NCBI GenBank assembly: GCA_937918935.1 | Contig: CAKZSI010000068.1 | Location: forward strand, 1 to 57,942 | From: an uncultured Chloroflexales bacterium | Lineage (GTDB): Bacteria > Chloroflexota > Chloroflexia > Chloroflexales > Chloroflexaceae | DNA: 57,942 bases | Reading direction: 5' to 3' | In this document: piece by piece, positions 1-57,942 of the stretch | Layout of the letters: every line of letters starts with the position of its first letter | Position numbering within the stretch: position 1 is the first letter of the stretch | Program-made: the position numbers and the translations under genes | The notes under the pieces: model-generated | The model's database searches: none | Seen by the model: only the letters and a program-made list of their open reading frames with translations | Told to the model about the DNA's origin: nothing

Positions 1-142
1 CGTAGGCCATATACTGGGCCGCGCCCTTCAGTGCGAGCACCTTGGTGATCGCCGCCGTCAGGGTCGTCTTGCCATGGTCCACGTGTCCAATCGTCCCGAT
101 GTTGACGTGCGGCTTGGTCCGCTCAAATTTCTGCTTGGCCAC
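1..142 (-). CDS. tuf: Elongation factor Tu, N-terminal part (runs off window)
   Basis: Translation elongation factor that delivers aminoacyl-tRNA to the ribosome as a GTP complex. Only the first 47 codons are inside the window. They read [20 protein letters not shown] followed by [12 protein letters not shown], which contains the EF-Tu P-loop GHVDHGKT at about residues 19-26. The start is GTG at 142, with AAGGAG about seven bases upstream. The gene is last in a tRNA-Thr, tRNA-Tyr, tRNA-Thr, tuf transcription unit, the same kind of unit as E. coli thrU-tyrU-glyT-thrT-tufB. The family assignment is certain; whether this is the only tuf copy cannot be seen. Confidence 0.97.
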
Positions 143-233
143 TCCTGTGCTCCTTAAGCTCTCAAAAAAACGCGCCGCTCGTGCCGGAAGAGCCGGCACG
201 AGCATGCAAGCGCGGCACTGGCCACGCCATGTC

Positions 234-309
234 TGGAGCCTACGACGGGACTCGAACCCGTGACCTCGTCTTTACCAAAGACGTGCTCTACCGACTGAGC
301 TACGTAGGC
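234..309 (-). tRNA. tRNA-Thr (anticodon GGU)
   Basis: Complete cloverleaf of 76 nt on the minus strand. The 7-bp acceptor is GCCTACG/CGTAGGC, the anticodon loop TTGGTAA gives GGU, the T arm is ACGGG-TTCGAGT-CCCGT, and CCA is encoded. It is the tRNA closest to tuf. Confidence 0.97.
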
Positions 310-401
310 ATACGGCGAAGCGACCATAGAAGCGACCGAAGACGTGTGCATGCGTCGTGAAGCGATGCCCAGGTTTCTCCGCTTTATGCTCACTTCCTGC
401 T

Positions 402-488
402 TGGTGGGCCGGGCAGGATTCGAACCTGCGAAGGCGTTAGCCAGCGATTTTACAGACCGCCCCGTTTGGCCACTTCGGTACCGACCCG
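402..488 (-). tRNA. tRNA-Tyr (anticodon GUA)
   Basis: Class II tRNA of 87 nt with a long variable arm. The acceptor GGGTCGG/CCGGCCC has one G-U pair, the anticodon loop CTGTAAA gives GUA, and CCA is encoded. It lies between the two tRNA-Thr genes, 8 nt after the upstream one. Confidence 0.97.
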
Positions 489-496
489 TGTCACCT

Positions 497-571
497 GGAG
501 CCGACGCAGGGACTTGAACCCTGAACCGACGGTTTACAAAACCGTTGCTCTGCCAATTGAGCTACGCCGGC
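497..571 (-). tRNA. tRNA-Thr (anticodon UGU)
   Basis: Cloverleaf of 75 nt. The acceptor GCCGGCG/CGTCGGC has one G-U pair, the anticodon loop TTTGTAA gives UGU, the T arm is CAGGG-TTCAAGT-CCCTG, and CCA is encoded. It is the first gene after the promoter at 610-638. Confidence 0.97.
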
Positions 572-609
572 AGCGGGCGCGCCGCAGCGCGCTGGTGTTC
601 AGCCTGCTT

Positions 610-638
610 ATTGTAGCATGGCCGGGCGCTTCGTGCAA
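610..638 (-). promoter_or_regulatory. Sigma-70-type promoter of the tRNA-tuf operon
   Basis: On the minus strand, -35 TTGCAC (638-633) and -10 TACAAT (615-610) are separated by exactly 17 bp. It sits 39 bp before tRNA-Thr(UGU) and points towards the tRNA-tuf genes. Confidence 0.85.
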
Positions 639-697
639 ATGCGCTGCCCAGGCGGTCGTCGCAACGTCAGCCCTTTTCGGGCTTGCCCCAAACCCCA

Positions 698-746
698 GGA
701 TTTTCGTTGGTTTTAGCGGCTACGCGGCCAAAACCAACGAAAATCC
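698..746. repeat. Perfect 17-bp inverted repeat (long hairpin)
   Basis: The arms GGATTTTCGTTGGTTTT (698-714) and their exact complement (730-746) flank a 15-nt GC-rich loop. No T-run follows on either strand, so it is not a standard terminator. It resembles the hairpin at 55779-55825 in arm length and in the inner GGTT..AACC boundary. The rest of the gap from 572 to 909 holds the tRNA-tuf promoter and a possible promoter at 843-872. Confidence 0.8.
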
Positions 747-842
747 TGTCGGGCGTCTGCACCGCCCCACACCTCGCGGTCGGGCACGGACGTGGCTCAA
801 ATCCCGCCCGCCGGGGCGTCCGCGCCCCCCGGGGTTCCGCCC

Positions 843-872
843 TTGCGGCGCGCGGGCAAACCCTGCTATGAT
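843..872 (+). promoter_or_regulatory. Possible promoter for the gene at 910
   Basis: TTGCGG (843-848), an 18-bp spacer, then TATGAT (867-872), about 38 bp before the ATG at 910. The -35 match is only partial. Confidence 0.45.
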
Positions 873-909
873 AAAACTACGGCATGGAGCGTGAAGAGAA
901 CCTGAGCGT

Positions 910-1245
910 ATGGATCTCCTGCGTCGCCTGTTCGGCGGTCGTGAGCACAGTGGCCCGCTCGATAACGCCTTGCATCTCTACGTGCGGTGCGGTCGCTGCG
1001 GCGCCCCGGTGCATGTGCGGATTCATCTGCTGAATGACCTGACGGTCGAATACGACGACGACGAACAGGTCAGTGGCTATCGCCTGCGCAAGGAGATCAT
1101 GGACGCGCGTTGCTTCCGGTTGATCTATGCCCAACTGACCTTCGATGCCCACCGTCGTGAAGTGAGCCGCTCGATTGAGGGCGGCGAGTTTATCAGCCAG
1201 GAAGACTACGCGCGGCTCAGCGCGCCTTCCGCTGGAGCCTCGTAA
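910..1245 (+). CDS. Conserved hypothetical protein with a CxxC pair
   Basis: A soluble protein of 111 residues that I do not recognise as a named family. Near residue 27 it has YVRCGRCGAPVHVRI, a CxxC pair that could bind zinc or act as a redox pair. An acidic EYDDDEQ stretch follows. The central region looks like a small beta-rich domain and there is no membrane segment. The following gene starts 2 bp after the stop, so the two probably share a transcript and perhaps a membrane-associated role. Function unknown. Confidence 0.8.
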   Translation: MDLLRRLFGGREHSGPLDNALHLYVRCGRCGAPVHVRIHLLNDLTVEYDDDEQVSGYRLRKEIMDARCFRLIYAQLTFDAHRREVSRSIEGGEFISQEDYARLSAPSAGAS

Positions 1246-1247
1246 AA

Positions 1248-1628
1248 ATGTCTGTTACCTTCGTTGTGTCGCTGGCCGTCAGCGCCGTCCTCGGAGTTAT
1301 CGGTGGAGCGGCGTTTCGCTGGACCTTTCCAGAACAGGCCTGGAACATTTTCGTTGCCACTTTTCTGTGGACGCTGATGTCCGCCGCGGGCACGGCAATC
1401 GCGCGCTACTCGCTGGAGCGCGTGCGGCGTGGGCAGTGGCGCCGGGGGCTGTGGATCGCCCATATCCAGACCTTTCCCCTGACCACGGCTTTTCTGATTA
1501 CCTCCGCGGTGGTCTCGGCAGGAAAGATCTTCGTTCCCGAGTTGCTGCCCATCCTCTATGGTTGCACCCTCGTGGTGGCCCTTGCCGTTGCGGTGATGGG
1601 GGTGCTGGCTTCGCCGTATCGGAAGTGA
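1248..1628 (+). CDS. Small integral membrane protein, function unknown
   Basis: A protein of 126 residues with about four hydrophobic helices, at roughly 3-25, 32-52, 70-92 and 96-120. The first loop is short, and a basic loop (ERVRRGQWRRG) lies between helices two and three. The charge pattern suggests that loop is cytoplasmic. No catalytic or transport motif is visible. The ATG is 2 bp after the preceding stop, so translation is probably coupled to the CxxC protein at 910-1245. Confidence 0.75.
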   Translation: MSVTFVVSLAVSAVLGVIGGAAFRWTFPEQAWNIFVATFLWTLMSAAGTAIARYSLERVRRGQWRRGLWIAHIQTFPLTTAFLITSAVVSAGKIFVPELLPILYGCTLVVALAVAVMGVLASPYRK

Positions 1629-1664
1629 GTGCTCTGTAAAGTACGTTGCGTGGTATTTCCGCCC

Positions 1665-1731
1665 CCCTCCTAACCCCCGTTGGGAGGAAGAGCCGGCGCC
1701 CTCCCTCAGCGGGGGAAGGTTGGGGAGGGGA
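1665..1731. repeat. Intergenic C/G-rich inverted repeat (family C)
   Basis: A CCCCCCTCCTAACCCCCG block is followed by its degenerate complement AAGGTTGGGGAGGGG. The right half closely matches the tail of the 53473-53610 element (GGAGGCTGGGAGGGG). It fills most of the 204-bp gap before the gene at 1833. Confidence 0.6.
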
Positions 1732-1832
1732 CGGAGTTACCGAAAAACGTGGTTCACAGAGGAGTAAGGGTCGCGCCCGTCCGGGCGCCTGGTTGTGACG
1801 AATGTTCTTTCGGGGAAGCCCTGCCACCGCCT

Positions 1833-2342
1833 ATGGCGCTTCTGTCGCTGGCTGAGTTAGTGGTCCTGCGCGAGAGCTGGCGAGCGAACGGGTTGCGCCT
1901 GGTGCTGACCAATGGCGTCTTCGACATGCTCCATGCCGGGCACGTCTGGTATCTGGAACAGGCGCGCGCGCTCGGCGACGTACTGGTAGTGGCACTTAAC
2001 TCCGACGCTTCGACCCGGGCGATCAAGGGGCCGCTGCGCCCCATCACGCCGCAGGCCGAGCGCGCCGCGGTGCTTGGCGCGCTTCGCGCCGTGGACCACG
2101 TGACGCTCTTTGACCAACCCACGGCCGAGGCCATCGTCGGCGCGCTGCGCCCTGATGTATATGTCAAGGGCGGCGATTACGCTATGCCCGACCAGGCCCC
2201 TGACCTGGCGCGCCTGCCCGAGGCGCGGATCGTCGCCGCCCAGGGCGGGCGGGTGGTCCTGCTGCCCTATGCCGAGGGGCAATCAACCAGCGCGATCATC
2301 CAGCGTATTGTGGAACGCTACGGGCGAGAAAAGACCGGTTGA
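1833..2342 (+). CDS. rfaE2: RfaE2/HldE C-terminal-type nucleotidyltransferase
   Basis: Adenylyltransferase of the cytidylyltransferase-like superfamily. The closest named role is transfer of AMP to D-glycero-beta-D-manno-heptose 1-phosphate for heptose-nucleotide synthesis. The 169 residues equal the C-terminal domain of HldE. The signature TNGVFDMLHAGHVWYL at about residues 26-41 holds the (T/F)NGxFDxxHxGH nucleotide-binding motif. VKGGDY and the C-terminal STSAIIQRI also fit the family. ATG 1833 is preferred because the open frame upstream crosses a repeat. Close relatives include glycerol-3-phosphate cytidylyltransferase and FAD-synthetase-type enzymes. A sugar-nucleotide role fits the neighbouring epimerase. 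Confidence 0.85.
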   Translation: MALLSLAELVVLRESWRANGLRLVLTNGVFDMLHAGHVWYLEQARALGDVLVVALNSDASTRAIKGPLRPITPQAERAAVLGALRAVDHVTLFDQPTAEAIVGALRPDVYVKGGDYAMPDQAPDLARLPEARIVAAQGGRVVLLPYAEGQSTSAIIQRIVERYGREKTG

Positions 2343-2407
2343 ACCGGCGCTGCGGCAGGGGAGGATCTGGCAAGACGCCGCCCTCCCCGGATTATCTCAC
2401 ACTCACG

Positions 2408-3448
2408 TCAGAAAAACACTTTCGCCAGCTTCAGCACCCCCTGGTTCCAGGGTACGCGGTGGGAGACGCCGGTGGCGTGCTGGAACTCGTCGAGGTGTTC
2501 GATGTACCAGCGGTAGTTCCGCACCAGGGCCTCTTTGTTTGAATACTTTGGCTTGAACCCCAGCACTCGCTCGGCCTTCTCTACTGAGACGAAGGAGTCT
2601 TCGGTGACCGTGCCATAGGCCCACTTGTAGACCGGCGAGAGTCTGAGCCGCTCCAGCAGCACCAGGGCCGCGGTCATCGGCGCAGCGGGAAAAGTGATGA
2701 TCTGCTTGCCAAACCCCGCCGCGTCAAGGACGGCCTGGAAGTCCTCTTTGATCGTCGTAAACTCTTTGGCCCCGATGTTGAACGTGTCGTTGACCCGCTC
2801 ACGATCAAGGGTTGCACAGAGGTAGATGGCCTCGCACAGATCTTCGACGTCGAGCAACTGGTAGCGATTCTTGCCGTTGCCCGGCAGCGGAAAGTTCTTA
2901 CCGTCCTTGGCCCAGTCGTAGAGCATCGCAAAAATGCCGAGACGTTCGGGGCCGATGAATGATTTCGGGCGGATGATCGGCACGCACATCCCCCGCGCGC
3001 GGTAACTGAGGCAGAGTTCCTCGGCCTGCACCTTGGCCTCGCCATAAGGGCCTACCCCGTCCAGTCTGTCGGTTTCGAGCAGGGGATGGTGGTCAGGAAT
3101 GCCGTAGACGGCGGTTGTGGAGATATGGATGAAGCGTTCGACGCCGTGCTCCAGAGCCGATTGCAGCACGTTTCGGGTCCCGTCAATGTCGGTGGAGAAG
3201 ATATCGGCCGGTTTGTAGAGCGGCAGAGCCGCCGCGGTGTGTACAACCTGGTCCACCCCTTGCATGGCCCGGTCAACCGCCGCGCGGTCGCGGATGTCGC
3301 CGGTGTGCACGTCAACGTGGGAGCGTTCGGGGTAGTCGAAGGGGGCAATATCAAGGGAACGGACACGGTGGCCGCGTTCCAGCAGATAGCGCGCGAGGTT
3401 GATGCCCAGGAACCCCGCGCCGCCGGTGATGAGGAATGTTTTGCTCAT
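2408..3448 (-). CDS. NAD-dependent epimerase/dehydratase (extended SDR)
   Basis: A Rossmann-fold extended SDR of 346 residues acting on nucleotide sugars or sterol-like substrates. The NAD motif TGGAGFLG is at residues 8-15, DIAPF marks the end of beta-2, and HTAA follows. The active site is the STTAVYG region plus YGEAK, the YxxxK catalytic pair. The C-terminal segment FKPKYSNKEAL is typical of the family, where a new repeat of the fold starts the substrate-binding half. It is convergent with the nucleotidyltransferase at 1833, so it is not in the same operon. The exact substrate cannot be told. GALE-like and 3-beta-HSD-like members share these motifs. Confidence 0.88.
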   Translation of the reverse strand: MSKTFLITGGAGFLGINLARYLLERGHRVRSLDIAPFDYPERSHVDVHTGDIRDRAAVDRAMQGVDQVVHTAAALPLYKPADIFSTDIDGTRNVLQSALEHGVERFIHISTTAVYGIPDHHPLLETDRLDGVGPYGEAKVQAEELCLSYRARGMCVPIIRPKSFIGPERLGIFAMLYDWAKDGKNFPLPGNGKNRYQLLDVEDLCEAIYLCATLDRERVNDTFNIGAKEFTTIKEDFQAVLDAAGFGKQIITFPAAPMTAALVLLERLRLSPVYKWAYGTVTEDSFVSVEKAERVLGFKPKYSNKEALVRNYRWYIEHLDEFQHATGVSHRVPWNQGVLKLAKVFF

Positions 3449-3738
3449 GGTCAGGATGTGGTTGATATGTGCGACTCACTGGTGCATCCGGCCAGTTCCC
3501 TTCCACGAATGGCATGGAAGCGGGTTTCTGGGCGGGCCCAACCCTCCCAGACCCTCCCGTTCAATGCCGGATGCAGGAAAGGGGCTTTCAGAGGGGTGAC
3601 GCCTCTCCGAGCTTTCCCTACAGGAGGCGTTCTTGTTACAAGACGCCTCCGCGCCCAATTATACCCAACAATCGCCGCTCCACGTCCACGACGGCAAGGC
3701 GGTCCTCGCGGGACACAAAAGATCATCCGAATCCCGAC
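3449..3738. other. Intergenic region with hairpin 3623-3650 and a minus-strand -10 box
   Basis: Holds B-type repeat remnants (CCCTCCCAGACCCTCCC near 3543 and a CTTTC/GAAAG hairpin near 3578-3618). A strong hairpin lies at 3623-3650: GGAGGCG with a bulged T, then TCTTG, against CAAGACGCCTCC. A perfect TATAAT reads on the minus strand at 3663-3658, facing the epimerase, but its -35 is poor. The hairpin would lie at the very start of that transcript. Confidence 0.5.
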
Positions 3739-3768
3739 TTGACATACCGGGGTAAAGAGTGTTACAAC
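3739..3768 (+). promoter_or_regulatory. Promoter of the FHA gene
   Basis: A consensus -35 TTGACA (3739-3744), an 18-bp spacer and -10 TACAAC (3763-3768). The likely start of transcription is about 25-30 bases before the ATG at 3803. Confidence 0.8.
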
Positions 3769-3802
3769 AGACGCAACATCAATTATCCCGAGGTAAAAAT
3801 AG

Positions 3803-4180
3803 ATGGCAAAGTCACTCTCGCTGATCGGGATCTCCGGCTCCCGCGTGGGCCAGGCCATCGTCTTCTCGGCGCGCAGCACGGTCCTTGGGACCGACCCGGA
3901 GTGTGGGGTAGTGCTCCAGGATCGGCTGATCCTCCCTCGCCACGCCGAGTTCCGCGTCGCCCTGGAACGCTGGTTTGTCGTCTCACTGGATCCCCGGGCG
4001 GCAATCTTCGTCAACGGTCAGCCGGTGACCGGGCAGCAGCGGGTGGAACACGGCAGCCTGATCACTCTGGGCGCCACGACCTTTAAGGCAGTGGTTGGCG
4101 AACTAGAGCGCGCCGTGGGTGAGACACGTGTGCGGGGGCAGTCCGAGCCGCAGGGCCGCGAGGACTGGTGGCGCGATTAG
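3803..4180 (+). CDS. FHA-domain protein
   Basis: A 125-residue protein consisting essentially of one forkhead-associated domain, which binds phosphothreonine peptides. Visible signatures are GTDPECGVVLQD (the GxxxxC/N strand) at about 29-40, LPRHAEF for the S-x-x-H element (here with Arg before His), and FVNGQPV plus L.HGSLITLGA in the C-terminal strands. The usual Ser of the SxxH motif is replaced by Pro, which may weaken phosphate binding. It stands alone behind its own TTGACA promoter, with no kinase gene beside it. A signalling adaptor role is likely; the partner is unknown. Confidence 0.85.
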   Translation: MAKSLSLIGISGSRVGQAIVFSARSTVLGTDPECGVVLQDRLILPRHAEFRVALERWFVVSLDPRAAIFVNGQPVTGQQRVEHGSLITLGATTFKAVVGELERAVGETRVRGQSEPQGREDWWRD

Positions 4181-4345
4181 GTGGCGCCGGGGTGCGAACG
4201 GGTGGTTGATGATCCTCACCTCTCCGCCTGGCGTGACATGCGCGTCATGGAAACGCGGTGAACGAGGGGTAGGCGTGACTCGCGAACCGCCCCGAGTTCC
4301 AATCTTTCCTGGAACTAGGGTGCGGCATGCCGCGGCCCTGCAAAC

Positions 4346-4376
4346 GGGGGTGGGGAAACCTGGTTTCCCCACCCCC
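4346..4376. repeat. Family A palindrome copy
   Basis: Perfect 15-bp arms around a single T: GGGGGTGGGGAAACC, T, and the complement. It lies in the 248-bp gap between the convergent FHA and SRPBCC genes. The rest of that gap shows nothing recognisable. Confidence 0.9.
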
Positions 4377-4428
4377 TGTCTGTGGAAGCAGACCATTGGA
4401 GCAACCGGCTTGACCCACCGACGGCCAA

Positions 4429-5004
4429 CTACCCCTCCCCGGCGGCCCAGACGTAGAAATCGCGGGTGATGTTGCGGGTAAAGCCGTTGATCATATGTGT
4501 CATCTTGAACTCCATCGAGCGCTCACCAAGCGCCTGAAGGAAGCTTATCGGCATGAGCCGCAGCACGCTGGGAATGGGGATGCTCAAATCGATGCTGACG
4601 GTGTATTCGACCATCGTGCCGCTGGGCTCGGGGAAGAAAACGGCCTCGGCGCTGAGCGCGCCTGGAAACACCAACCCCGACAGGGTGTGGCGGGGGCCGT
4701 CGTGAGCGGGGACGATGCGAATAACGCGCCCGGGATCGATCTGCAGTTGCAGGTCGAAGATCGCCGCCATACTGTGACCATGGCCGTCGGTGGCGCCGAC
4801 AATCAGCCGGTAACGCTCGGGGCCGTAGCCGCTGCAATCAAGCGCGTCGGGCAACAGGCGAAAGACGGCCGGCACATCGAGGAAGTACTCGTAGGCCAGG
4901 TCGAGCGGCGCCCCAAAATGGAAGATGTGGCTTACCTCCCCGCCCAGGTCGATGTATCGCTCGTGTGTAGTAACAGGTGGGTTGGCGGAGCGCGGTAGCT
5001 GCAT
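4429..5004 (-). CDS. SRPBCC/DUF1997-like protein
   Basis: A soluble protein of 191 residues with the layout of a START/SRPBCC lipid-binding fold. An N-terminal strand (EVSHIFHFGAPLDLAYEYF) leads to a DVPAVFRLLPD loop. A run of antiparallel strands (FDLQLQIDPGRVIRIVP, AEAVFFPEPSGTMVEYTVSI) is followed by a long C-terminal helix. This resembles DUF1997 proteins of phototrophs. The start ATG 5004 has GAGGAG seven bases upstream. It is expressed from its own promoter (5090-5118), divergent from the gene at 5308. The ligand is unknown. Confidence 0.65.
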   Translation of the reverse strand: MQLPRSANPPVTTHERYIDLGGEVSHIFHFGAPLDLAYEYFLDVPAVFRLLPDALDCSGYGPERYRLIVGATDGHGHSMAAIFDLQLQIDPGRVIRIVPAHDGPRHTLSGLVFPGALSAEAVFFPEPSGTMVEYTVSIDLSIPIPSVLRLMPISFLQALGERSMEFKMTHMINGFTRNITRDFYVWAAGEG

Positions 5005-5089
5005 GCGCTACTCCTCGCTAGCCCGGGCGGCGGAGGAACACCGTCGCCGGAGGAAACTCTTGCATATATGTCACTGCTTGACCACTTCG

Positions 5090-5118
5090 AGTATAGCACC
5101 CACGGCGGTGTTTTGCAA
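5090..5118 (-). promoter_or_regulatory. Promoter of the SRPBCC gene
   Basis: On the minus strand, TTGCAA (5118-5113), a 17-bp spacer and TATACT (5095-5090). It lies only 17 bp from the divergent promoter at 5136-5164, so the two polymerase sites must compete or share control. The gap 5005-5307 otherwise holds only the 5' leader of the gene at 5308. Confidence 0.85.
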
Positions 5119-5135
5119 CATAAACAATAGATGCG

Positions 5136-5164
5136 TTGACTTTTCTCCATTCAGGAAATACAAT
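5136..5164 (+). promoter_or_regulatory. Promoter of the coiled-coil gene at 5308
   Basis: TTGACT (5136-5141), a 17-bp spacer and TACAAT (5159-5164). Transcription would begin near 5171, giving a leader of about 135 nt before the ATG at 5308. Confidence 0.85.
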
Positions 5165-5307
5165 AGCACCAGCGTGGTATGATTACCACCGTTCGCGTTG
5201 CCCTACGTGTGTCCGACCTCCCGGCACACAGGGTGGCTACGCCTGGCATGGTGAGGGCATGTACGGAGTCCGTCACCCGCGCGAAGAGGTTGTTCAAGGA
5301 GCGTGCC

Positions 5308-5580
5308 ATGAGTGACCGGCCGGTTGGTAATACTAACGGGATCTTGTCCCTGTTCTTTCGCGAGGCCGGGCTCTTCTGGGAGCAGGCCTTCCGATGGGCC
5401 AATGAACAGGCGAAAGAGGACCGGCTACTGACGGTTGAAGAGGATCGGCGGCGCGTCGCCGAGGCCGAGGCTCGTCGCGCCGAGGCCGAGGCGCGCCTGC
5501 TTGAACAGGCGCGCCTGGCCCGGCAGGCCGGTGTAGACGTGGACGCGCTGCTGAAGGAGTTTCGTCGCCAGGAACGCTAG
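5308..5580 (+). CDS. Small coiled-coil protein, conserved hypothetical
   Basis: A protein of 90 residues. The N-terminal part (ILSLFFREAGLFWEQAFRW) is amphipathic and aromatic. Residues about 35-75 are a charged heptad-like helix rich in Ala, Glu and Arg (EAEARRAEAEARLLEQARL), a clear coiled coil. ATG 5308 is chosen because AAGGAG lies six bases upstream. Earlier in-frame starts would fall inside the mRNA leader and lack a ribosome site. No enzymatic motif is visible. It may be a structural or scaffold protein, but the function is not known. Confidence 0.75.
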   Translation: MSDRPVGNTNGILSLFFREAGLFWEQAFRWANEQAKEDRLLTVEEDRRRVAEAEARRAEAEARLLEQARLARQAGVDVDALLKEFRRQER

Positions 5581-5664
5581 ACGGATGTTGTATTGCGGAT
5601 CTGGGCGTGGTCCGGCTGTACCAGGGGAGGTGCAGCGGTCCGCGCCCTTCGCGATCTTTCGGCG

Positions 5665-8487
5665 CTATCCGGCGTCCAGAAAGCGGGCCGCCAGGGCCGG
5701 CAGTTGCTTCAGCGGGCCGGTGCGAACCCGGGTTGGGGGAAGCGAGGCCAGGAACTGCTGGCCATAGCGCTTGGTCAGCAGGCGCCGGTCGAGGCAGACG
5801 ACGATGCCCCGGTCCTCGGCACTGCGGATCAGGCGCCCGAAGCCTTGCTTGAAGCGCAGGATGCTCTGCGGCACGGCGTATTCGGCGAAGGGGTCGGCGC
5901 AACGTTCGCTCCGCGCGGCGAAGATCGGGTCGCTGGGCACGCTGAAGGGTAATTTGGCGATCACCAGCACCGAGAGGGCCTCGCCAACCACGTCCACCCC
6001 CTCCCAGAAACTGGTTGTTCCCAGCAATACGGTGCGCGGCGAGTCTTTGAAGCGTTCGAGCAAGGCGCGCCGGCTGCCGTCGATCCCCTGGCCGAGCACG
6101 GCAATCTCGTGCTCCTCCAGGGGTTCCTGGATGGCGGCGTAGGTCTGCTTGAGGGCCCCGTTGGCAGTGAAGAGGGCCAGGGTGCGCCCGCCAGCGGCAA
6201 CGCACAACTCGATCAGCGTCTGCTCCACGGCCTGCTGGTAGCCGCGCTGGTTCGGCTCAGGAATGTCGTCGGGGATGTACACCAGGGCCTGGCGCTGGTA
6301 ATCGAAGGGCGACTCGATCAGCAGTTCTTCGGCCTCGGGCAGCCCGATCCGGCTGCTCACGAAGGCGAAAGAGCCTTCGATCGTCAGGGTCGCCGAGGCC
6401 AGGACGCTGGTCTGCTTCTGCGCGAAGAGTTGGGCCCTCAGGATCTCGGCGACGCTCAGGGGCGCGGCGGTGAGCGTGAGGGTGTCGCGCAGACGCTCGT
6501 GGGTGAGCCAGGCGATGCTCTCCTCGTCGCCGAAGATGATGTGCCCGGTGCGCACTCGGGCGTCGGTGGCGAAGCGGTGCAGGTACTCGGCCCGCAGGAG
6601 TAGTTCGTCGTACCCGGGCAGGTCCTCCGGCGCCAGCTCGCGCAGCAGGCTCTCGAGCTTGCCGAGCGCGTCGCCGATCACGGTGAGTATGTCGGTGAGA
6701 TTGGCCCAGGCCGCTTCAATCTCCTGCCAGACGGGGCGCCGGCGCACCTGCTGCGTAATGCGCAGGCGCGGGTCGTACTGTGTCTCGGCGCTTTCGCCGG
6801 CCATGAAGGCGCTCAGGCGGTTGAAGCAGTCGTAGACGGCGGCGCGGGCGCGATCGAGGGTCGGACGCAGGTGCAGGGCGATCTGTTCGACCTGGTGGTG
6901 AACGCGCTCATCGGCGAGGCCCTCGCGCAGGCGGGCAGGCAGGTCGGCAAGCAGGCCGCTGACCAGTTGGGCCCCGCCTTCCAGGAAGATGTCGTCGAGA
7001 AAGGTCAGCAGGGCGGCCTGGTCAATGCTGAAGCTGAGTTGATCGGTGGCGACATCTTCCAGGTTGTGGGCCTCGTCAATGATCAGGTGATCGTAGGGCG
7101 GCAGCACATTCGTCTGTGCAGCCAGATCGGCAATCAGCAGGGCGTGGTTGACCACGACGATATGCGCGGCCTCGGCCATGCGGCGGGCCTTGAAGAAGAA
7201 ACACTGGCGGAAATGGGCGCAGCGGGGGCCGGTGCAGGTCTCGGGCGTGACGTTGATGCGGCCCCAGGCGGCGTTTTCGCGTTCCACCAGCAGCAACTCG
7301 GCCCGGTCGCCGGCGCCGGTGGTGGGCAGCCAGAGTTGCACCTTGAGCAGCGCGCGCACCTCGTCGGGGGCGAGGTTCTCGTGTCGGCGCAGTTCGTGGT
7401 AGCGTTTGAGGCACAGGTAGTTGCCCCGACCCTTGAGCAAGGCCGCGGTGAAGGGCGGATCGTGGCGCGCGCCGGCGCGGCCATTGGCGCTGGCGGCCAT
7501 GATCCGCTGCAAGGCGGGGATATCCTTGAAAAAGAGTTGATCCTGGAGATTGATCGTATTGGTTGAGATCACCACCCGTTCGCCGCGGGTGGCGGCAAAG
7601 AACGCCGCGGGGGCCAGATAGGCCAGGCTCTTGCCCGTGCCGGTGCCGGCCTCGACCAGCAGCGCGTTGCCCTGGTTAAAGGCTCGCGCCACCGCACGGG
7701 CCATCTCCACCTGCGAGGATCGCGGTTCGTAGCCCGGGAAGTGCTGGCCCAGGGGGCCAGCGGGGGCGAAGAAGGCGGTGATCTGGTCAATATCCAGCGG
7801 GCGTGCATTCCCGGTGGGCCTGAGGGGCGCAGGCTCGTCGGCGGCCCCGCGCTCCTGGCGGGCGTCGCGGGGCGCGTCGCTGAAGGCGTGCTTCATGCGC
7901 TCGCGTAGCGCCTCCACGAAGAGATCGCGCATAGGGAAGGCCACCTGCCCGGTCAGCCGCACGATCTCGCTGAGGTCATCGAGTTCGAGGGCAATGATGC
8001 GCTGGAGCAGGCGGGTGAAGACCTGCGCCGCGACCAGGGCGTCGTTGAGGGCACGGTGATCCTCGGGGTGAGGGATACCCAGGTGGTCGGCCAGGGCGCC
8101 GAGGCGGTAGATCGGCGCCTGCGGCACCAGCAAGGTCGCCAGTTCAAACGTATCGTAGACCGGCTGAGCGAAGTTCATCCCCTGGGCGCGGAGCATGCCC
8201 AGGTCAAAGTTCACCGAGTGCCCAACAATTGGATGGCTGCCAATGAAGCGGGCCAGGTCGGCGCCGATGGCATTGAAGCGGGGGGCGCGGGCCAGATGTT
8301 CGGCAGTGATGCCGGTGAGACGGGTGATCTTGAGGGGTAGCGACTGGCGGGGGCGCACGAACTGGCTGTAGGTCTCCAGCACCTCATCGCCCCGAAAGCG
8401 GACGGCGGCAACCTCGATGATCTCGTCCACCCCGGCGACCAGGCCGGTGGTCTCGACATCGAGGGCAACGTAGATGCGATCATTCAT
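5665..8487 (-). CDS. dinG: DnaQ-like exonuclease fused to DinG-family helicase
   Basis: A two-domain protein of 940 residues. Residues 1-170 are a DEDD 3'-5' exonuclease: DVE at 10-12, GHSVNFD near 90 and HRALND near 145. Residues about 250-940 are an XPD/DinG-type 5'-3' DNA helicase. Walker A (EAGTGTGKS) is at 279-287 and DEAH at 471-474. The four cysteines of the iron-sulfur cluster are near 359, 418, 423 and 429. Helicase motif FWEGVD is in the C-terminal half. The Gram-positive DinG family has the same exonuclease fusion. The role is probably DNA repair or R-loop removal. ATG 8487 is used because the open frame upstream is translated repeat sequence. Confidence 0.93.
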   Translation of the reverse strand: MNDRIYVALDVETTGLVAGVDEIIEVAAVRFRGDEVLETYSQFVRPRQSLPLKITRLTGITAEHLARAPRFNAIGADLARFIGSHPIVGHSVNFDLGMLRAQGMNFAQPVYDTFELATLLVPQAPIYRLGALADHLGIPHPEDHRALNDALVAAQVFTRLLQRIIALELDDLSEIVRLTGQVAFPMRDLFVEALRERMKHAFSDAPRDARQERGAADEPAPLRPTGNARPLDIDQITAFFAPAGPLGQHFPGYEPRSSQVEMARAVARAFNQGNALLVEAGTGTGKSLAYLAPAAFFAATRGERVVISTNTINLQDQLFFKDIPALQRIMAASANGRAGARHDPPFTAALLKGRGNYLCLKRYHELRRHENLAPDEVRALLKVQLWLPTTGAGDRAELLLVERENAAWGRINVTPETCTGPRCAHFRQCFFFKARRMAEAAHIVVVNHALLIADLAAQTNVLPPYDHLIIDEAHNLEDVATDQLSFSIDQAALLTFLDDIFLEGGAQLVSGLLADLPARLREGLADERVHHQVEQIALHLRPTLDRARAAVYDCFNRLSAFMAGESAETQYDPRLRITQQVRRRPVWQEIEAAWANLTDILTVIGDALGKLESLLRELAPEDLPGYDELLLRAEYLHRFATDARVRTGHIIFGDEESIAWLTHERLRDTLTLTAAPLSVAEILRAQLFAQKQTSVLASATLTIEGSFAFVSSRIGLPEAEELLIESPFDYQRQALVYIPDDIPEPNQRGYQQAVEQTLIELCVAAGGRTLALFTANGALKQTYAAIQEPLEEHEIAVLGQGIDGSRRALLERFKDSPRTVLLGTTSFWEGVDVVGEALSVLVIAKLPFSVPSDPIFAARSERCADPFAEYAVPQSILRFKQGFGRLIRSAEDRGIVVCLDRRLLTKRYGQQFLASLPPTRVRTGPLKQLPALAARFLDAG

Positions 8488-8560
8488 GTGTTTCGTGCGG
8501 CGAAGACCGCGCCAGGGGTGAACATGGACATGCTGTCGCTGCACGGCCTTCCCATTGGGC

Positions 8561-8595
8561 AGGGGTATGGGGAAACCTGGTTTCCCCATACCCCT
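8561..8595. repeat. Family A palindrome copy (17-bp arms)
   Basis: AGGGGTATGGGGAAACC, a single T and the exact complement. This is the longest perfect copy in the window. It lies in the 5' leader of the DinG transcript and, read through, produces a false MGKPGFP-like N-terminus. Confidence 0.92.
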
Positions 8596-8618
8596 TTGAC
8601 TGGCAGCCAATGGGCTGC

Positions 8619-8647
8619 ATTATACCCGATTGCGGCGGATCTGACAG
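8619..8647 (-). promoter_or_regulatory. Promoter of the exonuclease-DinG gene
   Basis: On the minus strand, CTGTCA (8647-8642), a 17-bp spacer and consensus TATAAT (8624-8619). The family A palindrome would be transcribed about 25 bases downstream of the start site. Confidence 0.75.
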
Positions 8648-8661
8648 GCCATCCTCGCTGA

Positions 8662-8690
8662 TTGCAAGAAACGCCCTCCATCGGTATAAT
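8662..8690 (+). promoter_or_regulatory. Promoter of the HAAT transporter cluster
   Basis: TTGCAA (8662-8667), a 17-bp spacer and TATAAT (8685-8690). Transcription would begin near 8697, and livG starts at 8754. It is divergent from the DinG promoter, with the two -35 boxes 14 bp apart. Confidence 0.85.
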
Positions 8691-8753
8691 ACGGTTAATC
8701 CCCACGACATCCAGACCAGGCTCGCCCGGCGTCAGGGCGGCGGGAGCAGCACG

Positions 8754-9554
8754 ATGGCAGGCAGCAACGGCGCCACCTTGCCGGATCCGCAGATGGAGAT
8801 AGACGGCGTGAGCCTGAGCTTCGGCGGGGTTCGCGCCCTGACCAATGTTCGTTTCAATATCTACCCCGGCACAATCCAGGCGATCATCGGCCCGAACGGC
8901 GCCGGCAAGACCAGCCTTCTGAACTGCATCAGCGGCCTCTACAAACCGCAGCAGGGCCAGATCCGCTTCGAGGGCCGGAACCTCATCGGCCTCGCCCCCC
9001 ACCAGATCGCCCGCCTGGGCATCGCCCGCTCGTTCCAGAATATTGAACTGTTCCGCCACATGACCGTGGTGGATAACCTGATGCTCGGTCGCCACGTGCA
9101 TATGCGGGGCGGCGTGTTGAGCGGCGGACTGTACTGGGGCCGGGCCCAGCGCGAGGAGATCGCTCACCGTGAGGCGGTCGAGCAGGTGATTGACCTGCTG
9201 GAGATCCAGGCCATTCGCAAGAAGGTGGTCGGCGCGCTGCCCTATGGTCTCCAGAAGCGGGTTGAGTTGGGGCGTGCCCTGGCTATGGCCCCGCGCCTGC
9301 TGCTGCTCGATGAGCCGATGGCCGGCATGAACAGCGAGGAAAAAGAGGACATGGCCCGCTTTATCCTCGACATCAGCGAAGAGCAGCGCACGACCATCGT
9401 GCTGATCGAGCACGATATGGGAGTGGTGATGGATATCAGCGATAACGTGGCCGTGCTCGAGTTCGGCCAGTTGATCGCCTACGGCACACCCGCCGAGGTC
9501 AAGGCCGACCCGAAGGTGATTGACGCCTACCTGGGGCGTGAGCACGCGGCGTGA
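8754..9554 (+). CDS. livG: HAAT-type ABC transporter ATP-binding protein
   Basis: A cytoplasmic ATPase of 266 residues of the LivG type. Walker A is GPNGAGKTS, the Q-loop region is ARSFQNIELF, and Walker B is LLLLDEPMAG. The H-loop is IEHDMGVVM. The signature helix is YGLQKRVELGRAL instead of the usual LSGGQ, as is common in LivG proteins. A long LivG-type insertion (VHMRGGVLSGG..) follows the Q-loop. ATG 8754 has GGGAG upstream. It is the first gene of the cluster, next to an acyl-CoA synthetase, so the natural substrate may not be a branched-chain amino acid. Confidence 0.93.
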   Translation: MAGSNGATLPDPQMEIDGVSLSFGGVRALTNVRFNIYPGTIQAIIGPNGAGKTSLLNCISGLYKPQQGQIRFEGRNLIGLAPHQIARLGIARSFQNIELFRHMTVVDNLMLGRHVHMRGGVLSGGLYWGRAQREEIAHREAVEQVIDLLEIQAIRKKVVGALPYGLQKRVELGRALAMAPRLLLLDEPMAGMNSEEKEDMARFILDISEEQRTTIVLIEHDMGVVMDISDNVAVLEFGQLIAYGTPAEVKADPKVIDAYLGREHAA

Positions 9555-9643
9555 GCCGGGTAGAAGGGTCTGGCGCCGCCAATCCTTTAGCCCTGGCTTG
9601 ATTTGGATGATACTTGCATAGTACCGTAAAGGCGCGGTTAATT

Positions 9644-11587
9644 ATGAGTGATTGGACCCTTCCCCGTCTGTTGATGCACAAGGCCGACACCCTGGGCGAC
9701 AAGGTTGCCCTGCGCGAGAAGGACTTCGGCATCTGGCAGACCGTGACGTGGCGCCAGTTCGCCGACCACGTGCGGGCGTTCGCAATGGGCCTGCGTGCCC
9801 TTGGCCTGCAACGGGGCGACAAGGTGGCGATCATTGGCGATAATCGCCCGGAGTGGCTCTACGCCGAACTGGCCGCCCAGGCCGTCGGCGGGGCCTCGGT
9901 GGGTGTGTACCAGGACTCGGTGGCCAGTGAGGTAAAGTACGTGCTGCAGGCCGCCGAGGCGCGGGTGATTGTGGTCGAGGACCAGGAGCAGGTTGATAAG
10001 ATCATCGAGATCTGGCCCGAACTGCCCAACGTGCTCAAGGTGATCTACTACGAGCCCAAGGGCATGCGGGGCTACCGCGAACCTTACCTGGCCCATTTCC
10101 CCGACATCGAGGAGCTTGGACGGGCCTACGACAGCGCCCATCCGGGGCTGTTCGAGGCCGAACTGGCCCGGGGCCAGCCGGACGATGTGGCCATCCTCTC
10201 CACCACCTCGGGCACCACCGGCACGCCTAAACTGGCTATGCTGACCCATCGCAACCTGATCAGCCAGGGCGCCGGGTTGCTGGCAGTTGATCCGCTGGGG
10301 CCGGACGATGAGTTCGTGAGCTTCCTGCCCCTGGCCTGGGTCGGCGAGCAGATGATCACCGTCGCCGCCGGTCTGCAGTGCGGGTTCACCATCAACTTCC
10401 CCGAATCGTCCAGCACGGTGCAGGAGAACATCCGCGAGATCGGCCCGCGGGTGATGTTTTCACCCCCGCGCATCTGGGAGAACATGCTCTCGCAGGTGCA
10501 GGTGAAGATCCAGGACACCACACGGCTCAAACGGGCCATGTATGAGTGGGCCATGCGCCAGGGCTACGCCATGGCCGACGCCCGCTTCAGCGGCAAGGAT
10601 CCCGGCCTGCTGGTGCGCCTGCAGTACGGCCTGGCGCGTCTGTGCGTCTTCGAGCCGCTGAAGGATCAATTGGGGCTGCGCTTTCTCAAGCGGGCCTATA
10701 CCGGCGGCGCGGCCCTCGGTCCAGACGTGTTCCGCTTCTACCACGCCCTCGGCGTCAATCTGAAGCAGGTCTACGGCCAGACTGAGAGCTCCGGCCTGAG
10801 CGTGATCCACCGCGACGGGCAGATCAAGTTTCAGACCGTGGGCACGCCGCTGCCCAACACCGAGATCCGCATCGCCGACAGCGGCGAGATCCTGGTCAAG
10901 AGTCCCTCCGTCTTCATCGGCTACTACAAGAACCCCGAGGCGACCGCCGAGACCCTGGTTGATGGCTGGCTCCACAGCGGCGACGCGGGCTACTTCGACG
11001 AAGACGGGCAACTGATCGTCATTGACCGGGCCAAGGACGTGATGACCCTCCACGACGGCACGAAGTTCTCGCCCCAGTTTATCGAGAACAAGCTGAAGTT
11101 CAGTCCCTTCATCAAGGAGGCGGTGGTCTTCGGCGGCGACTGGCCCTTCGTCACGGCGATGATCAACATTGACTTCGGCAACGTGGGCAAGTGGGCCGAA
11201 AGCCGGCAGATCTCCTACACTACCTACACCGACCTGGCCCAGAAGCCACAGGTCTACGCCCTCATCCGCCGCGATGTTGAGCGCACCAACGCCGATCTGC
11301 CCCCGGCGGCGCGGATCAGACGCTTTCTCTTGCTGCACAAAGAGCTTGACGCCGACGACGGAGAGCTGACCCGCACGCGCAAGGTGCGCCGGCGCCTGGT
11401 GGCCCGGCGTTACGAAGAGATCGTGGACGCGCTCTACGGCGACCAGAGTGAACTGGAGTTGGAGACAACCATCACCTACCAGGACGGGCGCACGGCGCTG
11501 ATCAAGACGCGGCTGCGGGTCGAGGAGATGGAGGCGCCCCCCGCGCCCGCCAGCGAGCGCCAGCCGGCGCGGATGGCCGTGCGTTAA
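9644..11587 (+). CDS. AMP-forming long-chain acyl-CoA synthetase
   Basis: An ANL-superfamily enzyme of 647 residues that activates a carboxylic acid to an acyl-CoA using ATP. Motif A3 is STTSGTTGTPK near 185, followed by YGQTE and, in the last third, WLHSGDAGYFDEDG and DRAKD. The catalytic-lysine region (TRTRKVRRRLVARRY) lies near the C terminus. The length and the FSPPRIWE segment match the long-chain FadD15-like family. ATG 9644 is used; an upstream TTG at 9614 is possible. It sits between livG and livH, so it probably activates the acid that the transporter brings in. Confidence 0.9.
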   Translation: MSDWTLPRLLMHKADTLGDKVALREKDFGIWQTVTWRQFADHVRAFAMGLRALGLQRGDKVAIIGDNRPEWLYAELAAQAVGGASVGVYQDSVASEVKYVLQAAEARVIVVEDQEQVDKIIEIWPELPNVLKVIYYEPKGMRGYREPYLAHFPDIEELGRAYDSAHPGLFEAELARGQPDDVAILSTTSGTTGTPKLAMLTHRNLISQGAGLLAVDPLGPDDEFVSFLPLAWVGEQMITVAAGLQCGFTINFPESSSTVQENIREIGPRVMFSPPRIWENMLSQVQVKIQDTTRLKRAMYEWAMRQGYAMADARFSGKDPGLLVRLQYGLARLCVFEPLKDQLGLRFLKRAYTGGAALGPDVFRFYHALGVNLKQVYGQTESSGLSVIHRDGQIKFQTVGTPLPNTEIRIADSGEILVKSPSVFIGYYKNPEATAETLVDGWLHSGDAGYFDEDGQLIVIDRAKDVMTLHDGTKFSPQFIENKLKFSPFIKEAVVFGGDWPFVTAMINIDFGNVGKWAESRQISYTTYTDLAQKPQVYALIRRDVERTNADLPPAARIRRFLLLHKELDADDGELTRTRKVRRRLVARRYEEIVDALYGDQSELELETTITYQDGRTALIKTRLRVEEMEAPPAPASERQPARMAVR

Positions 11588-11629
11588 AGCCGGGCTGGCG
11601 TTTGAGGCGTCCCTTCCTGATGCGAGGGT

Positions 11630-11710
11630 CCAGGAGAGCGAAGCCCTTCCAGATCGTCATCAGTTAACCTGGTTGTCTGCGTGGGCCGGGAGGGCAAGGC
11701 CCTTCCACAA
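11630..11710. repeat. Two family B hairpins before livH
   Basis: GAGAGCGAAGCCCTTCC near 11635 and GGGAGGGCAAGGCCCTTCC near 11690 lie in the 148-bp gap between the synthetase and livH. They are imperfect copies of the GGGAGGGC-NNN-GCCCTCCC hairpin. Confidence 0.6.
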
Positions 11711-11735
11711 TGCCACCGCTTCTTCCGAGGAGCTT

Positions 11736-12617
11736 ATGGAGAAACTCGTCCAACTCACGATGAGCGGGGTCGCCAACGGAGCGATCTTCGCTCTGGTGGC
11801 TCTGGGCTTTGTGCTGATCTACAAGAGCAGCGACGTGATCAACTTCGCCCAGGGTGAACTGCTGCTGATCGGCGCCTACCTGACCTACATGACCGTCGAG
11901 CAGATCGGCCTCTGGTGGCCCGCCGGCGTGGTCGTGGCGGTGCTGCTGGCTGCGGTCGTCGGCGTGCTCATCGAAACCCTGGTGCTGCGCCCGCTGATCG
12001 GCGAGCCGGCGATTTCGGTGATCATGGTGACCATCGGCCTCTCATCGTTGCTCCGGGCGATCGTCGGAGCGATCTGGGGGGTGACGCCGCGCCCGGCGCC
12101 CCAGTTTCTGCCGCGCGATACGATGACGATCTTCGGCGCCAGCGTGGGAGTGGACAAGATCTGGGCCATTTTTCTGGCCCTGGTGCTCTTCGCCCTGTTG
12201 ACGCTCTTCTTCCGCTTCAGCCGCGAGGGGATCGCCATGCGCGCCGTGGCCGATGACCAGCAGGCCGCGCTGAGCATGGGCATCAGCGTGAAGCGGGTCT
12301 GGGCGGTGGCCTGGGCCATCGCCGCGGTGACGGCGGCGGTGGGCGGCATTTTGCTGATGAGCATCTTCGGCGGCGTGTCCGGCTCGATCGCCCGCGTGGG
12401 GTTGCTGGTCTTCCCGGTGGTGATCCTGGGGGGCCTCGACAGTATCCCCGGGGCGATCATCGGCGGGCTGATCATCGGGTTGCTGCAGTCCTACGCCGGG
12501 GGCTACCTGCCGCCCGACCTGGGGATGGGCGAGGTGGTTCCGTTCATCATTCTGCTGCTGATCCTGCTCGTGCGCCCCTACGGGCTCTTCGGCCAGCGGT
12601 TCATCGAGCGAGTGTAG
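11736..12617 (+). CDS. livH: HAAT-type ABC transporter permease LivH
   Basis: An inner-membrane permease of 293 residues with about eight membrane helices. The N-terminal segment SGVANGAIFALVALGFVLIY and the motif FAQGELLLIGAY (about 39-50) are typical of LivH. The EAA-like cytoplasmic loop REGIAMRAVADDQQAALSMG lies around residue 180, and VILGGLDSIPGAIIGG follows. ATG 11736 is preceded by GAGGAG. The spacing of 15 bp to livM supports one transcript and one heterodimeric channel. Confidence 0.94.
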   Translation: MEKLVQLTMSGVANGAIFALVALGFVLIYKSSDVINFAQGELLLIGAYLTYMTVEQIGLWWPAGVVVAVLLAAVVGVLIETLVLRPLIGEPAISVIMVTIGLSSLLRAIVGAIWGVTPRPAPQFLPRDTMTIFGASVGVDKIWAIFLALVLFALLTLFFRFSREGIAMRAVADDQQAALSMGISVKRVWAVAWAIAAVTAAVGGILLMSIFGGVSGSIARVGLLVFPVVILGGLDSIPGAIIGGLIIGLLQSYAGGYLPPDLGMGEVVPFIILLLILLVRPYGLFGQRFIERV

Positions 12618-12632
12618 AAGGGGCGCGCGCCT

Positions 12633-13691
12633 ATGCAAAGCGGGACGTTTCATACCACCTACGCGGCGGATATGGCCCTGCGGCCCTACTGGCCGCAGCG
12701 GCTGCGGATCGCTCTCGTGCTGGTGGCCGTGCTGGTCTTTCCATGGTTCGCCGACCGCTACTGGCTCAGCCTGGCCAATACGATCGCCATCGCTGCCATC
12801 GGGGCGATCGGGTTGAACATCCTCGTAGGTTATACCGGCCAGATCAGCATCGGGCAGGGCGGCTTCCTGGCGGTGGGGGCCTTCAGCGCCGGGCTGATGG
12901 CTGCCCGGCTCGATATGCCGATGTGGATCACGGTGCCGATCGCCAGCCTGTTTACGGCGGTTGTCGGGGCCTTCTTCGGGCTGCCCTCGCTGCGCCTCAA
13001 GGGCCTCTACCTGGCGATTGCCACCCTGGCGGCCCAGGAGATCATCACCTGGGTGCTGACCCACGGCAAACTCCTCGGCATCGGCGAGTCGCTCTCGATC
13101 CCTCGCGAAACCAGCAATATCTTCGGCATCTCCATGACGGCGATCGGCAACCCCGATTTCGCCTTCTACTGGGTGACGGTGGGCTCCCTCATCCTGACGG
13201 TGCTCTTCGTCAGCAACCTCTTCCGCAGCCGCGTGGGGCGGGCCTTCGTCGCCATTCGCGACCAGGACATCGCCGCCCAGGTGATCGGGGTGGACCTGTT
13301 TCGCTACAAGTTGCTGGCCTTTGCCACCTCGTCGTTCTTCGCCGGGTTGGCGGGGGCGCTGACCGCCCACTACCGCGGCATCATCTCGTGGGAACGTTTC
13401 ACCATTGACACCAGCATCCTCTACCTGGCGATGATCATCATCGGCGGGTTGGGCAGCGTCTCGGGATCGATCTACGGCGCAGCCTTCATCACCCTGCTGC
13501 CGGCGCTGCTCTCGAACCTGGCGCGCCTCCTCAGCGGCGCCGTGCCCCAGATCAACAGCTACCTGCCGTATATGCAGCAGGGCGCCTTCGGTCTGGCGAT
13601 CATCCTCTTCCTGATCTTCGAGCCGGAGGGGATCGTCAAGATGTGGCGCAACGTCAAGGATTACTTCCGGTTATGGCCGTTCAGTTATTAG
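12633..13691 (+). CDS. livM: HAAT-type ABC transporter permease LivM
   Basis: The second permease, 352 residues and about ten hydrophobic segments. The family motif GYTGQISIGQGGFLAVGAF lies at about 65-83. The cytoplasmic coupling loop GRAFVAIRDQDIAAQVIGVD is near 205-225, and IIGGLGSVSGSIYGAAF is near 265. An N-terminal extension of about 20 polar residues precedes the first helix. It ends 15 bp before the binding-protein gene. With LivH it would form the channel energised by LivG and LivF. Confidence 0.94.
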   Translation: MQSGTFHTTYAADMALRPYWPQRLRIALVLVAVLVFPWFADRYWLSLANTIAIAAIGAIGLNILVGYTGQISIGQGGFLAVGAFSAGLMAARLDMPMWITVPIASLFTAVVGAFFGLPSLRLKGLYLAIATLAAQEIITWVLTHGKLLGIGESLSIPRETSNIFGISMTAIGNPDFAFYWVTVGSLILTVLFVSNLFRSRVGRAFVAIRDQDIAAQVIGVDLFRYKLLAFATSSFFAGLAGALTAHYRGIISWERFTIDTSILYLAMIIIGGLGSVSGSIYGAAFITLLPALLSNLARLLSGAVPQINSYLPYMQQGAFGLAIILFLIFEPEGIVKMWRNVKDYFRLWPFSY

Positions 13692-13706
13692 ACCAAGGAG
13701 GACAGT

Positions 13707-14933
13707 ATGGGCAACGACCAACGACGGTTCGGCATGCTGGCACTGTTGCTGGCGCTGGCCCTGGCGCTGGCGGCGTGTGGTCAGCCGGCGCCAGGCACGG
13801 GCGGAACGACGGGCGCAACTCCAGCCCCGAGCGGCGAGCCGATCAAGATCGGCGCGATCTTCGACCTCACCGGCGCCACGGCGGACGTGGGAACCCCCTA
13901 TTCCAAGGGACAGATTGCCTACATTGAGTGGCGCAACGCCAACGGTGGCGTGGCCGGGCGCCCGCTGCAACTGATCAGCCAGGACTATGCCTATGAGGTG
14001 CCGCGCGCGGAAGAACTCTACACCCAGTTCGTCACCCAGGACGGGGTGGTGGTCTTCTCCGGCTGGGGCACGGGCGATACCGAGGCGCTCAAGGGCCGCA
14101 TCTCCGAGGACCAGATCCCCTTCATCTCGGCCTCCTACTCGGCGGAGCTTGCCGATCCGGCCAGGACGCCTTTCAACTTCCTGGTGGCCCCGACCTATTC
14201 CGACCAGATGATCATCGCCATGAAGTGGGCGCTGGAGGACTGGAAGGCCAAAGGCAATGCCGATGCGCCAAAGTTCGCCTACCTGTTCAACGATAGCCCC
14301 TTCGGACGCTCGCCCCTGGCCGATGGCACCGCCTTCGCTCAGGCCAGCGGCGTCGAGACGCCGCTCGAGGTGCCCTCGCCCCGCGGCGCCACCGACCTGA
14401 CGCCTCAGTTGACCCAGATCCGTGACTTCGGGGCCAACTACGTCTTTATGCAGAATGTCTCGACCCCCGCGGCCCTGGCGCTCAAGAACGCCAAAAGCCT
14501 GGGGCTGGACATTCAGTTCGTCTGCCTGAACTGGTGCGCCAATGAACTGTTGATCAAGCTCGCCGGCGCCGATGCCGAGGGTGTGGTCGGCGCCATTCCC
14601 TTCGATCCCGCCGCCGAGGGGGCCAAAGTGGCCCTGGAATATGCCAGAGAGAAGAGTATTGACTACGGCGGCGCCGATAGCACCTTCGTCCAGGGCTGGA
14701 CGGCCATGTCCATCCTGGTGAAGGGGATCGAGAAGACCCTGGCCGATGGCAAGGAACTGACCGGCGAGAATGTCAGGAACACGCTCCAGACTATGGGCGA
14801 GATCGACACCGGCGGCGTGACCCAGCCGATCGTCTTCACTGAAACCGACCATGCCGGCGCGAAGTCGCTGCGTATGTTCCGGGTCGAGAATGGCAAGTGG
14901 GTGGCGATCACTGACTTCATTTCGGCCAGGTAG
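13707..14933 (+). CDS. livK: HAAT-type substrate-binding lipoprotein
   Basis: A secreted lipoprotein of 408 residues. The N-terminal hydrophobic stretch ends in the lipobox LAAC with Cys24, so the protein should be anchored outside the membrane. A Gly/Thr/Pro-rich tether precedes the periplasmic-binding fold (IKIGAIFDLTGATADVG), the Peripla_BP_6 start. The segment NANGGVAGRPLQLISQDY matches the family. A strong AAGGAGG lies upstream of ATG 13707. LivK is the nearest named protein. The actual ligand is unknown, and the two ligase genes in the cluster suggest an organic acid. Confidence 0.9.
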   Translation: MGNDQRRFGMLALLLALALALAACGQPAPGTGGTTGATPAPSGEPIKIGAIFDLTGATADVGTPYSKGQIAYIEWRNANGGVAGRPLQLISQDYAYEVPRAEELYTQFVTQDGVVVFSGWGTGDTEALKGRISEDQIPFISASYSAELADPARTPFNFLVAPTYSDQMIIAMKWALEDWKAKGNADAPKFAYLFNDSPFGRSPLADGTAFAQASGVETPLEVPSPRGATDLTPQLTQIRDFGANYVFMQNVSTPAALALKNAKSLGLDIQFVCLNWCANELLIKLAGADAEGVVGAIPFDPAAEGAKVALEYAREKSIDYGGADSTFVQGWTAMSILVKGIEKTLADGKELTGENVRNTLQTMGEIDTGGVTQPIVFTETDHAGAKSLRMFRVENGKWVAITDFISAR

Positions 14934-14950
14934 AAGGCCACAGGTTGGTC

Positions 14951-14980
14951 GGCAGGGGCGAAACAACTTTCGCCCCTGCC
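14951..14980. repeat. 13-bp hairpin with CAAC loop after the binding-protein gene
   Basis: GGCAGGGGCGAAA and its exact complement around a CAAC tetraloop, 17 bp after the stop at 14933. There is no T-run. It may stabilise the mRNA of the highly expressed binding protein or partly terminate transcription. Confidence 0.75.
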
Positions 14981-15007
14981 GGCGTCCATCGCACTGGCCG
15001 GCAGGGG

Positions 15008-15032
15008 CGTGGAGAAACCCGGTTTCCCCACG
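15008..15032. repeat. Family A palindrome copy
   Basis: CGTGGAGAAACC, a single C, and GGTTTCCCCACG; one arm position is mismatched. It lies upstream of livF and produces a false MEKPGFP-like N-terminus if translated. Confidence 0.85.
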
Positions 15033-15089
15033 TTCCTTGTAACCGGTGTTGGGGCGCCTGACACCCCGGCGCGCAGGGGTAAAAAAATT

Positions 15090-15881
15090 ATGCTTTCCCT
15101 CAACAACATCGAGGTCATCTACAACGATGTCGTTCTGGTGCTCAAAGGGCTGTCGCTGGAGGTGCCGGAGGGCCGCATCGTCGCCGTGCTCGGCTCCAAC
15201 GGCGCGGGCAAGAGCACGACGCTCAAGGCGATCTCCGGGCTCCTCAAGCCAGAGAATGGCGAGGTGACCGACGGCGAGATCCGCTTCCTTGACCAGCCCA
15301 TCCACAAGAAGGACGCGGCGGCGATCGTGCGTATGGGCATCTTCCAGGTGATGGAGGGGCGGCGCGTCTTCGAGCACCTCACGGTAGAGGAAAACCTGCG
15401 CGCCGGGGCCTACACCCGCGGCCTGGGCGGTTTCGCCCAGGATCTGGAACTGGTCTACAACTACTTCCCGCGTTTGAAAGAGCGCCGCAATCAGACGGCG
15501 GGCTTCCTCAGCGGCGGCGAACAGCAGATGCTCGCCATCGGGCGGGCGCTTATGGCCCGCCCTCGCCTGATTATGCTCGATGAACCCTCGCTCGGGCTGG
15601 CGCCGCTGCTGGTGGAAGAGATCTTCCGCATCATCAAGCGCATCAACAAGGAGCAGGGCACGACTATCCTGCTGGTGGAGCAAAACGCCCGTCTGGCCCT
15701 CGATGCGGCCGATCATGCGTATATCATGGAGAACGGGCGCATCGTGCTCGATGGCTCACCCGCCGACCTCAAGGACAACGCCGACGTGCGCGAGTTTTAC
15801 CTGGGGCTCAACGAGGTGGGCGGGCGCAAGAGCTACCGCGAGGTCAAGCACTACAAGCGCCGCAAGCGCTGGCTGTCCTGA
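15090..15881 (+). CDS. livF: HAAT-type ABC transporter ATP-binding protein LivF
   Basis: An ATPase of 263 residues of the LivF type. Walker A is GSNGAGKST, the Q-loop is MGIFQVMEGRRVFEHLTVEENL, the signature is LSGGEQQMLAIGRAL, and Walker B is LIMLDEPSLGLAP. The H-loop region is LLVEQNARLAL. The C terminus carries a basic tail (RKSYREVKHYKRRKRW) longer than in E. coli LivF. ATG 15090 is used because the frame further upstream runs into a family A repeat. The ribosome site is weak (GGGGTAAAAAAATT). Confidence 0.93.
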   Translation: MLSLNNIEVIYNDVVLVLKGLSLEVPEGRIVAVLGSNGAGKSTTLKAISGLLKPENGEVTDGEIRFLDQPIHKKDAAAIVRMGIFQVMEGRRVFEHLTVEENLRAGAYTRGLGGFAQDLELVYNYFPRLKERRNQTAGFLSGGEQQMLAIGRALMARPRLIMLDEPSLGLAPLLVEEIFRIIKRINKEQGTTILLVEQNARLALDAADHAYIMENGRIVLDGSPADLKDNADVREFYLGLNEVGGRKSYREVKHYKRRKRWLS

Positions 15882-15886
15882 GTGTG

Positions 15887-16060
15887 GGGAAGCCTGGTTT
15901 CCCCCTGGTTTGCACCTTTGCAGGGGTACAGGGAGGCTATGCCTCCCCGCTGTTCCCTTGTTCCGTCCACGCCGGCGGACTCGTCCTGGCTGCGCCAGGG
16001 CGCCTGCCCGCCGCGGGCAGAACAACCGGATCACGGAGGGCTTCGCCCTCCCCACCTCCC
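15887..16060. repeat. Family A copy plus family B hairpin between livF and the PaaK-like gene
   Basis: GGGGAAGCC, T, GGTTTCCCC at 15887-15905, then a family B hairpin (GGAGGGCTTCGCCCTCC) near 16035. No gene is seen in the 262-bp gap 15882-16143. Confidence 0.75.
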
Positions 16061-16143
16061 CCCGCACCGGTACGCAACGGGCCGCGCAGCGAAACAATGT
16101 CTTGCTCCGCCAGGGGGGCGCAGGCTGACAAGAATGAGGAGCC

Positions 16144-17364
16144 ATGGATCTCCAGGCTTTCTACGCCACTTTTGACCAGCGGGTTCGCGAGATCGTCGCC
16201 TATGGCTACGATCATTCCCCGGCCTTTCGCCAGCGGATGGACGCGGCGGGGTTGACACCCGCTGTCATTCAGAGCGCCGCGGATCTGGCGCGCCTGCCGG
16301 TGCTGCGCAAGGAGCACCTGGTCGAGATCCAGCGCCAGGGGCCGGGTCTCGGCGGGATGCTGACTGTGCCGCTTTCCAGTCTGCGGCGCGTCTTCCAATC
16401 GCCCGGTCCGATCTACGATCCCGAACCGAATGAACCGGACTCGTGGCGCTGGGCGCCGGCCTTCCGCGCCGCCGGCTTCGGGCCAGGCGATGTTGTGCTC
16501 AACTGCTTCGGCTACCACCTGACGCCCGCGGGAGTGATGTTCGAGGAGGGCGCGCGCGCCGTCGGCTGCGCGGTGATCCCGGCGGGGATCGGTGCGCAGC
16601 AGCAACAGATTGAGGCCATGCTCGATCTCGGCGTTACCGCGTATGCCGGGTTGCCGAGCTACCTCAAGGCGCTGCTGGAGAAGGCCGTGGAACTGGGCCA
16701 CGATCCACGGGCCTGGCCGCTCAACAAGGCCTTCGTGGCTGCCGAACCGCTGCCACCCTCGCTGCGGGCGCTCTTTGAGGAGCAGTACGGCATTCTGGTC
16801 TACGATGGCTATGGCACCGCCGAGGCGGGCAATCTGGGCTACAACGGCCCCGAACGCCAGGGTTGGCACCTGCCCGATGACGCCCTGGTGCAGGTGTGCG
16901 ATCTGAACAGCGGCGAGCCGCTGCCACCCGGCCAGACCGGCGAGGTGGTGGTGACGTTGTTCCGGCGCGACTATATCCTGGTACGCTTCGCCGTGGGCGA
17001 TCTCTCGGTGGTGATGGAACCCGGCCCGCCGACGGCCATCCCGACGCCGCGGCTGGCGGGCTGGCTCGGGCGCAGTGGCGACAGCGTCAAGGTGCGCGGG
17101 CTGTTCGTGCATCCGCGCCACATTGATGAGACGCTGCGCGGCATCGCGGGCGTGGCCGCCTACCAGGCCGTGGTGGTGCGCGAGAGCCACCGCGATGACC
17201 TGATCTGCCGGGTGGCGCCGGCGAGTGACGCCGACCCTGCGGCGGTGAGCGCCGCGGTTGAAACCGCCCTGCACGAGACCCTCAAGCTGCGCTGCCGCGT
17301 CGAACTCGTTCCCGGCCTGCCCGCTGACGCCAAACGGTTCGTGGATGAGCGGAGCTGGGAGTAG
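16144..17364 (+). CDS. PaaK-like phenylacetate-CoA ligase family protein
   Basis: An adenylate-forming ligase of 406 residues in the PaaK/AMP-binding family, which makes aryl- or acyl-CoA from the free acid. PVLRKEHL near 50 is the start of the PaaK fold. The substrate/AMP region VYDGYGTAEAGNLGY is near 220, and the C-terminal hinge WLGRSGDSVKVRGLFVHP matches PaaK. The usual SSGTTG phosphate loop is replaced by FQSPGPIYDPEPN near 85, so ATP binding may be altered. It is the last gene of the transporter cluster. Substrate unknown. Confidence 0.82.
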   Translation: MDLQAFYATFDQRVREIVAYGYDHSPAFRQRMDAAGLTPAVIQSAADLARLPVLRKEHLVEIQRQGPGLGGMLTVPLSSLRRVFQSPGPIYDPEPNEPDSWRWAPAFRAAGFGPGDVVLNCFGYHLTPAGVMFEEGARAVGCAVIPAGIGAQQQQIEAMLDLGVTAYAGLPSYLKALLEKAVELGHDPRAWPLNKAFVAAEPLPPSLRALFEEQYGILVYDGYGTAEAGNLGYNGPERQGWHLPDDALVQVCDLNSGEPLPPGQTGEVVVTLFRRDYILVRFAVGDLSVVMEPGPPTAIPTPRLAGWLGRSGDSVKVRGLFVHPRHIDETLRGIAGVAAYQAVVVRESHRDDLICRVAPASDADPAAVSAAVETALHETLKLRCRVELVPGLPADAKRFVDERSWE

Positions 17365-17373
17365 GGCTCAAAA

Positions 17374-17817
17374 TCAAGCTCCCTCACTAAAGAGCGCCAC
17401 AATCAGCAGGGGCGCGCCATCGCCCAGATCGGGAGCGTAGCCGATCAGCAGCACCTGCTCGCGGGCATCGGCGCCGCGCAGCCAGCCTGCGCTGCTGAAG
17501 GCGCTGCTCGCCGTGTACAACTCTGGAACCGCCTTCCAGTCCGCACCCTCCAGCGCCTCCCGGTAGAAGCGTTCCACCTCGGCCCAGGCGGTGGCGGCGG
17601 GCAGGCGGTAGCGGCGGATGTCGCTGCGCAGATCGGCGCTGACCGCACCCTGCAACGACCCGGCGAGGCCGTCGGCAGTCGCGCTCGCGCCGGGCGCGAA
17701 TTCGACGGCCTCGGGGAAAGCGGGGATCGCGGTCAATGTGACTGGACGGTCGCCGCAGCCGGCCAGGAGCGGCAGAAGGGCTAAAACCACCAGTGCGAAG
17801 CGTATAAGAGAGTGCAT
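17374..17817 (-). CDS. Small lipoprotein, function unknown
   Basis: An exported lipoprotein of 147 residues. The signal peptide (FALVVLALLPLLAGC) ends in lipobox LAGC with Cys21. The mature part begins with a short Pro/Ala-rich tether and continues as a small alpha/beta domain with YREALEGADWKAVPELY and LIGYAPDLGDGAPLLIVALF. The gene is convergent with the PaaK-like gene, 9 bp away, and is therefore a separate unit. I do not recognise the domain. Confidence 0.75.
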   Translation of the reverse strand: MHSLIRFALVVLALLPLLAGCGDRPVTLTAIPAFPEAVEFAPGASATADGLAGSLQGAVSADLRSDIRRYRLPAATAWAEVERFYREALEGADWKAVPELYTASSAFSSAGWLRGADAREQVLLIGYAPDLGDGAPLLIVALFSEGA

Positions 17818-17908
17818 CGGCAGAGATCCTCTGGCTGGTCACGGCTTTTCCCGGAAGGACTTTGCGCTTGCAAACCTTCCCATCTTATCATTGTACCCGA
17901 CTGTATTC

Positions 17909-17954
17909 ACCGCAGAGGATGCAGAGGGTTCTCAACCGGCGCATCCTCTGCGGT
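17909..17954. repeat. Perfect 14-bp inverted repeat
   Basis: ACCGCAGAGGATGC (17909-17922) and its exact complement (17941-17954) around an 18-nt loop. A related half (ACCGCAGAGCACGCAGAGG) appears near 54838. It lies just before the lysine promoter. Confidence 0.75.
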
Positions 17955-17984
17955 AAGCCTCAACACTCGCCAACAACGAGCCGT

Positions 17985-18013
17985 TTGACGTTCACGCGGA
18001 AGTGTGCTATCCT
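17985..18013 (+). promoter_or_regulatory. Promoter of the lysine cluster
   Basis: TTGACG (17985-17990), a 17-bp spacer and TATCCT (18008-18013). Transcription would begin near 18020, leaving a leader of about 280 nt before the homocitrate synthase ATG. The leader carries the attenuator described at 18050-18183. Confidence 0.8.
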
Positions 18014-18049
18014 CCCGCCAATGCAATCAAGGGAGCGATAAGCAAGGAT

Positions 18050-18112
18050 ATGCAGCAACACTGCTCCAGGCAGGTCAAGCGGGCGAAGAAGCCGGACGTA
18101 TGGTCTGGTTAG
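18050..18112 (+). CDS. Putative lysine leader peptide (20 codons)
   Basis: A short open frame with ATG 18050 and TAG 18110-18112, encoding 20 residues. The centre reads VKRAKKPD, with lysine codons AAG at 18077, 18086 and 18089. The last sense codons TGG TCT GGT (18101-18109) are the 5' arm of the antiterminator. The weak point is the start: AAGGA ends only one base before ATG, and GGGAG lies 14 bases away. A six-codon frame from ATG 18021, at the predicted transcription start, ends at 18041 and could feed ribosomes to ATG 18050. Leader-peptide attenuation is known for amino-acid operons; this instance is inferred. Confidence 0.7.
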   Translation: MQQHCSRQVKRAKKPDVWSG

Positions 18113-18183
18113 CACCGCTTGCACGCGAGGATCGAGTGTAGGCCCGGCGCACCAGACCAGATGGTGCCCCGGGTTTTCTGTTT
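18076..18183 (+). promoter_or_regulatory. Transcription attenuator of the lysine cluster
   Basis: Three competing pairings are visible. (1:2) CAAGCGG 18076-18082 with CCGCTTG 18115-18121. (2:3) TGGTCTGGT 18101-18109 with ACCAGACCA 18151-18159, 9 bp and perfect, the antiterminator. (3:4) CCCGG-C-GCACCA 18143-18154 with TGGTGC-C-CCGGG 18162-18173, an 11-bp terminator stem with one C-C mismatch, followed by TTTTCTGTTT. A small hairpin (CAC-G-CGA with TCG-A-GTG, 18122-18138) fills the 2:3 loop. A ribosome stalled at the Lys codons would free arm 2 and allow read-through. One at the TAG would cover arm 2 and let the terminator form. Confidence 0.75.
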
Positions 18184-18301
18184 CCCTGGAGGCGCGTGAT
18201 GTAACCGCACGCCAGTGTTTCGACCAGCGTGGCCTCTACCCCGCGCTACTGCCGCCCGGAGCTGTTTGGCGCATGCCAGGTGAGAGAAGGATTCTATCGC
18301 T

Positions 18302-19426
18302 ATGCCGCTTGAGCGCTTCTTTCTGCTCGACACGACCCTGCGCGAAGGTGAGCAGTTCGCCACCGCGCGCTTCACCAGCGCCCAGCGCCTGGCCGTGGCC
18401 GAGGCCCTGGACGCCGTTGGGGTCGAGTATATCGAACTGACCTCGCCTGCCGCCTCGCCCCAGAGCGCCCGCGATCTGGAAACCATTGCGGGCCGCGGGC
18501 TGCGTGCCCGCGTGGTCACCCACGTGCGCTGCCACCCCGACGACGCGCGCCTGGCCGTGGAATGTGGGGCCCAGGGTGTTAATCTGCTCTACGCCACCTC
18601 CGAACCGCTGCGCCGCGCCAGTCACGGCCGCGACCTTGACCAGATCATCGCCGAGGCTGAGGTGGTGATCGGCTACCTCCGCCAGCACAATGTCGAGATC
18701 CGCTTCTCGGCTGAAGACACCTTCCGCACCGATCTTCCCGCCCTGCTCCGCGTGTACCAGGCCGTGGCCGCGATGGGCGTGCACCGAATCGGTCTTGCCG
18801 ATACGGTGGGCATCGCCACCCCGCGGCAGGTGTACGATGTGGTGGCGCGGGTGCGCGCGGCAGTAGGCTGCGACATCGAGTTCCACGGCCATAATGACGC
18901 CGGGTGCGCGATCGCCAACGCCTTCTGCGCCCTGGAAGCCGGGGCGACCCACATTGACGTTACGGTGCTGGGCATCGGCGAGCGCAACGGCATCGCCTCC
19001 CTCAGCGGTATGATTGCCCGTCTGGCGACGCTCGATCCGTCCCTGGTGGCGCGCTACGATCTGGAGCGCCTGCCCGACCTGGACCGCATGGTGGCCGATC
19101 TGGTGGGGGTGCCGGTGCCCTTCGATGCCCCGATCTCCAGTCCCTTCGCCTTTCATCACAAGGCCGGACTGCACACCAAAGCCGTGCTGCGCGATCCGCG
19201 GAGCTACGAGGTTCTCGACCCGGCCCTCTTCGGGCGTAACCGCACCGTGGCCGTCGCCCATCGCCTGGTGGGCTGGCACGCCGTTGCCGAACGCGCCCGT
19301 GAACTGGGCATCTACCTGAGCGAGACGGCCGCCCGCCAGGCCGCCGCGCGCATTAAGGCCCTCGGAGACGAGCACGAACTCGATAGCACGACCGTGGATG
19401 AGATTTTGTACGAGTTTGCTGAATGA
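18302..19426 (+). CDS. lysS: Homocitrate synthase
   Basis: Condenses acetyl-CoA with 2-oxoglutarate to give homocitrate, the first step of lysine synthesis by the alpha-aminoadipate route. The 374 residues form a DRE-TIM metallolyase. The N-terminal DTTLREGEQ holds the catalytic Arg and metal Asp, HGHND in the middle holds the metal histidines, and FHHKAGLHTKAVL follows the barrel. Isopropylmalate and citramalate synthases share these motifs. The homocitrate assignment rests on the short length and on the complete AAA-pathway gene set downstream. Expression is probably set by the attenuator at 18076-18183. Confidence 0.88.
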   Translation: MPLERFFLLDTTLREGEQFATARFTSAQRLAVAEALDAVGVEYIELTSPAASPQSARDLETIAGRGLRARVVTHVRCHPDDARLAVECGAQGVNLLYATSEPLRRASHGRDLDQIIAEAEVVIGYLRQHNVEIRFSAEDTFRTDLPALLRVYQAVAAMGVHRIGLADTVGIATPRQVYDVVARVRAAVGCDIEFHGHNDAGCAIANAFCALEAGATHIDVTVLGIGERNGIASLSGMIARLATLDPSLVARYDLERLPDLDRMVADLVGVPVPFDAPISSPFAFHHKAGLHTKAVLRDPRSYEVLDPALFGRNRTVAVAHRLVGWHAVAERARELGIYLSETAARQAAARIKALGDEHELDSTTVDEILYEFAE

Positions 19427-19451
19427 GCGACCAGTAACTGGATGGAGGTAC

Positions 19452-19642
19452 GTGGGGAAACCGGGTTTCCCCATCCCCCTGCCCCGGGGAAGGGTCGCCC
19501 CTCCTCCGAACCGGGCGCAGGCGAAGGGAAACCGGGTTTTCCCATCCCCTGCCCGAAGGGAGGACCGCCCTTCCCCTGCGCCGGGCAGGTAGTAGCGTAA
19601 CCTTCCAGGTGGTGCGCGCCGCGGAAACCGAGTTTCCCTTCG
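19452..19642. repeat. Cluster of three family A copies between lysS and lysT
   Basis: Copies at 19452-19473 (GTGGGGAAACC, G, complement), 19526-19543 and 19622-19642, with a fourth half-copy (GGGAAACG) near 19663. The first two also share the downstream CATCCCC-CTGCCC block and a GCGCAGGCGAA-like tail, so the unit looks locally duplicated with a period of about 75 bp. They occupy most of the 317-bp gap 19427-19743. Confidence 0.8.
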
Positions 19643-19743
19643 CCTCCGCCCGAAGATAGTAGGGAAACGTATTCACCGATAAGCAGGCAGGGGCCGTGAC
19701 GGGCAAGCGTCGCCCGGCCCGTGCCAGGCGCAATGAGGCACGT

Positions 19744-20994
19744 ATGGCACAGACCCTCAGTGAGCAGATCCTCTCTCACGCGGCAGGACGCCCGGTGTCC
19801 GCAGGGGAGGTGGTAACGGTCAATGTGGACCTGGTGATGATGCACGACAGCCTGTCGCCGAGTATCATCCGGGTATTGCACGAGGAACTTGGCGCCGAGC
19901 GGGTCTGGGATCCGCAGCGCGTCGCGGTGGTGATTGACCATGTGGCCCCGGCCGCCAGTGTGCAGACGGCGGAGAAGCAGGCCGAGGTGCGGCGCTGGGT
20001 GCGCACCCAGGGTATTACGCACCTGTTCGACGTGGGGCGGGGGATTTCACATCCGGTGCTGGTAGAAGAGGGCCTGGCCCGCCCCGGTATGGTCATCGTG
20101 GGCAGCGACAGCCATTCGACGGCCTACGGCTGTGTGGGCGCGTTCGGCACGGGTATGGGCACCACCGACATCGCTCTGGCCGCCGCCACGGGCCGCACCT
20201 GGTTCCGCGTCCCCGAAACGGTGCTGGTGCACGCGCAGGGCCGGTTTCGCCCCGGGGTGAGCGCCAAGGACCTGGCGCTCAAGGCGGCGCGCATGCTCCG
20301 CGCCGACGGGGCTACCTACGCCGCCGTCGAGTGGCACGGGGTCGAGTTCCTTGGCGTGATGGAGCGGATGACCCTGGCGACCCTCTCGATCGAGGTCGGC
20401 GCGAAGGCCGGCATCGTGCCACCCACCGGGCTGTTGCAAACCGTCCCGGAGTGGTTGCGCGTTGAGGAGGGCACCCGCTACAGCCGCGTGGTTGAAATTG
20501 ACCTCGACGACCTGGAACCGCAGGTCAGCGCGCCGCATACGGTGGACAACGTGATCGACCTGCGCGACCTGGGCCGGGTTGCGGTGGATGTTGTTTACCT
20601 GGGCACGTGTACCAACGGCCATTACGAGGATATGGCCGCCGCGGCGCGCATTCTGCGCGGGCGGCGCCTGGCCCCCGGCGTGCGTATGCTGGTGGTGCCG
20701 GCCAGCGCCCAGGCCCTGCAACTCGCCGCCGAGGATGGCACCCTGGCAACCCTGCTGGCCGCCGGCGCGACCATCGGCACGCCGGGGTGTGGCGCCTGCA
20801 TCGGACGGCACATGGGCGTGCTCGCCCCGGGCGAGGTCTGTCTGTTCACCGGCAATCGCAACTTCCGCGGGCGCATGGGCAGCCCCGAGGCGCGCATCTA
20901 CCTGGCTTCGCCGGAAGTCGCCGCGGCAACCGCGCTGACCGGGTACATCACCCATCCGCAGGAAGTGGTTGACGGGCGCTATCCGGAGCTATAA
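19744..20994 (+). CDS. lysT: Homoaconitase large subunit
   Basis: A hydro-lyase of 416 residues that converts homocitrate to homoisocitrate through homoaconitate, using a [4Fe-4S] cluster. Signatures are VNVDLVMMHDSLSP, IVGSDSHSTAYGCVGAFGTG and MGTTDIA. The cluster cysteines lie in YLGTCTNGHYEDM (about residue 287) and TPGCGACIG (about 343 and 346). This matches the bacterial/archaeal LeuC-like large subunit and not the longer one-chain aconitases. GAGG precedes ATG 19744 by five bases. It is followed at 21091 by the small subunit. Confidence 0.92.
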   Translation: MAQTLSEQILSHAAGRPVSAGEVVTVNVDLVMMHDSLSPSIIRVLHEELGAERVWDPQRVAVVIDHVAPAASVQTAEKQAEVRRWVRTQGITHLFDVGRGISHPVLVEEGLARPGMVIVGSDSHSTAYGCVGAFGTGMGTTDIALAAATGRTWFRVPETVLVHAQGRFRPGVSAKDLALKAARMLRADGATYAAVEWHGVEFLGVMERMTLATLSIEVGAKAGIVPPTGLLQTVPEWLRVEEGTRYSRVVEIDLDDLEPQVSAPHTVDNVIDLRDLGRVAVDVVYLGTCTNGHYEDMAAAARILRGRRLAPGVRMLVVPASAQALQLAAEDGTLATLLAAGATIGTPGCGACIGRHMGVLAPGEVCLFTGNRNFRGRMGSPEARIYLASPEVAAATALTGYITHPQEVVDGRYPEL

Positions 20995-21090
20995 CGGGAT
21001 CGCGGAGGGCAGTGGCCTCCGCAGCGCCCCCGAACTGCCACGTAAAGGGCCGCGCAGCGAAACCAGGCTTAACAAACACGGAGTTCACCC

Positions 21091-21588
21091 ATGGCTCGCG
21101 TCTGGATCTTTGGCCCTGACATCAATACCGATCAGATCGTTCCAGGGCGCTACGCGCCGTACATGCTCAAGAACGAGGACGATCTGCGCAAGTACCCCTT
21201 TATCGAACATCGCCCCGACTTCGCCAGTAATGTCCGTCCGGGAGACATCATCGTGGCCGGCAACAACTTCGGCTGCGGCAGTTCCCGCGAGTACGCGCCC
21301 CTGGCGCTGCGCATGGTGGACATCGGCGCAATCATCGCGCCGCTGTTCGCCCGTATCTTCTTCCGCAACGCTCTGAATCTCGGCATCCCGTGCTTTACCG
21401 CCGATCTCACTGCCGAACTACGGGATGGCCAGGAGGTGGAACTGGACCTGGAGCGGGGGCGCATCCATACCGATGACGGGCGCTCCATCCAGTTGCCGCC
21501 GCCCCCGGCCTTCCTGCGCGAGGTCTGGGCTGCGGGAGGGGTCGTGCCGTTTTACCGGAAGTACGGGCGTTTTCCTGGCGAGGGCTGA
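21091..21588 (+). CDS. lysU: Homoaconitase small subunit
   Basis: A swivel-domain subunit of 165 residues, LeuD-like. WIFGPDINTDQIVPGRY opens the protein, and GNNFGCGSSREYAP (about residues 57-70) holds the substrate-binding Ser/Arg loop. GIPCFTADL follows. The length is that of thermophile/archaeal-type small subunits. The loop before the swivel (YAPYMLKNEDDLRKYPF), which contributes to substrate choice, differs from the shorter leucine-specific loop. It forms the holoenzyme with LysT. Confidence 0.92.
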   Translation: MARVWIFGPDINTDQIVPGRYAPYMLKNEDDLRKYPFIEHRPDFASNVRPGDIIVAGNNFGCGSSREYAPLALRMVDIGAIIAPLFARIFFRNALNLGIPCFTADLTAELRDGQEVELDLERGRIHTDDGRSIQLPPPPAFLREVWAAGGVVPFYRKYGRFPGEG

Positions 21589-21596
21589 GTGGCAGC

Positions 21597-21779
21597 GGGG
21601 TGGGGAAACCCGGTTTCTCCACCCCCCTCCAACTGCGCAAGGAGCGCGGGTTCCTGGAAGGGCATTACCCTCCTGAAGCCAGGGGGGAGAAAGCCGGTTT
21701 CCCCGGCGCGTGACCTGGAAGGTTGTGCTACAACATACTCCCCACAGTCAGGGGCATGGGGGAAACCTGGTTTCCCCAT
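21597..21779. repeat. Three family A copies between lysU and hicDH
   Basis: 21597-21625 (GGGGTGGGGAAACC, C, complement with one mismatch), 21682-21706 (GAGAAAGCC/GGTTTCCCC, degenerate) and 21756-21779 (ATGGGGGAAACC, T, complement). A TCCTGGAAGGGCATTACCCTCC stretch lies between the first two. The gap contains no gene. Confidence 0.85.
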
Positions 21780-21799
21780 CGTTACGCAAGGATGATGCC

Positions 21800-22816
21800 A
21801 TGCGAATCTGCGTCATTCCCGGCGATGGGATCGGCCCGGAGGTGATAGGCGCCGCCGTGCGGGTGCTGTGCGCCCTGGCGCCCGACGCGCTCATCACTGA
21901 GGCTGAGGCGGGCTGGGGCGCCTTCGAGCGTCACGGCGTAGCGCTGCCCGCGGCGACGCTGGCGGCGGCGCGGGCAGCCGATGCCATCCTCTTCGGCGCG
22001 GTTGCCTCGCCCAGCCATCCCGTGTCCGGGTACCGCAGCCCCGTCGTGCAATTACGCCGTGACCTCGACCTCTACGCCAACATCCGCCCGGTCAGTGCAA
22101 TCAGCCTGGAGAGGCCGGTCGATCTGGTCATCGTTCGCGAGAACACCGAAGATCTCTACATCGGGCGTGAGCGTCTGGAGGACGATGGCGCCACGGCCAT
22201 CGCCGAGCGGCTCATCACCCGGCGGGCCAGCGCGCGCATCGCCCGCGCCGCTTTCGACCTGGCCCGCCGCCGCGCCGCCGATCTCGGGCGGCCTGCGCGG
22301 GTGACGGTGGTGCACAAGGCCAACGTCCTTCGCGTCAGCGACGGTCTCTTCCGCGAGACGGTTCTGGCGGCGGCCCGCGACTATCCCGATGTCGCCGTTG
22401 AGGAGATGCTGGTGGACGTGGCGGCGATGCGCCTGGCCCAGATGCCCGAACGGTTCGATGTGCTGGTCACCACCAACATGTTCGGCGACATTCTCTCTGA
22501 TGTAGCCTGCATTCACGGGGGCGGGTTAGGGTTGGTCGCCTCGGCGAACATGGGAGACGCGCAGGCCCTGTTTGAACCGGTGCACGGGGCGGCGCCGGAC
22601 ATCGCCGGGCAGGGAACGGCCAACCCCCTGGCCGCGATCACCTGTGTGGCCATGCTGTTGGAATGGCTCGATCTGCGCCTGCCCGCGGCCCGCCTGCGGG
22701 CCGCCATCGCTGGCGTACTGCGCGATGGCCCCTACACGCCCGACCTGGGCGGTGCGGCGAACACGTTCGAGGTTACGGAATCTGTGCTTGCGCGACTTTA
22801 TACCAATTTCACTTGA
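21800..22816 (+). CDS. hicDH: Homoisocitrate dehydrogenase
   Basis: Oxidatively decarboxylates homoisocitrate to 2-oxoadipate with NAD+. The 338 residues start with MRICVIPGDGIGPEV. The substrate loop VVQLRRDLDLYANIRP at about 75-90 has the double Arg and YANIRP seen in Thermus homoisocitrate dehydrogenase. VIVRENTEDLYIG, VHKANVLRVSDGLF and the NAD site EPVHGAAPDIAG follow. Isopropylmalate and isocitrate dehydrogenases are close paralogs; the cluster decides. ATG 21800 has AAGGA seven bases upstream. The open frame before it is repeat sequence. Confidence 0.9.
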   Translation: MRICVIPGDGIGPEVIGAAVRVLCALAPDALITEAEAGWGAFERHGVALPAATLAAARAADAILFGAVASPSHPVSGYRSPVVQLRRDLDLYANIRPVSAISLERPVDLVIVRENTEDLYIGRERLEDDGATAIAERLITRRASARIARAAFDLARRRAADLGRPARVTVVHKANVLRVSDGLFRETVLAAARDYPDVAVEEMLVDVAAMRLAQMPERFDVLVTTNMFGDILSDVACIHGGGLGLVASANMGDAQALFEPVHGAAPDIAGQGTANPLAAITCVAMLLEWLDLRLPAARLRAAIAGVLRDGPYTPDLGGAANTFEVTESVLARLYTNFT

Positions 22817-22914
22817 AGACTCCGCAAGCAGCGTTGCGTCAAAGCGCACCTGGACGCCTTGTGCGACAATCTGCAATCCAAAATCTACAATCTGAAATGG
22901 TATTAGTTGTTTCT

Positions 22915-22981
22915 GGGGGGCTTCGCCCTCCCGGACCCTGCCAGCGAGCAGGGTGTGGGGAAACCAGGTTTCCTCACACCC
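22915..22981. repeat. Family B hairpin followed by family A palindrome
   Basis: GGGGGGC-TTC-GCCCTCCC (22915-22932), then GGGTGTGGGGAAACC, A, and its complement with one mismatch (22951-22981). The A copy ends 38 bp before the lysW ATG. Confidence 0.85.
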
Positions 22982-23019
22982 CTCTGTTCCAGTAACCTGG
23001 AATGAAAGGAGTTCCCGGT

Positions 23020-23187
23020 ATGATCGCCACCTGTCCCGAATGCGGCGCCGAAATCACCCTGCCCGATGACACCATGGAGAGCGAGATCATCGTCTGTCCC
23101 GAATGTGGCGCCGAACTGGAAGTTGTGAGTTTGAACCCGCCCACCCTGGCCCTGGCCCCCGAGGTCGAGGAGGACTGGGGCGAATAG
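23020..23187 (+). CDS. lysW: Amino-group carrier protein LysW
   Basis: A small acidic protein of 55 residues. It carries alpha-aminoadipate on its C-terminal Glu, protecting the amino group during lysine synthesis. A zinc finger is formed by CPEC (5-8) and CPEC (26-29), and the C terminus EEDWGE has the EDWGE tail that LysX recognises. ATG 23020 is chosen over 23002 because AAAGGAG lies eight bases before it. It is 11 bp from lysX. The tail is diagnostic, so the assignment is very secure. Confidence 0.96.
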
Positions 23188-23198
23188 AGGAGCGATGT

Positions 23199-24053
23199 AT
23201 GCGTATCGGAGTGCTCTGCTCGCGCATCCGTGCCGAGGAGAAACTGCTCTTTACTGAACTGGAGCGTCGCGGTCTCCAGTACGAGAAGATCGACGACCGC
23301 GAGCAGATCTTTAACCTGCACCAGCACGAATACCCCTTCGACGTGGTGCTGGAGCGCTCGATCCAGCACAGCCGGGCGCTGTACATGCTGAAGATTATGA
23401 ACGATGCCGGCGTGCCAACGGTGAACAGCTACCACGTGGCGCTGACCTGCGGCGACAAGTTCCTCACCACTCAGGCCCTGGTGCACGCCGGGGTGCCCAC
23501 GCCCCGTTGTCTGCTGGCCTTCACCCCCGAGAGCGCCCTGGAAGCGATGGAGCAACTCGGCTACCCGGTCGTGCTCAAGCCGGTGATTGGCTCGTGGGGG
23601 CGGATGGTCAGCAAGATCAACGACCGCGACGCGGCCGAGGCCATTCTGGAACACCGCGATGTGCTCGGCAACTACCAGCACTCGATTTTCTACATCCAGG
23701 AGTACATTGACAAGCCCGGTCGCGATATTCGTACCTTTGTCATCGGCGATGAGTGTATCGCGGCAATCTACCGTACCAGCGAGCACTGGATCACCAACAC
23801 CGCCCGCGGTGGCATCGCCAGCAAGTGCCCTGTTACGCCTGAACTGGCTGACCTGAGCATTCGCGCGGCCCATGCCGTGGGCGGCGGGGTGGTGGCGATT
23901 GATCTGCTCGAGACCCGCGACGGGCGCATGCTGGTGAACGAGGTCAACTACACTATGGAGTTCCGTAACTCGATCGAGACCACCGGCGTGAACATCCCGG
24001 CGCGGATCATTGATTATGTGCTGGAAGTGGGCCGTAACGGCATGACGAGGTGA
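23199..24053 (+). CDS. lysX: Alpha-aminoadipate-LysW ligase LysX
   Basis: An ATP-grasp ligase of 284 residues that joins the amino group of alpha-aminoadipate to the C-terminal Glu of LysW. It starts [36 protein letters not shown] is the ATP-grasp lysine and glycine loop, and [20 protein letters not shown] is the next strand pair. The metal-binding [18 protein letters not shown] ends the active site and matches LysX/RimK proteins. ATG 23199 has GAGGAG upstream. Some relatives also accept glutamate for arginine synthesis (ArgX). The adjacent LysW and LysY fit either or both. Confidence 0.93.
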
Positions 24054-24098
24054 TGGACTGACTGGATGACGAAGTGATGGGCTGACTAGATGACGGGT
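24051..24098 (+). repeat. Short tandem repeat between lysX and lysY
   Basis: Two imperfect 24-nt units beginning TGATGGACTGACTGGATGAC and TGATGGGCTGACTAGATGAC, with a further GGGTGACGAGGTGACC tail. The first unit overlaps the lysX stop codon. Confidence 0.7.
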
Positions 24099-24150
24099 GA
24101 CGAGGTGACCGGACTGGATCTCCACACCTCCACATCTCTACAGGAGGACC

Positions 24151-25188
24151 ATGAGCATCCGGGTTTCTGTCGTGGGCGCCAGCGGCTACGTGGGGGGCGA
24201 ACTGCTGCGGCTCCTGCTGTGGCACCCCGCGGTAGAAGTGGCACAGGCCACCAGCGGGCGTAATGCCGGGCGCTACCTCTACCAGGTGCACCCCAATCTG
24301 CGCGGGCGGACGAGCCTGCAGTTCGTGCATCCTGACCGGTTGGAACCGTGTGACGTGCTGTTCCTGGCCCTGCCCCACGGCGAGGCGGCGCGCAGCTTCG
24401 CCCGTTACCAAGGGTTGGCCGGGCGGATCATCGACTGTTCCGCCGACTTTCGGCTGCGCGACCCGGCGACCTATGCCCGCTGGTACGGCGAGGAGCACCC
24501 TGCCCCGGAGTGGCTCGATCGCTTCGTGTACGGGCTGCCCGAAGTCAGCCGCGCGGCCCTGCATGAGGCGCGCTACGCCAGCGGAGTGGGTTGCAACGCC
24601 ACGGCCACCAACCTGGCTCTGCTGCCCCTGGTGCGGGCAGAACTGGTGGACCTGAACCAGCCGGTGATCGTCGAGGTCAAGGTTGGTTCCTCGGAAGGCG
24701 GGGCGAGCGCCTCGGAGAGCAGCCACCACCCCGAGCGGGCAGGGGCGGTGCGCTCCTTTGCTCCAGTGGGCCATCGCCACACCGCGGAAGTCGAGCAGGT
24801 GACAGGGTTGCGCAACATCCACATGTCGATCACCTCGGTCGAACTGGTGCGCGGCGCCCTGGCGACGGCGCACGTCTTCACGGCCCGCCCGGTGACGGAG
24901 AAGGATCTGTGGCAGGCGTACCGCGCCTTTGCCCGCGATGAGCCATTCGTGCGTATCGTCAAGGAGCGGCAGGGGATCTATCGCTTCCCCGAGCCGAAGA
25001 TCCTCGCCGGTAGCAACTATGCCGACATCGGCTTCGCCCTCGATGCCTCCACGGGGCGGGTGGTGAGCATTTGCGCGCTTGACAATCTGATGAAAGGCGC
25101 CGCCGGAAGTGCGGTACAGTGTATGAACCTGATGCTCGGCCTCGATGAAACCGCGGGGCTGGAGTTTCCAGGACTGCATCCAGTGTAG
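24151..25188 (+). CDS. lysY: LysW-aminoadipyl-phosphate reductase LysY
   Basis: An NADPH-dependent reductase of 345 residues, homologous to ArgC. It reduces the phosphorylated LysW-aminoadipate to the semialdehyde. The Rossmann motif VVGASGYVGGELLRLL is at 7-22. The catalytic Cys148 is in SGVGCNATATNL, and a His in the PVGHRHTAEVEQ segment completes the family pattern. GAAGSAVQCMNLMLG closes the protein. CAGGAGG lies seven bases before the ATG. The kinase (lysZ), aminotransferase (lysJ) and hydrolase (lysK) needed next do not follow it. Confidence 0.92.
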   Translation: MSIRVSVVGASGYVGGELLRLLLWHPAVEVAQATSGRNAGRYLYQVHPNLRGRTSLQFVHPDRLEPCDVLFLALPHGEAARSFARYQGLAGRIIDCSADFRLRDPATYARWYGEEHPAPEWLDRFVYGLPEVSRAALHEARYASGVGCNATATNLALLPLVRAELVDLNQPVIVEVKVGSSEGGASASESSHHPERAGAVRSFAPVGHRHTAEVEQVTGLRNIHMSITSVELVRGALATAHVFTARPVTEKDLWQAYRAFARDEPFVRIVKERQGIYRFPEPKILAGSNYADIGFALDASTGRVVSICALDNLMKGAAGSAVQCMNLMLGLDETAGLEFPGLHPV

Positions 25189-25220
25189 GGGAGAGGGTGT
25201 GGAATTGTGGAGGTGTGGAG

Positions 25221-26816
25221 ATGAAATCCCATCACCGCGGCGTCTCCGCGCCAGCTCCCTCCACCACCTCGGCGTCCCCGCACCCCGCTGCCCCGGCCCT
25301 TCGCCTGGCCGGCCTGCTGGTCCTCGGCTGGTCCTTGATCGCGCCCATCATCCTGTTTGCCGTCTTCCACGGCTATGGGTTCGACGATCCCTACATCACC
25401 TACCGGTATGCGGCGAATCTGGCGGCCGGCCAGGGGTTCGTCTACAATCCCGGTGAGCGGGTTCTAAGCACTACTGCCCCCCTCTACGCGCTGCTGCTGG
25501 CGCCCTTCGCCGCCCTGGGGTTGGACGTGCCGCTGATCAGCAACCTGATTGGCTGCCTCAGTCTGGGTGCGGGCGCCCTGGCGTTGTGGCGGTTGGGGCG
25601 CCTGGCGGGAATGCCGGTCGCGGGTGGGGCAGCCGCCATGCTCTACCCGTTAAGCCCGTACCTGGTCCTGACCCTGGGTGCGGAGACGACCTTCTTCATG
25701 GCCCTGACCCTGTGGGGCTTCGTCACGCTGGCTGCGGGGCGTCCTGCTGTAGCGGGTTTGCTCCTGGCAATCGCCACGCTGACGCGCGCCGATGCTGCCC
25801 TGGCCGCGGTGGTCGGGGGGGGTGCCCTGCTGCTCAAGCAACCACCCTGGAAGCGTTCACCTTTCCCCAACAACGAGGCGCGCACACCAACTTGCAGAGA
25901 GGAACAGGTCCCAGGCGACCCGGCACATAGGCCAATCAGCGGGAACATCCATCCGCTGTGGCGCTTCAGCGGCGCCTATGCAGTCATTGTACTGCCCTTC
26001 CTCGGTGCAGCCTGGCTTTACTTTGGCTCACCATTGCCGGCGACACTTGGCGTCAAACGCAGCCAGGGGCGCATCCCCGGCAGCCGCAGCTACCTGATGG
26101 GCCTGGGCCAGCAACTGGCCGGTCTGGCCCGGAGGCCTCTGTTCTGGCCGCTGCTCGGCCTGGCGCCCCCGGGGCTGGTTACGGGGTTATGGCGCCGGGG
26201 ACCATTGCTCCTGCCACTGGCATGGGGCGGTCTGCACATCCTGGCTTACAGCCTGCTTGGAGTCACTGCCTACTTCTGGTACTACGGACCGGCGGCGCTG
26301 GCGTTGATCACCGCCGCGGCTCTGGGGGCCGAGACCCTGGCGGCCTGGTTGGGCCCGTGGCGGGGAGTGCGGGCCGGCGGCATCCTGGTGGCCATTCTGG
26401 TTAGCCTGGTACTGGCAGCCCAGGTTCTGGCGCTGGCCCGGATGGCAACCTATCCTGACCCCCGCCTCCCGCTCTACCGCGCTGCCGGTCAATGGCTGGC
26501 CGTCAATACCGACCCCGATGCTCGCGTTGGGGCCCTCGAAGTCGGCATAATCGGCTATCACAGTGGCCGCCCAATGGTGGACTTTGCCGGGCTGATCCAG
26601 CCCGAAGTGGCGAGCGTCTTCGAGGCGGGCGGAAGTTACGACGCGGCGGCGCGCCAGGCAATCGCCACCCACCAACCCGAGTATCTGGTTAACCAGGAAG
26701 CCGCCATACCGCTCGTCAGCACTGACCCGGAACTGGCGGCCCGTTGCATAGCAGTGGCCGAATTTCCTGATCCGCGTTATCCTTCGCCGCTGATTATCTA
26801 CCGCTGCGGGTGGTAG
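25221..26816 (+). CDS. Polytopic membrane protein, glycosyltransferase-like
   Basis: A protein of 531 residues with about ten hydrophobic helices and a soluble C-terminal domain. After the first helix, FDDPYITYRYAANLAAGQG holds an acidic DD pair in the position of the catalytic Asp of GT-C dolichyl/polyprenyl-phosphate mannosyltransferase-like enzymes. A hydrophilic stretch of about 45 residues (PPWKRSPFPNNEARTP..) interrupts the helices near residue 220. GTG 25197 is a possible earlier start. It probably transfers a sugar from a lipid-linked donor outside the membrane, but the substrate is unknown. Confidence 0.65.
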   Translation: MKSHHRGVSAPAPSTTSASPHPAAPALRLAGLLVLGWSLIAPIILFAVFHGYGFDDPYITYRYAANLAAGQGFVYNPGERVLSTTAPLYALLLAPFAALGLDVPLISNLIGCLSLGAGALALWRLGRLAGMPVAGGAAAMLYPLSPYLVLTLGAETTFFMALTLWGFVTLAAGRPAVAGLLLAIATLTRADAALAAVVGGGALLLKQPPWKRSPFPNNEARTPTCREEQVPGDPAHRPISGNIHPLWRFSGAYAVIVLPFLGAAWLYFGSPLPATLGVKRSQGRIPGSRSYLMGLGQQLAGLARRPLFWPLLGLAPPGLVTGLWRRGPLLLPLAWGGLHILAYSLLGVTAYFWYYGPAALALITAAALGAETLAAWLGPWRGVRAGGILVAILVSLVLAAQVLALARMATYPDPRLPLYRAAGQWLAVNTDPDARVGALEVGIIGYHSGRPMVDFAGLIQPEVASVFEAGGSYDAAARQAIATHQPEYLVNQEAAIPLVSTDPELAARCIAVAEFPDPRYPSPLIIYRCGW

Positions 26817-26820
26817 CCGG

Positions 26821-26842
26821 GTGAGAAAAGCAGGTTTCCCCA
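26821..26842. repeat. Divergent family A copy
   Basis: GTGAGAAAAGC, A, GGTTTCCCCAC; the right arm is intact and the left arm has several changes. It starts 5 bp after the stop of the preceding gene. A TATAAT at 26896-26901 may serve the gene at 26962, but no good -35 is seen. Confidence 0.65.
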
Positions 26843-26961
26843 CCTCTGGCGCCGGGTCTCGGGAACGATCCTTTTCACTAGCTTGCACAACGTAGTATAA
26901 TATGATTCCTGATTTTATGTTCGCTGCGCGAGTTGCTACTCAATGCTGAGGAACTGTCTTG

Positions 26962-27711
26962 ATGAAACGGTGCCCTTACCCTTGCCCGGTTGTTGCCGCC
27001 AACCAGACCAACCTGGCGGCGCTGCGGGCGCATCTGCTCGAAGGCTATCAGTGCCTCGACGCCTGGCTGGCGCTGAGCGAGTTAGTGACCGATATGCGCC
27101 AGCGGCGTGACTGCCTCGAACGCGCGGCGGTGCTGGCGCCAGAAAATGAAGACATTCAAATTGCCTACCTTGAAGCTGTGCTGGCAGTCGAACCCGACAA
27201 TCGGGCGGCGATGAGTCGGCTCAACGAGATTCGCACCCTGCGTCTGCTCTCAGATGTCAAGACCTCGCATTTTCACGAACAGCCGCGGGCACGACTATTG
27301 GGAGAGATACTCGTTTCAATTGGCGCGATTTCCCCATCGGAACTGCGAGAGGTTCTCAAGTCACAACAAACTGGCACCCCGATTACCACGGATCGGCGGC
27401 TCGGGCAACTCCTGCTCCGTCAGGGAATGATCACGCCAGGCAAACTCGCTCATGCGTTGATCATTCAGCAGCAAGAACGCAGCCGGCTCCGTATTGCTCC
27501 ACAGGTGCTCGGCGAGTATCTGGTGGAACAGAACTACATCACGCCACAGCAGCTTGAGCTGGCCCTGGCGGAACAACTCCGCCTCGACCAGAAGAATCAG
27601 CGTCTCAGCCTGGGGCAGATTCTGTTGCGTTTGAACATGATCAGCGAGAAGCTTATCGAGCGTGCCGCCAGGGAGCACGATCAGGCCTTCTGGGCAAAGT
27701 ACGGCTATTAG
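26962..27711 (+). CDS. Protein with three MshEN-like repeats
   Basis: A soluble protein of 249 residues. Residues 1-100 are helical and TPR-like (LERAAVLAPENEDIQIAYLE). The rest contains three similar helical units: LLGEILVSIGAISPSELREV, LGQLLLRQGMITPGKLAHAL and LGEYLVEQNYITPQQLELAL, plus a partial fourth (LGQILLRLNMISEKLI). These match the MshEN/GspE N-terminal pattern, which in type IV pilus and type II secretion ATPases can bind cyclic di-GMP. No ATPase domain is attached. A c-di-GMP or pilus regulatory role is inferred. ATG 26962 is used, with no strong ribosome site. Confidence 0.7.
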   Translation: MKRCPYPCPVVAANQTNLAALRAHLLEGYQCLDAWLALSELVTDMRQRRDCLERAAVLAPENEDIQIAYLEAVLAVEPDNRAAMSRLNEIRTLRLLSDVKTSHFHEQPRARLLGEILVSIGAISPSELREVLKSQQTGTPITTDRRLGQLLLRQGMITPGKLAHALIIQQQERSRLRIAPQVLGEYLVEQNYITPQQLELALAEQLRLDQKNQRLSLGQILLRLNMISEKLIERAAREHDQAFWAKYGY

Positions 27712-27823
27712 CCTCCCTCTGAGATGTAAATGGGGGACCTGGCGTTTCCCACGCCCCTGGCCGGCGGGGCGAGATACCTTTCGCTCCCGAGGATTAGGCC
27801 CTCCCAACGCCTGTTGCAGGAGG

Positions 27824-27846
27824 GTGAGGAAACCAGGTTTCCCCAC
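27824..27846. repeat. Family A palindrome copy
   Basis: GTGAGGAAACC, A, GGTTTCCCCAC, one mismatch. It is followed by the CGTCCCTGCCCGATTCCTGG block found after other copies. A second half-copy (GGCGTTTCCCACGCCCCTGG) lies near 27740. Confidence 0.85.
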
Positions 27847-27879
27847 GTCCCTGCCCGATTCCTGGAAAGCCATGTAGTC

Positions 27880-27904
27880 GGCGGCAATGCCGCCATGGTA
27901 TAAT
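27880..27904 (+). promoter_or_regulatory. Palindrome and -10 box before the FmdB gene
   Basis: GGCGGC-AAT-GCCGCC (27880-27894) immediately precedes TATAAT (27899-27904). No consensus -35 lies upstream. The palindrome in the spacer is the place where an activator or repressor could act. Regulation is a guess. Confidence 0.5.
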
Positions 27905-27955
27905 TGGCGCGTATCAACGTGCCCGTTTCTCTCCCGTCAGCATCGAGGTAGTGCC

Positions 27956-28192
27956 ATGCCGATGTATGAGTACCGGTGTCTTGACTGTGAAAGCCGCTTC
28001 GACCGCCTGCGCCGAATGGACCAGGATGACGCCGATGTAACCTGCCCTGCTTGCCAGAGCGACCGGATCCAGCGACGCCTGTCACTCTTTGCCACGGCAA
28101 CACGTGGCAGCGCGGCCCTCAGCGAGGCTCCGGCAACCTCATCGGGTGGCGGCTGCTGCGGCGGGGGGTGCTGTAGCGCGCAAACGGCATAG
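27956..28192 (+). CDS. FmdB-family zinc-ribbon protein
   Basis: A protein of 78 residues. The N-terminal MPMYEYRCLDCESRFDRL and the second pair TCPACQSDRIQRRLS give the two CxxC knuckles of the FmdB/CxxC_CxxC_SSSS regulatory-protein family. The C terminus is a low-complexity Gly/Cys tail (GGGCCGGGCCSAQ) of the kind common in this family, which could bind metal. GAGG lies seven bases before ATG 27956. Its role in the cell is not established. Confidence 0.88.
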   Translation: MPMYEYRCLDCESRFDRLRRMDQDDADVTCPACQSDRIQRRLSLFATATRGSAALSEAPATSSGGGCCGGGCCSAQTA

Positions 28193-28275
28193 CGCCGGCG
28201 TCCCTGTCCCGCTGATCCGGAGACCAATCCAGGCGCCGGCGACGTAGCCGGCGAACCGTACAAGCGGAAGGCTCT

Positions 28276-29364
28276 ATGATCGCCTATAACTCCACTGCCG
28301 CCGGCAACGGCGCCGCCGGCATGGCCAATGGGGGCCACGTGACAGGAGATCCTTGTCATTCGGCAAGTCTGCCCGCTTACCGCGCTCAATTGGCCGGTAG
28401 CGGCGAGCAGCGCCTGGTTCACTATCTCGTTACCAGCCTCGGCGATTACTTTCCCCGATCCCTGCTGATCAACTATTACGTCTCGCTCAAGACCAACCCC
28501 TTCGTCGTGCTCACCGGGCGCGAAGGCGCCGGCAGGGCTGCCCTTGCCGCCGGCTTCGCGGCGGCGCTGGTGGGGCACGAGAGTGGGCAGGTGATCACGA
28601 TCGGCTCAGATCGCTGGGCGCGGCGGTACAGCCAGAGCAGTTACTACCGTGGCATTCACGAGCGCTTCGGCGTTAGCCAGTATCTTGAGACGCTTCACGA
28701 GGCGGCCGCTCCGGAGAATAGTGGCAAGGTCTATCTGGTGCTCCTGAAGGGCCTGACCGCCGACGAACTTGATCTGTACCTCAACCGGCTGGTACGTCCT
28801 GGCCGCCACGGAGAACGCTACCTCGCACTTCCCGGCATCCCCGCAGCAGAACAGCCGCTGTTGCCGCTGAATTGCTTTATCACGGCGACGATGCACATTC
28901 CGCGCTGCGCTCCCCCCCTCGAACTGGAAGTGTTCCAACACGCCGGCCAGATAGAGTTCGGTCCAGACCTGCGGCGCGCGCCCGCGCTTCCCCCGCTCCC
29001 CTTGCCGCCCGTGGGCCTGCAACGGGTGATGCTGCGCGCCATCTGCCGTGATCCTCGCCAGGCCCGTGCGCGGCTCGCCGCTATTCTTGGCCCCGCCTGG
29101 AGGGGCCGACTCGGCCCTTCAGCCGAGGTGGTGCGCCTCCTGGTCGAAGGCGGGGCGAGCATCCCCCGCGATGTCAATGACACCGTGCTACCCTACGTCG
29201 CCAATAGCTTTGACGAAGAAGGACGCGGGCTGTTTGATCCGTTCGATGCCTGGCACAATGCCCGCCAGGCCTACGACGCCCAGATCGTGCAGCGCCTGCT
29301 ATGGCGCGTAAACTGGCAGCAGCGCGCGCTGCACCGTCGCCTCGCCGATATTTTGCGTCGCTGA
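28276..29364 (+). CDS. Degenerate McrB-like AAA protein
   Basis: A protein of 362 residues. The stretch SLLINYYVSLKTNPFVVLTG followed by REGAGRAAL (about 80-90) aligns by eye with the start of the McrB-type AAA module (..KPFVILTGLSGTGKT..). However, the P-loop Lys-Thr is Arg-Ala here. At the Walker B position the sequence is YLVLLKGLTADELDLYLNRL, lacking the DE pair of LDEMNLA. SYYRGIHERFGVSQYLETLHEA matches the intervening helix region. It should therefore not hydrolyse ATP. A scaffold or regulatory role is possible; no nuclease partner is adjacent. Confidence 0.65.
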   Translation: MIAYNSTAAGNGAAGMANGGHVTGDPCHSASLPAYRAQLAGSGEQRLVHYLVTSLGDYFPRSLLINYYVSLKTNPFVVLTGREGAGRAALAAGFAAALVGHESGQVITIGSDRWARRYSQSSYYRGIHERFGVSQYLETLHEAAAPENSGKVYLVLLKGLTADELDLYLNRLVRPGRHGERYLALPGIPAAEQPLLPLNCFITATMHIPRCAPPLELEVFQHAGQIEFGPDLRRAPALPPLPLPPVGLQRVMLRAICRDPRQARARLAAILGPAWRGRLGPSAEVVRLLVEGGASIPRDVNDTVLPYVANSFDEEGRGLFDPFDAWHNARQAYDAQIVQRLLWRVNWQQRALHRRLADILRR

Positions 29365-29418
29365 CGCATTTGCATTCCCTTAAGACGTATGGTATACTCA
29401 CACAGGCGTTGAGGTCGT

Positions 29419-29495
29419 GGCCCCATCGTCTAGCGGCCTAGGACGCCACCCTCTCAAGGTGGAGATCGCGGGTTCGAATCCCGCTGGGGTCACCA
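29419..29495 (+). tRNA. tRNA-Glu (anticodon CUC)
   Basis: 77 nt with acceptor GGCCCCA/TGGGGTC, anticodon stem-loop CCACC-CTCTCAA-GGTGG giving CUC, T arm GCGGG-TTCGAAT-CCCGC, and CCA encoded. It is followed after 3 nt by tRNA-Asp. Confidence 0.97.
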
Positions 29496-29498
29496 GAG

Positions 29499-29574
29499 GG
29501 ACCCGTGGTGTAGCGGTTAACATGCAGCCCTGTCAAGGCTGAGATCGCGGGTTCGAATCCCGTCGGGTCCGCCA
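29499..29574 (+). tRNA. tRNA-Asp (anticodon GUC)
   Basis: 76 nt with acceptor GGACCCG/CGGGTCC, anticodon stem-loop CAGCC-CTGTCAA-GGCTG giving GUC, and CCA encoded. It is co-transcribed with tRNA-Glu and ends 5 nt before a strong terminator. Confidence 0.97.
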
Positions 29575-29579
29575 GACGC

Positions 29580-29615
29580 AAGAAGCTCACGATTGATCGT
29601 GAGCTTCTTGGTTTT
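29580..29615 (+). terminator. Intrinsic terminator of the tRNA-Glu/Asp unit
   Basis: A perfect 13-bp stem AAGAAGCTCACGA (29580-29592) with its complement (29597-29609), loop TTGA, then GGTTTT. It is the cleanest rho-independent terminator in the window. Confidence 0.9.
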
Positions 29616-29650
29616 ATGGCCGATCAAGATGTCGGGGTAACCGGGTTGCC

Positions 29651-30007
29651 TCACGCTGAGAGTAACATAATCGGCACCACCATCAGCGTCCCCAGCAGCA
29701 GGATCAAACCAAGCAACTTCAACTGCTCAACCGTGCGCCGGGCAGCAAGTTGCTCGCGCGCGGCGGGCGCGTAGGGCACGTTCGGCAGTTCGCCGAACAA
29801 CACCTGCCCGAGCGCGCCCGGCGCGGTAAACAGGGTCTTGAGCACGGTCTCGATCAACTGGCGAGTGGTGATGAGCGGCGGCGCCCAGTACGCCTCGTCG
29901 GGACTGACCGGCGCCCCGGTGAGCGCGCAGCGAAGCTCACCGTCAACAACCGCGGGCCGCGGCTGGCCTTCTGCTACGTCTGGCGGATTGCTCAGTTCTA
30001 CGGGCAT
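29651..30007 (-). CDS. Small protein with C-terminal membrane anchor, unknown
   Basis: A protein of 118 residues. The soluble N-terminal half includes ELRCALTGAPVSPDEAYWAP, with a single Cys. The middle is amphipathic (LIETVLKTLFTAPGALGQVL). The last 25 residues (LKLLGLILLLGTLMVVPIML) form a membrane helix. ATG 30007 is chosen because AGGAGG lies nine bases upstream. It starts 25 bp after the stop of the aminotransferase, so the two genes form an operon. No domain recognised. Confidence 0.75.
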   Translation of the reverse strand: MPVELSNPPDVAEGQPRPAVVDGELRCALTGAPVSPDEAYWAPPLITTRQLIETVLKTLFTAPGALGQVLFGELPNVPYAPAAREQLAARRTVEQLKLLGLILLLGTLMVVPIMLLSA

Positions 30008-30032
30008 GGTCCGGTTCCTCCTTCGGTTCATC

Positions 30033-31193
30033 TCACGCCACACGGCGCACAAAGCGTTCGATGCGCTCAAGCGCAGCTCCAATCTTGTCAAGCGATGTCG
30101 CGTAGCAGACACGCACATATCCGGCGCCGCTCGGGCCGAAGGCGTCGCCGGGGATCACCGCGACCCGCTCTTCGGTCAGGAGGCGCTCACAAAACTCCTC
30201 ACTGCTCATCCCCAGGTGCCCGATGTAGGGAAAGGCGTAGAAGGCGCCCTGCGGCTCAAAGGTCGGCAGGCCGATCCGTCGCAGCCCGTTGACGATGACC
30301 CGGCGCCGCCGGTCGTATTCGTTGCGCATGGCGCGCACGCTCTCCTCACCGAAGCGCAAGGCTGCCAGCCCCGCGTACTGGCTCATGGTCGGCGCGGACA
30401 TGATCGCGTACTGGTGCACCTTGCGAGCCGCGGCAGTGATCTCCGCGGGGGCGGCCAGCCAGCCGAGCCGCCAGCCGGTCATGGCGTAAGACTTGGAAAA
30501 TCCGCCGATCAAGATGGTGCGCTCGCGCATCCCGGGGATCGTAGCGAAACAGGTGTGCTCAACGCCGTAGACCAGGCGATCGTAGATCTCGTCCGAGATG
30601 ACCAGTAGATCATGTCGCTCGGCTACGGCGGCAACTTCGAGCATGCGCTCCCGCGAAAGCACCGCGCCCGTCGGGTTATTGGGATAACCGATCACTATAG
30701 CTTTTGTGCGCGGGGTGATCGCCGCCTCCAGGGCCGCGCCGCTTACCTGGAAGCCCTCCTCTACACACGTTGGCACGTGTACCGGCTTCGCGTCGGCGAA
30801 CAACACAGCGGCGGGATAGGCGACGAAACACGGCTCGGGCACAAGCACCTCGTCATCGGGATCGAGTACCGCGAGTGCGGCGATCAGCAAGGCTTCGCTG
30901 GCGCCTACGGTCATCAGTAGTTCGTCCTCGGGGTTGTAGTCGGCGCCGTAGAGCCGGTTGAGATAGGCGGCCAGTGTGACGCGCAGTTCCAGCAGCCCGG
31001 AGTTCGAGGTGTAGGCAGTGGTCTGATCGATTGAGTGCTGGCCCGCCGCGCGAATCTCGACGGGGGTCATCGCGTCGGGCTCGCCGACCCCCAGTGAGAT
31101 CACGTCAGGCATACTGGCGGCAATATCGAAGAAGCGGCGAATGCCCGAGGGCGGCACCGCGCGAACACGACGGGCAATTCGTTGGGAACCCAT
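30033..31193 (-). CDS. PLP-dependent class I/II aminotransferase
   Basis: A fold-type I aminotransferase of 386 residues. ISLGVGEPDAMTP is the N-terminal substrate loop, YPNNPTGAV holds the conserved Asn-Pro, and SDEIYDRLVY the PLP-ring Asp and Tyr. FSKSYAMTGWRLG carries the PLP lysine and the phosphate-binding Arg. A C-terminal GYVRVCYA holds the carboxylate-binding Arg. It resembles aspartate/aromatic and LL-DAP-type enzymes of subgroup I-gamma. A role as alpha-aminoadipate aminotransferase (LysN) is possible given the lysine cluster 5 kb away, but nothing proves it. ATG 31193 has AGGAG six bases upstream. Confidence 0.9.
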   Translation of the reverse strand: MGSQRIARRVRAVPPSGIRRFFDIAASMPDVISLGVGEPDAMTPVEIRAAGQHSIDQTTAYTSNSGLLELRVTLAAYLNRLYGADYNPEDELLMTVGASEALLIAALAVLDPDDEVLVPEPCFVAYPAAVLFADAKPVHVPTCVEEGFQVSGAALEAAITPRTKAIVIGYPNNPTGAVLSRERMLEVAAVAERHDLLVISDEIYDRLVYGVEHTCFATIPGMRERTILIGGFSKSYAMTGWRLGWLAAPAEITAAARKVHQYAIMSAPTMSQYAGLAALRFGEESVRAMRNEYDRRRRVIVNGLRRIGLPTFEPQGAFYAFPYIGHLGMSSEEFCERLLTEERVAVIPGDAFGPSGAGYVRVCYATSLDKIGAALERIERFVRRVA

Positions 31194-31351
31194 AGCTTGC
31201 TCCTGTCGAGCGCGCCGCAACAACCGGCGGTGCGCGCTATCATACCACGCCGCTGCAACCAGCGTAACGCCACGGCGTGGATCCAACGCCAGCATACCAC
31301 TCTCGCGCGCCAGGGGCCACGGACATTCGTGGTACCATCGAGTACGGGCAC

Positions 31352-31435
31352 GGGGAAACCAGGTTTTCCCACCCGAGCGAATAAGGAAAGAACGTTCCGG
31401 GGAGCGCTTCGCCCTCCCAGATCCTCCCACGGGCA
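31352..31435. repeat. Family A copy followed by family B hairpin
   Basis: GGGGAAACC, A, GGTTTTCCC (31352-31370), then GGGGAGCGCTTCGCCCTCCC with an ATCCTCCC tail (31399-31428). They lie just before ATG 31441. The remainder of the 31194-31440 gap probably holds the aminotransferase promoter (TATGAT on the minus strand at 31244-31239, weak -35). Confidence 0.8.
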
Positions 31436-31440
31436 GGGGT

Positions 31441-33501
31441 ATGATGAAAAAGATCGCCCTCACTGATATTGCTGTGTCCGGCAAGGAACGCGCTCGTGTT
31501 GTCGGACGTCCCTGGCTGCTCTGGCTCGCGCTGGCAGGCCTGGGGCTGGGGGCCCTGCTGCTGCGCGCCGCCACCCTTGGCCAGACGCTGCCGTTTGTGG
31601 ACCATCCCGACGAGCCGGTGCATCTCGACCAGGCGCTCACCATGCTGCGCACGGGTGATCCCAACCAGCAACTCTTCTGGAAGCCGTCGCTGCACACCTA
31701 TCTGCTGCTGGCCGTGATACAGGCCCACTACCTCTGGGGACGGGCCGCAGGAGTCTACGGCCCCATCCACGAGATGTTGATCACGACCCATGTCGTTACC
31801 ACCGTGCCGGAGTTCTTTCTGGCGGCGCGGCTGCTCACGGCTCTGATTGGGGCGCTGACGGTGCTGGCGGCGTATGGTCTGGGTGTGCGGGGCTGGAACG
31901 CGGGGGCCGGCCTGGTCGGGGCGCTGCTCGTCGCGCTCTTGCCATTGCATGTGCGCTTCTCGCAGTGGGCCACTACTGACGTCCTGGCGACGCTGCTGGT
32001 CACCCTGGCCCTGGGGGCGGCGTTCCTGGCCCTGCGCGATGGCACGTGGCGGGCCTACCTGACGGCAGGGGCCTTCGCCGGCCTGGCGGCTTCAACCAAG
32101 TACAATGCCGGGGTGGTGGCGGGGGCGATCGTGGCCGCAGCAGCCCTGCGCGCCCGGGGCGGGCGCGGGGCCGGGTGGCGTGGCACGGGCCGCGAGGCGG
32201 CGCGCTTGCTGGCGGCGGGCCTGGCGGCCATCGCGACCTTTGTCGCAGGTACACCCTACGCACTGCTGCGGTGGGGGCAGGTATGGCAGGGGATTGTTGA
32301 GCAGTGGAGCAATTACGGCGGCGGTAATGGCCACTACCGCGGCGCCTGGAACATAGGGGGGTATGTCGAGTTCTTCCTGGGGGACGGGTTGGGCCTCCTG
32401 GCCTGCCTGATCGTGCTGGCGGGCCTGCTCATCCTGGCCGGGCAGCGCCCGGCGGTGCTGGCGGTCTGGCTCGGCTTTGCGGTACCCTCGCTATTGCTGC
32501 ACCTCTCGCGACCAACCCATTTTATGCAGAACATGCTGCCCCTGCTGGTAGCCTGCTCGCTCCCGGCGGGGGTGGCGGCGCTTGAACTACCGCGCCTGCT
32601 GGCCCCGCGCGCTGCACGGGTCCAATGGTTCGTCCTGGCGACCCTGGTCCTGGCGCTGGTGATGCCCCCGGCGCTGCGTTCGGCCGCCGAGGTGGGTCGC
32701 CAGGCCGCCGGTGATAGCCGCCGACAACTGCTGAACTGGATTGACGCCAACGTGCCCCCCGGCGCGCGACTTGCTGCCGAGTTACCTCCTGTGCCCAACC
32801 CTGCCGAGCCGCGCTGGAGCTACGTGCCACGTCTGGCCGAGCACGACCTGGCCTGGTACCGCGCTCAGGGCTTTGCCTACCTGATCGCCACCTCGCACAG
32901 TTGGGGACAGATCGCCGTTCCAGCGGCTTACGCGCCGCTGCTGCCGGCCACTGTCGCCGAGTTCGGTCCGCGCGTGCGGCGCGAAGAGATGCTGGGGCCG
33001 CATATCGTGGTCATTGCCACCGGCCTCGACACCGGCGACGCGCGCCAGCCCCTGAGCGATGATGTGCACGTCGGCGCGGCGCGGCTGTGCGGCGTGACCA
33101 TCGGCGATCCTTCGGGAGACGGTGAACCGCCGATGCTCATGCCCGCCACCACCTTCACCCCGGGCGGGGTGCTCGGCCTGCGCACGTTCTGGGAAGTTGC
33201 AGCCCCGTTCGCTTCCGATTACTACATTTTCGTCCACCTGATTGACGCCGAGGGCCATCGCCCGACCCAGCGCGACGCTCCGCCCTGGCAGGGCCGCTAT
33301 CCAACCAGCGCCTGGCGCGCCGGAAGTCTGGTGGTGGACCACAACGACGTCTATCTGCCGCCGACCATGGCACCGGGTGTGTACCGCGTCATCGTAGGGA
33401 TGTACGACCCGAACAGCGGTGCGCGGCCCCCGGTGATGGTCAACGGCACGCTGCGGCCCGAAGGCGCCGTCGAGGTGGCGACGATCATCGTCGGGCGGTG
33501 A
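31441..33501 (+). CDS. GT39/PMT-like membrane glycosyltransferase
   Basis: A protein of 686 residues. About ten helices fill residues 25-440 and a soluble C-terminal beta-rich domain follows. After the first helix, VDHPDEPVHLDQAL (about 53-66) carries the acidic DE pair of GT-C enzymes acting on polyprenyl-phosphate sugars. The second conserved region, WATTDVLATLLVTLALG, fits the arm of GT39/PMT proteins. The C-terminal part (YYIFVHLIDAEGHRPTQRD and PGVYRVIVGMYDP) resembles an extracellular beta-sandwich used in polysaccharide-related membrane proteins. ATG 31441 or 31444 can serve. Substrate unknown. Confidence 0.75.
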   Translation: MMKKIALTDIAVSGKERARVVGRPWLLWLALAGLGLGALLLRAATLGQTLPFVDHPDEPVHLDQALTMLRTGDPNQQLFWKPSLHTYLLLAVIQAHYLWGRAAGVYGPIHEMLITTHVVTTVPEFFLAARLLTALIGALTVLAAYGLGVRGWNAGAGLVGALLVALLPLHVRFSQWATTDVLATLLVTLALGAAFLALRDGTWRAYLTAGAFAGLAASTKYNAGVVAGAIVAAAALRARGGRGAGWRGTGREAARLLAAGLAAIATFVAGTPYALLRWGQVWQGIVEQWSNYGGGNGHYRGAWNIGGYVEFFLGDGLGLLACLIVLAGLLILAGQRPAVLAVWLGFAVPSLLLHLSRPTHFMQNMLPLLVACSLPAGVAALELPRLLAPRAARVQWFVLATLVLALVMPPALRSAAEVGRQAAGDSRRQLLNWIDANVPPGARLAAELPPVPNPAEPRWSYVPRLAEHDLAWYRAQGFAYLIATSHSWGQIAVPAAYAPLLPATVAEFGPRVRREEMLGPHIVVIATGLDTGDARQPLSDDVHVGAARLCGVTIGDPSGDGEPPMLMPATTFTPGGVLGLRTFWEVAAPFASDYYIFVHLIDAEGHRPTQRDAPPWQGRYPTSAWRAGSLVVDHNDVYLPPTMAPGVYRVIVGMYDPNSGARPPVMVNGTLRPEGAVEVATIIVGR

Positions 33502-33881
33502 GACGCGCCTCGCGGTTGCGTTGTGCTCCCGGGTGTGGTCATAGGAAGCCCAATTCCCTCTCTCCCGTGCGCGGGAAAGGGGGGCGGAGGTGAGGGTCGC
33601 AGGCGTATTGGAATGCCGAAAACCCCTTCTCGACCGCAAAACTCTATACCCGAGAGAGGGTCAGGGAGGAGGAGGGTCGCCACGAGGCGGTAATCTGGCC
33701 ATTGCCCTTCTGAAACCGTGCCTGCCAGGATGAAACAGGAAGTTCCTGGGAGGGCGAAGCCCTCCCAGAGCCTCCCATCCGGCGGGCATTGAGGCAGCAG
33801 CAGGGTGCCCTCCACGGCGCGAACGGGGCGCAGCAAGCTCAACGGGGACTGCGCGAATGGGGCGCGAGGGCGACCAGGCGC
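33502..33881. repeat. Gene-free gap with family C and family B repeats
   Basis: Degenerate family C palindromes lie near 33555-33600 (CTCTCCCGTGCGCGGGAAAG) and near 33640-33680 (CCCGAGAGAGGGTCAGGGAGG). A near-perfect family B hairpin is at 33749-33769 (TGGGAGGGC-GAA-GCCCTCCCA) followed by GAGCCTCCC. No open frame with coding features is seen. Confidence 0.65.
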
Positions 33882-34304
33882 CTAAAACGGCACCTCCTCG
33901 TCCGCGGGGGCGTCGCCAGCCTCGGAGACGGCGATGGCCTCGGTGGGCACGCCGGGCCGATTGTCGAGGAAGAGCACGTCATCGCCGCGCACGTAGGTGC
34001 GTGAGCGGGGCTGGTTGCTGGCCTTGTCGGTCCAGGTGTCGGTCCGCAGGGCGCCGCTGACGCGCACGCGGCTGCCCTTGTGCAGGTAGCTGTTGCAGAG
34101 TTCGGCCAGCCGGTCCCACACCTCGACGGTAGTCCAGTCGGTTTCATACTCGCGCCGGCCTTCGGCATCCTGGCCGCCGAAGCGTCTGGTTGCCACGCGG
34201 AAGCGGCAGACGGCAGCGCCCGAGGAGATGAAGCGCATCTCCGGGTCCGCGCCCAGCCAGCCGAGCAACTCTACGCGATTGATCGTGCCCTTCACCTGTG
34301 TCAT
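33882..34304 (-). CDS. ssb: Single-stranded DNA-binding protein
   Basis: An OB-fold protein of 140 residues that coats single-stranded DNA in replication and repair. It begins MTQVKGTINRVELLGWLGAD, followed by PEMRFISSGAAVCRFRVAT, TDWTTVEVWDRLAELC and LHKGSRVRVSGAL, the normal order of OB strands. The C terminus DEEVPF is the acidic tip that docks partner proteins (DDDIPF in E. coli). The linker between fold and tip is very short, so the protein is smaller than typical SSB. No rpsF or rpsR neighbours are present, so this may be one of several paralogs. Confidence 0.92.
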   Translation of the reverse strand: MTQVKGTINRVELLGWLGADPEMRFISSGAAVCRFRVATRRFGGQDAEGRREYETDWTTVEVWDRLAELCNSYLHKGSRVRVSGALRTDTWTDKASNQPRSRTYVRGDDVLFLDNRPGVPTEAIAVSEAGDAPADEEVPF

Positions 34305-34500
34305 GGTCCTGGTAGCCTTTCCTGATCGTGGGCCGGGCGTTGCGCAGCACCCGGCGGCGCGTATGGCTGATCAGCCCACCAGGTAAACCGGATCTGTAAA
34401 CGAAAGGTTGCGCCCCTATCCTGAACATCCAGCAGGGGGGCTGGAGGGGCGAAGCTCTCCCAGGAACCTCTTCATCTTGTGCAGCGTAGCCGCGCGGGGC

Positions 34501-35808
34501 CTAATCCAGCAATTCCAACAATTCGCGCACGGCATGCCCTTGCTGGGCGGGATGGCGCATGGGGGCTTCCTCGTGGATCTCGTAGCGATTCTGGCGCCCG
34601 TCACGGGTATGGCTGATGTAGCCGGCATCGTGGAGGTCACGCAGAATGCGCTGCACGGCGCGTTCGGTAATGCCTACCTGCGTGGCGATCTCGCGGGCGG
34701 TGGCGCTGCGATTACGCGCGATACAGAGGAGCACCTGCGCATGATTGGTGAGAAACGTCCAGTGAGCCATCGGTTGCTTCACCTGTTGCTCAGGGCGCGC
34801 GACACCCTGGTCGCGCGCGGGCGGTTGCGGATCGTTCAGAACCTCGGGCGGCAGGGTATCGCCCCAACGCAGATCACGGGCCATGCGCCAGGTCGCACCC
34901 GCGGAACGGGTGACGCTGAGACGGCGGATACCGTCAGGCGTGCAGAGGGTCAGTTCGATGTACCCGGATCGGATGAGCGGATGGCGCAGGACGCGGGCGC
35001 CAATCGCTTCACCGGGTTGCCGGGCAACGGCGATGTAGGTGTACTTCTCGTCTTCATAGCCCAGTTCGGCGCCCTTGAGGGTCCGGTGAAGCCGACCACG
35101 GGCGAGGCGCCGAGAGAAATGGCACCAGTCGTCGGCAGGCAGTGGGCAGGCGTCCTGGTGTGGGCAGGGGGCGATCAGTGCGGCGCCGGTGGCGCGCAAC
35201 TGTTCCCGTGCGGCGCGAATGGTCGCCCAGCCGCGGGGAGTGCCCGGCTCGATCAGTACAAGGGCGCCGTGCGCCCGCTCCCACAGCCGCGTGACCAGGG
35301 AGGCGCGAGCGTCCTCTGGCAATTCGCCGAGAACGTAGGCTGCGGTCACGAGATCGTGGGTTGGCGCGTCCCAGGCGGCGGTAAGGTCGGCGCGCACCCA
35401 GACGGCCCCGCGCACGACGGGAGCGGTTGCTGTGGCGGCGAGGCGCTGGCCCAGGGCGGCTATGTCGCGGTCGGTCTCGATCAGGGTCGCCCGTTCAAGG
35501 GCCGGCCAGATGAGCGCGGCTGCCCACAGGGTCGCGCCGCTGCCGGCACCGGCGTCAAGCAGAGAGCGGGGGGCGAAGGCGGGCAAACGTGCCGCAAGCT
35601 CGCGCAGCGCCGCGGTGCAGGCGGCATAGGTGGCGGGCATGCGTGTGGCCGCATAGGCCGCGGCGGCCAGTGGGCCACGCGGGGGCGGTCCCGCCGTCGG
35701 GTCCCGGTAGCGCGCCGCAGCCTCGGCGGTCACGCGGGCCAGGCTGCGGGGGTCATAGCTACGTAGTTCGCGCTCCAGACTCAGCCGCAGGTCGTGTGGG
35801 AGGTCCAT
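34501..35808 (-). CDS. Rsm22-like methyltransferase fused to a winged-helix domain
   Basis: A protein of 435 residues with two parts. Residues 1-330 match the Rsm22 family (SAM-dependent, linked to the small ribosomal subunit): RSLLDAGAGSGATLWAA is the SAM site and PCPHQDACPLPADDWCHF the cysteine cluster. GYEDEKYTYIAVAR is the family tail. From about Met347 (position 34770) it continues as MAHWTFLTNHAQVLLCIARN, then TAREIATQVGITERAVQRIL and RDGRQNRYEIHE, a MarR/winged-helix DNA-binding domain. I know that second part as a stand-alone regulator family. One uninterrupted frame joins them. Internal initiation at 34770 is possible. Confidence 0.8.
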   Translation of the reverse strand: MDLPHDLRLSLERELRSYDPRSLARVTAEAAARYRDPTAGPPPRGPLAAAAYAATRMPATYAACTAALRELAARLPAFAPRSLLDAGAGSGATLWAAALIWPALERATLIETDRDIAALGQRLAATATAPVVRGAVWVRADLTAAWDAPTHDLVTAAYVLGELPEDARASLVTRLWERAHGALVLIEPGTPRGWATIRAAREQLRATGAALIAPCPHQDACPLPADDWCHFSRRLARGRLHRTLKGAELGYEDEKYTYIAVARQPGEAIGARVLRHPLIRSGYIELTLCTPDGIRRLSVTRSAGATWRMARDLRWGDTLPPEVLNDPQPPARDQGVARPEQQVKQPMAHWTFLTNHAQVLLCIARNRSATAREIATQVGITERAVQRILRDLHDAGYISHTRDGRQNRYEIHEEAPMRHPAQQGHAVRELLELLD

Positions 35809-36278
35809 GGTTGGAATTGAAGATTAGAGCCTATCCGCATAACGTCTTCGGGAGGTTCTAAGAAGGCAACGTCCTCCCAGGAACCCTCTTTCCTCGGTCA
35901 TTTGGAGGAAAGTTAGGAAAGCAGGTTTCCCGACGCCCCTGCCTGAGGAGAGGGTCCAGGAGGAGTGCGGGGGGCGTGGCCTCCCGCACATCGCTCGCAC
36001 ATGTAGCTACGAGGCCGCGCAGCGCATCACAGGTATGATAGCGCCAGGATGGGGTTGCAGGAAGCTGCATTTCTCTGCGACCCTCCGGGTTGGCCCCACC
36101 ATCGGGATGAAAGGGAGTATACCTGGGAGTGTAAGGTGCTCCTGAACCCTCCCCTCCGGCGGGCGCAAGAAGGGGGGCAACCTGGGCGCCCCGGATAAGG
36201 ACAATATGTGCGCCGAATCACTCATCGGGCCGAGCAGGCAGCCCGCCGCGTAGATGCGGCGGGGCTACAGGAGGGTCT
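35809..36278. repeat. Gene-free gap with repeats and a hairpin near the RBS
   Basis: Family B traces at about 35848-35890, a degenerate family A copy at 35914-35933 (TAGGAAAGC, A, GGTTTCCCG) with its usual CGCCCCTGCCTGAGG flank, and a B-like block near 36115-36170. A hairpin CCCGCCGC-GTAGAT-GCGGCGGG (36242-36263) ends 15 bp before the ATG of the next gene and could control its translation. Confidence 0.6.
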
Positions 36279-37340
36279 ATGACAGCCTCAATGCGCTCAA
36301 GCCGGATCTGGTCGCTCGTTGTCGTGCTGGTTGCCATCGCCACATTGCTGCTTTTATCGTCACCATATGCTGAGGCGGCCCCGCTGCCTGGCACGCTGGC
36401 CCTTCCTCCCACTGCGCCCGACCCACAGTTCGGTGTGACCTGGACGGCCTGGCAGGATCTCGGCAGTACGCCAACGTCCGCACCGGCCGCCGTTTCCTGG
36501 GGCCGGGAGCGCATCACCGTCTTTGCACGCGGCGGGAACGGCGAGATCATCCAGACCTACAAGGAAGGCGGCAACGCATGGACTCCCTGGCGCACGCCCT
36601 CCGAACTACGCGGAGTGATCCTTCGCTCGGCGCCCTCGTGCGCCTCGTGGACGTCCGGGGCCATCAACTGCGTCGCCCTGCGCGAGGGGTACGGCGGCGT
36701 CTTCCAATTTTACTGGAACGGGCGCGGCTGGTTTACGAATGACCTCGGTGGCGATGCGACCTCGGCGCCCGCAATCGTGGCCTGGGGCGCCGGACGTCTC
36801 AGCGTCTTCGTTCGCAATAGCAATGGTAACCTGATCCATCGCTACTGGCAACACAATGTCACCGATTGGACTCCGCCGCGGTGGGAGGCCGTTGGCAGCG
36901 GAACGATCACCTCGGCGCCCTCGTGCGCCTCGCGTGAAGTTGGTGTCATTGACTGTTTCGCCCTTGGCCCCAACGGGGTGGTGATGCAGCTCTACTACGA
37001 TGAACGGGCAGGAGCGCGCTGGGTCGGATGGAACCAGCTTATGGGTATGGCAACCTTCCGCGCGACCTCGCCGATCAGCGCGGTGGGGTGGAGTCGCAAT
37101 TTGCTTGACCTGTTCGCGCGTGGCCCGGATATGCGGCTCTACCAGATCACCTACAGCGGCACGTGGGCCGAACCCTGGACGGTCATCGAGGAACGGACGC
37201 TGATAGGCGCGCCCTCATGCAGCCGGGTCGAACCAGGACGGCTGGATTGTTTCGCCCAGGTGCTTGATCCACAGGCGCAGAATACGAGCGCCTTCAACGT
37301 GGCGCCTGGATTGGCGTACCGCTACGCGCAACGCCGGTAG
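36279..37340 (+). CDS. Secreted beta-propeller (PLL/tectonin-like) protein
   Basis: An exported protein of 353 residues. A signal peptide (WSLVVVLVAIATLLLLSSP..AEA) occupies 1-34. The mature part is made of repeats of about 48 residues, of the form SAP.xxSWG.xRITVFARGGNGEI, an aromatic stretch, then W..W. Blades begin near TSAPAAVSWG, RSAPSCASWT, TSAPAIVAWG, TSAPSCASRE, TSPISAVGWS and GAPSCSRVEP. This is the pattern of the fucose-binding PLL-like beta-propeller lectins. Alternate blades carry a paired Cys (APSC..NCVA, APSC..DCFA, APSC..DCFA), suggesting a disulfide in each. Sugar binding is inferred. Confidence 0.78.
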   Translation: MTASMRSSRIWSLVVVLVAIATLLLLSSPYAEAAPLPGTLALPPTAPDPQFGVTWTAWQDLGSTPTSAPAAVSWGRERITVFARGGNGEIIQTYKEGGNAWTPWRTPSELRGVILRSAPSCASWTSGAINCVALREGYGGVFQFYWNGRGWFTNDLGGDATSAPAIVAWGAGRLSVFVRNSNGNLIHRYWQHNVTDWTPPRWEAVGSGTITSAPSCASREVGVIDCFALGPNGVVMQLYYDERAGARWVGWNQLMGMATFRATSPISAVGWSRNLLDLFARGPDMRLYQITYSGTWAEPWTVIEERTLIGAPSCSRVEPGRLDCFAQVLDPQAQNTSAFNVAPGLAYRYAQRR

Positions 37341-37418
37341 TGCGATGTTGGATTTTAGTTCTACAAGGAAACTTCTCGTTGAGGGGAATCCTGCCGGACC
37401 TGCGGCCCACGCCACTCC

Positions 37419-37440
37419 CCTCTCCCGCGCGCGGGAGAGG
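37419..37440. repeat. Perfect 22-bp palindrome (family C)
   Basis: CCTCTCCCGCG joined directly to its complement CGCGGGAGAGG. It lies in the 252-bp gap between two convergent genes, which otherwise shows nothing. Confidence 0.75.
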
Positions 37441-37592
37441 CTTGCCCTGAGCATGCCCGAAGAGGGGGCGCCGGGCCTCCCAATGCCTCAAATGGCGAAT
37501 GTAAGGCAAGGATGCGTCAGAAAACCCTTCACCTGTGCGGGGCTGCACCCTCCGCGCCTACCCTGTAACGCAGGCGATCTCAGGGGCAGCCT

Positions 37593-38357
37593 TCAAATAT
37601 CCGGTGGCGGTTCGGGTTCCCCCATCATGTCGCCGTACCAGCGCTCGAGCCACTCCAGGGCCTCGTAAAGCCGTCCGACGGGCATGCGCCGATAGGACGA
37701 AATGCCGAAGTTGCGGTACAGCCCGCTGAGGGCGCCCCAGTACTCGTTGCGTCGGGTGCGCTCTCCGAGGGTGCGCGCCACTCTCCGCACCGTCCGGGCC
37801 ACACGGGCGGCCTGGGGGTCGTCAACGGCGGCGCCGCGAGCCGCCCAGGGATCGGCGCCGGGACCCTCGTCGTCGGCGGGGGCAGTGTCGAGTTGCCGTT
37901 CGATCAGCACCTGCTGGCGGGCCAGGTTGGCGATGGCCATGGCCCCGACGTAGGCCTGCTCGGCGTGGCCCTGTTGCGAACGGGGAGCAATCAACCCGTC
38001 GCCGCTATCGAAGCCCTGGGGACGGAAGGCCTGCCAGAGGAGCGAGGCCGCCTCGCACTGGAAGAGGGCCAGACGATCACGCAGAGCGGGATCGGGCAAC
38101 TCCTCGGGGTTCAGGGTAGTTAACCAGAGGGGCACCAGTTCGATCCGCAGGCACAGACGCGCCGGCGCTCCGCCGTCGTGGGGTTCGGCGGCCAGGCGGC
38201 GCGCGCCCTGGCGCAACACAGAGTGCGCCTTTACCCGGCGCTCCTCGCGGGCCACCGGCAAACCCAGCGCAGTGCACAGATCGGCCACTGCCACCAGGGT
38301 GTGGTTCGGATCCAGATCCAGACAGGCCAGAATATCTCGGGCATAGAACCAGTGCAT
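37593..38357 (-). CDS. Phage antirepressor-like protein
   Basis: A protein of 254 residues. The N-terminal half (VAVADLCTALGLPVAREERR, then LRIELVPLWLTTLNPEEL and ALFQCEAASLLWQAF) matches the P22-type antirepressor N-terminal domain. The C-terminal third (NEYWGALSGLYRNFGISSYR, then LYEALEWLERWYGD) resembles the ORF6C domain. Between them is an acidic Ala/Asp-rich linker (APADDEGPGADPWAARG). No integrase, capsid or other phage gene is nearby, so it seems to be a resident gene kept by the host or the last remnant of a prophage. Confidence 0.78.
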   Translation of the reverse strand: MHWFYARDILACLDLDPNHTLVAVADLCTALGLPVAREERRVKAHSVLRQGARRLAAEPHDGGAPARLCLRIELVPLWLTTLNPEELPDPALRDRLALFQCEAASLLWQAFRPQGFDSGDGLIAPRSQQGHAEQAYVGAMAIANLARQQVLIERQLDTAPADDEGPGADPWAARGAAVDDPQAARVARTVRRVARTLGERTRRNEYWGALSGLYRNFGISSYRRMPVGRLYEALEWLERWYGDMMGEPEPPPDI

Positions 38358-38507
38358 GGCTTGGCTCCGCCGGGTAGGACTTGTGTGTCGTTATCAGGGT
38401 ACCTGCATTGACAGATTCATGCAACCGGGTTTTTGCCGGGGGACGACGAACCGTTGTGCGCGCGTCGAGTGCCTCGCCTCATGGTGTTTGAGATATTCAT
38501 CCGCGCT

Positions 38508-38525
38508 AGCCCGCGCAGGCGGGCT
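38508..38525. repeat. Hairpin AGCCCGC-GCAG-GCGGGCT
   Basis: 7-bp arms with a 4-nt loop, in the 692-bp gap 38358-39049. No T-run follows it, so termination is uncertain. Confidence 0.6.
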
Positions 38526-38665
38526 TCGCATCAGTAGCCCCCGGCTCTGGTCGCCGGGCCGCACAGCGAATACCTGTTTCGATGCTTCATCTTCATCTGC
38601 CGCCGGCTGAGGCGAAGCGCGCAACCCTTTTCCTCACACCCCTTGCCTGGTTCTTGCATGAGGGA

Positions 38666-38684
38666 GGGGAAACCATGTTTCCCC
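38666..38684. repeat. Family A palindrome copy
   Basis: GGGGAAACC, A, TGTTTCCCC; one arm mismatch. Followed by GTGCCCCTGCTTGCC, the usual flank. A second, more degenerate copy lies at 38800-38817 (GGGGAAACC, A, GGTCTCCC). Confidence 0.85.
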
Positions 38685-38710
38685 GTGCCCCTGCTTGCCG
38701 GGCAGGAGAT

Positions 38711-38770
38711 AATTCCATATTACGAAATGGAATTTCACATAGTGGACTCTTGTGATTCCCATGATACAAT
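38711..38770 (+). promoter_or_regulatory. Operator-like palindrome and promoter of the glycolate oxidase cluster
   Basis: A perfect palindrome AATTCCAT-8-ATGGAATT (38711-38734) is unusually AT-rich for the region. It is followed by TGGACT (38743-38748), a 16-bp spacer and TACAAT (38765-38770). The palindrome ends 8 bp before the -35, a position suited to an activator. The leader to ATG 39050 would be about 270 nt. No other promoter is seen before glcD. Confidence 0.55.
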
Positions 38771-39049
38771 AGTGCCACGCGCTTGCAGATCGAGGAAGAG
38801 GGGAAACCAGGTCTCCCGATGCCGTTGCCCGGTGAGAGGGTGCGGAAGGGTGGCGACCTCTCAGAAGAACTTTTTTGCGAAGATGTGGTTTCAGTAAAGG
38901 TGCTATCTGCGTTGCGGTCGCGTGCCCGCACTATGCTTCCTCCCCGCCGGGGGAGGATCGAGGCGCCTCACTCCGGTAGGAGCAGCCAGGAGGGGGTAGA
39001 ACCCGCAAACGGCAACCCACCTTTGAAATCATTTCTTAAGGAATTGACC

Positions 39050-40498
39050 ATGAACCGCTCCCAACTCATCGAGGAGTTGCAACGCATCGTCGGTCCCGGC
39101 GGGGTGGTCGCCGACCCCGTGGCCCTGATGACCTATGACGCCGACGGTTGTGTGATGGATACCGGCGAGCCGCAGGTAGTGGCACTACCCACCAGCGCCG
39201 AACAGGTGAGCGGTGTGGTGCGCCTGGCAGCACGTCATGGCGTGCCGATCGTGCCCCGTGGGGCCGGCACGGGCCTCTCCGGGGGAGCGACGGCCATCGG
39301 TGGGGGGATCGTTGTCAGCACAGCGCGGATGGACCGGGTGCTCGAAATTGACGCGCGCAATGGCCGGGTGCTCTGCCAGCCCGGGGTGATCAACTGGGAA
39401 CTTTCGCAACTGGTCAAGCCGTATGGCTACCAGTTCGCCCCCGATCCCTCCTCGCAGAAAGCCTGCACCGTCGGCGGCAATATCGCCAACAACGCCGGCG
39501 GCCCCCACTGTCTTAAGTACGGCACAACCTCCAGCCACGTCCTGGGCGTGCAAATGGTGCTGCCCGATGGTTCGATCATCTGGACCGGGGATGGCAACCC
39601 CGCGCCGGTGGGCTACGACCTGACCGGGGTGGTCACCGGCAGCGAGGGCACCATCGGCCTGGTGACCGCCGCATGGCTCAAGCTCACGCGGCTGCCGGAG
39701 GCGGTACGGGTCGTGCTGGCACTGTTCCCCGACATCGCCGGGGCGTCGGCCAGTGTCTCGCAGGTGATCGCCAGCGGCTTTCTGCCCGCGGCGCTGGAGA
39801 TTATGGACCGGCTGGCAATCAAAGCCGTCAACGATATGTACAAACTTGGCATGCCCGAACAGGCCGGCGCGGCGCTGCTGATCGAAGTGGACGGCGTGGA
39901 CGATGGCCTGGACGAGTTGCTGGCCGACATGACCACCATCTGCTGGCGCAACGGGGCGCTTGATGTGCGCCCCGCGCGCACCCCGGCCGAGCAGAATCAG
40001 GTCTGGGCAGCGCGCAAGAACGCCTTCGGCGCAATGGGTCGCCTGGCCCCGACGTACTACCTGGTTGACACGGTGGTGCCGCGCACCCGCCTGCCCTATA
40101 CGATGGAGCAGGTCGGGCGCATCTCCCAGGAGTACCGCCTGCCGATCGCCAACGTGTTCCATGCCGGCGACGGCAACCTGCACCCGATCATTCTCTTCGA
40201 CCGGCGCGACCGGAGCCAGAACCAGCGGGCGCTGGAGGCGGCCACAGGGGTGATGCACGTGAGCATCGAGCAGGGCGGGGTGATCAGCGGTGAGCATGGC
40301 ATCGGCGTCGAGAAGCAGGACTACATGACCCTGCTCTTCTCCACCGACGATCTGGCGGCGATGGCCGGGCTGCACCAGAGCTTCGACCCCTACGACCTGT
40401 TCAATCCGGGCAAGGTCTTTCCGAAGGGGCGCGGTTGCGGCGAACTGGCCGCCCTGCGCAAGGCGGGCGTGGCATGGAGCGAGTTGAAGAGCCGGTAG
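39050..40498 (+). CDS. glcD: Glycolate oxidase FAD-binding subunit GlcD
   Basis: A flavoprotein of 482 residues that oxidises glycolate (or D-lactate) to glyoxylate (or pyruvate). The PCMH-type FAD fold is seen in [20 protein letters not shown] (about 65-84), [20 protein letters not shown], and the GSEGTIG turn. The C-terminal half has the FAD-oxidase motif [12 protein letters not shown] and the catalytic [15 protein letters not shown] lies seven bases before ATG 39050. It is followed after 10 bp by glcE. GlcD, GlcE and GlcF together pass electrons to the quinone pool. Confidence 0.92.
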
Positions 40499-40508
40499 GT
40501 GCCGCCTT

Positions 40509-41789
40509 ATGCTTCCAGCATCACTGACGCGCCAGTTGGGCGAGATTGTCGGCCCCGCCGGCCTCTCCGAGGAGACGGCGCCGTTCGTCGTGCATGGTCG
40601 CGCCCCGGCGCTGGTGATTACTCCCGCCGCGGTGGAGGATCTGGCCCGCGCCGTGGCGGCCTGCCACGCCGCGCGCGTGCCGCTGGTCCCCTGGGGCGGC
40701 GGCACCCGCCAGCGTTGGGGCCGGCCCATCAGCGCTGAGACCTTCGTCGTCCTTTGTACGACAGGGCTGCGGTCCATTCTGATGCACGAACCCGACGATC
40801 TCACCATCTCGGTCGAGGCGGGAATGACCTTCGCGGCCCTGGACGCGGCCCTTGCCCCGCACAACCAGATGCTGCCGCTGGACCCGCCGCGACCGGCCCA
40901 GAGTACTATCGGCGGTCTCCTGGCCTCCGGCGTAGATGGCCCGCGACGCCTGGCCTATGGAACCAGTCGCGATCTCTTGATCGGCATCCGTGTGGTGGAG
41001 GCCACGGGCCGGATCAGCAAGGCCGGCGGCATGGTGGTGAAGAACGTCAGTGGCTTCGATATGATGAAGCTCTACCTGGGCAGTCTGGGGACGCTGGCGA
41101 TCATCGTCTCCGCTAATTTCAAACTGATACCCCGGCCGCGGGCTGCGGCGAGCCTGAGCTGTTTCTTCGAGACGCCCGGGCGGGCCTTCCGGCTGATCAC
41201 CGCGTTGAGCGCGAGCCAACTTGTTCCGGTTGCGGTGGAGTACCGCGAGGACGGCGCCGCGGCGAGTATCGAGGTGCGGATCGAGGGGCTACCCGCGGCG
41301 GTCGAACGCCACGCGCGCGACCTGCGCCGCCTGGCCGAAGAAGCCGGCGCCAGCGCGGTTAGCCTCGCCGCCGAGGGGTTTGCCGAGGTGGAACAGCGCT
41401 GGGCCGCCTTCAACGACGCCCCGCAGACGGTCGATCTGGCTGCCGACGAACTGGTAGCCCGCCTGAGTTGCCTGCCCGGGGCGCTGGAGGCGGCCCTGGG
41501 CGAGGCGCGCGCCATGGCCGCGCGGGAGGGGTTGGCGCTGTGGGTGCAGGCCCGCGCCCTCAGCGGGGTAGCCTACCTGCGCCTCCGGGGGGGCGACGAG
41601 TCCCTGCGGGCCTGGCATGCGGCCATGCTTGCCCGCTGGCCGCATCTGGTGGTCATTGGCGCGCAGCCGGCCCTGGCTGCTGAATTGCCCGTCTGGGGCG
41701 CGGCGCTGGCCAATCTGGATCTGATGCGGCGGATCAAGCAGGAGTTTGACCCGGAGAATCTGCTGAATCCCGGGCGCTACGTGGTGTGA
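40509..41789 (+). CDS. glcE: Glycolate oxidase subunit GlcE
   Basis: A second FAD-binding subunit of 426 residues. VPLVPWGGGTRQRWGRP gives the conserved FAD phosphate loop, MLPLDPPRPAQSTIGGLLAS matches the family, and VVKNVSGFDMMKLYLGSLGT is the GlcE signature. The C-terminal DLMRRIKQEFDPENLLNPGR is typical of FAD_binding_4 oxidases. Unlike GlcD, it lacks the catalytic SGEHGIG motif. The stop TGA overlaps the ATG of the next gene (TGATG), so translation is coupled. Confidence 0.92.
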   Translation: MLPASLTRQLGEIVGPAGLSEETAPFVVHGRAPALVITPAAVEDLARAVAACHAARVPLVPWGGGTRQRWGRPISAETFVVLCTTGLRSILMHEPDDLTISVEAGMTFAALDAALAPHNQMLPLDPPRPAQSTIGGLLASGVDGPRRLAYGTSRDLLIGIRVVEATGRISKAGGMVVKNVSGFDMMKLYLGSLGTLAIIVSANFKLIPRPRAAASLSCFFETPGRAFRLITALSASQLVPVAVEYREDGAAASIEVRIEGLPAAVERHARDLRRLAEEAGASAVSLAAEGFAEVEQRWAAFNDAPQTVDLAADELVARLSCLPGALEAALGEARAMAAREGLALWVQARALSGVAYLRLRGGDESLRAWHAAMLARWPHLVVIGAQPALAAELPVWGAALANLDLMRRIKQEFDPENLLNPGRYVV

Positions 41790-44713
41790 TGGCACCGCCA
41801 GAGCTGATCGCCGAACTGATCCGCGTCGTCGGGCCGCGCGCCGTGGTGCATCACACTGATGCCCTGCGGACCTACGACGCCGACGCGAGCATGATCGTTG
41901 CCCACGCGCCGGACGTGGCGGTACTGCCCGGCACGCCCGCGGAGGCGGCTGCGGTGGTGCGGCTGGCCGTAGCCGCCGGGCTGCCCGTGGTGGCCCGCGG
42001 GGCCGGTACCGGCATCGCTGGCGGCGCCATTCCCGTCCGCGGGGGTGTGCTCCTTAGCACGGCGCGCATGGAGCGCATCGAGGCGATTGAGCCGCGCTCG
42101 CGCCGGGCGCTGGTTGGCGCAGGGGTGGTCAACGCCGAGTTGAACGCCCGCCTGGCTCCCCTGGGGTTGCAGTTCGCCCCCGATCCCTCCTCGCAGAAGG
42201 CCAGCACCATCGGTGGCAACCTGGCTACCAACGCCGGCGGCCCCCACTGCCTGAAGTACGGCGTTACAACCAACCACGTCCTGGCCCTGGAACTGGCGCG
42301 CCCCGATGGAACCTTGCTCTGGACCGGCGACGGGACGCCCGATGCCGCCGGCTATGACCTGACCGGCGTCGTGGTGGGCAGCGAGGGGACCTTCGGGGTG
42401 ATCACCCGGGCGCTGGTGCGCCTCACGCCGCTGCCCGAGGCCAACCGGGTGGTACTGGCGCTCTTTCCCAACGTGATCGCCGCCTCCGCCGCGGTGAGCC
42501 GGATTATCGCCGCCGGGTCTCTGCCCACTTCGCTGGAGGTGATGGACCACAACGGCATCCGCGCGGTCAACCGGGCCTACGACCTGGGCCTGCCCCAGGC
42601 CGGGGAGACGACCCTGCTGATCATCGAAGTGGATGGTGTTCACGAGGGGTTGGACGAGACCCTGGAGGAGATCCTGGCGATCTGCCGGGCGCAGGGGGCC
42701 TTTGAACTGCGCCCGGCCCGCACCCCCGCGGAGCAAGCGCGGGTCTGGGCGGCGCGCAAGGCGATGGCCGGGGCCGTCGGGCGGCTGGCGCCGGCCTACC
42801 TCCTCGTGGATACGGTGGTGCCCCGCACGCGCCTGCCGCTGATGATGGAGCATATTGAGCGGCTGCGGCAGGAGTGGCGTATGGAGGTCTGCAACGTCTT
42901 CCATGCTGGTGACGGCAATCTGCACCCCATGGTGCTGTACGATCCCCGCGACGCCGATCAGCGCGCCCGTGCCCATGCTATCGCCGGGGCGGTGCTGAAG
43001 TTGAGCATCGAGCAGGGCGGGGTGATCAGCGGCGAGCACGGTATCGGCGTCGAGAAGCAAGAGTACCTGCCGTTGCTGTTCGAGCCGCACGAACTCCAAC
43101 TCCACGCCGCCGTCTACACCTGTTTCAACCCCGAGGATTGCTTCAACCCCGGCAAGATCTTCCCCGCGGCCCTGCGCCCCCGCGACCTGGCTGCGCAGCG
43201 CCGGGCGCGTATATGCGGCACGGGCCAGTTTCCCCCGTCCGAGGCCGGTGGAGCACGGGCAGTCCATCAGACGCATCCCCGGGTTGCGGATGCGCCGGGG
43301 GGCGGGCAGGCGCCTTCAGGGATGGAGGCGCTGCTTCCGCAGGACGTTCCCTCCCATCCCCACGAGGGAGAAGCGGCTGCGGACCACGGCGGAAGCGAGG
43401 ATTTACCTTCCCTGGCACTGAAAGCCGGAGAGTCGGGGACGGGCGGCCTCGACACAGCGACCCTGGCGGCGATCGTGGGGGCCGAGCACGTGACCACGTC
43501 CGGCGCCGGACTCGCGGTTAGTCCCGGCAGCGTGGACGAGTTGGCGCAGGTGGTGGCCCTGTGTCACCGCGTGGGTGCGCCCGTACACCCGTGTAGCGAC
43601 ACGTCGCAACTCGCCGGTGCGCGCGCCGAAAACCCTGCCCTGCACATCGCCACCCGGCGCCTGAAGCGCGTGCTGGTCTACGAACCGGACGACCTGACCA
43701 TCGGCGTCGAGGCGGGGATGCGCCTGGCCGAACTCCAGGCGCTCCTTGGCCCCAATGGCCAGATGCTCCCGCTGGACGTGCACCGGCCCGAGGCGGCCAG
43801 CCTGGGCGCGCTGGTCGCCATTGCCGCCGACGGGCCACGCCGCCCGGGGTACGGTACGCTGCGCGACTGGGTGCTGGGCCTGACCATCGTCGAGGCGGAC
43901 GGGGTCGTGTCGCGCCTGGGTGGGCAGGTGGTCAAGAATGTGAGCGGCTTCGACCTGGTCAAACTGCTGGTAGGCAGCCACGGGACCCTGGGGGTGATCG
44001 CGGCGGTGCGCCTGCGGGTCTTTCCGCGGCCGCGGGCCACGGCGACGCTGCTTGCCGCCTTCGCCGGGCGACGGCGCGCCCTGGCCTGCCTGGACGCGCT
44101 GGCAAACACGCGGCTGCAGCCCACCGCCGCGGAACTGATCGTGGGGCCGCCAGAGACCAGCGGGCCGCTGGCGGCTCCGACCGGGGGCGCGCTGCTGGCC
44201 CTGCGGGCCGAGGGCCACCCGTTGGCGGTGGCGCGGCACATGCGCGCATTGCGCGCCCTGGCCGGCGAGGCTGGCGCCCTGAGCGCCGACGAACTGAGCG
44301 GAAGCGACGAGGAGGCCCTGTGGGCCGAAGTGACGCGCCGCGCCGCGCCTCCGGAGGCGCCCGGCGCGAGCCTGATGCGCCTGTGCGCCGCGCCCGCCCG
44401 CCTGGGCGCCGCTCTTGACGTCGCCGAGGCCGAGGCCCTGTCGCGCGGGTTGGCCCTCGGCATGTGCGCCCGGGGCCTGAGCGGCGTGGCCTACCTCCAG
44501 GTCGCGGGGCCACAAGATGGGCGCCTCGACTTCCACGCGGCCCTCGTGCGGCGCCTGCGCCACGCGCATTTGCTCGACCCGGCCCTGGCCGCGCGCGCGG
44601 CGCATCCCTGCGGCGCGCCGCCGCCCGCCCTGGAGTTGATGCGGGCGATCAAAACTGAACTTGACCCCTTCAACCGGATGAACCCCGGAGCACTGTTCTG
44701 GCGGGACGCATGA
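41789..44713 (+). CDS. GlcD-GlcE fusion protein
   Basis: A single frame of 974 residues. Residues 1-460 are a complete GlcD ([62 protein letters not shown]). Residues about 465-550 are a Gly/Ala/Pro-rich linker with no domain. Residues 551-974 are GlcE-like (MLPLDVHRPEAASLGALVAI, VVKNVSGFDLVKLLVGSHGT). In the GlcE half the phosphate-loop PWGGGT is replaced by APVHPCSDTSQL, so FAD binding there is doubtful. The gene follows separate glcD and glcE copies and precedes the only glcF, suggesting a duplicated pair later fused. Confidence 0.88.
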   Translation: MAPPELIAELIRVVGPRAVVHHTDALRTYDADASMIVAHAPDVAVLPGTPAEAAAVVRLAVAAGLPVVARGAGTGIAGGAIPVRGGVLLSTARMERIEAIEPRSRRALVGAGVVNAELNARLAPLGLQFAPDPSSQKASTIGGNLATNAGGPHCLKYGVTTNHVLALELARPDGTLLWTGDGTPDAAGYDLTGVVVGSEGTFGVITRALVRLTPLPEANRVVLALFPNVIAASAAVSRIIAAGSLPTSLEVMDHNGIRAVNRAYDLGLPQAGETTLLIIEVDGVHEGLDETLEEILAICRAQGAFELRPARTPAEQARVWAARKAMAGAVGRLAPAYLLVDTVVPRTRLPLMMEHIERLRQEWRMEVCNVFHAGDGNLHPMVLYDPRDADQRARAHAIAGAVLKLSIEQGGVISGEHGIGVEKQEYLPLLFEPHELQLHAAVYTCFNPEDCFNPGKIFPAALRPRDLAAQRRARICGTGQFPPSEAGGARAVHQTHPRVADAPGGGQAPSGMEALLPQDVPSHPHEGEAAADHGGSEDLPSLALKAGESGTGGLDTATLAAIVGAEHVTTSGAGLAVSPGSVDELAQVVALCHRVGAPVHPCSDTSQLAGARAENPALHIATRRLKRVLVYEPDDLTIGVEAGMRLAELQALLGPNGQMLPLDVHRPEAASLGALVAIAADGPRRPGYGTLRDWVLGLTIVEADGVVSRLGGQVVKNVSGFDLVKLLVGSHGTLGVIAAVRLRVFPRPRATATLLAAFAGRRRALACLDALANTRLQPTAAELIVGPPETSGPLAAPTGGALLALRAEGHPLAVARHMRALRALAGEAGALSADELSGSDEEALWAEVTRRAAPPEAPGASLMRLCAAPARLGAALDVAEAEALSRGLALGMCARGLSGVAYLQVAGPQDGRLDFHAALVRRLRHAHLLDPALAARAAHPCGAPPPALELMRAIKTELDPFNRMNPGALFWRDA

Positions 44714-44774
44714 CCTGCGCCCTTATCAACCTGAAGAAGCGGCGGGGAATGCCCGCCCTGGATGGAGACCTGGC

Positions 44775-46154
44775 ATGACGCTGACCAGCCCCGATCGCGA
44801 GTCACTGAGCATCCCCCTGGCGCCCTTCAGCGCCAGGGACCGCCCGAGTTCCGACATCATCAACACCTGCGTCCACTGCGGCCTGTGCCTGTCCTCGTGC
44901 CCGACCTACCGCGAGACGGGGCTGGAAATGTCCTCGCCGCGCGGGCGGATCTATTTGATGAAGGCGGTGGACGAAGGGCGCATCGGCCTGGAGAGTGAGG
45001 TCTTTCAGGAGCAGATGAGCCAGTGCCTCAACTGCCGCGCCTGTGAAGCGGTCTGCCCCTCGGGCGTGCAGTACGGCGCCATCCTGGAGGCGAGCCGGGC
45101 GCAGATCGAGCAGGCTCGAGAGCGGGGGGCACGTGACCCTGCGGCGCCGGGGTCGCTGCCGCCGCGGCCCCTGTGGCAACGGGCACTGCGCGGAGTGGTT
45201 TTTGGAGGCCTGTTCAAGGACATGGGCCTGTTCCGGGCCTTCTCCGCCTCGATGCGGCTCTACCAGCGGAGCGGGGCGCAGTGGATCGCGCGCAAGAGCG
45301 GGCTGCTGAAGCTGATCGGCATGGCCGACACCGAGCGGATGCTGCCGCCGATCAACGCGAGCTTTACCGTCCCCAGGGGCCAGATTTACCCCCCCGAGGG
45401 TGAACGGCGCTACAGCGTGGCAGTGCTCACCGGCTGCATCATGAGCACTGCCTTTGCCAGCGTCCACGAGGCCACCATTCGCGTGCTGCAAAAGAACGGC
45501 TGCGAGGTGATCCTCCCGCCCGACCAGGGCTGCTGCGGGGCGTTGCACACCCACGGCGGCGACCTCGACGGGGGCCGCGAACTGGCGCGGCGCAACATCG
45601 CCGCCTTTGAAGCCCTGGGAGTGGACGCGATTGTGGTCAACGCCGCCGGCTGCGGCAGTACGCTCAAAGAGTACGACCACCTGCTCCACGACGACCCGCT
45701 ATGGCACGAGCGGGCGGCCGCCTTCAGCCGCAAGGTCAAAGACGTGCACGAGTTTCTGGCCGGCATCGAGTTCAACCGCGCCGGCCTGGGTCGCTTCGAC
45801 GTGCAGGTGACCTACCAGGAACCCTGCCATCTGGCCCATGCCCAGCGTATCACCGTGCAGCCGCGGACGCTGCTGACGGCCATTCCGGGGCTGCAGTTGC
45901 GCGAAATGCACGAGAGCGCCCTCTGCTGCGGCTCGGCGGGGGTCTACAACGTGACCCAGCCCGAGATGGCCGCGCGGCTCGGCGCGCGCAAGGTGGACAA
46001 CGCCCTGGCCACCGGTGCGCGGGTTATTGCCACGGCCAACCCCGGTTGCGCCCTGCAACTGGCGGGCGAACTGCGGCGGCGCGGCGAAGATGTGCAGGTG
46101 CGCTACATCGTCGAGTTGCTCGACGAGAGCTACCGCCGCGGCGGTGGGAGCTAG
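44775..46154 (+). CDS. glcF: Glycolate oxidase iron-sulfur subunit GlcF
   Basis: A protein of 459 residues that carries electrons from the flavin subunits. Two ferredoxin-type clusters are formed by CVHCGLCLSSCP (about 32-43) and CLNCRACEAVCP (about 84-95). Two CCG domains follow: GCCGALHTHGGDLDGG near 255 with AAGCGSTLKEYDHLL, and EPCHLAHAQR with LCCGSAGVYNV near 375. It is the only glcF in the cluster, so it may serve both the separate GlcD/GlcE pair and the fusion protein. Confidence 0.93.
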   Translation: MTLTSPDRESLSIPLAPFSARDRPSSDIINTCVHCGLCLSSCPTYRETGLEMSSPRGRIYLMKAVDEGRIGLESEVFQEQMSQCLNCRACEAVCPSGVQYGAILEASRAQIEQARERGARDPAAPGSLPPRPLWQRALRGVVFGGLFKDMGLFRAFSASMRLYQRSGAQWIARKSGLLKLIGMADTERMLPPINASFTVPRGQIYPPEGERRYSVAVLTGCIMSTAFASVHEATIRVLQKNGCEVILPPDQGCCGALHTHGGDLDGGRELARRNIAAFEALGVDAIVVNAAGCGSTLKEYDHLLHDDPLWHERAAAFSRKVKDVHEFLAGIEFNRAGLGRFDVQVTYQEPCHLAHAQRITVQPRTLLTAIPGLQLREMHESALCCGSAGVYNVTQPEMAARLGARKVDNALATGARVIATANPGCALQLAGELRRRGEDVQVRYIVELLDESYRRGGGS

Positions 46155-46185
46155 GAGGCGCGCCGCCATGCCGCCGCAGGGGTGG

Positions 46186-46297
46186 GTGGGGAAACCAGGT
46201 TTCCCCACGCCCCTGCCTGCGGGGAGGGTGTCGAAGCCGTATGGACAACTGATGTAAAATAAAAATGTTTGGGAGGGCTTTGACCTGGTATCCCTCC
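46186..46297. repeat. Family A palindrome followed by a family B hairpin
   Basis: GTGGGGAAACC, A, and the exact complement (46186-46208), the flank GCCCCTGCCTGCGGGGAGGGT, then TGGGAGGGCTTTGACC...CCCTCCC (46269-46297). The gap 46155-46337 also has a TAAAAT box (46255-46260) before htpG, without a good -35. Confidence 0.85.
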
Positions 46298-46337
46298 CTT
46301 TATGCAAATCAATGTTCAATCGTTGCAGGAGAGACGT

Positions 46338-48206
46338 ATGACCACGGACAACGCAACGACGAACCAGGCCGAGTCACGCACCTTCAAAGCCGAAGTGCAG
46401 CAGGTGCTGCACATCCTCGCGCACTCGCTCTACACCGATCGGGAAATCTTCCTGCGCGAACTGATCTCAAATGCCTCCGACGCCCTCAACCGTGTACAGT
46501 TTGAAATGCTGACCAACCGGGACGTGCGCGACCCGGACGCTGAACTGGCGATCTGGGTCGAGGCCGACCCGGACAAGGGCATCCTGACCGTGCGCGACAC
46601 GGGCATCGGCATGACCCGCGAGGAACTGATCGAACACCTGGGCACGATCGCCCAGTCGAGCGCGCGAGCCTTTGTCGATCGCATCCGCGAGACCAGTAAA
46701 GCCAGCGCCAGCGAGATTATCGGGCAGTTTGGAGTTGGCTTCTACTCCGTCTTCATGGTTGCTGACAAAGTGACCGTCGTCTCGCGTTCCTACCGGCCCG
46801 AAGCCGAGGCGGCCATGTGGGAGAGCGACGGCAGCGAGCACTACACCGTCGGCCCGGCGGAGCGTGAAGGGCGTGGCACGACGATCACCGTGCATCTGAA
46901 AGACGACGCCAGAGAGTTCGCCCAGAGCTGGCGCATCGAGCAGATCATCAAGCGCCACTCTGACTTCGTGGCCTTCCCGATCTACATGGGCGAACGGCAG
47001 ATCAACCAGCAGAAGGCCCTCTGGCGCCGGGCGCCGCGCGAGGTGGAGCCGGAGCAGTACCACAACCTGTACCGGCAACTGACCCTTGACGCGGAAGAGC
47101 CGCTGCTGCACGTGCACCTCTCCACCGATGCGCCGGTGGATCTGCACAGCATCCTCTTCATTCCCGCCAGGCGCGAGCGGGGGCTGTTTGAGCGTCGCAT
47201 CGAAGGCAAGATCAAGCTCTACTCGCGCAAGGTGCTGATCATGGAGGAGGCTAAGGATCTCCTGCCGGCCTACTTCCGCTTCGTCGAAGGGGTGGTGGAC
47301 AGCGAAGACCTGCCGCTCAACGTCTCGCGCGAGAGCGTGCAGAGCGCCCCGGTGATCCAGCGCATCCGCAAGACCCTGACCGGCCGCCTGCACCGCGAAC
47401 TGAACGACCTGGCCGACAGCGACCCGCAGAAATTCGCCCGCTTCTGGCAGGAGTTCGGCGTCTTCATCAAAGAAGGCGTGGCGATGGACTACGAGAACCG
47501 CGGCGAGTTGCTGAAATTGCTGCGCTTCCACACCACGCGCGGCGGCGACGAACTGGTGACCCTGGGGCAATACAAGAGCCGGATCGTGGACGGGCAGAAG
47601 GAGATCTACTACCTCATGGCCTCGAGCCTGGAGGCGGCGCGCACCAGTCCGCACCTGGATCCCTTCACCGCCCGCGGCATCGAGGTGCTCCTGCTGCACG
47701 ATCTGGTGGACGGGTTGATGCTCTCGGGGCTGCGCGAGTACGAGGGGCTGCGGCTGCGCAACGTTGACGAAGCCGATCTCGAATTGCCCGGCGAGGTCGA
47801 GGCGGCGGCCCCGCAGATCAGCGACGAGCAGTTCGCGCGACTGGCCGAGCGGGCGGCGGCGGTGCTTGGTGAACGCATCAAAGAAGTGCGCGCCTCCAGG
47901 GTGCTGCGCGACAGCCCGGCGCGCCTGGTGAGCGATGAAGAGGGCCTGGGGCGTCAGATGCAGCGCATCCAGCAGGTGCTGGGGCAGGAAGTCGAGCAGC
48001 ACCCGCGCATCCTCGAACTCAACCCGGCGCACGGTCTGATCGCCGCCCTGGCCCGGCGAGTGGAGGAGAACCCCGAGGACCCTGTGGTCACCGCCGGCCT
48101 GGAGCAACTCTACGACAACGCCCTGCTGCTGGAGGGGCTGCACCAGAATCCGGCGGCGATGGTGCCGCGGCTGCTGGCGCTGCTCGAAGCTGCCGCGCGC
48201 AAGTAG
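46338..48206 (+). CDS. htpG: Chaperone HtpG (Hsp90)
   Basis: A GHKL-type ATPase chaperone of 622 residues. The N-terminal nucleotide pocket is shown by REIFLRELISNASDALNRV, VRDTGIGMTREELIEHLGTI and IGQFGVGFYSVFMVADKV. The middle domain has LPLNVSRESVQ and the catalytic-Arg region, and the C-terminal dimerisation part ends in ALLEAAARK, without an EEVD tail. AGGAG lies six bases before ATG 46338. The gene stands before the CIRCE-controlled hrcA locus, but no CIRCE is seen in front of htpG itself. Confidence 0.95.
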   Translation: MTTDNATTNQAESRTFKAEVQQVLHILAHSLYTDREIFLRELISNASDALNRVQFEMLTNRDVRDPDAELAIWVEADPDKGILTVRDTGIGMTREELIEHLGTIAQSSARAFVDRIRETSKASASEIIGQFGVGFYSVFMVADKVTVVSRSYRPEAEAAMWESDGSEHYTVGPAEREGRGTTITVHLKDDAREFAQSWRIEQIIKRHSDFVAFPIYMGERQINQQKALWRRAPREVEPEQYHNLYRQLTLDAEEPLLHVHLSTDAPVDLHSILFIPARRERGLFERRIEGKIKLYSRKVLIMEEAKDLLPAYFRFVEGVVDSEDLPLNVSRESVQSAPVIQRIRKTLTGRLHRELNDLADSDPQKFARFWQEFGVFIKEGVAMDYENRGELLKLLRFHTTRGGDELVTLGQYKSRIVDGQKEIYYLMASSLEAARTSPHLDPFTARGIEVLLLHDLVDGLMLSGLREYEGLRLRNVDEADLELPGEVEAAAPQISDEQFARLAERAAAVLGERIKEVRASRVLRDSPARLVSDEEGLGRQMQRIQQVLGQEVEQHPRILELNPAHGLIAALARRVEENPEDPVVTAGLEQLYDNALLLEGLHQNPAAMVPRLLALLEAAARK

Positions 48207-48250
48207 GGCCGAAGGATTGGCGCAGCCAGTGCGGCCCTGCTTCGGCCCTG

Positions 48251-48279
48251 CTGACAAGCGGCAAAACTCATGGTAAAAT
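48251..48279 (+). promoter_or_regulatory. Promoter of the hrcA operon
   Basis: CTGACA (48251-48256), a 17-bp spacer and TAAAAT (48274-48279), five of six matches in each box. Transcription should begin near 48286, upstream of the CIRCE element, so a bound HrcA would block elongation or early clearance. Confidence 0.8.
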
Positions 48280-48284
48280 CTACG

Positions 48285-48309
48285 GTGGCGTGCACGGCGT
48301 GCACGCCAC
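48285..48309. repeat. Perfect 11-bp inverted repeat at the hrcA transcript start
   Basis: GTGGCGTGCAC, GGC, and the exact complement GTGCACGCCAC. If transcription starts near 48286, the RNA would begin with this hairpin, which could protect the 5' end. It could also be a second protein site. Confidence 0.75.
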
Positions 48310-48326
48310 TGCTTTAGCTTCGTACT

Positions 48327-48353
48327 TTAGCACTCCTGGCCTGAGAGTGCTAA
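48327..48353. promoter_or_regulatory. CIRCE element (HrcA operator)
   Basis: TTAGCACTC, a 9-bp spacer and GAGTGCTAA: an exact match to the CIRCE consensus. It lies 21 bp before the hrcA start codon. HrcA, encoded next, binds CIRCE and represses heat-shock genes; this element would make the locus self-regulated. Confidence 0.97.
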
Positions 48354-48373
48354 AGTAGTGAGGATGCGCGGCT

Positions 48374-49492
48374 ATGTCGGCAGGGCTGACTGAGCGGCGG
48401 CAAGCCATTCTCAAGTTAGTGATTCAGGAGTTCGTCGAGACGGCCTGCCCCGTCGCTTCCGAAGCGCTGGTACGCAAGTACCGGCTGAATGTCTCGCCGG
48501 CGACGGTGCGCAACGAACTGGCGGCGCTGGAAGAACTGGGGTACCTGACCCATCTGCACACCTCGGCGGGGCGGGTGCCCACCGATGCCGGTTACCGGTT
48601 CTTTGTGGAGAACCTGATGGAGCGCACCACGCTCCCCCTGGCGGAACAGCGCACCATCCGGCACCAGTTCTATCAGGTGCGCGGCGAACTCGACCAGTGG
48701 ATCCAACTGGCCGGGGCAGTACTCGCGCGCACTACCCAGAACGCCTCGCTCGTCACGCCGCCGCGCGCGGCGGAGCCGTTGCGCTTCCGCAGCATGGAAC
48801 TGATCGCCATTCACGACACCATGGCCCTGGCGGTGCTGGTGTTCCACGGCGGCATTGTCAAACAACAGACGGTCACGCTGGACGCGGCGCGCAGTTCCGA
48901 GGATCTGCGCCGCAGCGCGGCCCGTCTGAGCGACTATCTTGCCGACCAGACGTTGGGCGGTATCGAGGAGACCCTGGCGCGCCCGGTGGAGCAGCAACCC
49001 CTGGCGCTCACCGACTTTGAGCGCGGGCTGGTGGAGATGCTCGTGCGCGCTATGCAGACCTTCGAGGAGCAGTCGCGCGAACAGATCCACTCGGACGGGC
49101 TGATCGAGATGTTGAGCCAGCCGGAGTTCATCCCGGCCCTGGTGCGCGAAGATGCCGAGCGGGCCGTCGAGCGTCTGCGCCGGGCGCTGGAGATCCTCAA
49201 GAGCGGACGGGGCCTCGGTACGCTCATCCCCCAGGTGCTCGCCTCGGATGGGGTGCAGGTGATCATCGGCGGCGAAAACAGCGCCGATGAGATGCGCGAG
49301 TACAGTGTGGTGCTGGCGCGCTACGGAGTGGAGAACGCCATCGCCGGCGTGCTCGGCGTCATCGGGCCAACCCGGATGGCCTACCCGCGCTCGATCTCGA
49401 CGGTGCGCTACATCTCATCGCTGATGAGCGATCTGCTGGCCGAACTGTACAACGCGGAGAATCGCATCCCGGAAGGTGAGGCGCTGGAATGA
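48374..49492 (+). CDS. hrcA: Heat-shock repressor HrcA
   Basis: A repressor of 372 residues. The N-terminal winged helix reads [20 protein letters not shown], then [20 protein letters not shown] and [17 protein letters not shown]. The C-terminal part contains the dimerisation region and the conserved ending [20 protein letters not shown]. It controls the CIRCE element 21 bp upstream of its own start and, through the shared transcript, grpE, dnaK and dnaJ. Folding of HrcA usually depends on GroEL, whose gene is not in the window. Confidence 0.97.
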
Positions 49493-49678
49493 GGGGCGCT
49501 CTGCCCCCCATCGTTCCAGCGCCCGCCCCGGCAAGACGTAAGTTACACTTATGTTACGATGTAGAGGATCGCGGAGGACCACGCCCTTCGCACCTCTCCC
49601 GACCTGGTGCCTGAAAGATCGCGTCCAGGAGACTATCTCAAACCTCTGTACGACCGCAACAGACAAGGGGTGTTTTCA

Positions 49679-49743
49679 TGGGAGGGCCTGGCCCTCCCGC
49701 ACCCTCCCCTCCGGTGGGGGCGCAGTGAAACACGGTTTCCCCG
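49679..49743. repeat. Family B hairpin followed by a degenerate family A copy
   Basis: TGGGAGGGC-CTG-GCCCTCCCG (49679-49699) with a CACCCTCCCC tail, then GTGAAACAC/GGTTTCCCC (49725-49743). The 312-bp gap hrcA-grpE (49493-49804) holds no gene and no second CIRCE. Confidence 0.75.
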
Positions 49744-49804
49744 CCCTTTTCCGGCCAACTGTCAATCGTTGTGAGATGGTCTCGAAGAGATGATGAGGAG
49801 AGCA

Positions 49805-50338
49805 ATGAGCGAAGAACAGGACATCGCCACGAATGAAGCGGCAACTGCCCCCGCTGCCGAGACAACCGGCGCGGCCCAAGAGGAGTTGCAGACCAGGCTG
49901 GCCGAAGCCGAGGCGCAGGCCGCCGAGTACAAGGATCAGTGGCTGCGCGCGGCTGCCGATTATAAGAACTTCAAGCGCCGGGTCGAGATTGAGCGCGCCG
50001 AGTTGATCCGCAGCGCCTCCTCGGCGCTGCTGTTGAAGTTGCTGCCGGTAATGGACGACTTCGAGCGCGCCATCGCCAACATTCCGCCCGAGATCGCCGA
50101 AACGCCATGGTGGGGTGGGACCCAGTTGATCGCCCAGAAGTTGCGCACCATCCTTGAAAGCGAAGGCGTGAAGCCGATCGAGGCCGTGGGCCAGGATTTT
50201 GACCCAAACTTGCATGAAGCGGTGCTCTACGAAGAGGCCGAGGGCCAGGAAGGCAAGGTCATCGCGGAATTGCAGAAGGGCTACAAACTGGGTGATCGTG
50301 TGTTGCGTCCGAGCATGGTCAAAGTGGGACGCGGATAA
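49805..50338 (+). CDS. grpE: Nucleotide exchange factor GrpE
   Basis: A protein of 177 residues that releases ADP from DnaK. A low-complexity acidic N terminus (SEEQDIATNEAATAPAAE) is followed by a long coiled coil (EELQTRLAEAEAQAAEYKDQ, then WLRAAADYKNFKRRVEIERA). The beta-domain motif reads VGQDFDPNLHEAVLYEE and KGYKLGDRVLRPSMVKVG. GAGGAG precedes ATG 49805. dnaK starts 22 bp after the stop. Confidence 0.96.
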   Translation: MSEEQDIATNEAATAPAAETTGAAQEELQTRLAEAEAQAAEYKDQWLRAAADYKNFKRRVEIERAELIRSASSALLLKLLPVMDDFERAIANIPPEIAETPWWGGTQLIAQKLRTILESEGVKPIEAVGQDFDPNLHEAVLYEEAEGQEGKVIAELQKGYKLGDRVLRPSMVKVGRG

Positions 50339-50360
50339 GCGTCCTGTAGAGTGAGGTTGC

Positions 50361-52247
50361 ATGCCCAAGGTTATCGGAATCGATCTGGGAACCACCAACT
50401 CGGTCGTGGCCGTGGTTGAGGCCGGCGAGGCGGTGGTGATTCCCAACGCTGAGGGGGCGCGGCTCACGCCCTCGGTGGTGGCGGTGAACAAGGCCGGCGA
50501 GCGCATGGTTGGCCAGGTGGCCCGCCGCCAGGCCGTAACCAATCCAGAGAATACGATCTTTTCGGTCAAGCGCTTCATTGGCCGTAAGTTCAATGAGCCG
50601 ACGGTCCAGAAGGATCTCAGCCTGGTGCCCTACAAGCTCTCCAGCGCGCCGAACGGCGATGTGCGGGTGCTGATGGGCGGGCGCGAGTACGCGCCCCCGG
50701 AGATCTCGGCCATGGTGCTGCAGAAGCTCAAGGCCGACGCCGAGGCTTACCTGGGTGAGCCAGTGACCCAGGCGGTGATCACCGTGCCCGCCTACTTCAA
50801 CGACAGCCAGCGCCAGGCCACCAAAGATGCCGGCAAGATCGCCGGGCTGGAGGTGCTGCGCATCGTCAACGAACCGACCGCATCGGCCCTGGCCTACGGC
50901 CTCGATAAGAAGGGCAAGGATGAGGTGGTGGTGGTCTACGATATGGGCGGTGGCACGTTCGATGTCTCCGTTCTCGAGCTCAGCGAGGGCGTGGTGGAGG
51001 TGAAGGCCACCAGCGGCGACACCCACCTCGGCGGCGATGACTTCGACCAGCGCATTATTGACTGGCTCGCCGATGAGTTTCGCAAGGAGCAGGGCGTTGA
51101 TCTGCGGCAGGACCGCATGGCCCTGCAACGGCTCAAAGAGGCTGCCGAAAAGGCCAAGATGGAGCTTTCTAGCCTCGGGCAGACCGAGATCAACCTCCCC
51201 TTCATCACCGCCGATTCCTCCGGCCCCAGGCATTTGAGCGTCACCTTGACGCGGGCGAAACTCGAACAACTGACCGGCGACCTGATCGAGCGCAGCATGG
51301 GTCCCGTGCGCCAGGCCTTGAGCGACGCCGGTCTCAAGCCGGCGCAGATTGACGAAGTGATCCTGGTTGGCGGGCAGACGCGCATGCCGGCCATCCAGGA
51401 GGCGGTGCGGAAGTTCTTCGGCAAGGAGCCGAACAAGTCGGTCAATCCCGATGAAGTGGTGGCGATCGGCGCCGCCATTCAGGCCGGCGTGCTCGGCGGC
51501 GAAGTGAAAGATGTGTTGCTGCTCGACGTGACCCCGCTGACGCTGGGGATCGAGACCCTTGGCGGGGTGATGACCCCGCTGATTGAGCGCAACACGACCA
51601 TTCCGACCCGCAAGAGCCAGGTATTTTCAACTGCAAGCGACAATCAACACAGCGTTGAGATCCATGTCTTGCAGGGCGAACGGGCCGAGGCGCGCTACAA
51701 CAAGACCCTGGGGCGCTTTGAACTGTCGGGCATCCCGCCGGCGCCGCGGGGCGTGCCACAGATCGAGGTGACGTTCGATATTGATGCCAACGGCATCGTG
51801 AACGTGACCGCCAGAGACAAGGCTACCGGCAAGGAGCAGCGCATCACCATCACCGCCTCGTCGGGCCTGAGTGATGCGGAGATCGAGCAGATGGTTCGCG
51901 ACGCCGAAGCGCATGCCGAGGAGGACCGGCGGCGCCGCGAGTTGATCGAGGCGCGCAATCACGGCGACAGTCTGATCTACACCGCCGAACGATCCATGCG
52001 CGAGGTGGGCGACGCCCTCGATGGGGTCATCCGCACCGAGGTGCAGGACAAGATCAGCGCCCTGCGGGCCGTGCTCGATAGCGATGATGTCAACGAGATT
52101 CGCAACAAAGCGGCTGAGTTGAGCGTCGCAATGCAAAAGATCGGTCAGGCGGCCTATGAGGCCCAGCGCGAGACGGCGAACGGCGCCGATGCCTCCGGCG
52201 GCAAGGCCGGCGACGACGTGGTCGAGGGCGAATACAAGGTAGATTAG
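50361..52247 (+). CDS. dnaK: Chaperone DnaK (Hsp70)
   Basis: An Hsp70 of 628 residues. The ATPase domain (1-370) shows [47 protein letters not shown] and [17 protein letters not shown]. The linker [19 protein letters not shown] leads into the peptide-binding domain, and the lid helices run to a short acidic tail ending EGEYKVD. Length is normal for bacterial DnaK. It works with GrpE (before) and DnaJ (63 bp after) and is repressed by HrcA through CIRCE. Confidence 0.98.
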
Positions 52248-52310
52248 ACATCCGATGGCCGGCGCCCCTGCCTGCCCGGCGCCGGCCATCCCCGCCAAGG
52301 AACGAAACGT

Positions 52311-53435
52311 ATGACCACGGGCGCGAAGCGCGATTACTACGAAGTGCTCGGGGTGAGCCGCACCGCCAGCCAGGACGAGATCAAGAAGGCCTTCCGGCGC
52401 CTGGCGCGACAGTACCATCCCGATGTGAACAAGGACCCCGGCGCCGAAGCTAAGTTCAAGGAGATCAACGAAGCCTACGAGGTGCTCTCCGACGAACAGA
52501 AGCGGGCGGTCTACGACCGTTTCGGCCATAATGCCCCTGGCAGCATGGGCGGCGCGTATGACCCCTTCGAAGGCGCCGATCCCTTCAGCACAATCTTCGA
52601 TGCCTTCTTTGGCGGGGCCGCCGCCGGCCCGCGCACCCAGCGCGGCCCCCAGCGCGGCGCCGATCTGCGCTATAATCTGCGCCTGTCGTTCGAGGAGGCG
52701 GTCTTTGGCACCGAGAAGGAGATCGAGTTCCGTCGCCTGGAGGTCTGTCCCAGTTGCCGTGGCAGCGGTGCTGAACCTGGCACCGACCCGGTGCGCTGCC
52801 CCAAGTGCCACGGGACCGGCGAGGTGCGCCAGCGCGCGCCGCTCTTCAATATGGTTACCGTGACTACCTGTGACCAGTGTGGCGGGACTGGCTTTATCAT
52901 CCCCATTCCCTGCCGCGAGTGCCGCGGCGAAGGGCGGGTGCGCCATCTCCGGCGCATTACGGTCAAGGTGCCCGCCGGTGTGGATGGTAACCAGCAGATC
53001 CGCATCAGTGGCGAGGGCGATGCCGGACCCCGCGGCGGCCCGCACGGCAACCTCTACGTGGCCCTCGACGTGCAGCCGCATCCTCTCTTCGTGCGCGAGG
53101 GTAATGACATCATTCTCGAACTGAAGCTCAACGTGGCCCAGGCGGCCCTCGGCGAAGAAGTGGATGTGCCAACCCTTGACGGCGTCGAGAAGATGCGCGT
53201 GCCTCCCGGTACCCAGACAGGGCAGACCTTCCGCCTGCGGGGCAAAGGTGTGCCCTTCTTGCGCCAGCAGGGCCGCGGTGACCAGATCGTGGTCACTCGC
53301 GTGGTCGTCCCCGAGCGGCTGAACGAGCAGCAGCGGCGCCTCTTCCAGGAACTGGCGCGCACCTTTGAGAGCGAGATCCCCGGCGATCGCGACGAGGGCT
53401 TCTTCGGGCGCATCAAGGACGCCTTTGGTCTTTAG
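52311..53435 (+). CDS. dnaJ: Co-chaperone DnaJ (type I Hsp40)
   Basis: A protein of 374 residues. The J domain (about 7-72) has the HPD tripeptide in [13 protein letters not shown]. It is followed by a Gly-rich segment ([18 protein letters not shown]). The zinc domain has four CxxCxGxG repeats: [24 protein letters not shown] and CRECRGEG. The C-terminal client-binding part includes [20 protein letters not shown]. It ends with a basic/acidic tail ([20 protein letters not shown]). It delivers substrates to DnaK. Confidence 0.97.
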
Positions 53436-53472
53436 GTCCAATACGTTTCAAATGAGCGCGTTACCCCATCCC

Positions 53473-53610
53473 AACCCTCCCCTGTTGGGGAGGGTTCCCG
53501 GCGCCCCTCTCGGTTGGAGCGGTTCGGAGGCATACCGACGGCTCGCCAGCACGTGACCCGCCGCGCATCGCCCCGCTCCTCCCCCGGCGGGGGGAGGCTG
53601 GGAGGGGAGA
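53473..53610. repeat. Family C hairpins after dnaJ
   Basis: A perfect AACCCTCCCC-TGTT-GGGGAGGGTT hairpin (53473-53496), then CCTCCCCCGG/CGGGGGGAGG and CTGGGAGGGG near 53579-53608. The hairpin may act as a terminator of the heat-shock operon although no T-run follows. Nothing else is seen in the 53436-53793 gap. Confidence 0.7.
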
Positions 53611-53793
53611 CTTGCCGTGAGCCTTGTCTTATTTGAAAAGTATTAGCTTTAAGTCCGGTTCGCAGCGTTCTGCCTCTCCCGCCAGGGGAGACGCCTGGTT
53701 CTCTTCTTCGTTATGAGCAAGGACGGGCCGGCGTGGGAGGCCCCCATGGCATGTTGAGATGCGCCCAATCCAGACTCTGAAATCCACAATCGT

Positions 53794-54537
53794 ATGATTG
53801 AGGTACTGTACGGTCGCAACGCGGTGCGAGAAGCTCTCCGCGCGCGGAGGCGGGAGTTGCACCGCCTGCGTGTCTCCAGCGGTGTGCAGGAGACCGGGGT
53901 GATTGCCGAGATTATCAAACTCGCCGGGCGCGCCAGCGTTCCCCTTGAGCGAGTGGAACGGCAGGTTCTCGACAGGCAACTGCGCGACGTGAACCACCAG
54001 GGCGTAGCCCTGGAAGCCGGAGCGTACCCCTATGTAGAGTTGGAAGACTGCCTGGCCCTCGCCGCCGAACGCAAGGAGACGGCCCTGCTCCTGCTCCTCG
54101 ATCACTTGCAGGACCCCCAGAACATCGGCACGCTGCTCCGCACCGCCGAAGCGGTGGGGGTCCACGGTGTGGCGCTGCCGGGCCGGCGCGCCGCCGAGAT
54201 TACCCCCGCGGTGGTGAACGCCTCGTCGGGGGCCACCGAGCACTTGCAAATCGTGCTGATCGGCAACCTGGCGCAGACCATCGCTGAGTTGCAGCGCAAC
54301 GGCGTGTGGGTGGTAGGCCTGGAGAACGACGAGGCGGCCCGCGATTTCGACACGGTGGATCTGGATATGCCCCTGGCACTGGTCGTCGGGGCCGAGGGTG
54401 TGGGGTTGGCCCGGCTGGTGCGCGAGCGTTGCGATTTTCTGGTGCGACTGCCAATCATCGGTCACATCGGCTCGCTCAATGCCGCCGTGGCAGGCAGCAT
54501 CGCCCTCTACGTCGCCTGGCGCCAGCGGGCACGGTGA
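53794..54537 (+). CDS. rlmB: SpoU-family 23S rRNA 2'-O-methyltransferase (RlmB-like)
   Basis: A knotted (SPOUT) methyltransferase of 247 residues. The N-terminal substrate domain starts with VLYGRNAVREALRARRRELH, typical of RlmB. The catalytic domain has LLLDHLQDPQNIGTLLRTAE (motif 1 with Asn and Arg), LVVGAEGVGLARLVRERCDF (motif 2) and LPIIGHIGSLNAAVAGSIAL (motif 3). RlmB modifies G2251 of 23S rRNA in E. coli. The related TrmH group is shorter, so RlmB is preferred. It is a single gene after the heat-shock operon. Confidence 0.93.
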   Translation: MIEVLYGRNAVREALRARRRELHRLRVSSGVQETGVIAEIIKLAGRASVPLERVERQVLDRQLRDVNHQGVALEAGAYPYVELEDCLALAAERKETALLLLLDHLQDPQNIGTLLRTAEAVGVHGVALPGRRAAEITPAVVNASSGATEHLQIVLIGNLAQTIAELQRNGVWVVGLENDEAARDFDTVDLDMPLALVVGAEGVGLARLVRERCDFLVRLPIIGHIGSLNAAVAGSIALYVAWRQRAR

Positions 54538-54649
54538 GGGGTGTGGAGGTGTTTTTGGACACCTCTCCACCTCCACAGACTTGAAGCGGGAGGAGGGCTG
54601 CGCTAGAATGACGCATATGCCCGTTCCCCCTGTGTGAGTGGAGAGGACC

Positions 54650-54808
54650 ATGAAGCTGAACTGGCTATTGGCGCTGGCTCTGGTTGTGGCCGGGATCTAC
54701 ATTTTGACGCTGCGCCGCCAGCTCGAGGCGGCCCAGATGCGCGGCGAGATGTATCGCGAGATCTCGGCGCGCCTCGACCGGCGTGTGACCGAGTTGACCT
54801 CAAGGTGA
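54650..54808 (+). CDS. Small single-span membrane protein (52 residues)
   Basis: A short frame from ATG 54650 to TGA 54806-54808. The first 22 residues (MKLNWLLALALVVAGIYILT) form a membrane helix. The rest (LEAAQMRGEMYREISARLD) is an amphipathic charged helix that could be a coiled coil. GAGAGGACC lies upstream, a reasonable ribosome site. It lies between rlmB and the GNAT gene. Short membrane anchors of this type often serve as assembly factors, but there is no family evidence. I rate it as a likely real gene. Confidence 0.6.
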   Translation: MKLNWLLALALVVAGIYILTLRRQLEAAQMRGEMYREISARLDRRVTELTSR

Positions 54809-55028
54809 ACCAGCGTTGCGGGTGGGTGTGCAGATCTACCGCAGAGCACGCAGAGGGACGTAAACGTAGAGGGTGAGCTTCCTGAAGCTCTTTGCGCCCC
54901 TCTGCGCCGCGAACGCATTCAGTGGGTGTGAACGCTTTCCGGCGCAGGAGCAGGTCAGACGGCAGGGGAATCACTGCTGGCAGGGCGGCTGCGCCCTGCC
55001 AGCGCTTCCGGCAAGATTGATCGCCACT

Positions 55029-55709
55029 ATGACCGCATGTTCCCAGGCGCTGGCTGGAAATCCCGGCGAGGACGCGGCGCGCGGCGCAACGCTGCTTGCG
55101 CCGCTGACAATCCGGCCAGCGCGAATGGACGACATCCACGCGATCCTCGCCCTGCACCGCGAGGCCTTCGCCGACAAGTTCGGCAGCGCGTTCGGCCCTG
55201 GCGGCGCCGAGCGGGGCGTGGCGGCCCTCGCCAGCGCCTGGCAACGGCAGGGCGCCTCGGCCCTGCGCGGTATGTTCGTGGCCGAATATCAGCAGCAGAT
55301 CATCGGCACGACCACGGTGCGCACCTGGGAGATGGGCGGCGATGACAGCGGAGCAGCGGAACTGGCCTTCCACGAAGAACTGGGCCTGTTCGGCGCGGCG
55401 CGCTCGCTCTTCGCCCTCTCGCTGCTCGATCACCGCATCCAGCGAGGCGAAGGCTTCGTGACCGATGTGGCCGTGCTGGCGCCCTACCGGCGCGGCGGCG
55501 TGGCCCGCGCCCTGCTGGCTCGCGCCGAGCAAGAGGCGCGTCTGCGCGGGAAACGCTTCCTGGGGTTGTACGTCGCGGCCCGGAACGACGCGGCGCGCCG
55601 CCTCTACGGCAGCCTGGGCTTCGCTACCGTCCGCGTGCGCCGCTCGCTCCTGGCCTGGCTGATCTTCGGCCAGGGCAACTGGCACTATATGCGCAAGGAT
55701 CTGTTGTAG
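55029..55709 (+). CDS. GNAT-family N-acetyltransferase
   Basis: A protein of 226 residues. The GNAT fold begins at LTIRPARMDDIHAILALHRE (about 27-46). VTDVAVLAPYRRGGVARALL (about 144-163) holds the V-x-P-x-(Y/x)-R-x-x-G acetyl-CoA loop, and LGLYVAARNDAARRLYGSLG (about 180-199) is the conserved late strand and helix with the NxxARRLY signature. An insertion between strands (HEELGLFGAARSLFALSLLD) lengthens it. ATG 55029 is preferred because the open frame upstream crosses a repeat (ACCGCAGAGCACGCAGAGG). The acceptor substrate is unknown. Confidence 0.85.
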   Translation: MTACSQALAGNPGEDAARGATLLAPLTIRPARMDDIHAILALHREAFADKFGSAFGPGGAERGVAALASAWQRQGASALRGMFVAEYQQQIIGTTTVRTWEMGGDDSGAAELAFHEELGLFGAARSLFALSLLDHRIQRGEGFVTDVAVLAPYRRGGVARALLARAEQEARLRGKRFLGLYVAARNDAARRLYGSLGFATVRVRRSLLAWLIFGQGNWHYMRKDLL

Positions 55710-55778
55710 GAACATGCTTCGCCGTCATCTGCCACCGGGCTGTTGCACGGTCCTCGGGACCCGGGCCCTTGACCCCCG

Positions 55779-55825
55779 TTGTTGCGGTGGTTCTGGTGTC
55801 ACAGCCGCCAGAACCACCGCAACAA
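55779..55825. repeat. Perfect 18-bp inverted repeat
   Basis: TTGTTGCGGTGGTTCTGG (55779-55796) and its exact complement (55808-55825) around an 11-nt loop TGTCACAGCCG. It resembles the 698-746 hairpin in length and inner GGTT..AACC boundaries. A TATAAT box at 55933-55938 without a good -35 precedes the receiver gene. No gene is seen in the gap 55710-55986. Confidence 0.8.
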
Positions 55826-55986
55826 ACGACCCCTGGAGTAGTGCAGCCATCCCGGAGCCCACCGCGGGAGGCAAATGTTGCACCAGCTCCCCCACCTGCC
55901 ACATGGCGCTCGCCGGGACTTGCTTCATCGCGTATAATTTGAGTTAAGACGCCATCAACGATGCGGCAAGTCGGAAAGGATGTCGG

Positions 55987-56370
55987 ATGCACGTGTTATT
56001 TGTGGACGACAACCCACTGATGCAGCAGGTCATCAGCCGCTTCCTTATGAGCCAGGGCTACAGTGTTGCCATCGCGGATAGCGCCGAGCAAGCCTTGCAC
56101 CTCACCCGGCACGAACGGTACCACCTGGTCGTGATTGATACGCGCCTGCCGGATCGCGACGGCCCTGATCTGTTGCAGGCTCTGCGCCAGGAACCCGGGA
56201 TGGCGTACTGTCCGGCGATTGCCGTGAGCGGCCTGGGCGAGGACGATCGGGAACGGACGGTGCTGGCAGGTTTCGATGCCTTCCTCTCGAAACCGATCGA
56301 TCTTGACGAGCTACTGGCGGCGGTTCGGCGCTACGTTGATACAGATCGAGCGCGGGTATTCGGGGTCTAG
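55987..56370 (+). CDS. Single-domain response regulator (receiver)
   Basis: A protein of 127 residues with only a REC domain. MHVLFVDDNP gives the acidic pair (Asp7, Asp8), VVIDTRLPDRDG the phosphoacceptor Asp51, AVSG the Ser/Thr at 81, and FLSKPIDLDELL the Lys102 and Pro turn. The last residues (YVDTDRARVFGV) form the end of helix alpha-5. No output domain or neighbouring histidine kinase is present, so it belongs to the CheY-like orphan regulators and its partner is unknown. Confidence 0.92.
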   Translation: MHVLFVDDNPLMQQVISRFLMSQGYSVAIADSAEQALHLTRHERYHLVVIDTRLPDRDGPDLLQALRQEPGMAYCPAIAVSGLGEDDRERTVLAGFDAFLSKPIDLDELLAAVRRYVDTDRARVFGV

Positions 56371-56379
56371 AGTTTTCCC

Positions 56380-56398
56380 GGGAGGGCCTGGCCCTCCC
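56380..56398. repeat. Family B hairpin copy
   Basis: GGGAGGGC-CTG-GCCCTCCC, 8-bp arms, followed by AGACCTTCCC. It lies 9 bp after the receiver stop and could act as a 3' end. Confidence 0.8.
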
Positions 56399-56444
56399 AG
56401 ACCTTCCCATCTGTAACCTGTTTTCACCTCAGACGCAGGCAGCC

Positions 56445-57131
56445 ATGCGGTTGATCTTGTGGGACGTTGACGGGACGTTGCTGAGCACCGACGGTATTGC
56501 CGCCGAGGCGATGCGCGAAGCCATGCGCCGGGTGGTGGGGCCGGCGGCGCCGATGGAGCGCACCGCCTACGCCGGCAAAACGGACTGGCAGATTATCCGT
56601 GAGAGCTTTCCCACGCTGCCGCCCGATACCATCGCCGAGCGTTTGCAGGCGTTCATCGAGACGTATGTGGGCCTGCTGGAGGCCCGGCGCGACGCGCTGA
56701 CGGCCCGCTCGCGGGTCTTTCCCGGTGTGGTCGCGGCTCTGAAGGCTCTGGAGACGGCTGGCTACCAGGCGCCCCTTACCGGCAACATCGCCGCAGTGGC
56801 CCAACTGAAGCTAGAGTGTGTGGGCCTGACGGCCTACCTGGATCTGGCAGCGGGCGCCTATGGCGATGACCACTTCCATCGCCCCGAACTGGCGCCGATT
56901 GCCGCCGCGCGCGCCGCGGCGCGCTACGGCCAATCCTTTCACGGCGACCAGATCGTGATCATCGGCGATACGCCCCACGACATTGCCTGCGGCAAGCTCA
57001 ATGGGGCGCGTACCGTGGCCGTCGCCACCGGCCCCTATCCCCTTGAGGAACTGCTGGCCCACCACCCCGACGCTGCTCTGCCCGACCTGACCGACGTTGC
57101 GGCCGTGGTGGCAGCCGTGGTTGGGACGTAA
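56445..57131 (+). CDS. HAD-superfamily hydrolase (phosphatase-like)
   Basis: A protein of 228 residues of the phosphoglycolate-phosphatase-like HAD group. LWDVDGTLL (Asp7 and Asp9) is motif I. LTGN near residue 110 is motif II (the Thr-containing strand), and VIIGDTPHDIACGKLNGART near 178 is motif III plus IV. A helical cap lies between motifs I and II (KTDWQIIRESFPTLPPDTIA). It may dephosphorylate phosphoglycolate, linking it to the glc cluster, but the substrate cannot be read from the sequence. Confidence 0.88.
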   Translation: MRLILWDVDGTLLSTDGIAAEAMREAMRRVVGPAAPMERTAYAGKTDWQIIRESFPTLPPDTIAERLQAFIETYVGLLEARRDALTARSRVFPGVVAALKALETAGYQAPLTGNIAAVAQLKLECVGLTAYLDLAAGAYGDDHFHRPELAPIAAARAAARYGQSFHGDQIVIIGDTPHDIACGKLNGARTVAVATGPYPLEELLAHHPDAALPDLTDVAAVVAAVVGT

Positions 57132-57198
57132 GGCTGTTTCAGATTGGCGCCTTTCAGCCTGGAACGCCGTATCCAGCAATCCCAGATCCTGAATCAGA

Positions 57199-57942
57199 TC
57201 ACCTCTCCAGCGGTTTGCTCGGGTCGTTGCCCCATTCGTTCCACGAGCCATCGTAGATGGCCACGCGCCTCCCGGTGATCATCTCCAGCGCCAGGGCGAC
57301 GGGGGTGGCCGAAACGCCCCCGTTGCAGTACGCCACCACCTCGCGCCGCTCCACGTCCTCGAGCGGCGTCCCCGCGGCCAGGAAGCGCGCCCGTAGCTCC
57401 TCCAGCGGCGCGAAGGTGTGCAACTCGGGGTCGAGGAGGCTCTGGTAGTACACGTTCAGCGCGCCGGGGATGTGCCCGCCACGGGCCGCACGCGACTCCG
57501 CGCCCCGGTACTCGGCCTCGTTCCGGGCGTCAAGCAGCAACGTATCGGTGTTCAACGCAGCGAGGATCTGCTCGGCGGTGCGGCGCAGTTCGGGCCGGGG
57601 CCGCGGGGTGAAGGTGGCGGGCGGGTAAGTGGGCACGTCGGTGATGAGAGGCCGCCCCTCGGCCCGCCATTTGACCAGACCGCCGTTGAGGATACGGGCG
57701 TTTTCAAAGCCGTAGTAGCGGAGCACCCAGAGCAGACGACCGGCGAACATCGCGAACCAGTCGTCGTAGGCCACCACTACGCTCTCGTCACCGATACCCC
57801 GCTCCCCCAGCACCCGGGCGATCTGATCCGGCGGGGCGACCTGCACCGGCACCGGGTCGTCCAGGTCCACGATGTCGCGGGTCCAGTCGAGGTACACCGC
57901 GCCGGGGATGTGGCCGGCGGCGTAATCGGCGTGGCGGGCGAA
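57199..57942 (-). CDS. Thiosulfate/3-mercaptopyruvate sulfurtransferase (rhodanese), 5' end outside window
   Basis: A two-domain rhodanese whose N terminus lies beyond position 57942. The visible part starts ..FARHADYAAGHIPGAVYLDW (the AGHIPGA of rhodanese domain 1) and contains NARILNGGLVKWRAEGRPLI. The second domain has LLLDARNEAEYRG, GHIPGALNVYYQSLL and the active-site loop VAYCNGGVSATPVAL with the catalytic Cys in CNGGVSA. IYDGSWNEWGNDPSKPLE ends the protein. It transfers sulfur from thiosulfate or mercaptopyruvate to an acceptor. The 248 visible codons are most of the gene. Confidence 0.93.
   Translation of the reverse strand, partial: FARHADYAAGHIPGAVYLDWTRDIVDLDDPVPVQVAPPDQIARVLGERGIGDESVVVAYDDWFAMFAGRLLWVLRYYGFENARILNGGLVKWRAEGRPLITDVPTYPPATFTPRPRPELRRTAEQILAALNTDTLLLDARNEAEYRGAESRAARGGHIPGALNVYYQSLLDPELHTFAPLEELRARFLAAGTPLEDVERREVVAYCNGGVSATPVALALEMITGRRVAIYDGSWNEWGNDPSKPLER

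Follow-up and report, generated by a model that had tools for sequence, protein, structure and literature searches.

Transcription attenuators of the enterobacterial trp and his type consist of a leader frame, a 1:2 hairpin, a 2:3 antiterminator, and a 3:4 terminator. Attenuators with leader peptides tend to be regarded as isolated, rapidly evolving devices known for a few amino acids, and the T-box is known to reuse one scaffold for many amino acids. The lysine cluster of Thermus thermophilus reportedly has a leader-peptide attenuator. This precedent was put forward in an earlier reading of the present DNA, made without database searches (the sequence-only reading); the report was not found in the open-access literature searched. 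In Rhodobacterales, the uORFC-8-2 motif lies before cysS and places tandem control codons in an upstream frame (uORF) before the cognate aminoacyl-tRNA synthetase gene (PMC8632094).

We analysed a 57,942-nt stretch of Chloroflexota DNA (the window), in which a lysine operon is preceded by a leader that is very likely a trp/his-type ribosome-mediated transcription attenuator sensing lysine. This assignment is inferred from sequence and is not backed by experiment. The genes behind the leader lie on the plus strand and include lysS, which encodes homocitrate synthase (18302..19426; TIGR02146 over cut-off), a lysT-type homoaconitase large subunit (19744..20994; profile search), a lysU-type homoaconitase small subunit (21091..21588; NF010629 over cut-off), a homoisocitrate/isopropylmalate-type dehydrogenase (21797..22816; TIGR02088, below cut-off), the lysW carrier protein (23002..23187; TIGR01206 over cut-off), lysX (23196..24053; TIGR02144 over cut-off), and an argC/lysY-type reductase (24151..25188; TIGR01850 over cut-off). 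By these profiles, the operon encodes the LysW-dependent aminoadipate route to lysine. The aminoadipate-type lysine cluster named in the sequence-only reading held, the operon being of LysW type by profiles.

A sigma-70-type promoter, TTGACG (17985-17990) and TATCCT (18008-18013) separated by 17 nt, occupies 17985..18013 of the plus strand and was the sole promoter-like site detected by a promoter scan of 17850-18400 (shuffle mean 0.0). The spacing of the best match is exactly 17 in 44 of 45 lysS loci, window included, and 9 to 12 of the 12 promoter positions agree with TTGACA/TATACT in 44 of 45; the exception is L026, for which the stretch read was too short to contain the promoter. The leader frame on the same strand (18050..18112) opens with ATG at 18050, closes with TAG at 18110-18112, and encodes the 20-codon peptide MQQHCSRQVKRAKKPDVWSG, with Lys codons at 18077, 18086, and 18089. 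The window is without one Lys codon that its sister genome G002 has, owing to a change of AAG to AGG. The Shine-Dalgarno site at ATG 18050 is weak. In nine relatives the start codon lies only 7-10 nt beyond the -10 box (12 to 45 nt in the others), which suggests that these nine leaders may be translated without a ribosome site.

Several alternative pairings can be drawn on the plus strand between the control codons and the end of the terminator, and this anatomy is shown. An outer helix (18076..18121) joins CAAGCGG (18076-18082) to CCGCUUG (18115-18121). Within it, CCGGAC (18092-18097) pairs with GUCUGG (18103-18108) to form a hairpin (18092..18108) that is, by analogy, the counterpart of the 1:2 hairpin in trp-type attenuators. 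The 5' arm of the antiterminator, region 2, is TGGTCTGGT (18101..18109) and corresponds to the codons W-S-G, the last three sense codons of the frame. Its partner, region 3, is ACCAGACCA (18151..18159), which overlaps the 5' arm and loop of the terminator; together TGGTCTGGT/ACCAGACCA make a 9-bp pairing. A further hairpin seen in the fold (18117..18143), with GCUUG (18117-18121) in its 5' side, separates the stop codon from the terminator. The intrinsic terminator with its U-tract (18143..18183) has arms at 18143-18154 and 18162-18173, which form 11 pairs and one C.C mismatch, followed by TTTTCTGTTT at 18174-18183. A generic terminator scan of the window leader detected no terminator, which we attribute to the C.C mismatch, the loop-length limit of the scan, and the interrupted U-run. 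Folding of the leader RNA, proposed as a check in the earlier reading, gave -71.3 kcal/mol for 18020-18190 (z = -3.36), and none of 200 shuffles was as stable. The criteria for an attenuator, namely a frame with clustered Lys codons, a terminator before the first gene, an exclusive antiterminator, and a 1:2 hairpin, are met.

In the proposed mechanism, RNA polymerase would initiate near 18020 and a ribosome would trail it through the 20-codon leader. With ample lysyl-tRNA, the ribosome would get to the UAG at 18110 and mask 18101-18109, leaving 18151-18159 available for the terminator, and transcription would end at the U-tract. With scarce lysyl-tRNA, the ribosome would stall at the Lys pair 18086/18089 and mask CCGGAC (18092-18097); during the stall GGUCUGGU would pair with ACCAGACC, the terminator would be blocked, and the lys operon would be transcribed. 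Without a ribosome, the hairpin at 18092-18108 would sequester region 2 and the terminator would form. The start site, the translation of the leader, stalling, and the response to lysine or charged tRNA are inferred only.

Much of this arrangement had been claimed in the sequence-only reading. Its promoter, 20-codon frame, three Lys codons, stem sequences, and terminator all held at the coordinates given above, as did its identification of the antiterminator arm with the last three sense codons (18101-18109, W-S-G). The claim that a ribosome at the TAG would mask this arm is supported in silico for the window, the behaviour of the ribosome being inferred, and the trp/his logic with lysyl-tRNA shortage as its trigger is supported, with the lysine response again inferred. 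Two weak points had been conceded and are partly answered: the poor ribosome site by the nine relatives with ATG 7-10 nt after the -10 box, and the count of only three Lys in twenty residues by the AAG that the window lost and G002 keeps. The hairpin at 18092-18108, the conserved GCUUG, and the wider leader set had been overlooked. A Chloroflexota version had been thought undescribed, and no title on these leaders was found in the open-access literature searched, which took in PMC4833913, PMC3556520, PMC8632094, and PMC5584792. Glutamine leaders and most subscription papers were outside the scope of the search, and this absence is weak evidence.

Conservation of the leader was examined across lysS loci. 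A lysS match below E 1e-100 was present in 44 of 61 genomes, and a scan of further genomes brought in Chloroploca, Viridilinea, Oscillochloris, Chloroflexus, and others; these four are included in family f1, as we take it. In total, 46 lysS upstream regions were examined, window included, of which one (L027) has a leader truncated by the end of its contig. All 45 complete regions (the window and 44 relatives) have the leader frame, region 2, and the terminator hairpin; example peptides are MRNVHASTKQSKRAKKPDARSG in L020, of Chloroflexus type, and MFSQQLYLNSKKRSAKKPGSESGLLRRV in family f3, each followed by a stop codon. Alignment of homologous leaders had been set beforehand as a test, and the frame, the Lys codons, and the stems were kept. 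The leader frame was set by alignment, without regard to Lys content, and Lys codons were counted in the zone from codon -18 to codon -6 before the stop. The mean is 3.82 Lys among 13 codons in the leader frame versus 0.82 and 1.11 in the other frames (45 loci), and at least three Lys codons lie in this zone in 44 of 45 loci; L030 has only two. Among 62 leaders preceding lys genes, the fraction with K is 0.76, 0.74, 0.89, and 0.81 at codons -14, -11, -8, and -7, respectively. The stop codon lies inside region 2 in 36 of the 45 loci and outside it in nine. The pN/pS ratio is 0.35 at codons -13 to -6 versus 1.26 at codons -5 to -1 (29 sequences), and it is inferred that the control codons are likely under peptide-level constraint and the switch arm under RNA-level constraint.

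The pairings were assessed in two alignments. In 30 family-f1 leaders, 94.8% of antiterminator cells are paired versus 21-40% when the arms are slid, and the outer helix, 1:2 hairpin, and terminator together are 90.5% paired, with 26 cells changed on both sides versus 13.0 in shuffled alignments, a value that none of 500 shuffles reached. The antiterminator varies little within family f1, where 33 to 35 of 500 shuffles reach its covariation score; covariation within this family alone is not decisive. In 38 leaders of a wider set, 97.4% of antiterminator cells are paired versus 22-40% when slid (0 of 500 shuffles), and the 1:2 hairpin and terminator are 89.4% paired, with 41 both-side-changed cells versus 13.8 shuffled. 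The 1:2 hairpin has about 88% of its cells paired in both alignments. For the outer helix the figure is 86%, with both-side changes at two of seven pairs, and CAAGC or CAAGT occurs within the last 20 codons in only 2 of 31 leaders with Arg codons (described below), so this helix is at most a feature of Lys leaders. These shuffle tests take no account of relatedness among the sequences. Shuffling the antiterminator duplex in single sequences gives a weak result: in 19 of 43 leaders, no more than 2 of 200 shuffles were as good. The Chloroflexus terminators have poor U-tracts, and a terminator rule applied to the leaders found none in L011 and L013.

Equilibrium folding, which disregards the order of RNA synthesis, gives mutually exclusive folds for the window leader. 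RNA starting at 18089 forms the 1:2 hairpin and the terminator, RNA starting at 18101 forms the antiterminator and loses the terminator, and RNA starting at 18113 forms the terminator. The probability of the terminator, P(terminator), is 0.99 for free RNA starting at 18020 and 0.03-0.35 for 5' ends from 18096 to 18102, and it is back to 0.81 with a start at 18103 and to 0.95 with starts from 18104 onwards. It is also high (0.74-0.90) for 5' ends at 18089-18091 in the window, where the 1:2 hairpin is still able to form in part. The model thus predicts that the terminator is disrupted when region 2 alone is freed and restored when region 2 is covered. With the leading edge of the ribosome taken to be 13 nt past the first base of its A-site codon, and for the window only, stalls at 18086 and 18089 correspond to free RNA from stop-11 and stop-8, with P(terminator) of 0.23 and 0.35, and the codon after 18089 corresponds to free RNA from stop-5, with P(terminator) of 0.96. 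The register criterion, that a stall at the control codons frees region 2 and arrival at the stop covers it, is met in the window. Across the leader classes described below, P(terminator) falls by at least 0.5 in 35 of the 62 Lys leaders and 25 of the 31 Arg leaders; the counts are 4 of 24 for transporter leaders and 1 of 9 for Pro leaders. With control 5' ends at +3 to +21, such a fall is seen in 0 Lys, 1 Arg, 0 transporter, and 0 Pro leaders, and with those at -60 to -42 in 6 Lys, 18 of 31 Arg, 0 transporter, and 1 Pro. As a model prediction, this supports a switch in the Lys class; the Arg result is unspecific, and the transporter and Pro classes are unproven.

The GCUUG element is shared beyond the Lys leaders. 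Across an alignment of 58 leaders, of which 25 precede lys genes, 18 are Arg leaders, and 15 are transporter leaders, positions 30-34 are G, C, U, U, and G in 55, 52, 50, 54, and 55 sequences, respectively, although just 2 of 31 Arg leaders carry the CAAGC or CAAGT that would pair with it. The count is partly circular, since GCUUG is itself part of the search models that yielded the leaders. The U/G step of the element lies 12 nt from the hairpin, and pauses of the his and trp type lie near such a distance. GCUUG (18117-18121) may be an RNA polymerase pause site; it is a candidate only, and pausing is inferred.

Leaders of the same build were found in front of other genes. A covariance model of the leader, R1, matched 44 of 61 genomes, and some matches lay away from lysS. 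In the own genome, R1 at E up to 10 found the lysine leader only at 18057-18182 and no further convincing copy; the residue was an opposite-strand match over the same positions (E 0.26) and another at 8.4. A wider model, R2, whose 38 member leaders include 32 that precede lys genes, matched 86 of 158 genomes of the class at E up to 0.05 and 64 of 400 genomes of the phylum at E up to 0.005. Within the class, every match to E 0.001 that was not before lysS was inspected, together with some weaker ones; outside the class, the best match was inspected in 20 of 31 matched genomes. There, 17 of 20 leaders fit the gene or operon behind them, one (L285, before an argC-like gene) fits only in another frame, and two (L277 and L280) look false. 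Matches judged false or unclear overall were L208, L209, L210, L277, L280, and L197, as well as 13 weak ones (L244, L245, and L247 to L257). L197 is a same-build leader with one Glu and two Gln codons, and the frame behind it resembles, by eye, a glutamyl/glutaminyl-tRNA synthetase.

R2 was also applied to 55 lysS loci (663 kb) outside Chloroflexus and its allies. At E<=0.001 it has 21 plus-strand places in 19 loci, every one of them no more than about 400 nt upstream of lysS, and at E up to 0.03 it matched 20 of the 55 loci, each within the same distance. Three of these matched loci are model members (L080, L083, and L091), and four minus-strand matches overlap plus-strand ones. Tandem attenuators were seen before lysS in L102 and L103, and perhaps in L075. 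Another kind of Lys-bearing leader peptide (beginning LVKPLHKRGAKPR) precedes lysS in L089, L096, L097, L109, and L113, from assemblies labelled Acidobacteria or Holophagales, L113 being judged by kinship; R2 does not match these five leaders.

The control codons mostly match the gene behind the leader, and this is shown. Leaders with Lys codons also precede lysT and lysX, and the genomes with a Lys leader before lysT include what we take to be Roseiflexaceae. Arg-codon leaders precede argG, argJ operons, and argC-like genes. The own genome has one before argG (C5 63285-63370; G000, L183), with a peptide that ends in CRRRPRCQSAPRPG before its stop and a terminator, though its model score is weak (24.8 bits, E 0.001). 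Gln-codon leaders precede a gene for a LysE-type transporter, which matched PF01810 in both cases tested; these leaders were noted in L146, L148, L200, L203-L207, L211, L216, L246, L267-L269, L278, and L284. Pro-codon leaders (containing NPNPSPR) precede operons with proS, outside the class in L272, L274, L275, L276, L279, L281, L282, L286, and L270. Per 13 codons, lys-gene leaders carry 3.73 K (n=62), arg-gene leaders 4.33 R and 0.13 K (n=30), transporter leaders 2.92 Q (n=24), and proS-operon leaders 3.22 P (n=9). L221, behind which only 153 bases follow and no gene is seen, is included in the Arg counts with n=31 and excluded from those with n=30. The Gln mean is slightly low through L200, which was read out of frame; L238 to L241, of which L238, L239, and L241 come from duplicate genomes, were dropped from the residue means; and L194, L200, L212, and L225 were omitted from a first residue count, as no 18-codon peptide was read. 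Gene names rest on tblastn to the window proteins or to L183, L185, and L276, and profiles support argG of L183, argD of L271, proS of L276 and L270, and argJ of L185. The window leader appears to be one of a group of Chloroflexota leaders that share this build and carry control codons for Lys, Arg, Gln, or Pro.

Within the transporter class, Lys-rich leaders occur five times in genus g21. Three of the genomes concerned (G076, G078, and G081) have lysX about 2 kb downstream; in the other two, G039 and G074, no strong lysX match was found. The transporters behind L232 and L235 in this genus are 86% identical over 197 aa. The L232 leader is Lys-rich and ends in STKQMKRAKKPDHVSG, the L235 leader is Gln-rich and ends in SQHQQRSQQPDHVSR, both directly before the stop, so that the control codons differ and the rest of the leader end is retained.

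A second short frame, uORF2, whose peptide contains STPRYCRPELFGACQVR, lies between the terminator and lysS. In 29 of 31 family-f1 loci (all except L030 and L126), it carries the motif RPELFG and stops 8 to 14 nt inside lysS, with a start mostly 85 to 118 nt before lysS and uncertain in some loci. RPELF occurs in seven f3 loci and RPELY in L033; the f2 frames between terminator and lysS have no RPELFG motif. Over 29 sequences, its pN/pS is 0.23 in frame and 1.7 and 2.0 when the two remaining frames are read, and by this measure uORF2 is under protein-level selection. When 80 genomes were searched with a profile of uORF2, 37 copies scored below E 1e-10, each located directly upstream of lysS judging by coordinates, and the next-best match had E 0.0017; eight of the many weak matches were inspected and lie in or across other frames. 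The peptide has no Pfam or NCBIfam match of note. The window has a remnant or variant (18199..18312, plus strand) with its stop inside lysS, in which TAA 18202 is the codon right after ATG 18199 and an in-frame GTG lies at 18229. The TAA may be a real mutation or an assembly error. Translational coupling of uORF2 to lysS is inferred and likely, and its conservation suggests a function of the peptide itself.

Other explanations of the leader were considered. It could be a plain intrinsic terminator or a protein-binding leader in which the short frame is incidental, as the terminator does form from 18020 without a ribosome. We consider this very unlikely, given frame-specific Lys codons in 45 of 45 loci, an antiterminator retained through sequence changes, and codon identity that tracks the downstream pathway. 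A nascent-chain arrest peptide, acting through a polybasic stall or by sensing free lysine in place of lysyl-tRNA shortage, is suggested by the common peptide end KKPxxxSG before the stop. It is as improbable, since the last five codons are without protein-level constraint (pN/pS 1.26), which makes their conservation look RNA-level, and since Arg, Gln, or Pro codons take the place of Lys in leaders of similar build. A lysine riboswitch or T-box in disguise deserves mention because both types precede lysS elsewhere, but is all but excluded: the window leader has no Rfam match at gathering score or at E up to 5, and it failed the covariance-model match criterion for both RF00168 and RF00230. In 17900-18400, the sole match at E up to 5 was to a microRNA model and lay upstream of the promoter. 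No Rfam match at gathering score was obtained for eighteen loci of the wider set either; the T-box of L076 likewise falls short of that threshold. Elsewhere in the window, Rfam gave one CRISPR-DR28 match, at 38507-38530 on the minus strand.

The most substantial rival concerns the wider set and holds that the Lys, Arg, Gln, and Pro leaders arose independently, their resemblance reflecting physical needs and Lys-built search models. In its favour, R2 was built with lys-gene leaders as 32 of its 38 members and hence selects look-alikes, GCUUG included, and the own-genome Arg leader and the family f19 Pro leaders score weakly (24.8 to 35.8 bits). Against it, GCUUG recurs across leaders at a fixed distance after region 2, as do a stop codon within region 2 and a peptide end resembling RSG or RPG before the stop. 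In genus g21, moreover, L232 and L235 show changed control codons beside a retained end, and the 86% identity of their transporters raises the shared-scaffold reading and lowers independent origin, which we regard as unlikely.

The shared-scaffold reading can be stated more boldly: a single inherited Chloroflexota scaffold has been retargeted by codon swaps, with a translational layer specific to lysS added by uORF2. We lean towards this joint reading, but only slightly. The scaffold would comprise the 1:2 hairpin, GCUUG, and a switch arm with the stop codon, and would be a leader-peptide counterpart of the T-box. Retargeting would proceed by exchange among Lys, Arg, Gln, and Pro codons, AAG being one base from CAG or AGG, in a phylum that also swaps the attenuator for riboswitches and T-boxes at lysS. 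In this scheme uORF2 would be a lysS-specific small protein or regulatory uORF. If the reading is true, specificity set by a few codons across a deep phylum lets sensor retargeting and replacement be studied directly, and the L232/L235 transporter pair is a ready test case. It also predicts regulons for lysine, arginine, proS, and the LysE-type transporter in phototrophs and soil bacteria. A lack of glutamine or lysine would then be what the LysE-type protein answers to, which is unexpected for an export family.

Like the trp and his attenuators, the window leader has a leader frame with control codons and alternative hairpins, and the position of the ribosome would decide between them. Unlike them, it has lysine as its control residue, its region 2 coincides with the last codons of the frame and in most of these leaders takes in the stop codon, regions 2 and 3 are separated by an additional hairpin, and these leaders are unmatched by Rfam. 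The attenuator reported for Thermus thermophilus would resemble the window leader in placing a leader with lysine codons ahead of a lysine cluster of the aminoadipate type. T-boxes (RF00230) and lysine riboswitches (RF00168) serve the same gene, lysS, in other genomes. A lysine riboswitch precedes lysS in 8 of 10 loci scanned, taking the place of the leader peptide in L059, L061, L064, L066, L068, L070, L085, and L104, and T-boxes precede lysS in L076 (a Chloroflexi assembly; E 2e-14) and L084 (labelled Proteobacteria; E 3e-12), both below gathering score. The presence of unrelated devices (leader, lysine riboswitch, and T-box) before one gene makes lysine the likely signal. The riboswitch and the T-box read lysine or tRNA directly, whereas the window device would read the position of the ribosome. 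The Pro leaders before proS share the logic of uORFC-8-2 (PMC8632094) but differ from it in amino acid and phylum. A Lys attenuator adds to the ribosome-mediated attenuators that are already known; the novelty would be the codon-swapped family.
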